Assembly: GCA_019118565.1 (NCBI GenBank)
Contig: DWYR01000009.1
Coordinates: forward strand, 186,001 to 250,000
Direction: 5' to 3'
DNA length: 64,000 bases
DNA from: Candidatus Alistipes avicola
Lineage (GTDB): Bacteria; Bacteroidota; Bacteroidia; Bacteroidales; Rikenellaceae
Shown here: piece by piece, positions 1-64,000 of the stretch
Position numbering within the stretch: the first letter of the stretch is position 1
How the letters are laid out: every line of letters begins with the position of its first letter
Program-made: the position numbers and the translations under genes
The notes under the pieces: model-generated
The model's input: the letters and a program-made list of their open reading frames with translations, nothing else
Databases searched by the model: none
What the model was told of the DNA's origin: nothing

Positions 1-1
1 C

Positions 2-853
2 GAGTTTATGACCCCGCTCTTCCCGACCGAAAAGTTCTGTCTGACGGGAAACGGACACAACAACCTCTCGACCCGTGTCGTCGATCTCTTCTCGCCGATC
101 GGCAAAGGACAGCGAGCCTTAATCGTCGCTCAGCCCAAAACCGGTAAAACGGTTCTGATGCAATCGATCGCCAACGCCATAGCCGACAACCACCCGGAGG
201 TTTACATGATCGTCCTGCTCATCGACGAGCGTCCGGAGGAGGTTACCGAGATGGCCCGCAACGTGAAGGCCGAGGTCGTTGCATCGACTTTCGACGAGCA
301 GGCCTCTAGACACGTCAAGGTAGCGGAGATGGTACTCGAAAAGGCCAAACGCATGGTCGAGTGCGGACACGACGTCGTAATATTCCTCGACTCGATCACC
401 CGTCTGGCCCGCGCCTACAACTCGGTGCAGCCCGCATCCGGCAAGGTGCTTTCGGGTGGTGTGGATGCCAACGCGCTGCACAAGCCCAAACGCTTCTTCG
501 GTGCAGCCCGAAACACCGAGGAGAAAGGGTCGCTTACGATCATCGCAACAGCCCTGATCGATACCGGATCGAAGATGGACGAGGTGATCTTCGAGGAGTT
601 CAAGGGGACCGGCAATATGGAGTTGCAGCTCGACCGCAAGTTAGCCAACAAACGAGTATATCCTGCGGTCGATGTAATCGCATCGGGTACGCGTCGTGAA
701 GACTTGTTGCTCTCACGCGAAGTAATGAACCGCACTTGGGTATTGCGCAAGTACCTTTCGGACATGACCCCCGTCGAGGCGATGGAGTTCCTGCAAAAAC
801 AGATGAACCTGACAGAGACCAACGAGGAGTTCCTGGCGACAATGAATCAATAA
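2..853 (+). CDS. rho: Transcription termination factor Rho, C-terminal part (5' end outside window)
   Basis: Reading frame is open at the window edge; Walker A-type [32 protein letters not shown] and [10 protein letters not shown] motifs of Rho. Confidence 0.97.
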
Positions 854-871
854 ACTCAAAAAAGTATCAAT

Positions 872-1648
872 ATGATACGGACGATCGTATTTACGTTATT
901 GGCCTGCCTGTTACATGTTACACAGGTCCTGGCGTGGGGACAAAAGGGGCACGATGTCGTAGCCTACATTGCAGAATGCAACCTCACACCCGAAGCCTCC
1001 GAGAAAATAGAACAACTGCTCGACGGGAAATCATTGGTCTACTATGCCAATTGGTTAGACTCGGCGAGCCACACCCCCGAATACGCCTATACAAAAACGT
1101 GGCACTACGCCAATATCGACGAGGGATTCACGTATGAAACCATGACGAAAAATCCCGATGGAGATGTCGTCCAGGCACTCGATCGCATCATATCGGAACT
1201 GAAAGACGGAGACCTCGATGCACAAACAGAGCAGCTCTATCTGAAAATGCTGATCCATCTGGTTGGGGATCTTCACTGTCCGATGCACACAGGACACCTG
1301 AGCGACCGGGGTGGCAATTCGGTCCCCGTCCGATTCTTCGGTAACGAGACAAATCTCCATTCGGTTTGGGATACGGCTCTTCCGGAAGCTGCCCACAAAT
1401 GGAGCTATTCGGAGTGGCAGAATCAGATCGACCGGCTCGACGAAGAGCAGACCGCACTCGTTCAATCCGGCACACCCCAAGAGTGGCTTGAAGAGGGTAG
1501 TGCGATCTGTCGGCAGATCTATCTCGACACCCCGTCGGGAGCGGAGATATCCTACGATTATATCGCAACCTACACGCCGATTGTCGAACAACAGCTGCTC
1601 AAAGCAGGGCATCGGCTGGCCGGAATACTGAACGAAATCTACGGATAA
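872..1648 (+). CDS. S1/P1-type nuclease, secreted
   Basis: Signal peptide then mature N-terminus WGQKGHDVVAYIAE; HLVGDLHCPMHTG and NLHSVWD zinc-site motifs of the S1/P1 nuclease family. Confidence 0.93.
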   Translation: MIRTIVFTLLACLLHVTQVLAWGQKGHDVVAYIAECNLTPEASEKIEQLLDGKSLVYYANWLDSASHTPEYAYTKTWHYANIDEGFTYETMTKNPDGDVVQALDRIISELKDGDLDAQTEQLYLKMLIHLVGDLHCPMHTGHLSDRGGNSVPVRFFGNETNLHSVWDTALPEAAHKWSYSEWQNQIDRLDEEQTALVQSGTPQEWLEEGSAICRQIYLDTPSGAEISYDYIATYTPIVEQQLLKAGHRLAGILNEIYG

Positions 1649-1664
1649 ACCTTTGTGATATAAC

Positions 1665-1701
1665 AAAAAACCTGTCTCCCTTCGGGGAAGACAGGTTTTT
1701 T
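1665..1701. terminator. Bidirectional intrinsic terminator between convergent genes
   Basis: aaaaaacctgtctccc-ttcg-gggaagacaggtttttt stem-loop with A/T tails. Confidence 0.85.
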
Positions 1702-1702
1702 A

Positions 1703-2701
1703 TTATAAGCCGTAGAGAAAATCCATCACATCGACCGCATCGGGATAATCCCCAAGGGCAGGGTGTTGCGAACGCCCGAACGGGACACAACGGGGATGTT
1801 CGATACACTCCGAAACCACGCACTGCATCTGGGTCTCATGCACACGGAGCCACTCCGTCACTTGTGACAAATCATCATACTCGATCAGGGAGATTTCACT
1901 AAGCGCCTGAGGAAATTCCGATTGCGGAATCAGCAGGGCAAAACCCAAGTCAGCAAACGTTTGCCCGCAAATCCGGCGCAAGGCTCTCCGCTGAAGATAA
2001 TTATGCCGATATTTCGGATTCATCGTCCGTGACGGCAGTTTCACACGATATCCGCGCGGCACAAAGAGCAAGGAGACATTCCTGCATCCGAGACCCGAAT
2101 AGGAGAAGAGATCATTCCCCAAAGCGGCCAACTGAGTATCCGTTTCCCGGCCGCTTAACACTGCGACAGAGTGACGGTTTCCGCGCAGCAGGGCAGGAAT
2201 ACCGGCATATTGAGTCCGGAAATAGCGATTGGCATTATCACTGCCCGTAGCAATGACTGCCTGCACCTGCGTCGACTCGTCGTAAACAGCCAACGGAAGT
2301 TCCGGATCGATCTGCAGCAGGAGGTCGATAACATAGCGCATCAGTACCGTATCTTTCGCGGAGATTTTCACCAGGCAACGATGACCGGCAGCCAGGACAC
2401 ACGACAAATCGAAAAAACCGACCAACGGAATATTTCCGGCCATCACGACCAGTACGGATCGAGACGAGAGGGTAGCGGGGCGTTTGTATCGGGCAAGCCA
2501 ATCAGTCAGTTTTCCCCGATCCAGGAACTCTTCGCAAATAGCCTGAACCGCAGTTTCAACCTCTGTCGAAGTGAACCACTCATTCGCACGGCAAGCCTCA
2601 GCAATAACCTTACGCGTATCGGGGTCTTGTCCGAAGGTCTGCAAACACTCACCCAATTCAACAAAAATATCTATCGGATTTTTCATTTTCAAGTACGACA
2701 A
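1703..2701 (-). CDS. Acyl-CoA reductase, LuxC-like family
   Basis: ALDH-like LuxC-family features: VLVVMAGNIPLVGFFDLSCVLAAGHRCLVKISAKDTVL, LFSYSGLGCRNVSLLFVPRGY. Confidence 0.75.
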   Translation of the reverse strand: MSYLKMKNPIDIFVELGECLQTFGQDPDTRKVIAEACRANEWFTSTEVETAVQAICEEFLDRGKLTDWLARYKRPATLSSRSVLVVMAGNIPLVGFFDLSCVLAAGHRCLVKISAKDTVLMRYVIDLLLQIDPELPLAVYDESTQVQAVIATGSDNANRYFRTQYAGIPALLRGNRHSVAVLSGRETDTQLAALGNDLFSYSGLGCRNVSLLFVPRGYRVKLPSRTMNPKYRHNYLQRRALRRICGQTFADLGFALLIPQSEFPQALSEISLIEYDDLSQVTEWLRVHETQMQCVVSECIEHPRCVPFGRSQHPALGDYPDAVDVMDFLYGL

Positions 2702-2840
2702 TCTTCAAACTTCTGAAAGTTTCCGGATGCAAAAATACGAAAAGATGCTGTAAATAGAGCAGTAAGTCCGCTTCAGCGGGGAGCAATGCATTTTCAGATG
2801 CAGAAACAGCCCTATTTTTTTGGATCATTATTTTTTTTTA

Positions 2841-2850
2841 CTATCTTTGC
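2841..2850 (+). promoter_or_regulatory. Bacteroidetes-type -7 box upstream of tRNA
   Basis: ctatctttgc matches TAnnTTTG immediately 5' of the tRNA gene. Confidence 0.6.
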
Positions 2851-2862
2851 ACTCGCATTTAT

Positions 2863-2935
2863 GCGGAAATAGCTCAGTTGGTAGAGCACAACCTTGCCAA
2901 GGTTGGGGTCGCGAGTTCGAGTCTCGTTTTCCGCT
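2863..2935 (+). tRNA. tRNA-Gly(GCC)
   Basis: gcggaaa...tttccgc acceptor stem, anticodon arm caacc-ttGCCaa-ggttg, T arm with gttcgag; cloverleaf folds by eye. Confidence 0.95.
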
Positions 2936-2940
2936 CTCGA

Positions 2941-2967
2941 AGGCAGTCTAAAAAGACTGCCTTTTTC
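2941..2967 (+). terminator. Intrinsic terminator after tRNA-Gly
   Basis: aggcagtct-aaaa-agactgcct followed by ttttc. Confidence 0.85.
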
Positions 2968-3216
2968 GTTTGTATCCTGGTAGTTGCATTTTCTTCGCAA
3001 GATTCTTCCGACAAAACAGGGAAGCTGAGATTTCGGGTGTTTCCTAAAAAATATTCCGACCCGGAATGCTTTTACAGCCCCCCCCAAAAAAAAGCAGAGC
3101 TGTCTGCCGAACGTTCTCCCTGCCACGTGTCTTATCCGCAACACACAGCATATCGCACGGCAAACAGCTCCGTTCCCCATGATTCGCAAGGCCAATCAGA
3201 AGGGATAGTGTATCGA

Positions 3217-4335
3217 TCACTCTTCGTAATAGAGTCTCATCGAGAAGGTAATGCCATCGGAGGCAATCCTTATTTCAGACAGATACTCTCCGTTGAACTC
3301 ATAATCATACTTCACGGTGTAAGAATATCCCTCTACATCGGTCAATGTGAACTCCTGAGGCAAATATTTCGTGCGGGTTCCTCCGATATTCAACAAATAA
3401 GCGTACGAGAGAGACAACTCGTCGATCTCTTCCAGAAAATCACCGCTTCCCAGCAAATCGAGATTAAGGTTGTTCAAAACCGACTTGTTCGGAGTGAATA
3501 CGATGGAATAAGGGCCGTAACTATCACCATTTTCGACCGCTTTCTCCGTAACAGCATAACGCTGTAGCCAACCGCCTTCTCCAATAGTCAATGTCCCATC
3601 GTACGTATTGGGGCCAAGGCCATCTTCCGTGACAGCAAAAGTGATACCGGTCAGATACCCCTTGGCATCATACGCATAATCGGTTTCCCACTGGGTGCCC
3701 GGCTCGCTCTCGATACAGCGAACCGCACGACCGTTTGCCAGACTGAACGTAGTATTGCTTTGAAAGTCAGGTTCCGTATATTGCATCGTCACTTCATCTT
3801 GCCCATACACGATTTCCAGCACATCTCCATACGATCCGGATTGCGTCTCGATCTTGGTCAACCGTCCTTCCGCGTCGTAGGAATAAAAAGAAATATACTC
3901 GCTTTCTTCATCCGTAAAGACCGACTTAATGATCTTCTTAGGCAAAATTTCCACATCCTCGCCATCTCCCGAATCCGTCTGTCTCGCAAATACGAGCGTT
4001 CCGAGCATCCATTCGTCCCCATTTTCCCTGAGTAATACGAACTGCTCCCCGAACACTTCGGGAGCCGTAAAGGTAAGGGCTGTTGCCGTAACGTTGGTTA
4101 TGACCGCCTGCACATCGGCAGCTTTTACGACACTCCGCAACCAAATTTCACTGTCGGAAGTAAATCCCTTCCCCTGAATCGTCACCGGACTTCCAGGCAT
4201 CACCGGATTCTCCGCACTCGATGCAGGCACCGACACTTCCGTTACGGGGCAAACGGGCTCCCCGCCATTCTCCTCCGTTTCACATCCGCAGAGCAATGCC
4301 GCAACTATGAAACAAAATAAGATCTTTTTCATCAT
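3217..4335 (-). CDS. Lipoprotein with IPT/TIG-like N-terminal domain
   Basis: Signal peptide with lipobox (ALLCGCETEE); PVTIQGKGFTSDSEIWL resembles an IPT/TIG domain; C-terminal YD-rich region (YAYDAKGYLTGI). Confidence 0.7.
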   Translation of the reverse strand: MMKKILFCFIVAALLCGCETEENGGEPVCPVTEVSVPASSAENPVMPGSPVTIQGKGFTSDSEIWLRSVVKAADVQAVITNVTATALTFTAPEVFGEQFVLLRENGDEWMLGTLVFARQTDSGDGEDVEILPKKIIKSVFTDEESEYISFYSYDAEGRLTKIETQSGSYGDVLEIVYGQDEVTMQYTEPDFQSNTTFSLANGRAVRCIESEPGTQWETDYAYDAKGYLTGITFAVTEDGLGPNTYDGTLTIGEGGWLQRYAVTEKAVENGDSYGPYSIVFTPNKSVLNNLNLDLLGSGDFLEEIDELSLSYAYLLNIGGTRTKYLPQEFTLTDVEGYSYTVKYDYEFNGEYLSEIRIASDGITFSMRLYYEE

Positions 4336-5037
4336 AATACGACTGATAAGTTTGTTTGTGTTATTAATTTCTTAACAAAGTCCTCTCTGTAGCAAGATGC
4401 CGAATGAGATCATCTGCCGCACGGATAGTTTACAAACAACCGCACAGCAATCTCTTCGTAGAAGCTACAGTTTGAGAAGCCTGGGTGGACAGGATTGTCC
4501 ACGACAAGTACCCGATCAACCGAAACGGGACCATTCCTCTCCCTGATTCCGACCGTTCCCCTTTTCGGAGAATCGTCCAGGGAACCTCCTTTAAAAAGAG
4601 TCATCATCTCTGTATCTTTTTTACTCTCCCGTCCCCCGGAGAGATCCTACAAAAAGAAAGCGTGGGACCGATAACTCATTCCATTATAGCAGGCTCTGGT
4701 AAACCTTTGACGTGAAATAAGCAACAATCCCCACGCCCGTATACATACAGACGCAAGAGCCGTCGGCCCATTCTCCGTCAAAAAGAAATTTACCAGATTT
4801 CGCTATAGAGAATCGAGCTAACACCTTCGTGTAAGTTCCAATATGTCCGCCATCCTATCGGATGACAAGACAAATTTAGCATTTTTCCATTTCACAGACA
4901 AGTTTTCAGGGTCTAAAGGACTGTTGCCGTTCATTTTACCCTGTATACCATTCATGTCTGCGGAGATATTCGACAAATCGCCCAAAGCAACGATTCATCT
5001 AACAAACTCCCGAACGATCCAACAAGCACCGTCTTCG

Positions 5038-5985
5038 TTAATAAGCCCCTCTATTCCGGCGAACTCGGGAGGTAAGTTTGGGGAACAGTTTACGGAACCG
5101 AATCAAATGAGTCGAAATAGTACTGCCGGCAACAATAAAGGTCACTGCGGCGACGATCATCGCAACCCCGCAAACTATACGCAGGGTCAACTCCTCCCCA
5201 AAGATCAAGACTCCGAAAAACACGGCAGTCACCGGTTCCAAGGCCCCAAGAATAGCGGTCGGAGTCGATCCTATGTACTGAATGGCTCGAGTTGTGCAAA
5301 GAAAGGAAATCGCTGTCGGGAAAACAGCAAGGGCCAGGAGATTTCCCCACAGATACCATTGCCCCGGCAAACGGAGTCCGCATCCGAAATCAAGACGGAC
5401 CCAAAACAACGACAACCCGAACAACAACACATAAAAAGTAACTTTAAGCGTCGCCATGTTTTTGAGCGTCGACCGATTGATTCCTACAATATAGATCGCA
5501 TAGGACAAAGCCGACACCAATACCAAAGAAGTTCCTACCAGGCTGAGCGTCGCACCGTCACCTCCCTTATACAACATGCCGATTCCCCCCAGAGCCAACA
5601 GAATGCACAAGCAGGTCCACAACTTCAACTTTTCCTTAAACAGGAAGGCCATAATAAGCGCCACCATAATAGGATATACGAACAGCAGAGTAGAGGCGAT
5701 ACCCGCATCCATATAATTATAACTCTGAAACAGCGTAAGCGATGAGAGTGCAACCAACAGTCCCATGACAATCAATGGGATCACCTCATTTCGTTGCAGT
5801 TTGAAATTCCGGCCCCTCAACTTAATCATTGCACCCAAAATCGGAAGCGCAAACAGATACCGGAAAAACAGTACCGAATCCGGATCCATCCCCGTTTTAT
5901 AGAGAGGCAGGGCAAACAGGGGATTCATTCCGTAAGTGGCGGCAGCGATAGCGCCCAACAAATATCCTTTGAACTGGGGATTCAC
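5038..5985 (-). CDS. DMT-superfamily (EamA) transporter
   Basis: About ten hydrophobic helices in two EamA-like halves (GLLVALSSLTLFQSYNYMDAGIASTLLFVYPIMVALI; TPTAILGALEPVTAVFFGVLIFGEELT). Confidence 0.88.
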   Translation of the reverse strand: MNPQFKGYLLGAIAAATYGMNPLFALPLYKTGMDPDSVLFFRYLFALPILGAMIKLRGRNFKLQRNEVIPLIVMGLLVALSSLTLFQSYNYMDAGIASTLLFVYPIMVALIMAFLFKEKLKLWTCLCILLALGGIGMLYKGGDGATLSLVGTSLVLVSALSYAIYIVGINRSTLKNMATLKVTFYVLLFGLSLFWVRLDFGCGLRLPGQWYLWGNLLALAVFPTAISFLCTTRAIQYIGSTPTAILGALEPVTAVFFGVLIFGEELTLRIVCGVAMIVAAVTFIVAGSTISTHLIRFRKLFPKLTSRVRRNRGAY

Positions 5986-6026
5986 CGGGTAATCTCTATA
6001 TTCATGAACAAGACAGGCCGTTCCTC

Positions 6027-6800
6027 CTATCTGAACGATCGCTCATCCTTTGTCGCTCTATCATTATTGTTCGTATCCGCTACGAGAGGGGAATTCTCCT
6101 GCTGCAAATCGGCAAACCAATACGTATACGTTTTTCGGGTTCCGTCATCCAACCCGATCTCATAACTACGACAAAATGGCTTCCCCAGCCGGAACGGCAC
6201 CGGCAAAGAGAATATCGGGCCATCGTAGCAGAACGTATGGTACTCGCCGTTCTCGCCGTTCGGATCGACCGACACAGGGAGCGATGCGATAAATTCCGGG
6301 GTGATCTCCCGGCCGATGGCACCGGCACCCAACCCGTCGGCCATGGTCGTAACCACGACAGTTTGAAGGCCCGATGTCAGGAAATCGGCGATCACCTCCT
6401 GCGAGGAGCGATCCCACAAAGGCTCCACGACCTCGATTCCATGCGGAGCAAGCTGACGCTCGCGGTACTTGCGGACATCGTGCAGGAAAATGTCCCCAAA
6501 AATAAAGTGGGTAACACCCTGCGCCTTGAAGTGTACCACGGCCCGCGACATGGCCGACTCATAATCCTCCATATTCCCTTTGGGGGTCAAATCCACGGCA
6601 TAGAGCGGAATACCGATCCGCTCGGCCTGCGCTTCGAGCAACGGGAGAGGAATACAGTGCATCGTCGAACGACGCGTATCGCGATTGAAGGTTGTCAAGA
6701 GAGCGACGATCTCATAGAGCCCCGATTGTTGCGCCCGCAGCAGGGCGTGAGCGGAGTCCTTGCCTCCGCTCCAGTTGAAAACAGCCTTTATCCGTTCCAT
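6027..6800 (-). CDS. DUF71/COG2102 (Dph6-related) ATP-pyrophosphatase family protein
   Basis: PP-loop FNWSGGKDSAHALL at the N-terminus; GDIFLHDVRKYRE, EPLWDRSSQEVIADF motifs. Start chosen at MERIKAVFNW, overlapping the upstream gene. Confidence 0.85.
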   Translation of the reverse strand: MERIKAVFNWSGGKDSAHALLRAQQSGLYEIVALLTTFNRDTRRSTMHCIPLPLLEAQAERIGIPLYAVDLTPKGNMEDYESAMSRAVVHFKAQGVTHFIFGDIFLHDVRKYRERQLAPHGIEVVEPLWDRSSQEVIADFLTSGLQTVVVTTMADGLGAGAIGREITPEFIASLPVSVDPNGENGEYHTFCYDGPIFSLPVPFRLGKPFCRSYEIGLDDGTRKTYTYWFADLQQENSPLVADTNNNDRATKDERSFR

Positions 6801-7363
6801 TCCACACAATCCGCATTATGGAAAAATCCGCAAACAAGGGTCAAGTATTCGGGCAGCATCCCATTCTGCCCCCATTTCAATTCGATTCCGAAGAGTTCGG
6901 AAGTCGTCTTCCCGATATTAAAACCGAAAGCCTCCAGGGAGGGACGGACCAACTCCGGATGGCGGCAGGGGAGATTCTCCCGACGGGCACAAGTCCCCTC
7001 CGGGCAGTACAGGCACGTTCCGGCATAGGCAAAAGAGTGCCCATCATATTGCTTCTCCATCTCCCGCAAACAATTCTCCAGCCGTCTCCGCTCAGGCAAG
7101 ATCAAACGGCGGGCTTCTGAAATCGGAATCTGCTGCTCGTCCGGGACAATCTTCGTTGCAATAAGGAAGGCCGTCCGATAGCGGGCCAACACCTCTTCGG
7201 CATCGAACTCAAAAGGAGGGCACCCCCAACTGCGGCCATAGTTGGGGCAAGCACGGCAGCACGCCTCGAAACGGGCGGCATCACGGAATCCGGCGACATA
7301 GTCGCGCACCGGCAGTACGGCGGTAAAATCCTGCGCCGCATAGGATAGCATCTGTTCGAACAT
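6788..7363 (-). CDS. DUF2284 family cysteine-rich metal-binding protein
   Basis: CCRACPNYGRSWGCPPFEFD and CLYCPEGTCARRENLPCRHPELVRPSLEAFGFNIGKT are typical DUF2284 patterns. Confidence 0.82.
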   Translation of the reverse strand: MFEQMLSYAAQDFTAVLPVRDYVAGFRDAARFEACCRACPNYGRSWGCPPFEFDAEEVLARYRTAFLIATKIVPDEQQIPISEARRLILPERRRLENCLREMEKQYDGHSFAYAGTCLYCPEGTCARRENLPCRHPELVRPSLEAFGFNIGKTTSELFGIELKWGQNGMLPEYLTLVCGFFHNADCVEWNG

Positions 7364-7564
7364 ACTAAAAAAGATCGAATCAAAACAACAGGACAGCTAA
7401 GAGGGTAGCCTATTCTCAGGATCCGGGAGATCGAGGTCCATTCCGTCCCTTGCCGGATAGCCGGAATGCGAAGCCACCTCTTTCGCGCGTACAAAAATAG
7501 CTTTTTTCAAGACAGTCTCCCCGATGGACGAATAAAAATTCAAAATTCCGAGTCCGGCTATTGC

Positions 7565-7590
7565 TTGTTCAAAATAAACCTTTATATTTG
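7565..7590 (+). promoter_or_regulatory. Predicted promoter for the cobalamin riboswitch transcript
   Basis: -7 box tatatttg (7583-7590, TAnnTTTG) directly upstream of the riboswitch; an upstream ttg lies near the -33 position. Confidence 0.6.
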
Positions 7591-7597
7591 TCCCAGA

Positions 7598-7800
7598 TTT
7601 GGTTTTCCCATTCTCCGCAACCGGAGGGGAAATGAAAAGGGAATCGGGTGCAAATCCCGAACAGTCCCGCTGCTGTGAAGCTCCGCGACGTTCCGAACAT
7701 CTCAGCCACTGACCTGCACTAGGTCGGGAAGGCCTCGGAACAGGAGCGAGTCAGAAGACCTGCCAGATCGATTCGACATCGAAAGCCCCCGTGGACTGGG
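7598..7800 (+). ncRNA. Cobalamin (AdoCbl-type) riboswitch
   Basis: gggaatcgggtgcaaatcccgaacagtcccgctgctgtgaag...gccactgacctgcactaggtcgggaaggcc...agtcagaagacctgcc; B12 box at 7749-7764. Outer boundaries approximate. Confidence 0.95.
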
Positions 7801-7994
7801 ATTCCGATTTCGTTGCATATTGCACTTTATTTTATAAGAGCAAAAGTTCCGATCCCCTCATCGGAGCATGCATGATTCCGAGGCCTCGAATCATCGAGAA
7901 CCAAGGGGAAAAGCACAGGTTTTAAGTACCCGGCATCTTTACTCGGGTATATCGGTTCATCGCACATCAGCGATTGATACCGGGCAAGGGAAAT

Positions 7995-8075
7995 AAAAAG
8001 GCGCGGCAAAAAAATAGACTCGTAGCTGCCAAGAGAAATAAATAAGAGATTGAATGTGTACGCCGCGCCTTTTTT
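7995..8075 (+). terminator. Candidate terminator: GC-rich inverted repeat with T-tract and 54-nt loop
   Basis: aaaaaggcgcggc (7995-8007) pairs perfectly with gccgcgccttttt (8062-8074), followed by another T. Confidence 0.5.
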
Positions 8076-8136
8076 ACTTTTCTTCCTCCTAACTTGAAAG
8101 AACTACACCTTCCAGACAGAGAAACAGTCGCTCCAT

Positions 8137-8323
8137 TTTGTCTCTGCGCTCACCTTTCACTATCTTTGTTCAGACAGGCTACGGGTTGGGATAAAAAATA
8201 TAAGGAACAAGTTTCGATATTTTATTCTCCTTTCACCTTTCCCTATCTTTACAGAAAATAGGATGCGCCTCAGACAAATTCGCAAACAAGTTTGCATTTG
8301 CCTCTCGGCTTTCGCTATCTTTG
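8137..8323 (+). promoter_or_regulatory. Three tandem promoter-like elements upstream of cobO
   Basis: TTTCnCTATCTTTR occurs three times, with -7 boxes at 8161-8168, 8244-8251 and 8316-8323. Copies 1 and 3 have an upstream TTTG at 20-21 nt spacing. Confidence 0.6.
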
Positions 8324-8360
8324 CTGAAGATCGGGGGTAGCTCCGATCCCAACACTCGTT

Positions 8361-8885
8361 ATGAACATGGAACAAACAGGCTACCTTCACGTCTATACGG
8401 GAAACGGCAAGGGGAAGACAACCTCGGCATTCGGATTGGCCGTCCGGGCTCTGTGCGCAGGCCGCAGTGTCTATATCGGGCAGTTCGTCAAGTCGATGAA
8501 GTACAACGAGACGAAGATCGAGCAACTCTTTGATCGAGTACGGATCGAACAGCTCGGAAGCGGATGTTTTATCACACGGGAACCGGCTCCGGAGGATATC
8601 CGGCTGGCACAGGAAGGGTGGGCCCGTTGTGCGGCACTGCTCGAAAGCGGCGAATACGACCTGGTCATTCTGGATGAACTGACCATCGCCCTGCATTTCG
8701 GGCTGCTCACAACCGATCAGGTGCTGAAGACACTGGCTCGCCGCAACCGTTCGGTCGAGGTAGTCATCACAGGCCGATATGCCCCGCAAGCATTGATCGA
8801 CGCAGCGGATCTGGTTACGGAGATGCAGGAGATCAAACATTACTATACAAAAGGAGTCCTCTCGCGGGAGGGGATCGACCGTTAA
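8361..8885 (+). CDS. cobO: Cob(I)yrinic acid a,c-diamide adenosyltransferase (CobO/BtuR type)
   Basis: GYLHVYTGNGKGKTTSAFGLAVRA P-loop, DLVILDELTIALHFGLL, VVITGRYAPQALIDAADLVTEM motifs. Confidence 0.94.
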   Translation: MNMEQTGYLHVYTGNGKGKTTSAFGLAVRALCAGRSVYIGQFVKSMKYNETKIEQLFDRVRIEQLGSGCFITREPAPEDIRLAQEGWARCAALLESGEYDLVILDELTIALHFGLLTTDQVLKTLARRNRSVEVVITGRYAPQALIDAADLVTEMQEIKHYYTKGVLSREGIDR

Positions 8886-8912
8886 TCCTGAACATAAAAA
8901 CAGCTATACGAT

Positions 8913-9860
8913 ATGAACAGAATCAAGGAACTTTTCGGAATCGAATACCCCGTTATCCAGGGGGGAATGGTGTGGTGCAGCGGCTGGCGGCTGGCTTCGG
9001 CCGTGAGCAATGCCGGTGGACTGGGACTTCTCGGTGCAGGATCGATGCACCCGGACACCCTGCGCGAACACATCCGCAAGTGCCGGCAGGCAACCGACCG
9101 TCTGTTCGGTGTAAACGTACCGCTGATGTACCCCGAGATCGAAAAGGTGATGCAGATTCTGGTGGACGAAGGGGTCCGGATCGTCTTCACCTCGGCCGGG
9201 AATCCGAAACTGTGGACCGGACAACTCCAGTCCCACGGCATTAAGGTGGCCCATGTCGTCTCCTCGTCGAAATTCGCCCGCAAGTGCGAAGAGGCAGGAG
9301 TCGATGCAGTGGTAGCCGAAGGATTCGAGGCGGGCGGTCACGACGGCCGCGAGGAGACAACGACACTCTGCCTGATTCCCGCCGTGCGTCGTGCCACCTC
9401 GCTGCCGCTGATTGCGGCCGGCGGTATCGGCACCGGAGCCGGAATGCTGGCTGCCATGACCCTCGGAGCCGAAGGCGTGCAGATCGGAACCCGATTCGCA
9501 CTGGCCGCAGAAAGTTCCGCCCACGAGAACTTCAAACGCCACTGCCTGTCGCTCGAAGAGGGAGAAACGAAGCTGATGCTGAAAAAGGTATCTCCGACCC
9601 GCCTGGCCAAGGGAGCCTTCTTCCAGGCAGTCGAGGAGGCCGAAAACCGGGGGGCCTCGGTCGAGGAGCTGCGCGAGCTGCTGGGACGCGGACGGGCCAA
9701 ACTCGGCATCTTCGAGGGTGATCTCGAGGCAGGAGAACTCGAAATAGGGCAGGTGGCCTCGCTTTTCCGCCAGGAGCAGAGCGTCGCCGAGATCATGAAA
9801 GATATTATGGACGAATACAACCGGCTACTGGCGGAGCGTCCCGAACGACTGTCGCTGTAA
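8913..9860 (+). CDS. Nitronate monooxygenase / FabK-like FMN-dependent reductase
   Basis: PVIQGGMVWCSGWRLASAVSNAGGLGLLGAG, VVAEGFEAGGHDG, PLIAAGGIGTGAGMLAAMTLGAEGVQIGTRF. Confidence 0.88.
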   Translation: MNRIKELFGIEYPVIQGGMVWCSGWRLASAVSNAGGLGLLGAGSMHPDTLREHIRKCRQATDRLFGVNVPLMYPEIEKVMQILVDEGVRIVFTSAGNPKLWTGQLQSHGIKVAHVVSSSKFARKCEEAGVDAVVAEGFEAGGHDGREETTTLCLIPAVRRATSLPLIAAGGIGTGAGMLAAMTLGAEGVQIGTRFALAAESSAHENFKRHCLSLEEGETKLMLKKVSPTRLAKGAFFQAVEEAENRGASVEELRELLGRGRAKLGIFEGDLEAGELEIGQVASLFRQEQSVAEIMKDIMDEYNRLLAERPERLSL

Positions 9861-9872
9861 ACGAACTCGCGT

Positions 9873-11750
9873 ATGATCTGTTACTTGCAAGTAGAGAACC
9901 TGACCAAATCGTTCGGCGATCTGGTCCTTTTCCATGACATCTCCTTCTCCGTAGGCGAGGGGCAGCGAATGGCCCTTATCGGGCGCAACGGGTCGGGAAA
10001 AAGTACGTTGCTCGGCATGCTGGCCGGAGCCGACACGCCCGACAGCGGAACCATTACGACACGACGCGACCTGCGTATCGGCTACCTGGGACAGAGTCCC
10101 TTTTTCCCGAAGGAACTGACGGTTCTCGAGGCCTGCTTCCATACCGATGCGCCGGCACTGAAGGCCATTGCCGCCTATGAACGTGCCGTTACAGAAGGGG
10201 ATGCCGATGCTTTGCAGGAGGCGATGACCCGGATGGACATACTCGGGGCCTGGGATTACGAACAGCGTGCCAAGGAGATTCTCTCACGGCTCAAGATCAA
10301 CGATTTCAGCCGCAAGATCGGGCAGTTGTCGGGAGGGCAGCTCAAACGGGTAGCCCTGGCCAACGTGCTGATCAACGAAACGGACCTGCTGATCCTGGAC
10401 GAGCCGACCAACCATCTGGACACCGACATGACCGAATGGCTCGAGCAGTATCTGACCACGAGCAAAGCCTCGCTGCTGATGGTAACGCATGACCGCTACT
10501 TTCTGGATCGTGTCTGCAACGAGATCCTCGAAATAGACAACCGGGAGGTTACCCTCTACAAAGGGAACTACTCCTATCATATTGAAAAGAAGGAGGAGCG
10601 CGCCGAGGCCGATGCTGCACAGCGTGAAAGCGCCCGCAACCTCTACCGGCGCGAACTGGAGTGGATGCGCCGCCAACCGCAGGCGCGGGCCACGAAGGCC
10701 AAGTCCCGCATCGACTCTTTCTACGAACTGGAGAACCGTCTGCGCAGCACCCGCTCGCAAAGCACCCTGCGTCTGGACGTAAAGGCCACACGCATCGGCA
10801 CGAAGATTTTCGAGATGAAAGAGGTCTGCAAAAGTTTCGGCCAGCTGAAAATCCTCGACCATTTCAACTACAACTTCGCCCGTTACGACAAACTCGGCAT
10901 TGTGGGTGACAACGGCTGTGGCAAGACCACCTTCCTGAAACTGCTCACAGGACTCGAACGCCCGGACAGCGGAACAATCGAAGTGGGCGAGAGTGTACGG
11001 TTCGGCTATTACAGCCAGCAGGGACTCGAATTCGACCCCGAAAAGAAGGTGATCGACATCGTAACCGACATCGCCCACGAGATCCATCTGAGCGACGGTC
11101 GGAAGATGAGTGCCTCGCAATTCCTGCAATATTTTCTCTTTCCGCCCGAAACGCAGTACGGATTCGTATCCCGCCTAAGCGGAGGCGAGCGCAAACGCCT
11201 CTACCTCTGTACGATTCTGATGCATAACCCGAATTTTCTGGTGCTGGACGAGCCTACCAACGACCTGGACATCGTCACGCTCGGCGTACTGGAGGAGTAC
11301 TTGCAGGCATTCAAAGGGTGTGTAATCGTCGTATCGCACGACCGCTATTTCGTGGACAAGGTGGCTGAACACCTGCTGGTCTTCTGCGGCAACGGCGATG
11401 TACGTGAATTTCCGGGGAACTACTCGGAATATATCGAATGGAAGCACGCATACGAGGCGGCCAAACAGGCTGCTGCAGCCCAAGAAAAGAGTAAGTCCGC
11501 ACCGGCGGAGAGCCCCGCACGCAAAAATACGACCCGCAAGCTCACCTTCCAGGAGAAACGGGAATTGGAGGCACTCGACAAGGAGATCCCTGAACTCGAA
11601 AGGGAAAAATCGGAACTGGAGCAGAAACTTGCCTCCGGCACCATGCCTTTCGAAGAGTTGACCACCGCCTCGCAACGCGTCGGAGAGTTAATCGAGCTGA
11701 TCGATCAAAAGAGTATGCGCTGGCTCGAGTTGAGCGAAATCGGGAACTAA
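9873..11750 (+). CDS. ABC-F family ATP-binding protein
   Basis: Two ABC domains (GRNGSGKST/LSGGQLKRVALA; GDNGCGKTT/LSGGERKRLYL), linker, C-terminal coiled coil, no TM segments. Confidence 0.93.
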   Translation: MICYLQVENLTKSFGDLVLFHDISFSVGEGQRMALIGRNGSGKSTLLGMLAGADTPDSGTITTRRDLRIGYLGQSPFFPKELTVLEACFHTDAPALKAIAAYERAVTEGDADALQEAMTRMDILGAWDYEQRAKEILSRLKINDFSRKIGQLSGGQLKRVALANVLINETDLLILDEPTNHLDTDMTEWLEQYLTTSKASLLMVTHDRYFLDRVCNEILEIDNREVTLYKGNYSYHIEKKEERAEADAAQRESARNLYRRELEWMRRQPQARATKAKSRIDSFYELENRLRSTRSQSTLRLDVKATRIGTKIFEMKEVCKSFGQLKILDHFNYNFARYDKLGIVGDNGCGKTTFLKLLTGLERPDSGTIEVGESVRFGYYSQQGLEFDPEKKVIDIVTDIAHEIHLSDGRKMSASQFLQYFLFPPETQYGFVSRLSGGERKRLYLCTILMHNPNFLVLDEPTNDLDIVTLGVLEEYLQAFKGCVIVVSHDRYFVDKVAEHLLVFCGNGDVREFPGNYSEYIEWKHAYEAAKQAAAAQEKSKSAPAESPARKNTTRKLTFQEKRELEALDKEIPELEREKSELEQKLASGTMPFEELTTASQRVGELIELIDQKSMRWLELSEIGN

Positions 11751-11805
11751 GCGGATCCGATTTCGCACAAATCGGCGCAAGGAAACGCCTCAAAAAATAT
11801 CCGGG

Positions 11806-12648
11806 TTATTGATTCTGCTGCCGGAAAACGGTGGGGGATATTCCCGTATGCTTTTTAAAGAAACGCCCCAGATAGGATTGATCCGGGAAGTGCATCTTGT
11901 AGGAGATCTCCTGTACGGGGAGCGTCGTATTCTGTAGCAGGATCTTGATCTCCATGATAACGGCCCGATCGATCAGCTCCTTGGCCGAGATGGAGGCCAT
12001 CTTACGCACGATCGCCGAGAGATAACGCGTCGATATACACAACCGATCGGCATAAAAGGTTACTTCGCGTTGCTCCGTACAGTTCTCATGAACCAGCGAG
12101 ATGAATTTATGGAACAGTTCCTTCTGTCGGTTGGGAGCCGTCGGACTCTGGCTGTTCGCATTTCGCTGAATCTTGTCGTACATCTCCAGCAGAATATTCT
12201 GCAACCGGTTCTTGACAATCGTCCTTCGGAAGATATTATCGTGATCCAAATAGGTGTACATCATGCTCTTGAACCACCCGCAAATTCCATCGGCCACCTT
12301 CTCGTCAACCTGAATAAACGGATTCGATCCCAGATAGCTGAAAAAGGAGGGGCCCAGGCGGAATCCCGCCTCTCCGATCAAATCCGATGCAAACGCCGCA
12401 TAACTGACCCGCAGATCCGAAGAGGCATTCTCAAGCATCAGAGTCATCCCCGGCAGCGTTAAAACGATCGTATTCGGACACAAGATACCGCGTCGTAAAT
12501 TAATCGCCATGTCGGCCGTTCCACTCTCACAAAACAGAACAAGTCCCGCCGCACAACGACGCGGCTGATTGAAGAAGTAGGACAGATCGGACACACCAAT
12601 CACAAAAGGCTCTTTATCAGACAGAACAAACGGACTTACCGAAGTCAT
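11806..12648 (-). CDS. AraC-family transcriptional regulator
   Basis: C-terminal double HTH (CISTRYLSAIVRKMASISAKELIDRAVIMEIKILLQNTTLPVQEISYKMHFPDQSYLGRFFKKHTGISPTVFRQQ). Start set at MTSVSPFVL. Confidence 0.92.
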   Translation of the reverse strand: MTSVSPFVLSDKEPFVIGVSDLSYFFNQPRRCAAGLVLFCESGTADMAINLRRGILCPNTIVLTLPGMTLMLENASSDLRVSYAAFASDLIGEAGFRLGPSFFSYLGSNPFIQVDEKVADGICGWFKSMMYTYLDHDNIFRRTIVKNRLQNILLEMYDKIQRNANSQSPTAPNRQKELFHKFISLVHENCTEQREVTFYADRLCISTRYLSAIVRKMASISAKELIDRAVIMEIKILLQNTTLPVQEISYKMHFPDQSYLGRFFKKHTGISPTVFRQQNQ

Positions 12649-12775
12649 ACAATCTCTTTTTTCTCCAAGAAACGTAAAAAAAACAATCTTAGTATGTCGC
12701 ACAAATATAATTTATTTGTGCCGAAAAGTGACAACATTGTTCTTAAGAAAGAAATTATAAGGTGAAGATTTACGG

Positions 12776-12805
12776 TACTTTTGCATCGAAAAAAGTTTTT
12801 TTCGA
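12776..12805 (+). promoter_or_regulatory. -7 box and palindromic leader element of RND operon
   Basis: tacttttg at 12776-12783, then tcgaaaaaa-gt-ttttttcga (12786-12805) perfect palindrome. Confidence 0.45.
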
Positions 12806-12864
12806 AAAAAATCGGAACGAACGAATAAATAATAAAATAGATATAAATCATCAACATCAAAATT

Positions 12865-14013
12865 ATGAAGCAGAAATTCATCCACGCAGCCCTGATCGGT
12901 GGCTGTATGGCTATTGCCGTATCTTGCGGCAAGGCACCCGCACCGAGCGGTACGGCAGAGTACTCCGTACTCGACATCACCACAACAAGCACGACCCTTC
13001 CGAGCACCCACTCGGCCACCATTCGCGGTCGTCAGGACATTGCCATCTATCCGCAGGTATCGGGAACCATCTCCAAAGTGTGCGTCACCGAGGGAGAGGT
13101 TGTACGCAAGGGGCAGCTGTTGTTCATTATCGACCAGGTTCCCTACAAGGCAGCCCTTCGGACAGCAGAAGCGAACGTAGCATCAGCTAAAGCGAGCGTT
13201 GCAACGGCACAGCTTACCTATGACAGCAAAAAAGAACTTTTCGCCAAAAACGTCATATCGCAATTCGACCTGCAGACGGCCGAGAACAGCCTGCTCACAG
13301 CCAAAGCGACTCTGGCCCAAGCCGAGGCTCAGCGTGTCAACGCGGCCAACAACCTCTCCTATACGGAGGTGAAAAGCCCGTCGAACGGCGTGGTAGGCGT
13401 CCTCCCGTATCGTGTAGGCGCCCTGGTAAGCGCATCGATTCCCCAGCCGCTGACCACCATCTCGGACAACTCGGAGATGTATGTATACTTCTCGCTGACC
13501 GAGAACCAGCTGCTGGACCTCACGCGCCAATTCGGTTCGATGGACAAGGCGATCGCCGCCCTGCCCGACGTACAGCTACAGCTTAACGACGGATCGATGT
13601 ACGACAAACCCGGCCGCATTGAGTCTATCAGCGGTGTCATCGACACCTCGACCGGTACGACACAGCTCCGCGCCGTATTCCCCAACCCGGGTCGTTTGCT
13701 CCACAGCGGAAGTTCGGGCAACGTTCTGCTCCCGCACACTTTCGAAAACGTCGTGATTATTCCGCAGACGGCCACCTTCGAGTTGCAGGACAAGAAGTTC
13801 GTCTACAAAGTGATCGATGGTGTTGCATCGTCGCAACTCATCACCGTATCTGACCAGAGCAACGGTCAGGAGTACATCGTAACCTCAGGCCTCCAGTCGG
13901 GCGATGTGATCGTAACCGAGGGTGTAGGACTCATGCGTGAGGGTACCCCGATCAAGGCCAAAGGCTCCGCAACGGAGGCTCCGGCTGAACAACCCGTAAA
14001 AGAAGAGAAGTAG
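12865..14013 (+). CDS. RND efflux periplasmic adaptor (membrane fusion protein)
   Basis: Lipobox AVSCGK; VSGTISKVCVTEGEVVRKGQLLFIIDQVPYKAAL; AcrA/MexA-like barrel and hairpin motifs. Confidence 0.93.
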   Translation: MKQKFIHAALIGGCMAIAVSCGKAPAPSGTAEYSVLDITTTSTTLPSTHSATIRGRQDIAIYPQVSGTISKVCVTEGEVVRKGQLLFIIDQVPYKAALRTAEANVASAKASVATAQLTYDSKKELFAKNVISQFDLQTAENSLLTAKATLAQAEAQRVNAANNLSYTEVKSPSNGVVGVLPYRVGALVSASIPQPLTTISDNSEMYVYFSLTENQLLDLTRQFGSMDKAIAALPDVQLQLNDGSMYDKPGRIESISGVIDTSTGTTQLRAVFPNPGRLLHSGSSGNVLLPHTFENVVIIPQTATFELQDKKFVYKVIDGVASSQLITVSDQSNGQEYIVTSGLQSGDVIVTEGVGLMREGTPIKAKGSATEAPAEQPVKEEK

Positions 14014-14017
14014 AGAT

Positions 14018-17000
14018 ATGACACTAAAGCATTTTATCGACCGTCCGGTACTGGCGGCGGTCATCTCCATCGTAATCGTCCTGGGCGGTATCATCGGCCT
14101 GGCCACGTTGCCGGTCGAGCAGTATCCGGACATCGCACCTCCGACTGTCATGGTGCGTGCCAGCTACCCGGGCGCCAGTGCCGAGACCATTCAAAAGAGT
14201 GTGATCGTACCGCTTGAGGAGGCTATCAACGGCGTGGAAAACATGATGTACATGAAGTCCGACGCCTCGAACGCCGGTAGTGGCTCCATCACGATCTATT
14301 TCAAACAGGGGACCGATGCCGATATGGCAGCCGTGAACGTACAGAACAAAGTCGCAACGGCTACCGGTTCTCTTCCGGCCGAAGTAACCAAGATCGGTGT
14401 TACCACCATGAAGCGTCAGTCTTCGATGCTGATGGTCTTCACCCTCTATAGCCCGGATAACTCCTACGACGAGACCTTCCTGGCCAACTACATGAACATC
14501 AACATCGAGCCCCAGATCCTTCGTATCCAGGGTGTCGGTGAGTTCGTTGCCCTGGGTGCCGATTACTCACTGCGTATCTGGATGAAGCCCGACGTAATGG
14601 CTCAGTACAAACTGGTTCCGTCCGACATCACCGCCGTATTGGCCGAGCAGAACATCGAGTCGGCTGCCGGTACGCTGGGTGAGAACTCCGACAATGCGTT
14701 CCAGTACACGATGAAATATCGTGGACGTAAGGTTACGCCCGAGGAGTTCGGCGAGATCGTCATCCGCGCTACATCCGACGGACAGGTATTGCGTCTGAAA
14801 GATGTTGCCGACATCGAGCTGGGACAGGAGTCCTATGCTTACCACGGATCGGTAAAGGGTCATCCCGGTGTTGCCGCCATGGTCTTCCAGACGGCAGGAA
14901 CGAACGCAACGCAAACTGTCGAGGAGATCAACGCCCTGCTTGACCAGATCAAACAGGACCTCCCGAAAGGTGTCGAGCTCCAACCGCTGATGAGTGTGAA
15001 CGACTACCTCTACGCGTCAATTCATGAGGTTATCAAAACCCTGATCGAGGCCATTATCCTGGTCGTGCTGGTGGTTTACGTCTTCCTCCAGGATATTCGC
15101 TCGACCTTGATCCCGGCCGTTTCAATCATCGTATCGCTTGTCGGTACATTCGCTTTCCTTTCGTTCGCAGGCTTCTCAATCAACCTGCTGACCCTCTTCG
15201 CATTGGTGCTCGCCATCGGTACGGTGGTCGATGATGCCATCATCGTCGTCGAGGCCGTACAGGCCCGATTCGACGCTGGCTACAAGTCTTCCTATCTGGC
15301 AACGGTGGATGCCATGGGCGGTATTACCTCGGCTATCATCACCTCGACGCTCGTCTTCATGGCCGTGTTTATCCCCGTGTCAATGATGGGCGGTACGTCA
15401 GGTACCTTCTACACCCAGTTCGGTATTACGATGGCCGTCGCCGTAGGTATCTCGGCTATCAACGCCTTGACCCTCTCTCCGGCTCTTTGTGCCCTGTTGC
15501 TGAAACCCTACGTGGATGAAGATGGCAATGTAAAGAACAACTTTGCGGCTCGTTTCCGTAAAGCCTACAACACGGCCTTCAGCGCCGTACTCAAGAAGTA
15601 CCAGCGAGGCGTGATGGTCTTCATCAAGCACAAATGGCTTACCTGGGTGACGCTGGGTCTTTCGATGGTCGCACTCGTACTGCTTATGAACAATACCAAG
15701 ACCGGTTTGGTTCCTGACGAGGACCAGGGTACCATCATGATCAACGTAACGACCGCTCCCGGTAGCTCACTTGCCGAGACAAACAAGGTTATGGTCGAGA
15801 TCGGCAAACGACTGATGGCCATTCCGCAGGTTTACAGTTTCCAGCAGGTAGCCGGTTACGGTATGATCGCCGGACAGGGTAACTCGTACGGTATGTGTAT
15901 CGTCCGTCTGAAAGACTGGTCGGAGCGTCCGAGCAAGGCAGATGCAGTCAAGGCTGTAATCGGCCAGATCTATGCAAGAACGGCCGACATCAAGAACGCC
16001 CAGATCTTTGCCGTTGCACCGCCGATGATCACCGGTTACGGTACGTCGACCGGTTTCGAGATGTATCTACAGGATCGTGCCGGCGGCGACATTACGGATT
16101 TCTACAACATCTATCTGCAATACATCGCCGCGCTTAACCAGCGTCCGGAGATTCAGATGGCCTACTCCTCCTTCAACATCAACTTCCCGCAATATATGGT
16201 GGATATCGATGCTGCGAAGGCAAAACGGGCAGGCGTATCTCCGACCGAAATCCTCTCGACTCTGTCGGGTTACTATGGAGGTCAGTATGTATCGAACATC
16301 AACCGATTCTCGAAGGTATATCGTGTAATGATCCAGGCCGATCCGAAATACCGTCTCGACACCGAATCACTGAACAACTCGTTCGTACGTACAAGCAGCG
16401 GTGAGATGGCTCCGCTGGGACAGTTCGTTCAGCTGACCAAAGTATATGGTCCGGAGGTATTGAGCCGATTCAATATGTATAGCAGTATCGCGGTCAACGG
16501 TACGGTTGCCGAAGGCTACTCGACCGGTGATGCAATTAAAGCTATCGATGAGGTTGCCCAGCAGGTTCTGCCGAAGGGATACGGATACGAGTTTGGCGGT
16601 ATCACCCGTGAGGAGAGCCAGACGACCAACAACTCGGCAATCATCTTCGGTATCTGTCTGATTCTGATTTACCTGATCCTGAGTGCCCTTTACGAGAGCT
16701 TCCTGCTGCCGCTGGCCGTCATCCTGGCCGTACCGTGCGGTCTGTTGGGATCGTTCCTGCTCGTAAAACTCATCGGACAGGAGAACAACATCTACCTGCA
16801 AACGGGTCTTATCATGATCATCGGTCTGTTGTCGAAGACCGCCATCCTGATCACCGAGTACGCCGCCGACCGCCGCAAGTTGGGCATGAGTCTCTCGCAG
16901 GCTGCCTTCTCGGCTGCCAAAGTCCGTCTGCGTCCTATCTTGATGACCGTCCTTACGTGCGTCTTCGGTATGATCCCGCTGGTTATCGCAACAGGTGTGG

Positions 17001-17215
17001 GTGCCAATGGTAACTCGACCCTCGGTTCGGGTGTTGTCGGCGGTATGATCGTCGGAACGCTTGCCCTGTTGTTCCTCGTACCTTCGCTCTTCATCGTCTT
17101 CCAGCACTTGCAGGAGAAGCTCAAGCCGGTGCAGTTCGCCGAGCACAGCGACTGGATGATCGAGGCCGAAATCGAGGATAGCAAAAACATGAAATCGGAC
17201 GAAGCAGAGAAGTAA
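14018..17215 (+). CDS. RND multidrug efflux inner-membrane transporter (AcrB-like, HAE1)
   Basis: 1065 aa; FIDRPVLAAVISIVIVLGGIIGLATLPVEQYPDIAPPTVMVRASYPGA; TM4 GTVVDDAIIVVEAV; GLLSKTAILITEYA. Confidence 0.96.
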   Translation: MTLKHFIDRPVLAAVISIVIVLGGIIGLATLPVEQYPDIAPPTVMVRASYPGASAETIQKSVIVPLEEAINGVENMMYMKSDASNAGSGSITIYFKQGTDADMAAVNVQNKVATATGSLPAEVTKIGVTTMKRQSSMLMVFTLYSPDNSYDETFLANYMNINIEPQILRIQGVGEFVALGADYSLRIWMKPDVMAQYKLVPSDITAVLAEQNIESAAGTLGENSDNAFQYTMKYRGRKVTPEEFGEIVIRATSDGQVLRLKDVADIELGQESYAYHGSVKGHPGVAAMVFQTAGTNATQTVEEINALLDQIKQDLPKGVELQPLMSVNDYLYASIHEVIKTLIEAIILVVLVVYVFLQDIRSTLIPAVSIIVSLVGTFAFLSFAGFSINLLTLFALVLAIGTVVDDAIIVVEAVQARFDAGYKSSYLATVDAMGGITSAIITSTLVFMAVFIPVSMMGGTSGTFYTQFGITMAVAVGISAINALTLSPALCALLLKPYVDEDGNVKNNFAARFRKAYNTAFSAVLKKYQRGVMVFIKHKWLTWVTLGLSMVALVLLMNNTKTGLVPDEDQGTIMINVTTAPGSSLAETNKVMVEIGKRLMAIPQVYSFQQVAGYGMIAGQGNSYGMCIVRLKDWSERPSKADAVKAVIGQIYARTADIKNAQIFAVAPPMITGYGTSTGFEMYLQDRAGGDITDFYNIYLQYIAALNQRPEIQMAYSSFNINFPQYMVDIDAAKAKRAGVSPTEILSTLSGYYGGQYVSNINRFSKVYRVMIQADPKYRLDTESLNNSFVRTSSGEMAPLGQFVQLTKVYGPEVLSRFNMYSSIAVNGTVAEGYSTGDAIKAIDEVAQQVLPKGYGYEFGGITREESQTTNNSAIIFGICLILIYLILSALYESFLLPLAVILAVPCGLLGSFLLVKLIGQENNIYLQTGLIMIIGLLSKTAILITEYAADRRKLGMSLSQAAFSAAKVRLRPILMTVLTCVFGMIPLVIATGVGANGNSTLGSGVVGGMIVGTLALLFLVPSLFIVFQHLQEKLKPVQFAEHSDWMIEAEIEDSKNMKSDEAEK

Positions 17216-17219
17216 AACC

Positions 17220-18611
17220 ATGAAAAAGTTAATCATCATACTGGCCGCAGCCGCCATGACAGGCTGCGGCATCTACAAGCCCTACACGCGTCCCGAGGAG
17301 GTTAAGACCGACGGACTCTACGGCGACATCGAAACCGCCGACACGATGACGCTGGGCAATATTCGCTGGCAGGAGATGTTCACCGACCCCTATCTGCAAA
17401 ACCTGATCGAGGTGGCGTTGGAGAACAACACCGACCTGCAATCGGCCCATTGGCGTGTAATGGAGGCCGAGGCTACGCTGAAATCGGCTCGCCTGGCTTA
17501 TCTGCCTTCGTTCAACTTTGCACCGAACGGTGGAGTCAGCAGTTTTGACAATTCGAAGGCCACATGGACCTACAGCGTTCCGGTCAATGCCAGCTGGGAG
17601 ATCGATATTTTCGGGCGCATGACCAACAACAAGCGTCGTGCAAAGGCTCTCTATGCACAGAGCCAAGAGTATCAGCAGGCCGTACAGACCCAGGTGATCG
17701 CATCGGTTGCCAACCTCTACTACACGCTTCTGATGCTCGATGCCCAATACAATATCTCGCTGGAGACGGCCGAGAAGTGGGAGGAGAGTGTTACGACAAT
17801 GCGCGCGATGATGGATGCCGGTATGACCAACGCTGCCGGTGTCGCACAAACCGAAGCAAACTACTATTCGATCGAAGCCTCGCTGTACGATCTGCGCTAC
17901 CAGATCCGCGAGATTGAGAACACACTGGCAGCCCTGCTGGGAGAGACACCCCGCAGCTACGAACGCGGCCGTCTCGAGGACCAGGTGCTTCCCGAAGAGT
18001 TGATCGTAGGTGTTCCGTTGCAGTTGCTTTCCAACCGTCCGGATGTTAAAAGCGCCGAGTACACACTGGCTCAAGCCCACTATGCAACAGCCGGTGCCCG
18101 CTCAGCCCTCTATCCGTCGCTCAGTTTAAGCGGTCTGGTCGGATGGACCAACAACGGTGGAGCCGTAATTGTCAATCCGGGTAAACTGCTGCTCCAGGCC
18201 GCAGCATCGCTGACTCAGCCGATCTTCAACGCTGGCATGAACCGTGCACAGCTTAAGATCGCCAAGGCACAACAGGAAGAGGCTTTATTGAGCTTCCAGC
18301 AGACGTTGCTCAACGCCGGAGGCGAGGTGAACAACGCCCTAGCCAAGGCTCAGTCAGCTCGTGCCAAAGCCGATTATCAGGCCAAACAGGTTGCATCGCT
18401 CGAAACAGCCGTCGAGAGCACCCAGTTGCTCATGCGTCACGGCAGTACGACCTATCTGGAGGTTTTGACTGCACAACAGTCTCTGCTTTCAGCGCAACTG
18501 ACTCAGGTAAGCAACCGTTTCGACGAGATTCAGGCCATCGTAGATCTCTATCATGCATTGGGTGGAGGTCGTGATATGGAAACCCCTGAAGTTGAAACCG
18601 AGGCAAAATAA
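17220..18611 (+). CDS. RND outer-membrane factor (NodT/OprM-like TolC family lipoprotein)
   Basis: Lipobox MTGCGIY; duplicated outer-membrane efflux repeats; LSNRPDVKSAEYTLAQAHYATAGARSALYPSLSLSG. Confidence 0.94.
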   Translation: MKKLIIILAAAAMTGCGIYKPYTRPEEVKTDGLYGDIETADTMTLGNIRWQEMFTDPYLQNLIEVALENNTDLQSAHWRVMEAEATLKSARLAYLPSFNFAPNGGVSSFDNSKATWTYSVPVNASWEIDIFGRMTNNKRRAKALYAQSQEYQQAVQTQVIASVANLYYTLLMLDAQYNISLETAEKWEESVTTMRAMMDAGMTNAAGVAQTEANYYSIEASLYDLRYQIREIENTLAALLGETPRSYERGRLEDQVLPEELIVGVPLQLLSNRPDVKSAEYTLAQAHYATAGARSALYPSLSLSGLVGWTNNGGAVIVNPGKLLLQAAASLTQPIFNAGMNRAQLKIAKAQQEEALLSFQQTLLNAGGEVNNALAKAQSARAKADYQAKQVASLETAVESTQLLMRHGSTTYLEVLTAQQSLLSAQLTQVSNRFDEIQAIVDLYHALGGGRDMETPEVETEAK

Positions 18612-18620
18612 CAACGCACC

Positions 18621-19211
18621 ATGAAACGCAGAGTAACTCGAGAAGAGATCATCCGCACGACATGGGATCTTATCCTCCGGAACGGCCTTCGGGCCGTCCG
18701 GGTGGACGAGATCGCACAAACGCTGGAGATATCCAAGCGGACGCTCTACGAGCTGTTCAACGACAAAGATGCGTTGGTCGAACAGTGCTGGGACGCTATT
18801 CGGGAGAAACAAAAAGCCCGTATAGCCGACTTTCTGGTCTACAAGCCAGGGGTTTCTCTCGAGCAGACCCAATCGCTGATTAACGAGTTTATTTCCAACC
18901 TCTGCTATATCAGCACCTCCTCGCTGCAAGAACTGCAACGTAAAGAGATCTATGCCGATATTTATGAAAAAGGGCGTAGAATCTGGCTCGATGCTTTCTC
19001 ACAGCTGCTCAACAACTGCATTACGGACGGAACATTATTACCGGAGGTTGATTGCGAGCGTTTCGCCAACCGCATGATGACGATTCTCTACCACATGTAT
19101 CTGGATAATTCGACCCGTCAGGAGATGGAGGCATTCGGATGGGCTTTGTTGCGCGGTGTTGCCACACAGGATGGAATCAAGTGGCTCGACAACAAGCGTC
19201 AGAAATCCTAA
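18621..19211 (+). CDS. TetR/AcrR-family transcriptional regulator
   Basis: N-terminal HTH: TREEIIRTTWDLILRNGLRAVRVDEIAQTLEISKRTLYELFNDKDALVEQ. Confidence 0.9.
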   Translation: MKRRVTREEIIRTTWDLILRNGLRAVRVDEIAQTLEISKRTLYELFNDKDALVEQCWDAIREKQKARIADFLVYKPGVSLEQTQSLINEFISNLCYISTSSLQELQRKEIYADIYEKGRRIWLDAFSQLLNNCITDGTLLPEVDCERFANRMMTILYHMYLDNSTRQEMEAFGWALLRGVATQDGIKWLDNKRQKS

Positions 19212-19227
19212 GGAACTCAAGAGTAAT

Positions 19228-19262
19228 AAAAAAGGATGGCTGAGAAGCCATCCTTTTTTATT
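19228..19262. terminator. Bidirectional terminator between tetR-like gene and FISUMP protein
   Basis: aaaaaaggatggct-gaga-agccatcctttttt. Confidence 0.85.
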
Positions 19263-19276
19263 TTCTGACGTTTTAT

Positions 19277-20716
19277 TTACTCACGCACACAACGGATATT
19301 GAACCCATTGGCACGAGGGTAGGCCGCAGCAGGGTTAAGCTCACTGTGCGAAGCATCGTCGGTGTCGAGATCGAAATACAGGGCCGATGCATTGCGATCA
19401 TTGGCCGAAGCCTCGCTGGTCCAATAGAATCCGCTCCAGGGCTGAGGATTTTCGTTGTCGTTCAGGTTCTGAATTCCTCCCAGCAAGGCACTACGACGAC
19501 CTCCGGCATGAAAGAACGAAGAGATCGTCCCGTCCGTAAGATTCCATCCATACGCCTCACGCAGACTTTCCGTCATCTCGGCAGTATGTTCATCTGCAAT
19601 CGAGAAGTCTGCAAACGCATCCTGATCGGGAACTTTCCATCCTCTGGGGCAGGGGTCATAATCGGTCTTCTCTGGGCCCCATAACTCATTGTTTCCCGAT
19701 GTATAAAGCCAATCATATCCCGAAGTCTCCGCCCCAAGAATAAAACTCATCGGATTGGCAATCGCAAATTCAATCGTTCCGATCTCCGGGGTATTCTCCA
19801 GATACTCCAGATAGGTACGACGTCCCGAATAACTATACATCACATGATCAGCCTCCGATGCGCAGTTATAATACTCGGGACCGATCAATGGAGTGGGACG
19901 GCCCCATTGATAGTACAAACCGTAGGAAGCCAGAATCTGCTCCTGGGTAGTCCCCGCACTGGCTCCGGCACCGAGATTACGCGTCATGAAGACCGCCCCC
20001 GATCCTGAAGTAACGGACTCTTTTGAAGGATCATAATCGGTTACCCACAAATGCCAGGTCCATATAATATCGCCATCGGCATCATAAGCTGCAAAAAGAG
20101 CATTCCCCTCGATCAGTTTTCCATGCTCGTCCCCCGAAACGAAAAACGAAACGACTCCTTGTTCGAAAGTCAAATATTGAATCAGATACTGGGAGCTCGT
20201 CCACAGGACCTCAACTTTATCGGTAGGGATCGTCTCGCCTCGTTCGCCCTTACGCGTGCCGTCGAAGGCATACAAAGCATTGGCATGGTTGGCAATGTAA
20301 CAGTTCGAAGGATCCTCGGTAAAATCATAGCTGTCTCCGATTGCCACATATAATTTCGCCGTATGAGAGAATCCGTTGGCATCCAAAGCGACAAGTGTTA
20401 TGGTTCCCTCCAGATCGGTGTCATACTCCTCCTCATCCGTAGTCGGTTTGGTCGGAGCAACCACCAAGACCGTACGCGATGCCAGATCGGCCGTTGCCGA
20501 CCAGCGTCCCGGGAAGGAGACCTCAGACACACTCACCTCTACGATATTGACAGCCGTAAATCCCACCGTCGCATTCAAGCCATAATCCCGCACCAGACAG
20601 ACATCCTGATCCAACGTGAATGTTCCCACCGGTTCATCGGCCTTGTTACAGGAGGATAGCGTTCCCGCTACCACAATCGTGCACAAGCACAATATCCCGA
20701 ATAAAAGCTTTTTCAT
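19277..20716 (-). CDS. Lipoprotein with C-terminal FISUMP (Fibrobacter succinogenes major paralogous) domain
   Basis: Lipobox GTLSSCNK; YYQWGRPTPL, DPCPRGWKVPDQDAF, GRRSALLGGIQ, GFYWTSEA..., FNIRCVRE. Confidence 0.75.
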   Translation of the reverse strand: MKKLLFGILCLCTIVVAGTLSSCNKADEPVGTFTLDQDVCLVRDYGLNATVGFTAVNIVEVSVSEVSFPGRWSATADLASRTVLVVAPTKPTTDEEEYDTDLEGTITLVALDANGFSHTAKLYVAIGDSYDFTEDPSNCYIANHANALYAFDGTRKGERGETIPTDKVEVLWTSSQYLIQYLTFEQGVVSFFVSGDEHGKLIEGNALFAAYDADGDIIWTWHLWVTDYDPSKESVTSGSGAVFMTRNLGAGASAGTTQEQILASYGLYYQWGRPTPLIGPEYYNCASEADHVMYSYSGRRTYLEYLENTPEIGTIEFAIANPMSFILGAETSGYDWLYTSGNNELWGPEKTDYDPCPRGWKVPDQDAFADFSIADEHTAEMTESLREAYGWNLTDGTISSFFHAGGRRSALLGGIQNLNDNENPQPWSGFYWTSEASANDRNASALYFDLDTDDASHSELNPAAAYPRANGFNIRCVRE

Positions 20717-21063
20717 AAAAAAACAGTCTCTTTTTTTCTAAACGTCTACAAAAACAATCGGAAGAGGAGGGTAGTTCCCGAGCCCGGTTTCTCTCCCGGG
20801 AAAGTCTCCTGCCGACTGCGTTTCCCGACAAAGATACGCAAAGCGATCCACAAACGCCAACTTCCCCGCAAGTTTTTCCACCCATATTTTATCTTTTGGC
20901 GGGACCCCGGCATACACGGATTATGGCCTGTTGCTCCTGTCGCAAACAGTTCGTGCCCGGATTGCCATTCCCATTCGGATTCTTTACCGACGCAGAGCAG
21001 GGCCCGACAACAAAAAAGCCCCGCACAGATAGTACGGGACTTTTATTATCCATCAAAACAGGA

Positions 21064-22029
21064 TTACTTCTTATCAGGGCGGGCGATCGTTTCACGCATC
21101 GTCGTGTCGGCCATGATATTCTTCATCTTGTAGTAATCCATCACACCGAGATTCCCGTTGCGGAAAGCTTCGGCCATAGCCAGCGGCACCTCCGCCTCAG
21201 CCAGAATCACTTTTGCACGGGCATCCTGTGCCTTCGCCTTATTCTCCTGCTCCAGCGCTACGGCCATCGCACGACGCTCCTCGGCTTTCGCCTGGGCAAT
21301 ATTCTTATCCGCCTCGGCCTGATCCATCTGCAACTGAGCGCCGATGTTCTTGCCCACATCTATGTCGGCAATATCGATCGAAAGAATTTCGAAAGCCGTA
21401 CCTGCATCGAGCCCCTTCTCCAACACCACACGCGAAATGGAATCGGGATTCTCCAGCACGATCTTGTGAGAATCAGCCGATCCGATCGATGAAACGATAC
21501 CCTCACCGACACGAGCCAGGACGGTCTCCTCTCCGGCTCCGCCGACCAACTGCTTAATGTTGGCCCGCACGGTAACACGCGCTTTGGCGATCAACTGAAT
21601 ACCGTCTTTTGCCACCGCAGCAACAGGAGGCGTATTGATAACCTTCGGATTTACAGACATCTGCACAGCCTCGAACACGTCACGACCGGCCAGGTCTATT
21701 GCCGTTGCCATCTTGAAGTCGAGCATGATATTGGCTTTTTGAGCCGAAACAAGTGCGTGTACCACATTGGTCACATTACCTCCAGCCAGATAGTGCGCCT
21801 CCAACTCATTGGGATTGAGTTCCAATCCGGCTTTCGTGCTCTCGATCATCGAAGAGACGATGGTCGATGGTGGAACCTTGCGCCAACGCATCAGAATCAA
21901 CTGCAACAAACTGATTCGAACCCCAGAAACAAGGGCGGAAAACCATAATCCGATCGGAATGAAATAAAAAACGAGCCAAATGGCGACTAACGAAACGAAA
22001 ACGATCAATGCAATAATACCGACTTCCAT
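21064..22029 (-). CDS. floA: Flotillin-like protein FloA
   Basis: N-terminal TM hairpin, then [23 protein letters not shown]...; [36 protein letters not shown]; matches the FloA (YqfA) family. Confidence 0.93.
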
Positions 22030-22053
22030 ATTTCTATCTATTTTTATGAATTA

Positions 22054-22515
22054 TTATCTCTTTTTAACAATGATGTTGAAATTCTCGAATCCGACTACCT
22101 CGATCGGCTGACGCGGATCGATATAGTCGCCTTGGGATTTTGCCTCGAAGGTCCGTCCGCCGATCTCAACTTTGCCCATCGGGGCCAATCTCGAAACAGT
22201 CATTCCTGTATCGCCGACCTTTACTCCCTCCTGTTTCGGTTCGGACATACTCGACGAGGTGATCTTCTGTCGCAACGAGAATCGCTCCCAGGTTTTAGCC
22301 CGCAACGAAACGACGGTTACAATCAACGAAAGCAGCAAGATGACTGCAATAACGATTCCGCCGACCAGCGGACTGAAATCCTTAAACGAGATATAAATCG
22401 CCCCACCATAACTGAGCAGTGCCAGGATGGCACCGATCGAGACTCCGGGCAACAAAACGAGTTCCGCCACCAGAAACAGCAACCCGAAAAAGACCAACAG
22501 AATAATAAGAAACAT
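22054..22515 (-). CDS. NfeD-like membrane protein
   Basis: TM segments followed by OB-fold-like tail VGDTGMTVSRLAPMGKVEIGGRTFEAKSQGDYIDPRQPIEVVGFENFNIIVKK. Confidence 0.88.
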   Translation of the reverse strand: MFLIILLVFFGLLFLVAELVLLPGVSIGAILALLSYGGAIYISFKDFSPLVGGIVIAVILLLSLIVTVVSLRAKTWERFSLRQKITSSSMSEPKQEGVKVGDTGMTVSRLAPMGKVEIGGRTFEAKSQGDYIDPRQPIEVVGFENFNIIVKKR

Positions 22516-22560
22516 ATGCTGGATATTATTTAAGTCCGTTAAAAATACAAAAAAATCACG

Positions 22561-24108
22561 TCAATCGACAATCTGCATCACCTTTACCGTTAATTTTCCA
22601 TCGACCGACCGAATTGCCTCAGCGACCTGTTCCGCCTGCGTTTCGTCATCAAACCGTCCGACGATAAAGTCCTGTCCTACCCGCGACAGTTCGACTCCAG
22701 GAGCCATTCGTCCGACTGTCTCCCGAACGGAGGCCGAAAGAGCCGACGCACCAGTGATCTGAATTTTATAGGCAGCCGCACCCTCTTCGGGCATCACCGA
22801 AAGGTCGACATATCTGCCATCGTACCATACGACGATAACCGGATTGCGGAATCCCCGTTTGCGGGCTACTTCCTGAGCCTCGACCGCTTCAGCTTTCGTC
22901 GCAAAGCCTCCGACGAAGTAACGATAACGCGATTCGGGAGTTTTCTGTACATACAACGGCACCGCATTGCGGAAAATGGAGGGATCTTGTTTGTACTTGT
23001 ATTCTCCCAGCAGAAGTCGATACATGACACCGTGCTCATAAACCGGGCAATCCGGAATCGGGTTACGGGACGAATAACGGCGCGTAGTCGTGAACTCCAG
23101 CGGTTCATAATCCAGGAAATAGCGCTCGATCAATTCCAATCGGGGAAGTCTGTAATCGACCTGCTGCAACGACTGAGCGACCCGCTGCAAAGAATCGGCA
23201 GCTTGAGTCAAACCCAACAGCCGTGCCATCTCCTGTTCAAAGGAAATCAACTGCCGCTTGCGAATGCAATAATCCGACAACGCCTCCAGCAAATTCTCAC
23301 GCTGAGCCGCAACGACTCGCTGCCGCGCCTTCTCCATCGACTTTTCCTGGTCGATCAATAAATCCTCCCGGCTCAATCGATCCAACACGTAATTATAGGC
23401 ATACGTCTTGTTGTCGTACGACTCGTTCCATAACCGCGAAAGCGAATCCTGCAACTCCGCCATCGTCGATTCGGCTGCCCGATAGCTTGCCAACAGTTCC
23501 GAGGCAGCCTGCTCGGTCCGTACCGTATCGTAACGCATCTTCAACTCCGACTGGATCCCGTAATCGGCCACAATACGAGCAGCCAACTCCGCCATCGTCG
23601 ATTCAGCCTGTTGGGCCTCCAACAAAGCCCGATAGTCGGATGACTCCAGATACTCTTCGAAGCAGGGATTATAGACCAAATTAGACTTTTGTTCGCGAGC
23701 CGGTGTCCGGATGACACTTTCATCCCGATTTTCAGTCGCCGATTCGACATAATCGGGATGATCGGCCAACCATGCCTGTTCGATTGCGGTTATACGGCTG
23801 CCGATCTGGTTGCGCCGACTTTGTAAAGAAAGCATCTCGCTCTCCATGGAAAGAATCTGATCGGCGTATTGTCGCTGACTGCCGGGATTCTCCCGAAGTA
23901 CAGCGCGCAACTTGTCGATCTGTAGTTGCAACGACACCACACTCGACTGCAAATTCTTCTCCTGTTCCAACAGCGATGCATACTCCTCGTTCGCCTTCAG
24001 AGCTGGAATTCCACGGCGAAGCTGATCGTCCCCCGCTGATACAGACGAGCCGAATATCAGATACAAAATTATGATTACAAACAGTCTACGCATCATCATT
24101 TCCACCAT
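22561..24108 (-). CDS. Secreted/periplasmic coiled-coil protein with tandem SPOR-like C-terminal repeats
   Basis: Signal peptide; coiled-coil heptads (LEQEKNLQSSVVSLQLQIDKLRAVL); YRYFVGGFATKAEAVEAQEVARKRGFRNPVIVVW and FIVGRFDDETQAEQVAEAIRSVDGKLTVKVMQ. Confidence 0.7.
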   Translation of the reverse strand: MVEMMMRRLFVIIILYLIFGSSVSAGDDQLRRGIPALKANEEYASLLEQEKNLQSSVVSLQLQIDKLRAVLRENPGSQRQYADQILSMESEMLSLQSRRNQIGSRITAIEQAWLADHPDYVESATENRDESVIRTPAREQKSNLVYNPCFEEYLESSDYRALLEAQQAESTMAELAARIVADYGIQSELKMRYDTVRTEQAASELLASYRAAESTMAELQDSLSRLWNESYDNKTYAYNYVLDRLSREDLLIDQEKSMEKARQRVVAAQRENLLEALSDYCIRKRQLISFEQEMARLLGLTQAADSLQRVAQSLQQVDYRLPRLELIERYFLDYEPLEFTTTRRYSSRNPIPDCPVYEHGVMYRLLLGEYKYKQDPSIFRNAVPLYVQKTPESRYRYFVGGFATKAEAVEAQEVARKRGFRNPVIVVWYDGRYVDLSVMPEEGAAAYKIQITGASALSASVRETVGRMAPGVELSRVGQDFIVGRFDDETQAEQVAEAIRSVDGKLTVKVMQIVD

Positions 24109-25574
24109 TTAATCAAGAAGAATTGCAACAATCCGAAAATCTCCAGACGTCCGAGTAACATCAACACCGTCAGGACAAACTTTGCCACCGACGGCAGTGC
24201 ACTGTAGTTATCCATCGAGCCGACCTCACCGAAACCCGGGCCGACATTACCGATCGAAGCGACGCATCCCGAAAAACTGGACATCAAATCGACACCGCAC
24301 AAGGTCAGCAGAATCGTTCCGATCAGAATCAAGATCAAATAGGTTACAATAAACAAAGTAACCGTATGCAAGGTATCCGACTCCTGAATGATCCCGTCAA
24401 TTCGAATACGAATCACCGCACTCGGATGCTGCTGCTGCTTCATACGGGCATAGAACAATTTGAGTGCCATGAGCAATCGGTTCACCTTGATACCGCCCGC
24501 AGTGGACCCTGCACAGGCGCAAACCAACGACCCTAAAATCAGGATTATAATAGCGAATCCAGGCCAGACATTGCTGTCGGCCGTTGCAAATCCGGTTGTA
24601 GTCGTTACCGAAACGAACTGGAAAGTTGCATGACGGAATGCGGCAAGGAAAGAGGAGTAGACATCTGCCCAATAAAGGCTGATGGCTATCAGCAAGCTGC
24701 CTCCAAGCAACATCGCCGCATAAAAGCGCACGACCTCCGAACGGAACACATTGTTCGATTTTCCGGATACGGTGGCGTAGATCATACCAAAGTGGAGGCC
24801 GGCAATCGCCATGGCAAAGATCAGAATCACATCGATGGCCGCGCTGTCGTAAAAGGCGACGCTGGCATTCTTCATACCGAAACCGCTGGTAGCGCAAGCC
24901 GACATCGAATGGCAAAGCGCATCGAACCAACTCATATCGGCCAAACGGAGCAACAGAGTAAAGAGCGCCGTCAAACCCACATAGACGACCAAAAGAATCC
25001 GAACGATCATCTGCGCTCGATAGCGGTAATTGTCCTTGGCCAGGGGGGACATCTCCACACTCGAAAGCATCATCTTGCTCGATCCGAGTACCGGCAGGAT
25101 GACCAGGGCAAACATCACGACACCCATACCGCCGACCCACGTCGAGGACATCCGCCAGAACATCAACCCTTTCGGCAGGGCCTCGACATCCTGCAAGATC
25201 GACGAGCCGGTGGTCGTGAACCCAGAAACACTCTCGAACCAGGCGTTGATCAAGCTGAACTCCCCGCCCCAGATCAGATAGGGGAACATTCCGACCACAC
25301 AGGCGAGCAACCACGAACCTACAACAATGCAGAACCCCTCCTTGTTGGTAATACGTTCCTGCTTCTCGACAAAGATCAGAGGAAATCCCCCCAACAAGGC
25401 CGTAAGCAGCGAGGAGAGCAGAAGAGGGTAGAAAGCCGAATCCATATGGTTCATGAAGGAGATGCCTGCCGAAACGAACATAAAAGTCGACAGCAACAGC
25501 ATCACCATCCCCACATAGCGCAATATCACATTGACCCTCATTGCATTACGGTTTAGTTTGCTTTTGCATGGCAA
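24096..25574 (-). CDS. trkH: TrkH-family potassium uptake protein
   Basis: SGFTTTGSSIL, SACATSGFGM, TTTGFATADSNVWPGFAII and GCVASIGNVGPGFGEVG pore-loop motifs. Downstream start at MRVNVILRYVG is also possible. Confidence 0.92.
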   Translation of the reverse strand: MPCKSKLNRNAMRVNVILRYVGMVMLLLSTFMFVSAGISFMNHMDSAFYPLLLSSLLTALLGGFPLIFVEKQERITNKEGFCIVVGSWLLACVVGMFPYLIWGGEFSLINAWFESVSGFTTTGSSILQDVEALPKGLMFWRMSSTWVGGMGVVMFALVILPVLGSSKMMLSSVEMSPLAKDNYRYRAQMIVRILLVVYVGLTALFTLLLRLADMSWFDALCHSMSACATSGFGMKNASVAFYDSAAIDVILIFAMAIAGLHFGMIYATVSGKSNNVFRSEVVRFYAAMLLGGSLLIAISLYWADVYSSFLAAFRHATFQFVSVTTTTGFATADSNVWPGFAIIILILGSLVCACAGSTAGGIKVNRLLMALKLFYARMKQQQHPSAVIRIRIDGIIQESDTLHTVTLFIVTYLILILIGTILLTLCGVDLMSSFSGCVASIGNVGPGFGEVGSMDNYSALPSVAKFVLTVLMLLGRLEIFGLLQFFLIKWWK

Positions 25575-26319
25575 TCAAGGAGTCGATTTTCTCCTTCAAC
25601 TCGAGGATCTCGTCCTTGCATTCGGCCTTGACCGTAAACGGCATCTTGAACGAAAGGTATTGTCCCAGGCTCCGATTCATCGAAACCAGCGGCTTGACAC
25701 AATAGATCTCCGTGAAATAATAGAGGAGCAACACCGTGGCGATCATGACCACGAGCGAGATCAGCACGGGCGTAACGGCACGGTAGGCGTTCCAGTTCAA
25801 CATTTCGGCACGCGGGGCGAGCGATCCCTGGGTGGAGGTCATATAGTCCTTGATGGCCGAAACCACCACTTTATAACGTTTTTCGTAATAGTCGTTATAC
25901 CACCGTTCACCCGACACGTCGTCGAACTTGAACATATCGTACGAAAGATAGCTGTCGGTCAACAGTTGCAAATCGGAAATGGCACCCACCAAAGAGCCCA
26001 TTTGGGACTGGTCCGAAAGTTCACTCTGCGCCGTTGCCACGGTCGCATGCAGACGTCGCATATTGGCGCGACAAAGGCTGTCATAGGAGAGATCACCCAA
26101 AATAGCCATGTGGATCACCGCCATATTCTGTTCATGGGCCGCATCGAGCATCTCTCTGGCCAGCACCATGTTACGATGATTCGCCTTCAGAATCTCCTCT
26201 GCATCGTTGCTCAAATGGCTCAACTCGAAGAAGGAGATCATCCCCGAAATAAACAACAGCCCGACAATACTCAGAAAGCCGACAGCCATTCGTTTTCGAA
26301 TTCCCGTCATATTTTTCAA
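25546..26319 (-). CDS. Membrane sensor protein resembling a four-helix-bundle MCP sensor plus HAMP-like region, no output domain
   Basis: TM1 - periplasmic helical domain (DAAHEQNMAVIHMAILGDLSYD) - TM2 - short cytoplasmic helix; frame ends without a kinase or methyl-accepting domain. Confidence 0.6.
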   Translation of the reverse strand: MKNMTGIRKRMAVGFLSIVGLLFISGMISFFELSHLSNDAEEILKANHRNMVLAREMLDAAHEQNMAVIHMAILGDLSYDSLCRANMRRLHATVATAQSELSDQSQMGSLVGAISDLQLLTDSYLSYDMFKFDDVSGERWYNDYYEKRYKVVVSAIKDYMTSTQGSLAPRAEMLNWNAYRAVTPVLISLVVMIATVLLLYYFTEIYCVKPLVSMNRSLGQYLSFKMPFTVKAECKDEILELKEKIDSLIAMQKQTKP

Positions 26320-26400
26320 TCCGTTTTCATGCGATCGACCGGAGCGTCTGCCGACGAAACACTCCTGAACTCGATTCTCTTTAAATACAAAGATAGCAAT

Positions 26401-27699
26401 TTAATCGACAATTTCACCGGTCAAATCACAAGATTCATCCATTTCACCCAACCGCACCCGGCAAATCGTATTGATCCGCTCGCGATCGTATGGGGCTTTG
26501 ACCCGGATGTAGTTGCCCGTATAGCCGAACATCATGCCGCCCCGCATCGTGCTTTCGAAGAGCACCCAGTCGGTCGTTCCCTCGGCCCGACGGCAAAAAT
26601 CGCCGTGCAGGCGACGGCACAGCGTCTCCAACTCCTCCACACGCCGGGTTGCAACCGACGACTGGACCTTGTCCGGGAAGTCGATGGCCGGAGTGCCCGG
26701 ACGCTCCGAATAGGGGAATATATGGAGATAGGCCGGAGCAATCCGCCCCAGGAATGCATAGGTCGTACGGAAATCCTCCTCGGTCTCACCCGGGAATCCC
26801 ACAATCACATCGATGCCGATAAAAGCGTCGGGCATTCGCCTCCGTACCGACTCGATCCGCTCGGCAAACCGGGCTGTCGTATAACGGCGGCGCATCCGGG
26901 CCAGCACGCTGTCCGACCCGCTCTGAAGCGGAATATGGAAGTGATGCTGAAATTTAGGTGACTCGGCACAAAAGTCTATTATTTCGTCTGTTAAAAGATT
27001 TGGTTCTATCGACGATATACGGTATCGCTCGATCCCGTCGACCTCGTTCAGCGCACGTAGCAGGTCGATAAAACGTTCGCTCGTCGTACGGCCGAAATCA
27101 CCCGTATTGACCCCCGTGATAACGATCTCCTTCTGTCCCGAAGCGGCGATCTGGCGCGCCTCATCCACCAAGGCAGCGATCGGCATATTACGGCTTGCTC
27201 CACGGGCATAGTGGATCGTACAGTAGGCACACTTATAGTCGCATCCATCCTGCACCTTCAGGAAGGCACGGGTACGGTCGCCGCTGGAGAAGGCGGCAAA
27301 AAAGCGGGTCAGCTGCTCCACATCGCAGCTCGTGACCTGCGCCTTTCCCTTACCGGCAAGCTCCGTCACGCGACGGAACAACTCGCCCTTGTCATTGTTG
27401 CTCAGCACCAGATCGACCCCCTCGATCGCAGCGATCTCATAGGGTTTTAACTGCGCATAACATCCCGTTACCACGATGATCGTCGAAGGGTTACGCCGGT
27501 GGATCTTGCGAATCAGGTTACGACACTTCTTATCGGCGTGCTCGGTAACCGAACAGCTGTTAATCACCGATATGTCGGCCGGTTCCGTAGTCGACACCCG
27601 CTCAAAACCGCCCTGTTCGAACTCCCGGGCAAGCGTCGAACTCTCCGAAAAGTTGAGTTTACATCCTAACGTGTGGAAATTGACTTTGCGCTTCTGCAT
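26401..27699 (-). CDS. mtaB: tRNA (N6-threonylcarbamoyladenosine(37)-C2)-methylthiotransferase MtaB
   Basis: VNFHTLGCKLNFSESS, INSCSVTEHADKKCRNLIRK, radical-SAM CDYKCAYCTI, TGVNTGDFG. Start set at MQKRKVNFH. Confidence 0.94.
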   Translation of the reverse strand: MQKRKVNFHTLGCKLNFSESSTLAREFEQGGFERVSTTEPADISVINSCSVTEHADKKCRNLIRKIHRRNPSTIIVVTGCYAQLKPYEIAAIEGVDLVLSNNDKGELFRRVTELAGKGKAQVTSCDVEQLTRFFAAFSSGDRTRAFLKVQDGCDYKCAYCTIHYARGASRNMPIAALVDEARQIAASGQKEIVITGVNTGDFGRTTSERFIDLLRALNEVDGIERYRISSIEPNLLTDEIIDFCAESPKFQHHFHIPLQSGSDSVLARMRRRYTTARFAERIESVRRRMPDAFIGIDVIVGFPGETEEDFRTTYAFLGRIAPAYLHIFPYSERPGTPAIDFPDKVQSSVATRRVEELETLCRRLHGDFCRRAEGTTDWVLFESTMRGGMMFGYTGNYIRVKAPYDRERINTICRVRLGEMDESCDLTGEIVD

Positions 27700-27912
27700 A
27701 CAACGATCCGTTTTCCCGCTCGCTACGTGGCGATTCGGTGCGGCGAATTTATAAAAAGTGGGGCAGATTACGAAATAATCGGGAAGTTTTGCCGTTCCGG
27801 GCCCATAACCGGGCCTCTTTTTCTTTGGACGACTCCCGGAAAAAACGTAAATTTGCTGCGCGCCTGAAAAAGCTGATCCGAACAATCGGCACCGGGCCGC
27901 ACCAACAACCTT

Positions 27913-28809
27913 ATGGAGCTTTTCGCCGATATTTTTCAATATAACTACCTCTATTACGCCTTCTGGGCCTGCATCCTGTCGGGCATCACATGCGGCGTGA
28001 TCGGGACCTATGTCGTCTCACGACGTCTGGTCTTCCTCAGCGGAGGCATCACGCACTCCTCGTTCGGAGGTCTGGGCATCGCCTTTTACCTTGGAACAAA
28101 CCCGATCTTCGGAGCCATGATCTTCGCCATTCTTTCGGCCCTGGGCATCGAATGGGCCAACGAAAAGGGGCGTATCCGCGAAGATTCGGCCATCGGCATC
28201 ATCTGGTCCGTGGGAATGGCCATCGGCGTGCTGTTCATGAGCCTTCGGCCGGGATATGCCGGCGACCTGTCCAACTATCTGTTCGGCAGCATCGTCACGG
28301 TAACCCGATCGGACGTGTGGGCGCTGGCCGTACTCACCATTCTGATACTTCTCGGATCGCTGCTGTGGCTGCGCCCGATCATGTACGTCGCCTTCGACCG
28401 CGATTTTGCAAAGAGCCAGGGAATTCCCGTCCGGTTTATCTCCTACGCCATGTCGGCCATGATCGCCATCACGATCGTACTCTCGATCCGCATCATGGGA
28501 ATCGTCCTGCTCATCTCGCTGCTCACCATTCCGGTCGCAATTGTCAACACCGTTTCGAAATCCTACCGTACACTCGCCGTCGGTGCAGCCATCATAGCCG
28601 TAGTGGGGAACCTCACGGGACTCGCCCTGAGCTACAATTACGAAGTTTCACCCGGTGCAGCCATAATATTTACCCTCACCCTTACGCTTATTATAGTAAA
28701 ACTATTAACTTTGCTCGTCAAAAACCGCCGTTCGGACGAGGGTAAGACAAAACGCGTTATCGCGCCGACCGGCCTGCAAAAAACAGAAACCACGACCACC
28801 CGCCGATGA
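27913..28809 (+). CDS. Metal ABC transporter permease (ZnuB/MntB-type, ABC-3 family)
   Basis: GVIGTYVVSRRLVFLSGGITHSSFGGLGIAFYLG; SAMIAITIVLSIRIMGIVLLISLLTIPVAI. Confidence 0.9.
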   Translation: MELFADIFQYNYLYYAFWACILSGITCGVIGTYVVSRRLVFLSGGITHSSFGGLGIAFYLGTNPIFGAMIFAILSALGIEWANEKGRIREDSAIGIIWSVGMAIGVLFMSLRPGYAGDLSNYLFGSIVTVTRSDVWALAVLTILILLGSLLWLRPIMYVAFDRDFAKSQGIPVRFISYAMSAMIAITIVLSIRIMGIVLLISLLTIPVAIVNTVSKSYRTLAVGAAIIAVVGNLTGLALSYNYEVSPGAAIIFTLTLTLIIVKLLTLLVKNRRSDEGKTKRVIAPTGLQKTETTTTRR

Positions 28810-30302
28810 AAACCATCCATAAACTCATCCTGAAGTCCTATCTGGGGCCCATGATCCTCACGTTCTTCATCGTCATGTTCGTGCTGATGATGAACTTCCT
28901 GTGGCGATACATCGACGAACTGGTGGGGAAAGGTCTCGATGCGGGTATCATTATCGAACTGCTGAGCTACGCAATGGCCAACCTGATCCCGATGGGTCTG
29001 CCGCTGGCAACGCTGCTCGCGGCCATCATGACCATGGGAAACTTGGGCGAGAACTATGAGTTGCTGGCCATGAAATCGGCCGGAATGTCCCTGCCGCAGA
29101 TCATCAAGCCGCTGATCATCGTCGTCGGACTGATCTCGATCGGCAGTTTCTTCATCGTCAACGATCTGGTCCCGGCCGCCAACAAGAAGTTCTACCAGAC
29201 AATGGCCGACATCCGTCAAATGAAACAGACGCTCGAATTCAAGGACGGACTCTTCTTCAACGGCATAGACGACCTCAGTATCCGTGTCGGCCACCAGGAT
29301 CCCGAAACGGGTCTTCTGAACGAAGTACTGATCTACGACAACCGGGGCGAAGGGGGCAATCTGGGTAATATGACGACAACTCTTGCCGACTCCGGCTATA
29401 TCCGCATCTCGGACGACAAGCGTTTCCTGGTCATTACGCTCTACAACGGAGAGAGCTACGAACAGGCCCGCACCCCGAACCAATGGTACAGCCAAAGCAC
29501 CCTGAAACGTAACAAGTTCAAGGCACAGAAAGCCTATATTCCCATATCGGGATTCAAAATGGAGCGCTCGGATGAGAACCAGTTCGGCAACATGAGCCAG
29601 ACACGAAACATCGCCGAGCTGCAAGACGAGATCGACACGCTCGAATTGCAGGTAAATTCGGCTACCAACCGTTCATACGACCCGTTGTTGAAGGGGCGAA
29701 TATTCGCCAAAGACACGCTGGCCATTATGGAGTACCCGGACACACTGACTCCTCGCAATTTACGTCCCGTTGACCTACTGGACTCGCTGCCCCTGCTCGA
29801 CATCCGGCAACAGGAGCGCATCTGGTCGCAAGCAGCTATTCAGGCACGCAACTCGCGATCGGTGCTCACCTTCGACGAGACGCAGGCCAAATGGGCACTG
29901 AGCGAACTCTACCGCAACAAAGTCGAATGGCATCGCAAACTGTCGCTGCCCGTCTCGATCATGATCTTCTTCCTGATCGGAGCTCCGCTCGGGGCCATCA
30001 TCCGCAAAGGAGGTCTGGGTATGCCGATCGTCATATCGATCGGATTCTTCGTCATCTACTACATCATCAGCATCTCCGGCGAAAAGATGGCCAAAGAGGG
30101 TACCTGGGAGGCCGTTTACGGCATGTGGCTTTCGAGCTTCATCCTGACCCCGATCGCCGTCTACCTGACCTACAAGGCAACGAACGACTCCGGCCTGCTC
30201 GATGTCGACTGGTATATCGGCAAATTCAAGAAGATCAAAGAAAAAACAATCTCCTTATTTTCACGTTTTGCATATAAAAACAAAAAAAGAGATAACTCAT
30301 GA
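28806..30302 (+). CDS. LptF/LptG-family permease (YjgP/YjgQ)
   Basis: [40 protein letters not shown]-terminal [25 protein letters not shown] typical of LptF/G. Confidence 0.92.
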
Positions 30303-31522
30303 CAACCGAAAAAGTACTGAATACGATCGAAGAAGCCATCGAAGATTTCCGCAACGGTAAAATCGTCATCGTGGTCGATGACGAGGACCGCGAAAACGAA
30401 GGCGACTTCATCATTGCAGCAGAAAAAGTAACACCCGAAGTAGTCAACTTCATGCTCAAAAACGGACGCGGCGTACTGTGCGCCCCCCTTTCGGAGGAGC
30501 GTTGCGCCCAGCTCGAACTGAACATGATGGAGGCAAACAACACCTCGCTGCTCGGCACTCCCTTCACCGTAACGGTGGACTTGCTGGGAGAGGGGTGCAC
30601 CACGGGTGTTTCGATCCATGACCGGGCCGCTACGCTGCGGGCTCTGGCCGACCCCAATACCAAACCTTCCGATCTGGGCCGTCCGGGACACATCAACCCG
30701 CTCCGTGCCCGTCAGAAAGGCGTTCTGCGTCGTCCGGGGCATACCGAAGCTGCCGTCGATCTGGCCCGTCTGGCCGGATTGCAACCTGCCGGAGCCCTGA
30801 TCGAGATCATGAACGACGACGGCACGATGGCCCGTCTGCCGGACCTGCTGAAAATCGCCAAGAAATACGACCTGAAAATCATCTCGATCGCCGATCTAAT
30901 CGCTTACCGTCTGCGCAACGAGTCGATCGTTGAGCGGGGCCAAACAGCCGAAATGCCGACCCAGTGGGGTAACTTCAAGATCACGGTCTTCCGCCAGAAA
31001 AGCAACGGGCTGGAGCATATGGTTCTGACCAAGGGCGAATGGAAAGAGGACGAGCCGGTCCTGGTACGCGTCCACTCATCGTGCGCCACGGGCGACATTC
31101 TGGGCTCATGCCGTTGTGACTGCGGAGCACAGCTGCACGAGGCGATGCGCATGATCGAGCAGGAGGAAAAAGGAGCCATCGTTTACCTCAGCCAGGAGGG
31201 ACGCGGCATCGGCCTGTTCAACAAGATCGCAGCCTACAAACTGCAGGACGAAGGACTCGATACGGTCGATGCCAACGTACGGTTGGGATTCGGTGTCGAT
31301 GAGCGCGACTACGGCGTAGGTGCAAGCATCATTCGCGAAATGGGCATCAAACACATGCGCCTGATGACCAACAATCCGCTCAAAAGGGTAGGACTGGAGG
31401 GCTATGGCCTGAAGATCGACGAGATCGTTCCGATCGTCATTGCCCCGAACAAATACAACGAGCGCTATCTGGCTACCAAACAGGAGCGTATGCACCACAA
31501 GCTCAACCTTTGCAAGCACTAA
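30299..31522 (+). CDS. ribBA: Bifunctional 3,4-dihydroxy-2-butanone-4-phosphate synthase / GTP cyclohydrolase II
   Basis: N-term [29 protein letters not shown]-term [31 protein letters not shown]. Confidence 0.97.
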
Positions 31523-31526
31523 TCCG

Positions 31527-32507
31527 ATGAATGGTTCACAGGAGAAGATAGATGCCAGGAAATTACGCATCGTCTTCATGGGGACACCCGAATTCGCCGT
31601 GCCTTCGCTCCGGGCGTTGGTCGAGCAGGGCTACCAAGTGGTTGCCGTCGTCACAACGCCGGACAAACCGGCCGGACGCGGACAGAAGATGCACGAAAGC
31701 GATGTCAAGGTTGCAGCTAAAGAGTTGGGGCTTCCCATTCTGCAACCCGAGAAGTTGCGGGATCCCGAATTCGTTGCTGCGATGCAGGAGTTGCGTCCCG
31801 ATTTGGGCATCGTGATTGCATTCCGAATGCTGCCCGAAATCATCTGGGATATGCCTCGCTTCGGGACATTCAACCTGCACGCCTCGCTGCTGCCCCAATA
31901 CCGCGGGGCAGCCCCGATCAACTGGGCCATCATCAACGGTGAGAGCCGCACCGGCGTTACGACATTCCTGTTGAATCACGAAATCGATAAAGGAGCCATT
32001 TTAGGGCAGATCGAAGTGCCGATCCTTCCCGAAGACAATGTGGGGACGCTCTACGATCGGCTGATGACCCTCGGATCAGGGTTAGTAGTCGAAACAGTGG
32101 AGCGAATCGCATCGGGAGAGGTTGTTGGATTGCCACAACCCCAAGAGGAGAATTTCAAACCGGCACCTAAAATCTTCAAACAGGATTGCCGGATCGACTG
32201 GCAGTGGGATGGAGAACGGATTGTCAATTTTATCCGCGGACTTTCGCCCTATCCGGCAGCATGGACCTCCTTTATGCGCGGCGGGCAAGAGATCAACACG
32301 GCAAAAATCTTCGAAGCGACTTTCATTAAGGGAGCAAACGAAGAGAATTGCGGTGTAATCAATACGGACAATCGGAAATACCTGCGGATTCGATGTGCTG
32401 ACGGTTGGATTGATGTACGGTCTCTCCAATTGTCAGGCAAGAAACGCATGGGAATACAGGAGCTGCTGCTCGGATTCCGAGATGGAAATTCCTTGACCTG
32501 TTTATAA
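31527..32507 (+). CDS. fmt: Methionyl-tRNA formyltransferase
   Basis: IVFMGTPEFAVPSLRALVEQGYQVVAVVT, FNLHASLLPQYRGAAPINWAIINGE; start at ATG 31527. Confidence 0.96.
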   Translation: MNGSQEKIDARKLRIVFMGTPEFAVPSLRALVEQGYQVVAVVTTPDKPAGRGQKMHESDVKVAAKELGLPILQPEKLRDPEFVAAMQELRPDLGIVIAFRMLPEIIWDMPRFGTFNLHASLLPQYRGAAPINWAIINGESRTGVTTFLLNHEIDKGAILGQIEVPILPEDNVGTLYDRLMTLGSGLVVETVERIASGEVVGLPQPQEENFKPAPKIFKQDCRIDWQWDGERIVNFIRGLSPYPAAWTSFMRGGQEINTAKIFEATFIKGANEENCGVINTDNRKYLRIRCADGWIDVRSLQLSGKKRMGIQELLLGFRDGNSLTCL

Positions 32508-32529
32508 CCTTAACCCATCAAAAAAAAAC

Positions 32530-33289
32530 ATGAAACGAACCCCTATTTCTTTTTGTCGCAGGACTCTTCGTTCCAACGGTTTACGCTCAGAACAGCCTCA
32601 TCACAGAAGGTTTAGGGAGCCTATTTGTTCCCCAAGAACAAACGACAAAATTATATTGTGAGCGTAGTTCAACTACTGCAAGTTACACTATTCCTGCAGA
32701 GGAAACTCTTTCCATATCGGGAATTGAAGGTACATCCGAAATTCTCGAACCTCAAGAGAGCATATCAACAGACTCTCAGAAAGGAATCAACAGACCAAAT
32801 GTCAGAATCAGTCGATACAGATCTTATTATCAAGGCGAGTTGGCCTTTGCTTACGGCCTTGCAGTAGGAACGGGTTCTGACATATACTCTCGACTCGTCT
32901 TCGAAACTGTACATGGAGCTCGTATTAGCCCCTATGCATTTATTGGCGCAGGGCTTGCTATCAATCACTTCTACAAGGATCAAGTTATTTTCGAAGAATA
33001 TTGGGTAACACAAAAAGACAACAGAGGGACCTTGCTTCCCTTATTTGTAAATATAAAAGGATATCTTCCTGTCTCCAGGAAAGTAGCTTTTTACCTCTCT
33101 GGCGATATGGGTGCTGCATTAGATCTAAGCAACTCCTTCGATGAAAAGACAAAGTTATATGTTGCAGCTGGTCCCGGCGTCACGTTTGGTCGTCAAAACG
33201 GAGGAACTCTCGGAGATTTCAGTATCCGCTTTCAACATATTGGAGATGGACTCGATGCCATCTTGTTCCGCATCGGTGTGAATTTTTAG
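32530..33289 (+). pseudogene. Exported (OMP-like) protein, paralog 1, with +1 frameshift in the signal peptide
   Basis: ATG at 32530 gives MKRTPI, then one surplus nucleotide near 32548 puts LFVAGLFVPTVYAQNSLITEG... in a frame that stays open to 33289 (FSIRFQHIGDGLDAILFRIGVNF*). Homologous by eye to the next gene. Confidence 0.7.
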
Positions 33290-33311
33290 GAATTGAATAT
33301 ACAACACAATA

Positions 33312-33346
33312 TTAAGGGAGAGATGCAAGTGGTATCTCTCCCTTAA
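33312..33346 (+). terminator. Stem-loop after paralog 1
   Basis: ttaagggagagat / atctctcccttaa, 13-bp perfect stem. Confidence 0.75.
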
Positions 33347-33530
33347 TTCTCTATGGGGCTTATCATTTAAACTTTATTAGGTAAAGTCAAAAAAAATATT
33401 CCTATATTGTATAACGAAACCTCAAAAACAAGTATGCCTATGAAATAATCCATTACATCCCTTCACAAGAATTCTCCCTCTTCAGAGTATTCTGAGCATA
33501 TTTTATGTTCCAACCTAAAAACAGTTTAAC

Positions 33531-34294
33531 ATGAAACGAATCATATTCCTTCTTGTTTCCGTCTTTATCGGACAAAGTCTTTGTGCCCAAGATATTTATT
33601 ATTAAAGAAAGACGCAAAGGAGATTCAGGCAAAAGTATTGAAAGTAAACGATTCCGAGATGGAATACAAACGTTGGGATAATCCAGACGGCCCCGTTTAT
33701 ACACTCCCTGCAGAAGAGGTTTTCACGATCACCTATCAGAATGGGACAAAAGATCTAATCTCTAAATTCGATGACCAACCTTCTTCAAAAAACAGCAAAT
33801 ATGCGGATGCTTTCGGTCGTCATCCCCGCTATCAGGGCGAAATAGCCTTTGCCTACGGATTGCCCTTAAGTGAAGGAACCGCAGATCTCTTCCCTCGAAT
33901 CGCGTTTGAGACCGTACACGGTGTCCGGATTTGTCCCTACGCATTCGTCGGAGCCGGCTTCGGCATCAACTATTTCTATCAGGAACTTTATGCGTCAGAT
34001 GGTTGGCGCATTTATGAACTTAACAGCGGAGGCACCATTCTTCCTATTTTCGTAAACGCCAAAGCATACCTTCCCACCGGTCGCAAATCAGCTCTTTATC
34101 TCTCCTGGGATCTCGGTGCAGCCATGGGTATTGGCGGATATTTCTCCTCCGGTACAGAGTTCTATACCTCAATCGGCCCCGGCATCTCGTTCGGCCGCCA
34201 AAATAAAGGCGTTCGAGGTGATTTTAGTATTCGCTTCCAGCATATAGGAACAGGACTCAACGCTCTCTTGTTCCGTATCGGACTTGGTTTCTAA
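33531..34294 (+). pseudogene. Exported (OMP-like) protein, paralog 2, with frameshift just after the signal peptide
   Basis: ATG 33531 gives MKRIIFLLVSVFIGQSLCAQDIYY*, TAA at 33603. The overlapping frame reads YLLLKKDAKEIQAKVLKVNDSEMEYKRWDNPDGPVYTLPAEEV... to 34294. Confidence 0.7.
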
Positions 34295-34317
34295 GGAGCG
34301 GATCATTCCATACACAG

Positions 34318-34350
34318 GAGGGGGAAACGGTTGTTTCCCCCTCTTTTTTT
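34318..34350 (+). terminator. Intrinsic terminator after paralog 2
   Basis: gagggggaaac-ggtt-gtttccccctc followed by ttttttt. Confidence 0.88.
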
Positions 34351-34527
34351 ACATCCGCCTGCCATTCTCCAATCTGTCCGACAACAGTTTTCAATAATCT
34401 TCTTTCGGTCCAGTCTCTGGGGAAAGTACCTGTCGCCAGCCTCCGGAATAAAGCAGACCGCAGGAGAAGCGGTTGTCATCTGCTGCTACTGTTCAACAGC
34501 AGGCCTCACCAACTGATTCCAATAAAA

Positions 34528-34560
34528 AAGATCCGAATCTGTAAAGACTCGGATCTCAAA
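34528..34560 (-). terminator. Terminator of the 2-oxoacid:ferredoxin oxidoreductase operon
   Basis: gatccga...tcggatc inverted repeat flanked by A-rich runs just past the gamma-subunit stop on the minus strand. Confidence 0.6.
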
Positions 34561-34581
34561 AAATTCGTTCGATGCGATCGT

Positions 34582-35127
34582 CTACCGAACCTGGTGGATA
34601 ATTTCACCACCGTGCTGGATAGCCTTCTCGTTCTCAGGCAACATCTTCCAGGCACGCTCAGGCAGCGACTTCTTCAGACCTACCATTACGTTCTCCATCT
34701 GTACGACGGGGCGAACCTTCAGGTAGCCACCCAGAATCATCGTGTTGAACAGTTTAGCCTGTCCCAGACGGGCGCACTCTGCCGTAGCATCGATCGTATA
34801 GATGCTGATATCGGTACGAGTAGGATGGTGCGTAATACCGTTCGTATCGTAGATCAATACGCCACCCGGACGTACCATCGACTCGAACTTATCCATCGAC
34901 TGCTGGTTCAATACGATTGCCGTATCATACTCGTGAGCGATAGGAGACGAAATACGTTTATCCGACAGGATAACCGTTACGTTCGCCGTACCACCACGCA
35001 TCTCAGGACCATAAGAGGGCATCCAAGTTACCTCCAAATCCTGCATTACGCCCGAGTAAGCCAAAATCTTACCCATCGAGAGGACGCCTTGTCCACCGAA
35101 ACCTGCAATAATTAAAGTCTCTTTCAT
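34582..35127 (-). CDS. 2-oxoacid:ferredoxin oxidoreductase, gamma subunit
   Basis: IIAGFGGQGVLSMGKILAYSGVMQDLEVTWMPSYGPEMRGGTANVTVILSD. Confidence 0.93.
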   Translation of the reverse strand: MKETLIIAGFGGQGVLSMGKILAYSGVMQDLEVTWMPSYGPEMRGGTANVTVILSDKRISSPIAHEYDTAIVLNQQSMDKFESMVRPGGVLIYDTNGITHHPTRTDISIYTIDATAECARLGQAKLFNTMILGGYLKVRPVVQMENVMVGLKKSLPERAWKMLPENEKAIQHGGEIIHQVR

Positions 35128-35140
35128 ATCTCTTGTCCTC

Positions 35141-35911
35141 TTACTTCTTGGTTAAATCCTTGATATCACCCAGCGGGTAGAAGGGCAGCATGTTCTCTGC
35201 CAGCCACTTGTTAGCAGCAACCGGCGAAAGTTTCCAACCGCTGTTGCAAGTTGCAACAACCTCTACCATCGAGAATCCGTTACCGGCCATCGAGTTCTCA
35301 AAAGCCTTGCGGATTGCGCTCTTACACTTGCGTACGTTAGCAGGCGTGTGAACGCTCTGACGCGTGATGAACGATACACCATCCAGGTGAGCCATCATCT
35401 CGGCGATCTTGTAGGGATAGCCGTTCAGGTGGGGATCACGACCGTAAGGAGTCGTAGCGGTCTTCATACCCAGCAGGGTAGTCGGAGCCATCTGACCACC
35501 GGTCATACCATAGATAGCGTTGTTTACATAAATGACAGCTACGTTCTCGCCACGAGCAGCCGCGTGAATCGTCTCAGCGGTACCGATAGCGGACATATCA
35601 CCATCACCCTGATAGGTAATCACCAATTTACCAGGGTTCAAACGTTTTGCTGCCGTAGCTACGGCCAGGGCACGTCCGTGTGCAGCCTGAATCCAGTCTA
35701 CGTCGATATAATTGTATGCAAATACGGAGCAGCCTACGGGCGATACGGCAATCGTCTTGGATGCCATGCCCATCTCTTCGATGACCTCGGCAACCAGCTT
35801 GTGGATCGTACCGTGGCTACAGCCCGGACAATAGTGCATTACATTATCCTTGATGAGCTTCGGCTTACTGAATACCAGGTTCTCCGGTTTGATTTCTACT
35901 ACTTCTGCCAT
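35141..35911 (-). CDS. 2-oxoacid:ferredoxin oxidoreductase, beta (TPP-binding) subunit
   Basis: MHYCPGCSHGTIHKLVAEVIEE, YQGDGDMSAIGTAETIHAAARGENVAVIYVNNAIYGMTGGQMAPTT. Confidence 0.95.
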   Translation of the reverse strand: MAEVVEIKPENLVFSKPKLIKDNVMHYCPGCSHGTIHKLVAEVIEEMGMASKTIAVSPVGCSVFAYNYIDVDWIQAAHGRALAVATAAKRLNPGKLVITYQGDGDMSAIGTAETIHAAARGENVAVIYVNNAIYGMTGGQMAPTTLLGMKTATTPYGRDPHLNGYPYKIAEMMAHLDGVSFITRQSVHTPANVRKCKSAIRKAFENSMAGNGFSMVEVVATCNSGWKLSPVAANKWLAENMLPFYPLGDIKDLTKK

Positions 35912-35918
35912 AGCTTTA

Positions 35919-37013
35919 CTATTTATTAATCAATTGCTTTTTCAGTGCGTTCAGTACTTCGTCGGGAGTAAACATCATACCGCCCTGACGACCGTAGTGC
36001 TCTACGGGTGCCATACCGTTCACAGCCAGTTTGACATCCTCTACCATCTGACCGGCGTTCAGCTCGACGCTCATGAAGCCTTTTACGCCGCGTTTAGCCA
36101 ACTCGACGATCGGTTTGGTCGGGAAAGGATAGAGTGTGATAGGACGCAACAGACCGAGTTTGATACCCTCGGCACGAGCCAACTCAACAGTTGCGGAGCA
36201 AATACGTGCCGACGAACCGAAGGCTACGATTACATAATCCGCATCGTCGCAGTCGAACATCTCGAAGCGAACCTCGTTCTCCTCCATGGCCTTGTATTTA
36301 GCCTGAAGACGGTGGTTGATTACCTCCATCACCTCGGATTTCAACTCCAGCGAAGTAATGGTGTTGCCATGTTCGCGGTCGCCCTTACCCGGAGTAGCCC
36401 ACTCCTTGCACTCGGCTGCAATCTCCTCATCGGTCTTGCGGGGACGCTGCGGTGCGAGAACCACCTTCTCCATCATCTGACCGATAGCGCCGTCGGCCAA
36501 AATCATGGCAGGGTTACGATATTTGAATGCCAGGTCGAATGCCAGAGCCACGTGGTCGTGCATCTCCTGTACGGAGTTCGGAGCCAGAACGATCAGGTGG
36601 TAGTCACCGTGACCGCCGCCTTTGCATGCCTGGAAGTAGTCGCCCTGCGACGGCTGAATCGTACCCAGACCCGGACCACCACGCTGGCAGTTCACTACCA
36701 CGCAAGGAAGTTCGGCACCGGCCAGATAACTCAGACCCTCGCTCATAAGGCTGATACCGGGGCTCGAAGAAGAGGTCATCACACGTTTACCGGTACAAGC
36801 ACCGCCATAAACCATGTTGATGGATGCAGTCTCTGACTCGGCCTGCAGTACAACCATACCGGTCGTTTCCCAGGGTTTCTCCTCCATCAATGTCTCCATC
36901 ACCTCAGACTGCGGGGTGATAGGATAGCCGAAATAACCGTCGCAACCGTAGCGAATCGCTGCATGAGCGATCACCTCGTTGCCTTTCATCAATTTTACTT
37001 CTTTTTCTGCCAT
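35919..37013 (-). CDS. 2-oxoacid:ferredoxin oxidoreductase, alpha subunit (VorB/KorA type)
   Basis: KGNEVIAHAAIRYGCDGYFGYPITPQSEVMETL, TSSSSPGISLMSEGLSYLAGAELPCVVVNCQRGGPGLG. Confidence 0.95.
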   Translation of the reverse strand: MAEKEVKLMKGNEVIAHAAIRYGCDGYFGYPITPQSEVMETLMEEKPWETTGMVVLQAESETASINMVYGGACTGKRVMTSSSSPGISLMSEGLSYLAGAELPCVVVNCQRGGPGLGTIQPSQGDYFQACKGGGHGDYHLIVLAPNSVQEMHDHVALAFDLAFKYRNPAMILADGAIGQMMEKVVLAPQRPRKTDEEIAAECKEWATPGKGDREHGNTITSLELKSEVMEVINHRLQAKYKAMEENEVRFEMFDCDDADYVIVAFGSSARICSATVELARAEGIKLGLLRPITLYPFPTKPIVELAKRGVKGFMSVELNAGQMVEDVKLAVNGMAPVEHYGRQGGMMFTPDEVLNALKKQLINK

Positions 37014-37016
37014 AGC

Positions 37017-37244
37017 TTATTCGAATTTTTGACGATAAACCGTGATGCAACTGTCCGGACAGATAATCGCACACGAAGCACAACCAGTGCAAGCATCCGG
37101 ATTAGCCATCTGGGCCATGGGGTAACCTTTGCTGTTAACCTCGGTCGACAAGGCCAATACACCGCACGGGCAGGAGGCTACACACACCCCGCAACCTTTA
37201 CAATGCTCCTTATCAACGAGTATTGTTCCTTTAATTTTTGCCAT
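37017..37244 (-). CDS. 4Fe-4S ferredoxin (delta subunit of the same enzyme)
   Basis: CKGCGVCVASCPCG and CTGCASCAIICPDSC motifs; start set at MAKIKGTILVD. Confidence 0.93.
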   Translation of the reverse strand: MAKIKGTILVDKEHCKGCGVCVASCPCGVLALSTEVNSKGYPMAQMANPDACTGCASCAIICPDSCITVYRQKFE

Positions 37245-37644
37245 AAGACATCCATTTATTATAAATTGCTTACAAATATACGTATTTTTTGCCGTGCGTG
37301 GTAACATTTTGTAATAAAAATTCTCCGAACGATTAAATGCTATTTACAAAAGCCGTTTAAGGCTCTTCTAAAGACGTTTCTCTGCAAAACAGTGCGCTAT
37401 TTTCTCCCATTCCGGAATTTCCGAACAACGCATCACAACGCCCCTACGCCCCCCCTAGAATGACACAACCCCCTTCCGAATAAAAAAACACACGTCCCCC
37501 TTCCATCATTGCAATTCGGCACGATGTGTGTGCGTATGTAACAATAACATTATATTTCGGGCACGAGCCGAACCAAAAGATCGCAAACAAGGGATTTTTA
37601 TCCACAAATATTATTCCCACACAAAGTATTAACCTAAACCCTTC

Positions 37645-38244
37645 ATGCGTATGAAACAGACCAACGACGACCCGATGTTGAAACAGATCTTCAACCCGAT
37701 GTTGAAATACATCGACGACGGTAAATTCTTCCGTGAACCGTTCAAGTGGCTCTACGCCATACTCGGCATCCTGAACCTGCTGGCTCCGATCGGCGTGCTT
37801 GTCTTCATCATCGACAGCGGATTCTTCAAAATCGCATCCGGAGGCATGATCGTTGCCTTCATTCTCATGTGGCTGATTCTCTGCCTTGTCATGTGGTTCG
37901 GATTCCTGCTCTGGTGGAACCGCCGGGAGAAAGTCTACCATGCCAGTGCCCAGGGTGACGACTTCGTTGCCATTCCCGTCTATTCGCACTTCATCCAGAC
38001 TATCGGCGAATGGATCGGCATGATCGTCGGAATCGGCGGCCCGCTCTTCACCCTGATCGCCCTCATCTTCGGAGAGGGAGGGCAAGTCACGGCCCTCATG
38101 ATGAAAGTACCCTACGGGCCCAGTTTCTGGTATATCATTCTGCTGCCGATCGGCGGATTCCTGATCGTGGTTATGGCACGCGCCCTAGCCGAAATGCTGC
38201 GCGCCCTGGCCGCCATCGCCAACAACACCAGACACCGCGAATAA
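37645..38244 (+). CDS. Membrane protein of unknown function
   Basis: 199-aa ORF with 3-4 hydrophobic helices. Confidence 0.75.
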   Translation: MRMKQTNDDPMLKQIFNPMLKYIDDGKFFREPFKWLYAILGILNLLAPIGVLVFIIDSGFFKIASGGMIVAFILMWLILCLVMWFGFLLWWNRREKVYHASAQGDDFVAIPVYSHFIQTIGEWIGMIVGIGGPLFTLIALIFGEGGQVTALMMKVPYGPSFWYIILLPIGGFLIVVMARALAEMLRALAAIANNTRHRE

Positions 38245-38260
38245 CCTGTCTCTCAAAAAG

Positions 38261-38297
38261 AAAAGAGCGGGGAATCTTTCGATTCTCCGCTCTTTTA
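38261..38297. terminator. Bidirectional terminator
   Basis: aaaagagcggggaat-ctttcg-attctccgctctttt. Confidence 0.88.
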
Positions 38298-38313
38298 ATT
38301 GTCTCACCGAGAC

Positions 38314-39561
38314 TTACTCCTCGAAAGTGTGGATTACCACGCCCGAACGAAGTTTCGGCTCGAACCAGGTCGTCTTCGGAGGCATGATGTTGCCCGTATC
38401 GGCGATGTCGATCAACTGCTGCATGGAAACAGGGTAGAGGGCAAAAGCAGCCTTCATCTCACCGCTGTCCACACGTCTCTTCAACTCGCCCAAGCCACGG
38501 ATACCACCTACGAAATCGATGCGGTTCGACGTACGCAGGTCTTTGATACCCAGCAGTTCATCCAATACGAGGTTCGACAGAACGGTTACATCCAGCACAC
38601 CGATCGGATCGTTATCGTCGAACGTACCGGGTTTCGCCGTCATGCTGTACCACTGTCCATCGATATAGAGCGAGAAGTTGTGCAGCTTGTTCGGATGATA
38701 GATCTCCGCACCTTTCGGCTCCACGACAAAGTTCTTCTCCAGAGCCTTGAGGAACTGCTCCGACGTCATGCCGTTCAGATCCTTCACTACACGGTTGTAG
38801 TCGATGATCTTCAACTGGCTTGCCGGGAACGTTACGGCCAGGAAGAAGCAGTACTCCTCGTTGCCCGTATGGTTCGGGTTGTTCTCCTTGCGTTTCTTTC
38901 CCACGCGTGCAGCGGCAGCCGTACGGTGGTGGCCATCGGCCACGTAGAGAGCCGGGATGCCCGCGAAGATCTCCGTGATACGGTCGTTGATCTTCTTGTC
39001 GCGAATTACCCAGAAGTGGTGGCCGAAGCCCTCGGGAGCAGCCGTAAAGTCATACTCGGGCTCGTGGTTCTTCACATAGTCCTCGACGATCTTGTTGATC
39101 TCGTCGTTATCGGGATAAGCGAAGAATACGGGCTCCAGGTTGGCCTGCTGAATCTCCACGTGCTTCATACGGTCCTCTTCCTTCTCGACACGCGTCAGCT
39201 CGTGCTTCTTGATGTTGCCATTCCAGTAATCCTCGAAGTAGCAGCACATGGCAAGACCATACTGCGTACGACCGTTCATGGTCTGCGCATAGATATAATA
39301 GTACTCCTGGTCATCCTGTACCAACCACTTGTTGGCACGCCATTTCTTGAAGTTCTCGACAGCTTTCTCGTATACCTCAGGTGCGTGTTCGTCAGCGATC
39401 GGGTCGAAGTCGATCTCAGGCTTGATAATGTGGAGCAGCGAGCGCTCTGTAGCCTCGGCTTTAGCCTCCTGCGAGTTCAGCACGTCATAGGGACGCGACG
39501 AAACCTCGGCAGCAAGTTCCTTCGGAGGACGAATACCTGCAAACGGTTTAATTCTTACCAT
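38314..39561 (-). CDS. DUF1015 (COG4198) family protein
   Basis: IKPFAGIRPPKELAAEVSSRPYDVLNSQEA N-terminus, ALYVADGHHRTAAAARVGKK motif; directly downstream of serA. Confidence 0.88.
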   Translation of the reverse strand: MVRIKPFAGIRPPKELAAEVSSRPYDVLNSQEAKAEATERSLLHIIKPEIDFDPIADEHAPEVYEKAVENFKKWRANKWLVQDDQEYYYIYAQTMNGRTQYGLAMCCYFEDYWNGNIKKHELTRVEKEEDRMKHVEIQQANLEPVFFAYPDNDEINKIVEDYVKNHEPEYDFTAAPEGFGHHFWVIRDKKINDRITEIFAGIPALYVADGHHRTAAAARVGKKRKENNPNHTGNEEYCFFLAVTFPASQLKIIDYNRVVKDLNGMTSEQFLKALEKNFVVEPKGAEIYHPNKLHNFSLYIDGQWYSMTAKPGTFDDNDPIGVLDVTVLSNLVLDELLGIKDLRTSNRIDFVGGIRGLGELKRRVDSGEMKAAFALYPVSMQQLIDIADTGNIMPPKTTWFEPKLRSGVVIHTFEE

Positions 39562-39586
39562 TGTATTTACCTATATTAATATGCGA

Positions 39587-40510
39587 CTATTTGTTTACCT
39601 GGAAACGCGTGTTGCCGGTCTTGAAGAAATCGACAATCTGGTTGGCAGCAGCCAAACCTGCGTTGATGTTAGCCTCGGCCGTCTCAGCACCCATCTTCTT
39701 CGGCGTTGCGAAGAAACGTTTGCCGAACTTCTCGCTGAGCTCTGCAGCACACTCCGGAGCGATATCGGTAATGTACTTCAGATCCTCGCGCTCGGTCAGA
39801 GCCTGAGCCAGACCAGCCTCGTCGATCACCTCTTTACGAGCCGTATTTACCAGCGTTGCGCCCTTAGGCATCGACATGAGCAGTTTGTAGCCGATCGACT
39901 TCTTGGTCTGCTCGGTTGCAGGGATATGCAGCGACAGATAATCAGCCTTCGAATAGAGCTCCTCGATGCTGTCCACCTTGGTTACACCGTCAGCCTCGAA
40001 TACTTTTGCATCGGTAATGAACGGGTCGAATGCAATTACGTTCATACCCAAAGCCTTACCTTTGCGGCCTACCAGTTTACCTACGTTTCCGTAAGCGTGG
40101 ATTGCCAGCGTCTTGCCCTTCAACTCGCTACCGGTTCCAGCCGTGAACTGGTTACGAGCCATGAATACCATCATACCGAGAGCCAACTCAGCGACAGCGT
40201 TCGAGTTCTGACCCGGCGTGTTCATTACGACGATACCTTTAGCGGTAGCGGCAGCCAGATCCACGTTGTCATAACCGGCACCGGCACGAACGACGATCTT
40301 CAGATTCTTGGCAGCCTCGATTACCTCAGCCGTTACTTTATCGCTGCGGATGATCAGAGCATCCACATCGGCAACAGCTGCGAGCAGCTGCGATTTGTCC
40401 GTATATTTCTCGAGCAGAGCCAACTCATAGCCTGCCTCGGTAATAATGTTCTTGATTCCGTCGACAGCCTTCTTTGCAAAAGGTTTCTCGGTTGCGATTA
40501 ATACTTTCAT
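39587..40510 (-). CDS. serA: D-3-phosphoglycerate dehydrogenase (short form, no ACT domain)
   Basis: IVVRAGAGYDNVDLAAATAKGIVVMNTPGQNSNAVAELALGMM; LAIHAYGNVGKLVGRKGKALGMNVIAFDP; NTARKEVIDE. Start set at MKVLIATEK. Confidence 0.92.
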   Translation of the reverse strand: MKVLIATEKPFAKKAVDGIKNIITEAGYELALLEKYTDKSQLLAAVADVDALIIRSDKVTAEVIEAAKNLKIVVRAGAGYDNVDLAAATAKGIVVMNTPGQNSNAVAELALGMMVFMARNQFTAGTGSELKGKTLAIHAYGNVGKLVGRKGKALGMNVIAFDPFITDAKVFEADGVTKVDSIEELYSKADYLSLHIPATEQTKKSIGYKLLMSMPKGATLVNTARKEVIDEAGLAQALTEREDLKYITDIAPECAAELSEKFGKRFFATPKKMGAETAEANINAGLAAANQIVDFFKTGNTRFQVNK

Positions 40511-40608
40511 ATCGAAATTGTTCATTAATGTATAAAAATCTATGGCGCCCGTTTCCTTACGTTTCGGTGTGAAAGTAAAGAACTGCGCCATAGATCAAAC
40601 TCTGTTAA

Positions 40609-41694
40609 TTATTTCGTGTGGAGCTTTTCGAACTCCTGCATGCAGGCAACCAGCGCGTCTACGCTCTCCTGCGGACAAGCGTTGTAGATCGAAGCACGGA
40701 AACCGCCTACCGAACGGTGACCCTTGATGCCGACCATACCTTTCTCCTTAGCGAAATTCATGAACTCAGCCTCGAGATCCTCGTGCCCCGGAGCCATTAC
40801 GAAGCATACGTTCATGATAGAACGGTCCTCTTTAACAGCCGTACCTACGAACATCGAGTTGCGGTCGATCTCGTTGTAGAGGGTCTCGGCCTTCTTCTTG
40901 TTACGCTCGTACATAGCCTGTACACCACCGAGGCTCTTCACCCATTTCAGGGTCTCGTGCATCACGAAGATCGGGAATACGGGAGGCGTGTTGAACATCG
41001 AACGGTTGCGTACCTCGTCGGTATAGTGCGTACCGTAGTTAACCATCGTCTGCAGAGGACGCTCCGAGCTACCGATCAGGTCTTTGCGGATGATAACGAA
41101 CGTTACGCCGGCAGGACCTACGTTCTTCTGGGCACCACCGTAGATCATACCGTATTTCGTTACATCAACCGGACGGCTCATGATATCCGAAGACATATCG
41201 GCAACCAGCGTGATCGGGCAGTCGATATCCTCGTGGATCTCGGTACCGTAGATGGTGTTGTTGGTCGTGATGTGGAAGTAGTCAGCGTCGGTCGGGATTT
41301 TGTAGCCTTTCGGAATATAGGTGTAGTTCTTATCCTCGGAAGAAGCTACGATCTCTACTTCGCCATAGAATTTAGCCTCTTTGGCAGCTTTCTTAGCCCA
41401 TACGCCGGTCTGCAGGTAAGCAGCCTTCTTCTTCAACAGGTTAGCAGGAACCTCGAAGAACTGAGTCGATGCACCGCCGCCCAAGAAGATTACAGCGTAG
41501 TTATCCGGAATGTTCAGAAGTTCACGCCACAACTGCTCCGTCTCAGCCATGATGCGCTCCCAGCCCGGAGTACGGTGAGAGATCTCCAGAATACCGATAC
41601 CCGTGTTGTCGAAATCACGGATGGCCTCGATAGCCGATTCGATCGCTTCTTTAGGCAATACGCAGGGTCCTGCGTTGAAATTGTGCTTTTTCAT
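40609..41694 (-). CDS. serC: Phosphoserine aminotransferase
   Basis: [63 protein letters not shown]. Confidence 0.96.
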
Positions 41695-42103
41695 AATAAC
41701 CGATTAATAAAGTTATAGATTATAATTAATTTTATGGTATTCACTTAAAATTGCACACAAATATAGGGGGTTTATTTCATCATTCCAACCAGAAAACCAA
41801 AATAAATTTTCCTTTCCGGGAAAATAGGCTCCAAATCGGACTTTTCAGACGACATAACCCCATTCAAAAGGCTTCCACACGAACTATATTCCAATTTTAG
41901 CTCAAAATTATCCCCGCAGCAAGGGGGCTTCTCACCCAAAATCAAGATGCCCGTCCGTTTACCCGGCCATCAAGAAAGTGGTGTTTTATAAACTTTATAA
42001 AGATAAAAAATTAGGCACAAAAATCCAAATGTGCGCCTCGTTTTTATCTCAGACTTCAAATACTTTTATTAAATTTGCGAAAATTTAATCATTTCAATCC
42101 ACA

Positions 42104-42991
42104 ATGATAAAATCCATGACAGGCTTCGGAAAATCCGAAGTCGTTCTACCCAATAAAAAGATTACGGTCGAGGTTCGCACGCTCAACTCCAAGCAGTTGG
42201 ACCTTTCGGTAAAACTGCCGACCATCTATCGTCCCTTCGAGTTCGAGATCCGCACCCTGGCCGGCAAGATGCTCCAGCGAGGCAAGGCCGACCTCTTCAT
42301 CTCGGTCGAGACCACCGCACAGCGGGCCGATGCCCGTATCAACGAGGAGCTCTTCCACCTCTACTATGAGCAACTGCGGGATCTTTGCCTGCGACACGGC
42401 ATGAACGCCGGCGGCAACGACGAGATCGACAATGCGCTGTTGCAATGCATCATGCGTCTGCCGGATGTCGTATCTACCCAGGAGGAGACCATCAGCGAAG
42501 AGGAGCATACGGCCGTTATCGGAGCTGTCGAACAGGCGCTGACTCACCTCGACGAGTTCCGTCTACAGGAGGGAGCCATCCTGATCGCCGACCTGCTGAA
42601 GCGGGTCGATAAGATCGAAGGGTATAAACAGGAGGTCATTCCATTCGAAAAGGCCCGCACCGAGACCATCAAGGAGCGGATCCGGGAGAATCTGGCCCAG
42701 TTGCAGGTCGATTTCGACAGCAACCGCCTCGAACAGGAGATGATCTTCTACCTCGAGAAACTCGACATCACCGAAGAGAAGGTCCGTCTGACGAACCACT
42801 GCAAATATTTTCGCGAGGTAGCCGCCTCGGAAGAGAACGTCGGCCGCAAGTTGGGATTCATCGCCCAGGAGATGGGTCGTGAAATCAACACAATGGGATC
42901 GAAGGCCAACGAGACCAACATCCAGATTCTGGTCGTGAAGATGAAGGACGAGTTGGAAAAGATCAAGGAGCAGGTACTAAACATTCTATAA
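42104..42991 (+). CDS. YicC-family endoribonuclease
   Basis: MIKSMTGFGKSEV; C-terminal QEMGREINTMGSKANETNIQILVVKMKDELEKIKEQVLNI. Confidence 0.95.
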   Translation: MIKSMTGFGKSEVVLPNKKITVEVRTLNSKQLDLSVKLPTIYRPFEFEIRTLAGKMLQRGKADLFISVETTAQRADARINEELFHLYYEQLRDLCLRHGMNAGGNDEIDNALLQCIMRLPDVVSTQEETISEEEHTAVIGAVEQALTHLDEFRLQEGAILIADLLKRVDKIEGYKQEVIPFEKARTETIKERIRENLAQLQVDFDSNRLEQEMIFYLEKLDITEEKVRLTNHCKYFREVAASEENVGRKLGFIAQEMGREINTMGSKANETNIQILVVKMKDELEKIKEQVLNIL

Positions 42992-43001
42992 CCGCGAAAC
43001 G

Positions 43002-43565
43002 ATGGGAAAACTGGTCATATTCTCCGCTCCGAGCGGTTCGGGCAAAACGACAATCGTCAAAGAGCTGCTCAAGAAATTTCCGCAGTTCGAATTCTCGATC
43101 TCGGCCACCAGTCGTGCGCCTCGCGGCAGCGAGAAGAACGGCGTGGACTATTTCTTCCTCTCGGCCGATGAATTCCGGGAAGCGATTGCCCAGGACCGTT
43201 TTGTCGAGTGGGAGGAGGTTTACACCGATATGTATTACGGAACGCTCCGCAGCGAAGTCGAACGAATCTGGAACAAGGGGAACGTCATCATCTTCGATGT
43301 CGATGTGATGGGCGGCCTGAATCTCAAACGTATCTTCGGGGAGCAGGCCTGCGCCATCTTTATCATGCCCCCCTCGATCGAAGCGCTGCGCGAACGGCTC
43401 ATCGGACGCGGCACGGACTCTCCCGAGAAGATCGAACAACGCGTCGCCAAAGCGGATTTCGAATTGGCCAAAGCGCCCGAATTCGACCACGTTGTCGTAA
43501 ACGATGACCTCGAAGAGGCCATCCGGGAAACGACCGAGATCATCTCGGATTTTTTAAAAAAGTAA
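43002..43565 (+). CDS. gmk: Guanylate kinase
   Basis: GKLVIFSAPSGSGKTTIVKELLKKF, SATSRAPRGSEKNGVDYFFLS. Confidence 0.96.
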   Translation: MGKLVIFSAPSGSGKTTIVKELLKKFPQFEFSISATSRAPRGSEKNGVDYFFLSADEFREAIAQDRFVEWEEVYTDMYYGTLRSEVERIWNKGNVIIFDVDVMGGLNLKRIFGEQACAIFIMPPSIEALRERLIGRGTDSPEKIEQRVAKADFELAKAPEFDHVVVNDDLEEAIRETTEIISDFLKK

Positions 43566-43579
43566 CACGTTAAAAATTA

Positions 43580-44404
43580 TTGACATTGAAAAAGGTAATG
43601 CTATACTTCGGATCGTTCAATCCGATCCACAAGGGACACATCGCCGTTGCGGAGTACGCCATCGAAAAGGGTCTCTGCGATGAAGCGGTGCTGATCGTAT
43701 CGCCGCAGAACCCGCTCAAATCGGCCGAATTGCAGGCTCCCGAGCTGGATCGTTTTTCGATGGCGGAGATCGCTTGCGCAGCCTCGAAGCATGCCGACCG
43801 TATCAAACCCTCGGTCGTCGAATTCCTGCTCGACAAGCCCTCATACACGATCAACACGCTGCGTCACCTGACCGAAAACCACGGTCAGGAGATGAGTTTC
43901 TCGATCCTGATGGGCGATGATCTGATCGAGCAGCTGCCCCAGTGGCGGAAGTATCGCGAGATTCTGGACAACTATCCGATCTTCGTCTATCCCCGCTACG
44001 GCAAGGGGACGCTTCCCGATCTGGGAGGCGGTCAAATCACCTTCCTGGCTGACGCACCGCGTCACCAATACGCGTCGAGCGACATCCGTCAGCGGCTCGA
44101 ACGGGGCGAGGATGTAACCAATATGCTCCCCGAAGGGGTCATGCAGTACATCCGGGAGAAGCACCTCTGGGATCCGGTCCGCTACATCGCGCAGCTGACA
44201 TCGCGTATCGATGCTACGCCCGACGATCCGCAGCTCTACATCGAGCGCGGCCAATGGTACTACCGCCGCAACGAGTGGGGTAAGGCCATCAACGACTTCA
44301 ACAAAGCGCTGCAAATTGACCCTTCGAACGAACAGGCCAAACAGTTCGTGGAGATGGTTTACGAAATCCTCTCCTTCCGTCATACCGATTTATACAACCC
44401 CTGA
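43580..44404 (+). CDS. nadD: Nicotinate-nucleotide adenylyltransferase with C-terminal TPR-like extension
   Basis: YFGSFNPIHKGHIAVAEYA, SSDIRQRLERGEDVTNMLPEGVMQYI; then DPQLYIERGQWYYRRNEWGKAINDFNKALQIDPSNEQAKQ. Confidence 0.9.
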   Translation: MTLKKVMLYFGSFNPIHKGHIAVAEYAIEKGLCDEAVLIVSPQNPLKSAELQAPELDRFSMAEIACAASKHADRIKPSVVEFLLDKPSYTINTLRHLTENHGQEMSFSILMGDDLIEQLPQWRKYREILDNYPIFVYPRYGKGTLPDLGGGQITFLADAPRHQYASSDIRQRLERGEDVTNMLPEGVMQYIREKHLWDPVRYIAQLTSRIDATPDDPQLYIERGQWYYRRNEWGKAINDFNKALQIDPSNEQAKQFVEMVYEILSFRHTDLYNP

Positions 44405-44405
44405 T

Positions 44406-45401
44406 ATGAAACGTCTCAACATCGCTCTTTTGGCTGGCGGCGACTCCTCGGAACGGGAAATCGCCCTACAGAGCGCGGCCCAGATCGCTTCAGTGCTGGA
44501 CCCCGAAAAATATGACGTCACGATGATCGACCTGCATCACCGCGACTGGCACCATACGACCCCTGACGGCCGTCAATGGCAAGTGGACAAAAACGACTTC
44601 TCGATTACGATCGACGGCGTACACAAGGTTTTCGACTACGCACTGATCCTCATCCACGGCACTCCGGGCGAGAACGGTCGCCTGCAGGGCTACCTCGACA
44701 TGATGGATATCCCGTACTCGTCGTGTTCGATGACCTCATCGGTCATCACCTTCGACAAGATCACCACCAAACGCACGATGGAGGCTTTCGGCGTTCCGAT
44801 GGCCCGCGGGTTGTTCCTAACCCGTAAGGATGAGATCCGTCCGGCGGAGATTGTACGGGAGTTGGGATTACCGGTATTCGTAAAACCCAATGCCAGTGGA
44901 AGTTCTTTTGGTGTAACGAAAGTAAAGCGTGAAGAGGATATTCTTCAGGCCGCAGCTGAAGCATTCAAGGAGAGCGACGAAATTCTGATCGAGGAGTTCA
45001 TCGCAGGACGCGAAATGGGCTGCGGCATCTTCGTCGCGAAGGGAGAGGAGACCATCCTGCCGATCACGGAGATCGTTCCCAAAAAGGAGTTCTTCGACTA
45101 CGAGGCCAAATACACGGCCGGATGTTCGGACGAGATCACCCCGGCCGACCTTACCCCGCAGGTCAAGGCGGAGCTCAACCGTCTGACCTCGATCGCCTAC
45201 AAGGCCTGCCGCTGTCAGGGTATCGTACGCGTGGACTTCATCGTCACCCCCGACGGCACGCCCTACATGATCGAGTTGAACTCGATCCCCGGCATGAGCG
45301 GCGGAAGTATCGTGCCCAAACAGATCCGCGAGGCTGGCTTGACCCTGGGCAAGGTGTATGACCGCATAATCGAAGATACGTATGATCGAAATCGACGGTA
45401 A
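44406..45401 (+). CDS. ddl: D-alanine--D-alanine ligase
   Basis: LLAGGDSSEREIALQSA, HGTPGENGRLQGYLDMMDIPYSS, ELNSIPGMSGGSIVPKQ. Start ATG 44406. Confidence 0.94.
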   Translation: MKRLNIALLAGGDSSEREIALQSAAQIASVLDPEKYDVTMIDLHHRDWHHTTPDGRQWQVDKNDFSITIDGVHKVFDYALILIHGTPGENGRLQGYLDMMDIPYSSCSMTSSVITFDKITTKRTMEAFGVPMARGLFLTRKDEIRPAEIVRELGLPVFVKPNASGSSFGVTKVKREEDILQAAAEAFKESDEILIEEFIAGREMGCGIFVAKGEETILPITEIVPKKEFFDYEAKYTAGCSDEITPADLTPQVKAELNRLTSIAYKACRCQGIVRVDFIVTPDGTPYMIELNSIPGMSGGSIVPKQIREAGLTLGKVYDRIIEDTYDRNRR

Positions 45402-45975
45402 GATCGTCAGCACGGAACTGCTCCGGGAGTGTTTCGCCTGCGATCTAACGCAATGCAAGGGCATCTGCTGCGTCGAAGGGAATGCCGGAGCTCCGCTCGA
45501 AATCGAGGAGGTGGACATCCTCGAAGAGGAGTATCCCCGCTACAAGCCCTATATGACGCAGGAGGGGATCGAGGCCGTCGAGGCGCAAGGGTTCATGGTG
45601 GTCGATGTGGATGGAGACTACACGACCCCGCTGGTCAATGATGCCGAGTGTGCCTACGCCTGTCGAGAGGACGGCGTAACGATGTGTGCCATCGAAAAGG
45701 CGTGGCGCGACGGGAAAACCCCGTTCCGCAAGCCTGTCTCATGCCACCTCTATCCGATCCGTCTGATCAACTTCTCGAACGGGACGGTTGGTCTCAACTA
45801 CCATCGGTGGAGTGTCTGTGAACCGGCCCGAAGGCTCGGTCGCAAAATCGGAATGCCCGTCTACAAGGCGCTGAAGGAGCCTATTATCCGGCGATTCGGC
45901 GAAGAGTTTTACACGGCTCTCGAAGCCGCCGAACAACTACTATCCGAACCATCTCTACAATCAAATAAATTGTAA
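45382..45975 (+). CDS. DUF3109 family protein (cysteine cluster)
   Basis: CFACDLTQCKGICCVEGNAGAPLEIEEVDILEE; overlaps the ddl 3' end. Confidence 0.88.
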   Translation: MIEIDGKIVSTELLRECFACDLTQCKGICCVEGNAGAPLEIEEVDILEEEYPRYKPYMTQEGIEAVEAQGFMVVDVDGDYTTPLVNDAECAYACREDGVTMCAIEKAWRDGKTPFRKPVSCHLYPIRLINFSNGTVGLNYHRWSVCEPARRLGRKIGMPVYKALKEPIIRRFGEEFYTALEAAEQLLSEPSLQSNKL

Positions 45976-46085
45976 AAATCCGGCCGACCGGGGTTCTGCC
46001 TGAAGACAAGACTCGGCACGCCGTACAAAATAAAACACTCCACGTTCCGTTATTCCAAACGAAAAAAAAAGAAAAAGCGATCGAA

Positions 46086-47135
46086 ATGAAATCAAAATAC
46101 CTCATCGCCCTGTTACTCTTGTGTGCAACGGGGGTCTCGGCACAGGACCCCACCCAGTTGAAGGCGAAAATCGCCCAGTTGCAGCGACAAGTGGACTCAC
46201 TCACCATTGCAGCCCGTCCACGCCCGCAAGGCATTCTCAGCCAAATGGCCTTCGAACCGGTGGAGCCAATCCACACGACCGAAGGTGTGATTCCGCTCGA
46301 TACGCTGTCGACCATCAACGATGCGGTCAAAGTGGTCATCTATAACGACAACTCATGGAAGTACATCCGTGACAAGGAGTTTATAAAGGACAGTTCCGTG
46401 TATGTGAATTATTGGGATACAAAAAACCTCTTCCCGTACAACAACGTCTCTCTGTCGGAATTGCCTTCTTCAATTGCCATCGACCTGGTGGACTCACTTC
46501 GCTCCTACCATTATCCCCAAAAAGGCAAGGTGCGTTCGCCATACGGCGTGCGGAGATGGAGACAGCATCAGGGGGTAGACATTCCGCTGAAAACGGGAGA
46601 TCCCGTCTATTCGACCTTCAACGGGCGGGTACGTATCTCGGAATACAACCGGGGAGGATACGGCAACCTGATCATCATCCGTCACGACAACGGTCTGGAG
46701 ACCTTCTACGGACACCTCTCCGAACGCTTCGTTCAACCCGGGGACTGGGTAGAGGCCGGACAGGTGATCGGTCTGGGCGGGTCGACCGGCCGCAGCAGCG
46801 GACCCCACCTGCACTTCGAGACCCGCTATTTCGGGCAGACGTTCGATCCGGAGCGATTGATCGACTTCGAAACGGGCGTGTTGCGCCGTCAAACCTTCCT
46901 GCTCAAAAAATCGTTCTTCGACATCCATTCGAATGCTGCACAGGATTTCGAACAGGAAAACGAGATCGACCAGCCAAAGCCACAAGTCAATCCGGTTTAC
47001 CACAAGATCAAGTCCGGCGATACGTTGGGAGCCATCGCCCGTCGATACGGAACGACCGTCTCGAAAATCTGCTCGTTGAACGGGATCAAATCGACAACCA
47101 TTCTGCGAATCGGACGTACGCTACGGGTAAAATAG
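46086..47135 (+). CDS. M23 family metallopeptidase with C-terminal LysM domain
   Basis: VRSPYGVRRWRQHQGVDIPLKTGDPVYSTFNGRVRI, GPHLHFETR; VYHKIKSGDTLGAIARRYGTTVSKICSLNGI. Confidence 0.94.
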   Translation: MKSKYLIALLLLCATGVSAQDPTQLKAKIAQLQRQVDSLTIAARPRPQGILSQMAFEPVEPIHTTEGVIPLDTLSTINDAVKVVIYNDNSWKYIRDKEFIKDSSVYVNYWDTKNLFPYNNVSLSELPSSIAIDLVDSLRSYHYPQKGKVRSPYGVRRWRQHQGVDIPLKTGDPVYSTFNGRVRISEYNRGGYGNLIIIRHDNGLETFYGHLSERFVQPGDWVEAGQVIGLGGSTGRSSGPHLHFETRYFGQTFDPERLIDFETGVLRRQTFLLKKSFFDIHSNAAQDFEQENEIDQPKPQVNPVYHKIKSGDTLGAIARRYGTTVSKICSLNGIKSTTILRIGRTLRVK

Positions 47136-47150
47136 GGTAGCACCTGTATA

Positions 47151-47190
47151 AAAAAGAGACCGGCTGTTTAATAACAACCGGTCTCTTTTT
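47151..47190. terminator. Bidirectional terminator
   Basis: aaaaagagaccgg...ccggtctcttttt. Confidence 0.85.
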
Positions 47191-47204
47191 ATTTTCAGAC
47201 TTTA

Positions 47205-47873
47205 CTACTTTTTCGAATAGTCGCGTGCCCCGAAGATGAGCGAACCGATCCGAACCATCGTGGCTCCGTATTCGATGGCAAGCGAATAGTCGTGCGACAT
47301 TCCCATCGAGAGGGTATCGAACTCCGGACCGAAACTGGAGGCCAACTCCTCCTTATACTGGTGCAACCGGGCAAAATCACCGCGTACCGTCTCCTCGTCC
47401 TCCGTATTGGTGGCAACGCCCATAACGCCACGTACCCGCAGGTTCGGCATCCGGGCAAAGGCTCCGCTACGGACATACTCCAGCAGTTCGGCCCACTCCC
47501 AACCCGTTTTCGACTCTTCGTCGGCAACGTGGATCTCGAGCAGAATATCGATCGTGCGTCCGACCGCCTCGGCCCCCTTCTGAATGGCCTCGACCAAACG
47601 AGGACTGTCCACCGAATGGATCATCTTCACGAACGGAACGACCATCTTCACCTTGTTGGTCTGTAGGTGACCGATCAAATGCCACTCGATATCCTTGGGC
47701 AGTTGCTCATATTTCTGAGCCATCTCCTGGGGGCGGTTCTCCCCGAATACCCGCTGACCGGCCTCATAGGCCTCCATCACGACCTCGGACGGATGTGTTT
47801 TCGAAACGGCGATCAACTCGACCCCGGCCGGAAGGGTCGCCTTCACCTGTGCTAACTGACTGGCTATCGACAT
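47205..47873 (-). CDS. YggS-family PLP homeostasis protein
   Basis: ELIAVSKTHPSEVVMEAYEAGQRVFGENRPQEM, EWHLIGHLQTNKVK, LSMGMSHDYSLAIEYGATMVRIGSLIFG. Confidence 0.96.
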   Translation of the reverse strand: MSIASQLAQVKATLPAGVELIAVSKTHPSEVVMEAYEAGQRVFGENRPQEMAQKYEQLPKDIEWHLIGHLQTNKVKMVVPFVKMIHSVDSPRLVEAIQKGAEAVGRTIDILLEIHVADEESKTGWEWAELLEYVRSGAFARMPNLRVRGVMGVATNTEDEETVRGDFARLHQYKEELASSFGPEFDTLSMGMSHDYSLAIEYGATMVRIGSLIFGARDYSKK

Positions 47874-48104
47874 AACATGAACAGTTTAACGGATTCTTCT
47901 TTTTTCCGAATTGATCAACAAAGGTAAAAACTGCCGGTAAAAAATCCAAATCCAACGGCAGGGGGAGTACGCCCTTGTAACGAACAGAAAGAGACTTTTC
48001 GTATCGCAAAGAGCGAGGCCAACACGTAGGGTATAAAAAAACGGCTTCGGATCGGTGTTTTTACGGCGGTTTTCGTATCTTTGTCGAAATCCAAAAAAAT
48101 CCTC

Positions 48105-49808
48105 ATGAAAAAGACACTCCGAACCCTGTTTGTAGCAGCTATTTGCTGCCTGACATTCAAGGCGACAGACGCCTGCACCAACTACATCGTAACGCGCGGT
48201 GCCTCGACCGACGGCTCGGTCATGGTGACCTATGCCGCCGACTCGCACCAACTCTACGGTGCCCTCTACAAAAGCTATGGCGGGAAATTCAAGCCCGGGT
48301 CGATGCTCGCTGTATACGACTGGGACTCGGGACGATACTTGGGCGATATTCCTCAGGTAGCCCGTACTTATTCGACCGTCGGCAACATGAACGAGCATTC
48401 GCTCATCATCGCCGAGACAACCTACGGAGGCCGTCCCGAACTGGCCGATTCGACCGGCCGCATCGACTACGGCTCGCTGATCTACATTACCCTACAGCGT
48501 GCCAAGACGGCTCGTGAGGCCATTGAGACGATCGCCGAGCTGGCCAACACCTACGGATACGCCTCCAGCGGTGAATCCTTCTCGATTGCAGACCGAGAGG
48601 AGGCCTGGATCATGGAGCTGATCGGCAAGGGCTGCGAGCTGGATGCCGACGGCAACAACACCCGCAAGGGAATCGTATGGGTGGCACGACGCATCCCCGA
48701 CGGCTATGTTTCGGGACACGCCAATCAGGCCCGCATCACCACCTTCCCGCTCGATGATCCCGAGAACTGCCTCTATGCTCCCGATGTGATCAGCTTCGCC
48801 CGCGAGATGGGCTATTTCGATGGACCGGACGAAGAGTTCAGCTTCTGCGATGCCTATGCTCCGGCCGATTTCGGTACGGTACGCGGCTGCGATGCCCGCG
48901 TATGGGACTTCTTCCGCACCGTAGCCGACGGAATGGAACAATATACCGACTACGCCATGGGATACAACATGGAGAATCGCCTTCCGCTCTGGGTTAAACC
49001 CCGCACCAAGGTCGATCCGAAGACGCTCTTCAACACCATGCGCAGCCACTATGAAGGCACCCCGATGGATATGACCACCGATATCGGCGCCGGAGGCCAT
49101 GCACTGCCGTACCGCTGGCGCCCGATGGAGTTCGAGGTGGACGGCGAGAGCTACCTGAACGAACGCGCGACGGCTACCCAGCAGACCGGATTCTGGTTCA
49201 CGGCACAGGCCCGTCCCTGGTTGCCGGACGACATGGGTATTCTGTGGTTCGGTGTGGATGATGCCGCAACCTCCTGCCTCACCCCGATCTACTGCTCGAT
49301 CACCGAGGTTCCCGAATGTTTGAGCGAGGAGACTGGCTCGATGCTCAGCTATTCGCCCAACTCGGCCTTCTGGCTCTTCAACCGCGTTACAAACTTCGCC
49401 TACCTGCGCTACGACATGATCAGCGCCGACATCCGCAAGGTAGTTGACGAGTGGGAGAATGCCCGCTTGGAGGAGGTTAAACAGATCGACGAAGCGGTCG
49501 TAAACGACTCTCAGAAGAAACGTCAGAAAGAGCTGACCCGCTATTCGGTCGAGATGGCTCAGGAGCTTTTCAACCGCTGGCAGCTCCTTGACCAGTATCT
49601 ACTCCTGAAATATATCGACGGCAACCTGAAGAGTGAGCACGGCGACGTCCTCGACTACCTCGAGAACCCCACGGCGGCACATTTTGTCGATAACGGTAAC
49701 GGTTGTGAGATTCCCGATAACATCCAGTTCCCCGGATACAGCGAGAAATGGAAGCGTGCGGTGGCTGCCGACCATGGAGACGTAGTGAAAGTCATTAAAA
49801 ACCAATAA
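48105..49808 (+). CDS. C69 family dipeptidase, secreted
   Basis: Signal peptide then CTNYIVTRGASTDGSVMVTYAADSHQLYG; GESFSIADREEAWIMEL. Upstream -7 box gtatctttg. Confidence 0.92.
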   Translation: MKKTLRTLFVAAICCLTFKATDACTNYIVTRGASTDGSVMVTYAADSHQLYGALYKSYGGKFKPGSMLAVYDWDSGRYLGDIPQVARTYSTVGNMNEHSLIIAETTYGGRPELADSTGRIDYGSLIYITLQRAKTAREAIETIAELANTYGYASSGESFSIADREEAWIMELIGKGCELDADGNNTRKGIVWVARRIPDGYVSGHANQARITTFPLDDPENCLYAPDVISFAREMGYFDGPDEEFSFCDAYAPADFGTVRGCDARVWDFFRTVADGMEQYTDYAMGYNMENRLPLWVKPRTKVDPKTLFNTMRSHYEGTPMDMTTDIGAGGHALPYRWRPMEFEVDGESYLNERATATQQTGFWFTAQARPWLPDDMGILWFGVDDAATSCLTPIYCSITEVPECLSEETGSMLSYSPNSAFWLFNRVTNFAYLRYDMISADIRKVVDEWENARLEEVKQIDEAVVNDSQKKRQKELTRYSVEMAQELFNRWQLLDQYLLLKYIDGNLKSEHGDVLDYLENPTAAHFVDNGNGCEIPDNIQFPGYSEKWKRAVAADHGDVVKVIKNQ

Positions 49809-49815
49809 TAAAAAG

Positions 49816-51192
49816 ATGAAATACGACATTATTGTTATCGGCAGCGGCCCGGGCGGCTATGTAGCTGCCATTCGTGCGGCCCAACTCGGCAAGAAAGTAG
49901 CTATCGTAGAGCGAGCCGAGGCCGGAGGCGTCTGCCTCAACTGGGGTTGCATTCCCACCAAAGCACTGTTGAAAAGCGCACAGGTATATAACTACTGCAA
50001 GTCATCCGAACACTACGGTATCGAACTGACAGGCGAGGTTCGTCCCAACATCGAGAAGGTTGTCGATCGTTCGCGCGGTGTAGCCGAGACGATGAACAAA
50101 GGCGTACAGTTCCTGCTCAAGAAGAACAACATCGAGATGATTCAGGGATTCGGCAAGATCAAGGCAGCCGGCCGTGTGGAGGTGGAAGGCACCGAGTACG
50201 AAGCCGACCACATCATTCTGGCTACCGGAGCACGTCCGCGCGAGATGCCCTTCATGCCGATCGACGGCGAGCACGTTATCTCGTCGAAACAGGCTCTCGT
50301 ACTGCGCAAACTTCCCGAGACGATGATCGTCGTGGGTTCAGGTGCTATCGGCAGCGAATTTGCCTACTTCTATGCCGCAATGGGCGTAAAGGTTACCATC
50401 ATCGAGTACCTGCCCCAGATCATGCCGCTTGAGGATGAGGAGGTATCGAAGACCATGGAGCGCTCCTTCCGCAAACTGCGTGCAACGGTTCTCACCTCGA
50501 CCACGGTCAAGTCGGTCAAGGTGAATGCCGAGGGTAAATGCGACGTGGAGATCGAGGGCAAGAAGGGTGCCGAAACTCTGACGGCAGATATCGTGCTGTC
50601 GGCTGTCGGCATCAAGTCGAACATCGAAGGCATCGGTCTCGAAGAGCTCGGGATCAAAGTCGAGCGCGACAAGATCATCGTCGATGAGCAGTACCGTACC
50701 AACGTGCCGGGCATCTATGCCATCGGCGACATCGTTCCCGGTCCGGCTCTGGCTCACGTGGCATCGGCCGAGGGTATCTGCTGCGTGAATAACATCTGCG
50801 GCGTACACACCGCACCGGTAGATTACTCGACCATTCCTTCGTGCGTATTCACCTCGCCGGAGGTTGCATCGGTCGGCATGACCGAGCAGCAGGTCAAGGC
50901 TCAGGGGATCGAATACAAAGTCGGCCGCTTCCCCTTCACCGCATCGGGCAAGGCAACGGCAGCCGGCGACCGCGATGGTTTCGTCAAACTGATCTTCGAC
51001 ATGAACGACAAATTGCTGGGTGCCCACATGGTCGGTCTGAACGTAACCGAGATGCTCGGTGAGCCTACGCTGGCCAAGACTCTCGGAGCAACGGCCGAGC
51101 AGATCGCCCACACGATCCACTCGCACCCGACCATGCACGAGGGTATCATGGAGGCATCGGAGGCTGCATTGGGTGCAGCCATCCATTTGTAG
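49816..51192 (+). CDS. lpdA: Dihydrolipoyl dehydrogenase
   Basis: GSGPGGYVAAIRAAQLGKKVAIVERAEAGGVCLNWGCIPTKALL; C-terminal HSHPTMHEGIMEA. Confidence 0.95.
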   Translation: MKYDIIVIGSGPGGYVAAIRAAQLGKKVAIVERAEAGGVCLNWGCIPTKALLKSAQVYNYCKSSEHYGIELTGEVRPNIEKVVDRSRGVAETMNKGVQFLLKKNNIEMIQGFGKIKAAGRVEVEGTEYEADHIILATGARPREMPFMPIDGEHVISSKQALVLRKLPETMIVVGSGAIGSEFAYFYAAMGVKVTIIEYLPQIMPLEDEEVSKTMERSFRKLRATVLTSTTVKSVKVNAEGKCDVEIEGKKGAETLTADIVLSAVGIKSNIEGIGLEELGIKVERDKIIVDEQYRTNVPGIYAIGDIVPGPALAHVASAEGICCVNNICGVHTAPVDYSTIPSCVFTSPEVASVGMTEQQVKAQGIEYKVGRFPFTASGKATAAGDRDGFVKLIFDMNDKLLGAHMVGLNVTEMLGEPTLAKTLGATAEQIAHTIHSHPTMHEGIMEASEAALGAAIHL

Positions 51193-51210
51193 ACAAGATA
51201 AGATCCTAGT

Positions 51211-51251
51211 AAACAAAAGGCGTTGGATTGATCATCCAACGCCTTTTGTTT
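51211..51251. terminator. Strong bidirectional stem-loop between convergent genes
   Basis: aaacaaaaggcgttggat / atccaacgccttttgttt, 18-bp perfect stem. Confidence 0.9.
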
Positions 51252-51267
51252 GCTGCCAGACTTTCAC

Positions 51268-52974
51268 CTAATCGACCAACGACAAGGCATATTCCAGTAC
51301 TTCATCCCGCCCAGTTTGCAATCCTTCAATCGTGGGCTTCACCTCGTAATCGACCCTTACGCCGACGCGCTGCGTATCCGTTCCGTCGGGATAGAGAATC
51401 TTCAACCCCGAAAAATAGAAACTCATGTTATCCGGCATTGTCACCAAAACGACATTTCCATCCGCTCCTGCCGTCTGCGAGCCTACGGTAATCGCTCCGG
51501 AAATAGCTTGCAGGTGCATGGCAAAGAATTCCGCTCGACTCAGCGTCGTATTGTCCACCAAGATAACAACCTGTCCCTGATAAACATCCCGGTCACCAAT
51601 ACGATTACCCGATAACTCGTCGAAAAGGCGGGGCTTTGCATCCGTATACAAGACTCCCGGCGTATTCCAATACGGACGGCTTGTGATCAAAGGACAACAA
51701 GGTTCAGACACGAAATAATGCGCGAAGAAGTAGTACAACAGTGAAAAATCAACCGGATAGCAACGCAAGTCGATAAGAACGGCTTTCGTATCCCTGATCT
51801 TCTCGAAAACATAGGGGCCCATTCTCGATGTAAGAGATTCGGCATACAAATAAGCAACGTCATCTCCTAACATCCGGAACGGTTCGGGAAGAGGCATCCG
51901 ATTCATATATTGATAGAAATCAGGGGCACTCATGGCCGGAAGTTTCACGACAAACTCCGCTCCATTGCGCCGCACCACCAGCGAGAGTGAATCGTGTTCC
52001 GAACGGAAAGCGGTCGATGCCGCCTTGACCAAAAGAACCGATTCATTCGACTGTGCCGTATATTTCCCAACTTGATCAATAATTTGCGGAATGCTGCGAC
52101 CGTCCGACGACAAGATCTCGTCTCCTCTGCGCAGCAACTCATTCTCCATTGGATCGGTTATAAAAAGTCGTTCATCGACAATACGGCCTTTACAAGGTAC
52201 AATTCTGCGTCCAGCGCCATAAGGGCCTCCGGCATGCGTGTCATCCAGTTCCGATAAAAGTTCCATGTAGGTCTCTTTATAATGGGCCTTTTCACGAATC
52301 ATTCGGGGAAGATACTCGACAAGCACCTCGTCCCAGGCTCGATCCGTAATATTCCGATTCGGGCAATAACTGTCAATCGCATTCCACAGTCGAAACAACA
52401 GCAGCAATCGATATCCCGTATCACTTCCGTTTTCGAGACTGTAATTCAACAGGGGGTCGTCATACAGACCAATCGTTACACCTTTTTGAGAGACATATCG
52501 ATTTGCCTTTCGTACCGCTCGCTGTAACTCGGTCAATTGACGGCTCAAATCACTTCCCAACCGCTCCGTATTCCTAATCCAGGCAAAATCGTTAATCACG
52601 ACACGATTCGAGTCGGATTGCATCGCTGCATATTTTACGTCATTCACCTCATACGGGCCAAATGATTCGATCCACTCGGACAAGATATGATTCCGCTCCG
52701 AAGGTTTAGCGTGCGTCACGCGGGGCAAGAGGCTGAACAATTCATAGTCAATATGGATCGTCGTATCGGCCATCGCAGGATGGTGATACTTCACAAAACC
52801 CCAGACGCGCCCCAGCACCTCCAGGTTATCCAGCACAACGGGATTGGCTGCATCGAGCGAATCCAATTCAAATCTGGACGAAAATTCGTAAACGGACGGG
52901 TAGGAGCGAGCCTTTATCTCCTGAAGCGACAAGTTGCCAAAGAGCAGGAGCACAATTAACAAACAACGTTTCAT
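51268..52974 (-). CDS. S41 family peptidase
   Basis: Signal peptide; PDZ-like segment; YQGQVVILVDNTTLSRAEFFAMHLQAISGAITVGSQTAGADGNVV (S41 catalytic region). Confidence 0.85.
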   Translation of the reverse strand: MKRCLLIVLLLFGNLSLQEIKARSYPSVYEFSSRFELDSLDAANPVVLDNLEVLGRVWGFVKYHHPAMADTTIHIDYELFSLLPRVTHAKPSERNHILSEWIESFGPYEVNDVKYAAMQSDSNRVVINDFAWIRNTERLGSDLSRQLTELQRAVRKANRYVSQKGVTIGLYDDPLLNYSLENGSDTGYRLLLLFRLWNAIDSYCPNRNITDRAWDEVLVEYLPRMIREKAHYKETYMELLSELDDTHAGGPYGAGRRIVPCKGRIVDERLFITDPMENELLRRGDEILSSDGRSIPQIIDQVGKYTAQSNESVLLVKAASTAFRSEHDSLSLVVRRNGAEFVVKLPAMSAPDFYQYMNRMPLPEPFRMLGDDVAYLYAESLTSRMGPYVFEKIRDTKAVLIDLRCYPVDFSLLYYFFAHYFVSEPCCPLITSRPYWNTPGVLYTDAKPRLFDELSGNRIGDRDVYQGQVVILVDNTTLSRAEFFAMHLQAISGAITVGSQTAGADGNVVLVTMPDNMSFYFSGLKILYPDGTDTQRVGVRVDYEVKPTIEGLQTGRDEVLEYALSLVD

Positions 52975-53030
52975 ATAACAAACTTTCTAATAATATTCAC
53001 CTCAAAATTCTATATCCCTCCTGATAACAA

Positions 53031-53055
53031 AAAAGCAGAGGAAATCTCTGCTTTT
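53031..53055 (-). terminator. Stem-loop terminator
   Basis: aaaagcagag-gaaat-ctctgctttt. Confidence 0.7.
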
Positions 53056-53078
53056 CACAGTCAGGTCAAACCGCTTGA

Positions 53079-53441
53079 TTAAACCCGACGAGCCTGCGCC
53101 CGGCAATAGAGCCAATAGAGGTATTGCCCCAACATGTAAACAAGGAGTCGTGATGCGGCAATGAGTGCGTAAAGTGCCGGCAGTTCGAGCGTATTATTCG
53201 GGGCTATTGACTGAATAAACCGGAAAAAGATGTCAACCCAAAGACACTCAAGCAAAAGACGGGTTCCCCAACGTCCCACGGATCGTACATTATAGGCAAA
53301 GTCGAAATTCGACCACCAGGAGTTATCCCACTCCGGTATATCATAGCGATAAAAACGATACAGGCGGGTCGAACCCACAGCGCAGAGCGAAAGCACAAGC
53401 GCCGTTATGACGGTTCCGAGAAAAGGCAACTCCGTGATCAT
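53079..53441 (-). CDS. Small membrane protein, unknown function
   Basis: 120-aa ORF with hydrophobic helices and a terminator-like stem-loop just downstream. Confidence 0.55.
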   Translation of the reverse strand: MITELPFLGTVITALVLSLCAVGSTRLYRFYRYDIPEWDNSWWSNFDFAYNVRSVGRWGTRLLLECLWVDIFFRFIQSIAPNNTLELPALYALIAASRLLVYMLGQYLYWLYCRAQARRV

Positions 53442-53596
53442 GGTTTATACTTTTAAAAGAGTTAGTTCCAAACCGATTCAGCAGGATCGGCTCGAATTCT
53501 TTTATAAATGTAAGCATTTTCTAAGATTTCTCCAAATGCGGCGTTGGCCGTACAGATCGGATAATCCTCGCAAAATCACTCCTTGCAAAGAGGAAA

Positions 53597-54355
53597 TTAC
53601 TCCTCACACTCGAAGATCTCGGCAGGGTAGCACACATCGCTTAGGAAGAGCCCTTGTGCCGGGGCGCTACTGCTCGAACGGGAGAGGTCGAGACTGCGGA
53701 CAATCTCCTCGAACTGCTCGACCGTATAGCGTCCCCGTCCCACATCAACCAACGTTCCGACAATCGCCCGCACCATGTTACGCAGGAAACGGTCGGCCCG
53801 GATCGTAAAGCGCAGATGCCCATCCGACTCCACCGTCCAAGAGGCGTGCATCACATGGCAGATATTGGTCCGGTTATTCGAGTTCAGTTTTGCGAACGAG
53901 GTAAAGTCACGCCACTCCAGCAGGAAGGCGGCCGCTCGGTTCATCTTCTCCACATCGAGCGGCACGTAATACTGCCACGAGAAGGCCCGCGTAAAGGGGT
54001 TCTTCCGCGGCTCGATGAAGTAGCGGTACTCCCGCTCCCGGGCATCGAACCGGGCGTGCGCATCGCTCCGCACGGGTAGGATCCGCCTTGCGGCAACATC
54101 GTCCGGCAAGAGGAAATTGAGTTTATAGACGGTATGCCCGAGGTCGGCAATAGGTAAGCTGACATCGAAATGCGCCACATAGTACGATGCGTTCACCCCG
54201 GTATCGGTACGCCCGGCACCGACCACCTCGATCTTCTCCCGCAGCAGGGTAGAGAGGGCCTGTTCGAGAGTCTGTTGTACCGACGGCATATCGGTCTGAC
54301 GCTGCCAGCCGAAGTAAGCAGCCCCGTTGTATTGCAATTCGATGAAATAGCGCAT
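53597..54355 (-). CDS. truA: tRNA pseudouridine(38-40) synthase TruA
   Basis: MRYFIELQYNGAAYFGWQRQ, VVGAGRTDTGVNASYYVAHFD. Start set at 54355. Confidence 0.95.
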   Translation of the reverse strand: MRYFIELQYNGAAYFGWQRQTDMPSVQQTLEQALSTLLREKIEVVGAGRTDTGVNASYYVAHFDVSLPIADLGHTVYKLNFLLPDDVAARRILPVRSDAHARFDAREREYRYFIEPRKNPFTRAFSWQYYVPLDVEKMNRAAAFLLEWRDFTSFAKLNSNNRTNICHVMHASWTVESDGHLRFTIRADRFLRNMVRAIVGTLVDVGRGRYTVEQFEEIVRSLDLSRSSSSAPAQGLFLSDVCYPAEIFECEE

Positions 54356-54530
54356 ATCCGTTCCTGTCTTGGGTCGTTTCGACAAAGGTACAAAAAAAGT
54401 CCGGGACAGAAGTCTGCCGCAACAGCTTCCCAAAGTATGGAAAGAAATTTGTCCGGAAAAAGACACGACAGACAGTTGTATTTTATTTAATTTTATAAAG
54501 GAATTTATCTTTAAACTAACACCTGACTCA

Positions 54531-55178
54531 ATGAAACGAAAACCTCTAATTATCTGGATTACATTACTCCTCATTGTAGTACTGTCTCTTGTCGGAATCC
54601 GATGCTATTGGGCTTACCGGTATAAAAGCACCGCAGAACTTATCACGTCCGACAATTATGCACTCCGTGGACAACAGTTCATGCCGATGTGGTATGAGGA
54701 CGAAACGGGATATTTCCCGCACTCCCTGGATGAAGCGATCGCACTGTACAAGCAGGTTGTCTGGCCCGACGATCCAAGCGTCACGGAGAAGACACTGCGG
54801 ATGCAACAGCTCCTGACCGATCGTTTCTCGAAAGATGGAGAGGAGATCCAATACATTCCCCTGTATGACTATTATACCCGTCGCCCGGCCTCCTTTATCC
54901 TGTTAAGCGCGGGAATCGACGGGAAACTGGACAACCATATTTCAGCAAGCGACACGATATACCTGCAAACCTGGTGGACACAACTCGACGTATACAATTA
55001 CGAAGGAGCAGTCTTGATGCATGACTACTGCCAGCAATTATTCGACCTCGGGAAGATCTCGGAAGACAAGAGCAACTCGATTGTAGACAAGAATCGTATT
55101 GTCGAGTTCTATCCGCCATCTCCCCAACTGGCCCCTCCTTTCTGCCTTAAAGACTATCTCTGGGGCAAAAAAGACTAG
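54531..55178 (+). CDS. Hypothetical membrane-anchored protein
   Basis: 215 aa from ATG 54531, N-terminal TM helix (LIIWITLLLIVVLSLVGIRCYW). Confidence 0.65.
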   Translation: MKRKPLIIWITLLLIVVLSLVGIRCYWAYRYKSTAELITSDNYALRGQQFMPMWYEDETGYFPHSLDEAIALYKQVVWPDDPSVTEKTLRMQQLLTDRFSKDGEEIQYIPLYDYYTRRPASFILLSAGIDGKLDNHISASDTIYLQTWWTQLDVYNYEGAVLMHDYCQQLFDLGKISEDKSNSIVDKNRIVEFYPPSPQLAPPFCLKDYLWGKKD

Positions 55179-55252
55179 ATCATTCAGTTGGGGCCTTTCT
55201 ATCCTTATTATTAAAAACAGCCATAAAAAAGGGAATTTACCTCCAAATAAAA

Positions 55253-55282
55253 AGTCCGGGACTGAGTTATCAGTCCCGGACT
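55253..55282. terminator. Bidirectional terminator
   Basis: agtccgggactga / tcagtcccggact perfect stem. Confidence 0.85.
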
Positions 55283-55304
55283 CGTTTATTATCGCTGCCC
55301 GAAA

Positions 55305-56732
55305 TTACTTACGGGGTTTGATGTTCAGTTTCACCGGACGGATCATGTTCTCCGGCTTCAGGATCGTGTCGAGCTCCTCCTTGGTCAGCACACCGTGCTC
55401 GAGTACCAACTCATATACGCCACGACCGGTCTCGAGAGCCTCCTTGGCGATCTTGGTCGAGTTCTTGTAACCAATGATCGGGTTCAGGGCAGTTACCACA
55501 CCGATGCTGTTCTTCACGTAGTCGGCGCAACGCTCGCGGTTGGCCGTAATGCCGTCCACGCAGAGAGTGCGGAGCGTATCGAAGCCGTTCATCAGCAACT
55601 CGGCAGACTCAAAGCAGCACTGTGCCATAACAGGCTCCATGGCGTTCAACTCCATCTGGGCAGCCTCACCGCTCATGGTTACGCACAACTCGTTACCGAT
55701 TACCTTGTAGGCGATCTGGTTCATCACCTCGGGGATTACGGGGTTCACCTTGCCCGGCATGATCGAAGATCCCGGCTGACGTGCGGGGAGGTTGAACTCG
55801 CCCAGACCGCAACGGGGACCCGAAGCCAACAGACGGAGGTCGTTGCAGATCTTGTTCATCTTCACAGCCACACGCTTCATGGCAGCAGCGTAACCTACCA
55901 GGCAGGAGGTATCCGACGTAGCACCTACCATGTCATCCGTCATGCGGATGTTCCAGCCGGTGATGCGGCCGATAGCAGCCGTACACTTCTCAGCGTAACC
56001 CGGCTCGGCGCAGATACCGGTACCGATTGCCGTTGCACCCATGTTGATGGTCAGGAAGTCCTCGGCAGCATGGTTCAGGTGAGCGATCTCGTCGCGCAGG
56101 ATGCTGGCAAAACCGTGGAACGTCTGACCGAGCGTCATCGGCACGGCGTCCTCAAGCTGCGTACGACCCATCTTCAGCACATCGGCGAACTCCTCGCCCT
56201 TGCGCTCGAACGAAGCGATCAGCTCCTTCAGGTGCTCGACCAGTTTCAGGTGCGTTGCATACATACCCAGGTGAATAGCGGTCGGGTAGGCATCGTTGGT
56301 CGACTGTGCGCAGTTTACATGGTCGTTCGGAGAGCAGAACTGGTACTCGCCGTGCTCATGGCCCATGATCTCCAACGCACGGTTGGCGATCACCTCGTTT
56401 GCATTCATGTTCGTAGTCGTACCGGCACCGCCCTGGATCATATCCACCGGGAAGGCATCGTGGTGCTGACCCTCCATGATCTCGCGGCAAGCCTGCGAGA
56501 TGGCCTTGAACATGTCATCCGGGATGAGCCCCAGCTCATGGTTGGCTTCAACGGCACCCAATTTGGTGATTGCAAGTCCCTTGATGAAAAGAGGATACTC
56601 GTTCAGGTGGAATTTGCTGATCGCAAAGTTGTTGATACCACGCAGGGTCTGAACACCGTAGAGAACGTCGGCAGGCAGTTCTACGCTGCCGATCAGGTCG
56701 CTCTCAGTACGCATTTTCTGATTGTTTGCCAT
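55305..56732 (-). CDS. aspA: Aspartate ammonia-lyase
   Basis: Fumarase/aspartase superfamily signature GSSIMPGKVNPV; TESDLIGSVELPADVLYGVQTLRGINNF. Confidence 0.94.
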   Translation of the reverse strand: MANNQKMRTESDLIGSVELPADVLYGVQTLRGINNFAISKFHLNEYPLFIKGLAITKLGAVEANHELGLIPDDMFKAISQACREIMEGQHHDAFPVDMIQGGAGTTTNMNANEVIANRALEIMGHEHGEYQFCSPNDHVNCAQSTNDAYPTAIHLGMYATHLKLVEHLKELIASFERKGEEFADVLKMGRTQLEDAVPMTLGQTFHGFASILRDEIAHLNHAAEDFLTINMGATAIGTGICAEPGYAEKCTAAIGRITGWNIRMTDDMVGATSDTSCLVGYAAAMKRVAVKMNKICNDLRLLASGPRCGLGEFNLPARQPGSSIMPGKVNPVIPEVMNQIAYKVIGNELCVTMSGEAAQMELNAMEPVMAQCCFESAELLMNGFDTLRTLCVDGITANRERCADYVKNSIGVVTALNPIIGYKNSTKIAKEALETGRGVYELVLEHGVLTKEELDTILKPENMIRPVKLNIKPRK

Positions 56733-56907
56733 AACTGAATTATAATTTATAATTGATTTTGACGTTAGTATTTCAGTTTCTCACTTTTAATTCGGCGAAA
56801 GTAATATTTTATTTTCAAATTATACCATCCCCCGCACATAAACTTGAAACAATTTTTTATTTCGGGCTTGAATGTATATCTTTGTATGATTATATAGTAT
56901 TTCAAAC

Positions 56908-57654
56908 ATGAAAACAGCCATTATCGGATACGGGAAAATGGGCCGCGAGATCGAGAAGATCCTTCTCGAACGGGGCCATCAGATAGGACTCATCATCGAC
57001 CAGGAAAATGCCTCGGATCTCGACAGCAAACACCTGCAGGGAATCGACGTGGCCTTGGAATTCACCACGCCGCAGACGGCCTATGACAACATCCGCCGCT
57101 GTATCGACGCGGGTGTAGCGGTCGTGAGCGGTACCACGGGCTGGACCGACCGGCTCGAGGAGTTGCGCCGCTACTGTCAGGAGAAGGGTGGCGCCATGTT
57201 TTACACCTCGAACTACTGCCTGGGCGTCAATCTGATGTTTCGCCTGAACCGGCAGCTGGCCGCCATGATCAACCGCGTCGACGGCTACGACGTACGGCTC
57301 GAAGAGGTGCACCATACACAAAAGAGAGATGCTCCGAGCGGAACGGCCATCACGCTGGCCGAGGGAATCCTCTCCGAACTGGCGTGCAAATCGGGGTGGG
57401 TGAACCGTATGGCCGAGCCGGGAAGCACATTCCAGCCGGCTCCGGGTGACGATCCTTCGCAAATCGTCATCACCTCGATCCGCGAGGGGATGGTTCCGGG
57501 GATCCACACGATCACCTACGAGTCCGAAGACGACCGCATCGAACTGAAACACACCATCAAGAATCGCCGCACACTGGCCCAGGGAGCGGTCGTTGCCGCC
57601 GAGTTCCTCTGCGGCAAACAGGGCGTATTTTCGATGGACGATCTGCTTAAATAA
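56908..57654 (+). CDS. dapB: 4-hydroxy-tetrahydrodipicolinate reductase
   Basis: KTAIIGYGKMGREIEKIL, EEVHHTQKRDAPSGTAITLAEGIL. Confidence 0.95.
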   Translation: MKTAIIGYGKMGREIEKILLERGHQIGLIIDQENASDLDSKHLQGIDVALEFTTPQTAYDNIRRCIDAGVAVVSGTTGWTDRLEELRRYCQEKGGAMFYTSNYCLGVNLMFRLNRQLAAMINRVDGYDVRLEEVHHTQKRDAPSGTAITLAEGILSELACKSGWVNRMAEPGSTFQPAPGDDPSQIVITSIREGMVPGIHTITYESEDDRIELKHTIKNRRTLAQGAVVAAEFLCGKQGVFSMDDLLK

Positions 57655-57672
57655 AGATACACGGACCGAAAC

Positions 57673-59070
57673 ATGAATAAAATCAAAGCATTCTTCCGCA
57701 ACAAATGGGTCGGATTCACGCTGGCCAGCATTCTCTATCTGCTGTGGTTCGTCGTCTGGACGGGCAACCTCTGGTTCCTGCTGGGGCTGCCGATCATTTT
57801 CGATCTCTATATCTCGCGTCTCTTCTACCGCTACGTCTGGCACCATAACGCCGAGTTGTGTCGCAAGAGCAAGACCTACAAGGCCGTATACGAGTGGGTG
57901 AACGCCATCATCTTCGCCACGATCGTCGCCTCGCTCGTGCATCTGTTCTTCTTCCAGATGTATGTGATTCCCTCCTCTTCGATGGAGAACTCGCTGCTCA
58001 TCGGCGACTACCTCTACGTGAGCAAGGTGGCCTACGGACCGCAGATGCCCAACACGCCGGTCGCCTTCCCCTTCGTACACCATACGATGCCCTTCTCGAA
58101 GACGAAAAAGTCCTTCTCGGAGTGCATCCGCTGGCCATATCACCGGTTGAAGGGAATGGGATCGATCGAGCGCAACGACGTGGTGGTATTCAACTTCCCG
58201 GCCGGAGACACGGTCCTGCTCGAACGTCAGGAGGTATCCTACTACGACATGCTGCGCGACTACCAGCGCACCTTCGGCCGTGAAGAGGGGCGCAAGCGAC
58301 TACAGCAGGAGTACACGATCATTACCCGTCCCGTGGACAAGCGGGAAAACTATATCAAGCGTTGCGTGGGACTGCCGGGTGACACCCTGCAGATCATCGA
58401 CACGGACATCTATATCGACGGTGTGCATCAGGAGCTGATCGAGCAGCGGCAATTTCTCTACCGGACCGCGACTCCGATCTCGGACTATGCACTGGAGAAG
58501 CTGAATATCAGCGAATGCACCTATACCGACGAATACGGACGGGAACGGGCCGTACCGTCGCTCTACTTCATGACCGATGCCAGCAAGGCCGAACTGGACC
58601 GCCTGGACAAACAGGCCCGCGAGAGCGGCCACGGCGAAGTGATCGATGCCCGCAAACAGGTTGCCACAACCCCGACCGACGTATTCCCGCAGGATTACCG
58701 TTACGCATGGAATCAGGATAATTACGGACCGATCTGGATCCCGCAGAAGGGGGCTACGATCACGCTCACCACGGACAACCTGCCGCTCTATCGGCGAATC
58801 ATCGAGACCTACGAAGGGAACCGGTTGGAGGTGTCGGATGATGGTCAGATTCTCATCAACGGCGTGGCGACCGACAGCTATACCTTCCGTATGAACTACT
58901 ACTGGATGATGGGCGACAACCGCCACAACTCGGCCGACTCCCGTTTCTGGGGATTCGTGCCCGAAGACCACGTGGTGGGCAAAGCCTCGTTCATCTGGCT
59001 GTCGCTGGATCGCAACAAGAGTTTCCCGGGCAACATCCGCTGGAGCCGTATGTTCACCAAGGTAAAGTAA
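57673..59070 (+). CDS. lepB: Signal peptidase I (long Bacteroidetes-type form)
   Basis: VIPSSSMENSLLIGDYLYVSKVAYG (catalytic Ser), KRENYIKRCVGLPGDTLQI (Lys box), MMGDNRHNSADSRFWGFVPEDHVVGKA. Confidence 0.94.
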   Translation: MNKIKAFFRNKWVGFTLASILYLLWFVVWTGNLWFLLGLPIIFDLYISRLFYRYVWHHNAELCRKSKTYKAVYEWVNAIIFATIVASLVHLFFFQMYVIPSSSMENSLLIGDYLYVSKVAYGPQMPNTPVAFPFVHHTMPFSKTKKSFSECIRWPYHRLKGMGSIERNDVVVFNFPAGDTVLLERQEVSYYDMLRDYQRTFGREEGRKRLQQEYTIITRPVDKRENYIKRCVGLPGDTLQIIDTDIYIDGVHQELIEQRQFLYRTATPISDYALEKLNISECTYTDEYGRERAVPSLYFMTDASKAELDRLDKQARESGHGEVIDARKQVATTPTDVFPQDYRYAWNQDNYGPIWIPQKGATITLTTDNLPLYRRIIETYEGNRLEVSDDGQILINGVATDSYTFRMNYYWMMGDNRHNSADSRFWGFVPEDHVVGKASFIWLSLDRNKSFPGNIRWSRMFTKVK

Positions 59071-59076
59071 CCGGAG

Positions 59077-59679
59077 ATGGCTGCGGACAGTTACCGTACG
59101 ATCGCCGGGGCTGCGGAAGCCATCTATAAGGAGAAAAGCAGCAAATTCCTCGCCTATGCCTACCCGGTACAGAGCGAGGAGCAGATCCGTACGCTCGTCG
59201 AGGCACTGCACAAGAGATACTACGACGCAACACACCACTGCTACGCCTGGCGGCTGGGGCCGAAAGGGGAGGCATTCCGCGCCAACGACGACGGAGAACC
59301 TTCGGGAACGGCCGGCAAACCGATCCTCGGACAGCTGCTTTCACACGAGCTGACCGACTGCCTGATTGTCGTGGTACGTTACTTCGGAGGGACGAAGCTG
59401 GGCGTATCGGGACTGATCGCCGCCTATCGTGAATCGGCTGCCGAGGCGATTGCGGCAGCCCAAATCATCGAACGGACGGTCGACCGCATCATCCGCTTCG
59501 AGTTCTCCTACCTGTCGATGAACGACGTGATGCGCATCATCAAGGAGGAGCAGCCCGAAATCCGCGAGCAGGCCTTCGACAACCTCTGCCGCATGAGCGT
59601 TGCCATCCGGGAGAGCCGGGCCGAAGGGCTGATCGGCAAACTGGCCAAGGTCGAGGGGCTGACCTTCGACAAGCAGTAG
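59077..59679 (+). CDS. YigZ/IMPACT family protein
   Basis: [64 protein letters not shown]. Confidence 0.94.
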
Positions 59680-59772
59680 GGGATTGCCCCGGCCAACACG
59701 CGCAGCCCGTCGGGAAGAGGAATCAAGGACATTGAATACAGAGGTGCGACAACATATCGCACACAACAGAAG

Positions 59773-62568
59773 ATGGAAGAGCAACATTCAATCCATATAA
59801 AAGGAGCACGGGTACACAACCTCAAAAATATCGAGATCGATATTCCGCACAACAAACTGGTGATCGTCACGGGTTTGTCCGGATCGGGAAAGTCGACGCT
59901 CGCCTTCGATACGATTTTCGCCGAGGGTCAGCGCCGCTACGTGGAGAGCCTTTCGGCCTATGCCCGACAGTTCTTGGGGAAGATCAACAAACCGGACGTG
60001 GACCTGATCAGCGGCATTGCCCCGGCGATCGCCATCGAGCAGAAGGTCAATACACGAAACCCACGCTCGACGGTGGGGACCTCGACCGAACTGTACGACT
60101 ATCTGAAACTGCTCTTTGCCCGGATCGGCCATACCTTTTCGCCCGTTTCGGGACGCGAAGTGAAGTGCTACACCGAAGACGACGTAGCCCAATACCTGCT
60201 CGGGCTGCCTGACGGGACGCGTGTGGCAATCGCCGCACCGCTGGTACTGCAATCCGGGCAGGGGATCATCGAACGGCTGACGCTCCTGCTGGGCGAAGGT
60301 GTGCTGCGCGTCCACGTCCATGGCGAAACGCTGCCGATCGAGGATTTTCTACCCCAAATCGACGAGAAGACCACCCCCGAGGAGATCTCCGTCGTACTGG
60401 ATCGAATCAAGGTATCCCGGGATGGGGACCTTCCGACCCGTCTGCGCGATTCGGCCGCACGGGCCTTCTCCTACGGCAACGGCATCTGCCGGATCATCAC
60501 CGGAGAACAGACCGCCGAATTTTCGTCACGTTTCGAAGCCGACGGCATCGAATTCGAACCGCCGACCGAACATCTTTTCAGTTTCAATAACCCGCTGGGT
60601 GCCTGTCCCACCTGCGAAGGATATGGCAAGATCGTCGGTATCGACGAGGATCTGGTCATCCCCGACAAACGCAAAACCATCTACGAAGGGGCAATCGCCT
60701 GCTGGCGCGGCGAAACGATGCAGACCTGGAAAGACGAACTGGTAAATAACGCCTACCGGTTCGACTTTCCGATCCATACGCCCTATTTCAAGCTGACCCC
60801 CGAACAGAAACTGCTGTTGTGGCGCGGCAACGAATATTTCCACGGATTGAACGACTTTTTCGCCTACCTCGACAGCGAGCGTTACAAGATCCAGTTCCGG
60901 GTCATGAAGGCGCGTTATACGGGTAAGACGACCTGTCCCGACTGCGGTGGTTCGCGACTGCGCAAGGAGGCTCTCTACGTGCGGGTAGGAGGAAAGACCA
61001 TCACCGATCTGGTGGCCATGGATGTCGATTCGCTGATCCGCTTCTTCGACGGACTCGAACTGGATGCCCACGACACCGCTACCGCTACACGTATCCTGAC
61101 CGAGATCCGCACCCGCCTGCAATACCTCTCGGACGTAGGACTGGGGTATCTGACGCTTGACCGGCTCAGTTCGACCCTTTCGGGTGGTGAGAGCCAGCGC
61201 ATCAATCTCTCCACGTCACTGGGCAGCAACCTGGTCGGATCGCTCTACATTCTCGACGAGCCCTCGATCGGACTCCACCCGCGTGATACGCACCGCCTGA
61301 TCGGCGTGCTCGAGCAGCTGCGCAATATCGGCAACACGGTGATCGTGGTCGAACACGAGGAGGAGGTTATCCGGGCAGCCGACTGGATCGTGGACATCGG
61401 GCCGGGAGCGGGGTATAACGGCGGCGAGGTCGTCTTCAGCGGCACACTGCCCGAACTGTTCACGTGCGGCCAGAGCCTTACGGCCGACTATCTGACCGGA
61501 CGGCGCCGGATCGCCATGCCCACCTCGCGACGCAGCCCGTCGAGTTGGATCACCATCAAGGGAGCCCGTCAGAACAACCTGAAAAACATCGACGTACGCA
61601 TTCCGCTCGGCGTAATGACTTGCATCACGGGAGTCAGCGGAAGCGGCAAATCGTCGCTCACCAAAGAGATCCTATACCCGGCACTCAGACGCCTGCTCTT
61701 CGATACGGGCCTGAAACCGGGCGACTTCGACGCCATCGAAGGGGATGTCGGACTGCTGAAATCGGTCGAGATGATCGACCAGAACCCGATCGGGAAGTCC
61801 TCCCGCTCGAATCCGGTAACCTACATCAAGGCCTACGACGAGATCCGCAAGCTCTACTCGGATCAGCCCTATGCCAAAAACAACGGTCTCACCCCGTCGC
61901 ACTTCTCATTCAACATCGCCGGCGGGCGGTGCGAAGAGTGTCTGGGCGAGGGTGTAATCAAAGTCAGCATGCAGTTCATGGCCGACGTAGAGTTGGTTTG
62001 CGATGCCTGCGGCGGCAAACGCTTCAAGGACGAAGTGCTGGAAGTGCGTTATCGGGAGAAATCCATCTACGATATTCTGGAGATGACCGTGGACGATGCG
62101 ATCGCCTTCTTTGGTGAAGACAAGAAGAACGCGACCTGCAAACGCATTATCGAACGCCTGCGCCCCCTGCAGGAGGTCGGTTTGGGCTACGTCAAACTCG
62201 GACAGTCCTCCTCGACCCTTTCAGGCGGCGAGAGCCAACGCGTCAAACTGGCCTCGTTCCTGACCCGGGAGAGTTCCGAAGGGAACATGATGTTCATCTT
62301 CGACGAGCCGACTACGGGACTTCACTTCCACGATATCAACAAACTGCTCGACGCATTCAATGCCCTGATCGCCAGAGGACATACGGTCGTAATCGTGGAA
62401 CACAACATGGAGGTCATCAAATGTGCCGACTGGGTCGTGGACCTCGGACCCGAGGCGGGCGACCGGGGTGGAGAAGTTGTCTTCGAGGGGACTCCGGACG
62501 ATCTGGTCAAATGCCCCGGAAGTTATACGGGACGCTACCTTGCACAGAGAGAAAATCATGCAGAATAA
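59773..62568 (+). CDS. uvrA: Excinuclease ABC subunit UvrA
   Basis: Two UvrA ATPase halves; [52 protein letters not shown]; zinc-finger [18 protein letters not shown]. Confidence 0.98.
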
Positions 62569-63784
62569 AACAGAATTCACCACCTATACACTGTCCAATG
62601 GGATTCGGGGCATCCACCGCCAGGTCAAAGGAAGCGTCACGCACTGCGCCCTGGTAGTCAACGCCGGCTGCCGGGACGAGCTGAAAAACGAGTTCGGCCT
62701 GGCCCATTTCACCGAACACGCCCTCTTCAAAGGGACCGAACACCGCAAGGCCTATCAGGTGAACTGCCGGCTGGAGAATCTGGGCGGCGAGCTGAACGCC
62801 TTCACCACCAAGGAGGATACGACCATCCACGCCACGACCCTGCGCGGCGACTTTGCCAAGTCCGTCGAGCTGATCGCCGACGTTGCGTTCCACTCGACCT
62901 TCCCGGACCGGGAACTCGACAAGGAGCGGGAGGTGATCTTTGACGAGATCAACACCTACAAGGATTCGCCCGCCGAGCAGATCTACGACACCTTCGAGGA
63001 TATGCTCTTCGAGGGGTCGGAACTGGGGCACAACATTCTGGGACGCAAATCGACCCTTGCACGGTTCAACCACCAGTCGATACGCGATTTTGTCGGCCGC
63101 ACCTACACGACCGACCAGATGGTCTTCTCGTCGATCGGCAACCTGTCGGCCAAAAGCGTCGAGGCAATTGCGACCCGCTACCTGGCCGATGCACCCGCCT
63201 CGACCCGCAGTTTTTCGCGACAGGCTCCCGCCCAAACGGCTCCGTTCGACCGCAGTCTCTCGAAACACACCTATCAGGCTCACTGTATTCTCGGAGCGCG
63301 GGCAATGGGAATCAACGACGCGCAGCGTCTGCCGCTCGCCCTGTTGGTCAACATACTGGGCGGCCCGTCGGCCAACTCGCTGCTGAATATTCTCGTACGC
63401 GAAAAGAACGGTCTCTCCTACAACGTGGAGGCAAACTATACCCCCTACAGCGACAGCGGCATCGTGGCCATCTATTTCAGTTGCGACCACGACAATACGG
63501 GGCAGTGCATCGAACTGATCGAAGAACAGCTCCGCAAATTGCGGACAGAGCCCATCACGGCCCGCCGCCTCTCGATGGCAAAAAAGCAGTTCACGGCCCA
63601 ACTCGCCATCTCGATGGAGAGCAACGAGGGGTATATGCTGGGAGTGGGGAAGAGTTTTCTGGCCCACGAAAAGATCGATACCATGGAAGAGGTCTACCGC
63701 AAGATCGAAGCGCTCACGGCTCGGGAGCTGACCGATGTCGCCGCTGAAGTTTTCGCCTCAACCTCCCGACTGATTTACCGATAA
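62558..63784 (+). CDS. M16 family zinc metallopeptidase
   Basis: HFTEH metal-binding motif (GLAHFTEHALFKGTEHRKAYQVNCRLENLGGELNAFTTKEDT). Start ATG 62558 overlaps the uvrA end. Confidence 0.94.
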   Translation: MQNKTEFTTYTLSNGIRGIHRQVKGSVTHCALVVNAGCRDELKNEFGLAHFTEHALFKGTEHRKAYQVNCRLENLGGELNAFTTKEDTTIHATTLRGDFAKSVELIADVAFHSTFPDRELDKEREVIFDEINTYKDSPAEQIYDTFEDMLFEGSELGHNILGRKSTLARFNHQSIRDFVGRTYTTDQMVFSSIGNLSAKSVEAIATRYLADAPASTRSFSRQAPAQTAPFDRSLSKHTYQAHCILGARAMGINDAQRLPLALLVNILGGPSANSLLNILVREKNGLSYNVEANYTPYSDSGIVAIYFSCDHDNTGQCIELIEEQLRKLRTEPITARRLSMAKKQFTAQLAISMESNEGYMLGVGKSFLAHEKIDTMEEVYRKIEALTARELTDVAAEVFASTSRLIYR

Positions 63785-63807
63785 TACGCTGTTAAACAAT
63801 AAAATAG

Positions 63808-64000
63808 ATGGATGCACTCGAACAATACATACACACGCACACCTCGCCCGAAGAGGAGTTGCTGAAAGAACTCGACCGCCAGACCCATCTGAAGGTCGTA
63901 CAACCCCGTATGCTTTCGGGCCATATCCAGGGTAAGCTGCTGGAGATGGTGGTACGGATGGTGCGTCCGCGCCACATCCTCGAGATCGGCACCTTCACCG
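63808..64000 (+). CDS. O-methyltransferase (class I SAM-dependent), N-terminal part
   Basis: MDALEQYIHTHTSPEEELLKELDRQTHLKVVQPRMLSGHIQGKLLEMVVRMVRPRHILEIGTFT; runs off the window. Confidence 0.85.
   Translation, partial: MDALEQYIHTHTSPEEELLKELDRQTHLKVVQPRMLSGHIQGKLLEMVVRMVRPRHILEIGTFT

Follow-up and report, generated by a model that had tools for sequence, protein, structure and literature searches.

The window, i.e. the whole 64,000-nucleotide stretch of a Candidatus Alistipes avicola contig analysed here, contains a cobalamin riboswitch with no gene close behind it, and the balance of the evidence tips towards regarding it as an orphaned operon leader: the riboswitch RNA would have survived the loss of its gene and would mostly end at position 8075, with cobO, the next gene on the same strand, transcribed from a promoter of its own. 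This reading draws on the aptamer, the homology of a downstream RNA element, synteny, the absence of an ORF and a set of promoter-like repeats, all of which can be read directly in the DNA, whereas the uncoupling of cobO and the order of events are reconstructed from them. The features involved are the following (position, strand, description).

6788-7363, minus strand: DUF2284 metal-binding protein, divergent neighbour (PF10050)
7583-7781, plus strand: cobalamin riboswitch aptamer, B12 box ending at 7764 (RF00174, 116 bits, E 2.1e-28)
7583-7590, plus strand: putative -7 promoter box TATATTTG of the riboswitch transcript (TAnnTTTG match)
7782-7812, plus strand: conserved hairpin-like extension 3' of the aptamer (blastn conservation in orthologues to about 7812)
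7813-7994, plus strand: linker, strongly folded here, sequence not conserved (z -3.15 and -3.7; 35-52% identity)
7995-8075, plus strand: diverged copy of a Rikenellaceae RNA element (model R1, 41.1 bits, E 1.3e-8; inverted repeat)
8026-8031, plus strand: loop motif CTGCCA of the inner hairpin, the hairpin being decayed here (CTGCC in 12/12 elements)
8045-8051, plus strand: conserved motif AGAGATT (motif comparison across elements)
8141-8334, plus strand: three copies of a dispersed promoter-like repeat (8141-8179, 8224-8262, 8296-8334)
8361-8885, plus strand: cobO/btuR, corrinoid adenosyltransferase, 174 aa (PF02572, E 2.9e-62; NCBIfam TIGR00708, above cut-off)

The aptamer matches the RF00174 covariance model over its full length, above the gathering score of 31.5 bits, and is the top-scoring one among the six cobalamin riboswitches of the genome. 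The box at 7583-7590 fits the TAnnTTTG consensus given for the Bacteroidetes -7 box (PMC7366714), and the initial annotation of the region as a cobalamin riboswitch with its own TAnnTTTG box is thereby upheld; orthologous loci carry TATCTTTG at the corresponding position. The riboswitch RNA is predicted to respond to cobalamin. With 7565-8380 as the query, blastn against 121 genus genomes detected orthologous riboswitches about 80% identical, in which conservation extends mostly to about 7812 and is then lost; the hairpin-like extension at 7782-7812 is presumably P13. The DUF2284-type neighbour is syntenic in relatives (loci L008, L010 and L020). Elsewhere in the same genome, two cobalamin aptamers are arranged in tandem, 136 nt apart, 5' of a lipoprotein-like ORF (G000 C5:29805-30340; loci L002, L005).

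The end of the B12 box is separated by 596 nt from cobO, the first real ORF beyond it on the same strand, in accordance with the earlier statement that no convincing one follows for about 560 nt. Such a gap is exceptional in this genome, where an ORF lies about 130-275 nt beyond each of the other aptamers, the first of the tandem pair apart, behind which the second aptamer comes next. Only short ORFs were found within 7783-8360, none of them related to the family of about 122 aa described below, and comparison of 7780-8360 with known Rfam RNAs gave sub-threshold matches only. The 182-nt linker at 7813-7994 is strongly structured: none of 200 shuffles was as low as its predicted fold, and in a second folding comparison it had the lowest z among 14 loci. 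Its identity to the orthologous linkers, compared in a set lacking a near relative, is at background level. Lack of conservation of 7800-8075 in relatives had been named in the initial annotation as an argument against a non-coding RNA, and 7813-7994 is indeed not alignable, yet it is unusually structured in this genome. Among the smaller inverted repeats listed there, those near 7927 and 7960 are hairpins of the predicted fold, while the one at 7873 amounts to a short hairpin only.

The linker is followed by the perfect 13-bp inverted repeat previously noted, exact at 7995-8007/8062-8074, which encloses a 54-nt loop and ends in six T's (8070-8075). The 64 kb contain seven inverted repeats with arms of at least 13 bp and gaps of at most 100 nt, where an order-1 Markov null predicts 0.075; loops measure 4-14 nt in the other six, and this repeat alone exceeds 14 nt, which agrees with the remark that its loop is long for a classic terminator. 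In common with intrinsic (Rho-independent) terminators, the stem is perfect and GC-rich, lies between an A-tract and a six-U tract, and is directly followed by the latter; unlike them, it has a long loop carrying conserved motifs, within which a nested hairpin is found in relatives. The stem at 7995-8075 was not picked up by a terminator scan restricted to loops of 3-8 nt. The outer stem and its T-tract are likely to be a terminator, at which transcription would stop at 8075, and the loop, unusual for an intrinsic terminator, counts against the orphaned leader.

Comparison among relatives indicates that this stem is more than a plain terminator, being part of a conserved element not in Rfam. 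At several of their loci, a stem of this kind, its loop measuring about 44-70 nt, lies downstream of the riboswitch and shortly 5' of a small ORF. The loops have in common the sequence GAC-nn-GTTA-CTGCCA-TAAC-nn-GTC, then AGAGATTAGT, corresponding to a layout in which a GC-rich outer stem with a U-tract at its end contains an inner hairpin with loop CUGCC(A), followed by (A)RAGAUUAGU; besides the outer stem, the motifs of the element are CUGCC and AGAUUAGU. A covariance model, R1, was built from six relatives, leaving out the window. Its score on the plus strand of the window compares with 76-94 bits for the intact copies used in model building, and on the reverse strand it drops to 29.6 bits, the stem alone matching. 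R1 matches were found in 12 of 180 genus genomes; across the family the figure is 13 of 268, one of them from another genus (G218, 58.4 bits), while a 294-genome sample of the order yielded only the genome of the window (G000) and two short, weak matches. The notion of dispersed copies was discarded, R1 detecting one locus per family genome, except that G088 has a weak second match (C91, 29.8 bits) and that the stem is echoed on the reverse strand.

In an alignment of 12 elements, 95.8% of the cells of the two-helix structure are paired and both partners have changed in 11 of the 20 pairs (mean of 3.7 in shuffles, with 0/500 as high); the covariation score is 0.302, against at most 0.074 in slid controls. 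Of the two helices, the inner is the less securely supported, because the alignment (A5) was fitted to the model, with G063 and the window poorly aligned in that helix, and its reliable covariation comes mostly from G108. CTGCC is invariant, and (A)RAGAUUAGU is largely kept; a random loop with the composition of the window would contain CTGCCA and then AGAGATT with a probability of 5e-6. The copy in the window retains the outer stem and both motifs, along with 2 of the 7 inner-helix pairs. No Rfam family fits the element, the loci of relatives giving cobalamin and tRNA only. An ANTAR-like reading of the inner hairpin was set aside, as the hexaloop CUGCCA would not show the A1/G4 pattern. The element, absent from Rfam, may be among the candidate structured RNAs of human microbiomes (PMC8040213). 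In Bacteroidetes, initiation is tuned by mRNA structure close to the start codon (PMC6847099); in relatives, the element could therefore influence not only termination but also translation of the ORF.

The small ORF, of about 122 aa, lies about 13-20 nt 3' of the element in 10 of the 13 R1-positive genomes (G009, G012, G063, G076, G088, G108, G160, G174, G175, where it is cut by the contig end, and G218). Upstream of it, RF00174 was called in G009, G012, G063, G088, G108, G174 and G218; G175 has a B12 box before the element, G076 has a blastn match to the riboswitch before a permease gene, and the contig of G160 begins within the permease gene, so that sequence further upstream is outside view. 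The permease gene, of the Asp-Al_Ex/TrkA-C type, is located directly 5' of the element in G054, G076, G160 and G218, the family having been named on the copy of G054, whose diverged element is not called by R1. In several genomes a permease lies between the cobalamin riboswitch and the ORF (L023:1749-3221, L107, L088), a possible cobalamin-regulated transporter. In G160, element and ORF are directly followed by a cobO 71% identical to that of the window; in G066, where there is no R1 element, the riboswitch is followed by the ORF and then by a cobO fragment. These arrangements show the ancestral leader to have been part of an operon of the form riboswitch - (permease) - element - ORF of about 122 aa - (cobO).

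The family of about 122 aa was found in 17 of 121 genus genomes, six of which have an R1-detectable element, and a GTDB-wide scan returned 15 loci, in Alistipes records only; its range covers Alistipes and one other Rikenellaceae genus, usually 3' of a cobalamin riboswitch. The proteins follow the pattern MNI[VL]LYGxP... and often end in CAHEGI (L079-L093, e.g. L084:5001-5366). No family was matched in Pfam or NCBIfam, nor did PDB sequences give anything below E 0.2; the moderately confident model (pLDDT 81) predicts an alpha/beta fold, which found no match in the PDB at E <= 0.001.

This ORF was not found in the genome of the window, where no ORF stands closely behind the element, and no remnant of it is present in 7783-8420. 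Two relatives, G106 and G123, keep an intact riboswitch and element, with the ORF truncated or without a start and no intact same-strand gene close behind the element. They look like separate losses, because their nearest aptamer relatives, G175 and G012, both keep the ORF. Their elements are 89-94% identical to those of G009 and G175, and their linkers 30-65%. As orthologous loci place the leader in an operon, the lack of a gene appears to be the derived state here; the direction, i.e. loss here and not gain elsewhere, rests on synteny, not on a dated tree.

The three promoter-like repeats belong to a dispersed repeat of about 72 nt, with a TAnnTTTG-like box and an internal palindrome (GCAAACAAGTTTGC), for which 12 matches, sometimes in tandem, were found in the genome. 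The other copies read lie immediately 5' of same-strand genes (G000 C4, C5, C9, C16, C22, C23, C24), and similar copies were detected by blastn in other genus genomes, so that the repeat looks like a mobile or amplified promoter. Since three of these repeats precede cobO, with the last -7 box (8316-8323) 37 nt upstream of the start codon, transcription of cobO from a promoter of its own is probable. Of the 121 genus genomes searched, only 3 yielded a cobO relative, and therefore most of the genus may lack a cobO-type adenosyltransferase or use another type.

According to the orphaned-leader reading, transcription would start at about 7597, pass through the intact aptamer and the structured linker, and mostly stop at 8075 in the outer stem of the element. 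The element would formerly have been located 5' of the ORF of about 122 aa and then cobO; the ORF would have been lost in this lineage, the inner hairpin decaying but the terminator stem being kept perfect, and copies of the promoter-like repeat would have come to precede cobO, providing it with its own promoter. The product would be a riboswitch RNA of about 480 nt, with the original gene no longer behind it, and any cobalamin effect on cobO would occur via read-through only. A transcript of this size ending near 8075, before cobO, had been proposed initially, and is made plausible by the conserved outer stem, by the repeats preceding cobO and by the riboswitch and element kept beside a broken ORF in G106 and G123. 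A leader without any use would be expected to decay; that this aptamer outscores the other five of the genome, and that the linker is unusually well folded, hints at some remaining function, a point against this reading.

Alternatively, the riboswitch might still control cobO, through cobalamin-dependent read-through of the 7995-8075 stem. This would correspond to the unusually long cobO leader also considered in the initial annotation, and is in keeping with cobO being part of the ancestral operon (G160, G066), with the intact aptamer and with the terminator stem between the two. We consider it rather unlikely, given the three promoter-like repeats directly 5' of cobO, other copies of which also precede genes; moreover, no antiterminator pairing was identified, and direct control of the stem by the aptamer is not general, because a permease gene intervenes just before the element in G054, G076, G160 and G218. 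The adjacency of element and ORF, maintained even with the permease gene directly upstream, fits a tentative possibility of another kind, in which the element is a second sensor, a ligand or protein aptamer nested in the terminator, that controls the ORF independently of cobalamin, and of which the window would hold a broken relic. CUGCC is kept in 12/12 elements and (A)RAGAUUAGU in most, while linkers are at background; both helices covary, and the element, not in Rfam, is present in a second genus. It is nevertheless confined to one family, with an R1-detectable copy in just 6 of the 17 ORF-bearing genomes, and the limits of the inner-helix alignment given above (A5 fitted to the model, G063 and the window poorly aligned, covariation mostly from G108) apply to this argument as well.

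A dedicated non-coding RNA, in which the RNA of about 480 nt, or the linker within it, has a B12-controlled action in trans, by analogy with AspocR and Rli55 of Listeria (PMC8079631), is improbable. The linker folds better than its shuffles in both comparisons, and G106 and G123 have kept aptamer and element after their ORF decayed; yet a single strongly folded sequence is weak evidence, and this persistence may merely reflect a recent loss. As the linker folds well but its sequence is not conserved among orthologues, such an RNA is possible rather than shown. From the stand-alone RNA initially suggested, a transcript ending before cobO thus stays plausible, whereas the rest is not borne out as stated, the lack of a gene being derived and 7813-7994 not alignable. 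It is similarly doubtful that the locus represents a two-module regulator, made up of a cobalamin aptamer and an uncatalogued, terminator-nested RNA sensor, which has outlived its gene in three lineages as a B12-controlled free RNA.

Taken with the orphaned leader itself, the analysis adds to the cobalamin-riboswitch operons of Rikenellaceae a small structured RNA element not in Rfam, an unannotated protein family and a permease. Like other RF00174 riboswitches, the one in the window has a full-length aptamer with a B12 box, starting at a Bacteroidetes-type promoter box; it differs in the distance to its next same-strand gene, while in relatives the next gene is an uncharacterised ORF or a permease. 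The Listeria precedents invoked in the initial annotation are real (PMC8079631), and resemble the locus in the window in that a non-coding transcript, not an adjacent gene on the strand, comes after the aptamer. In Listeria, B12 ends the RNA at about 200-230 nt, near the aptamer, and the long form has a known role (PMC8079631), whereas the RNA of the window has one predicted 3' end and no conserved non-coding body behind the aptamer (7813-7994, at 35-52% identity, no near relative being compared). Next to these systems, the locus provides a case of a riboswitch outlasting its gene, for which relatives supply intermediates; it is relevant to how riboswitch-controlled non-coding RNAs could originate from ordinary leaders.
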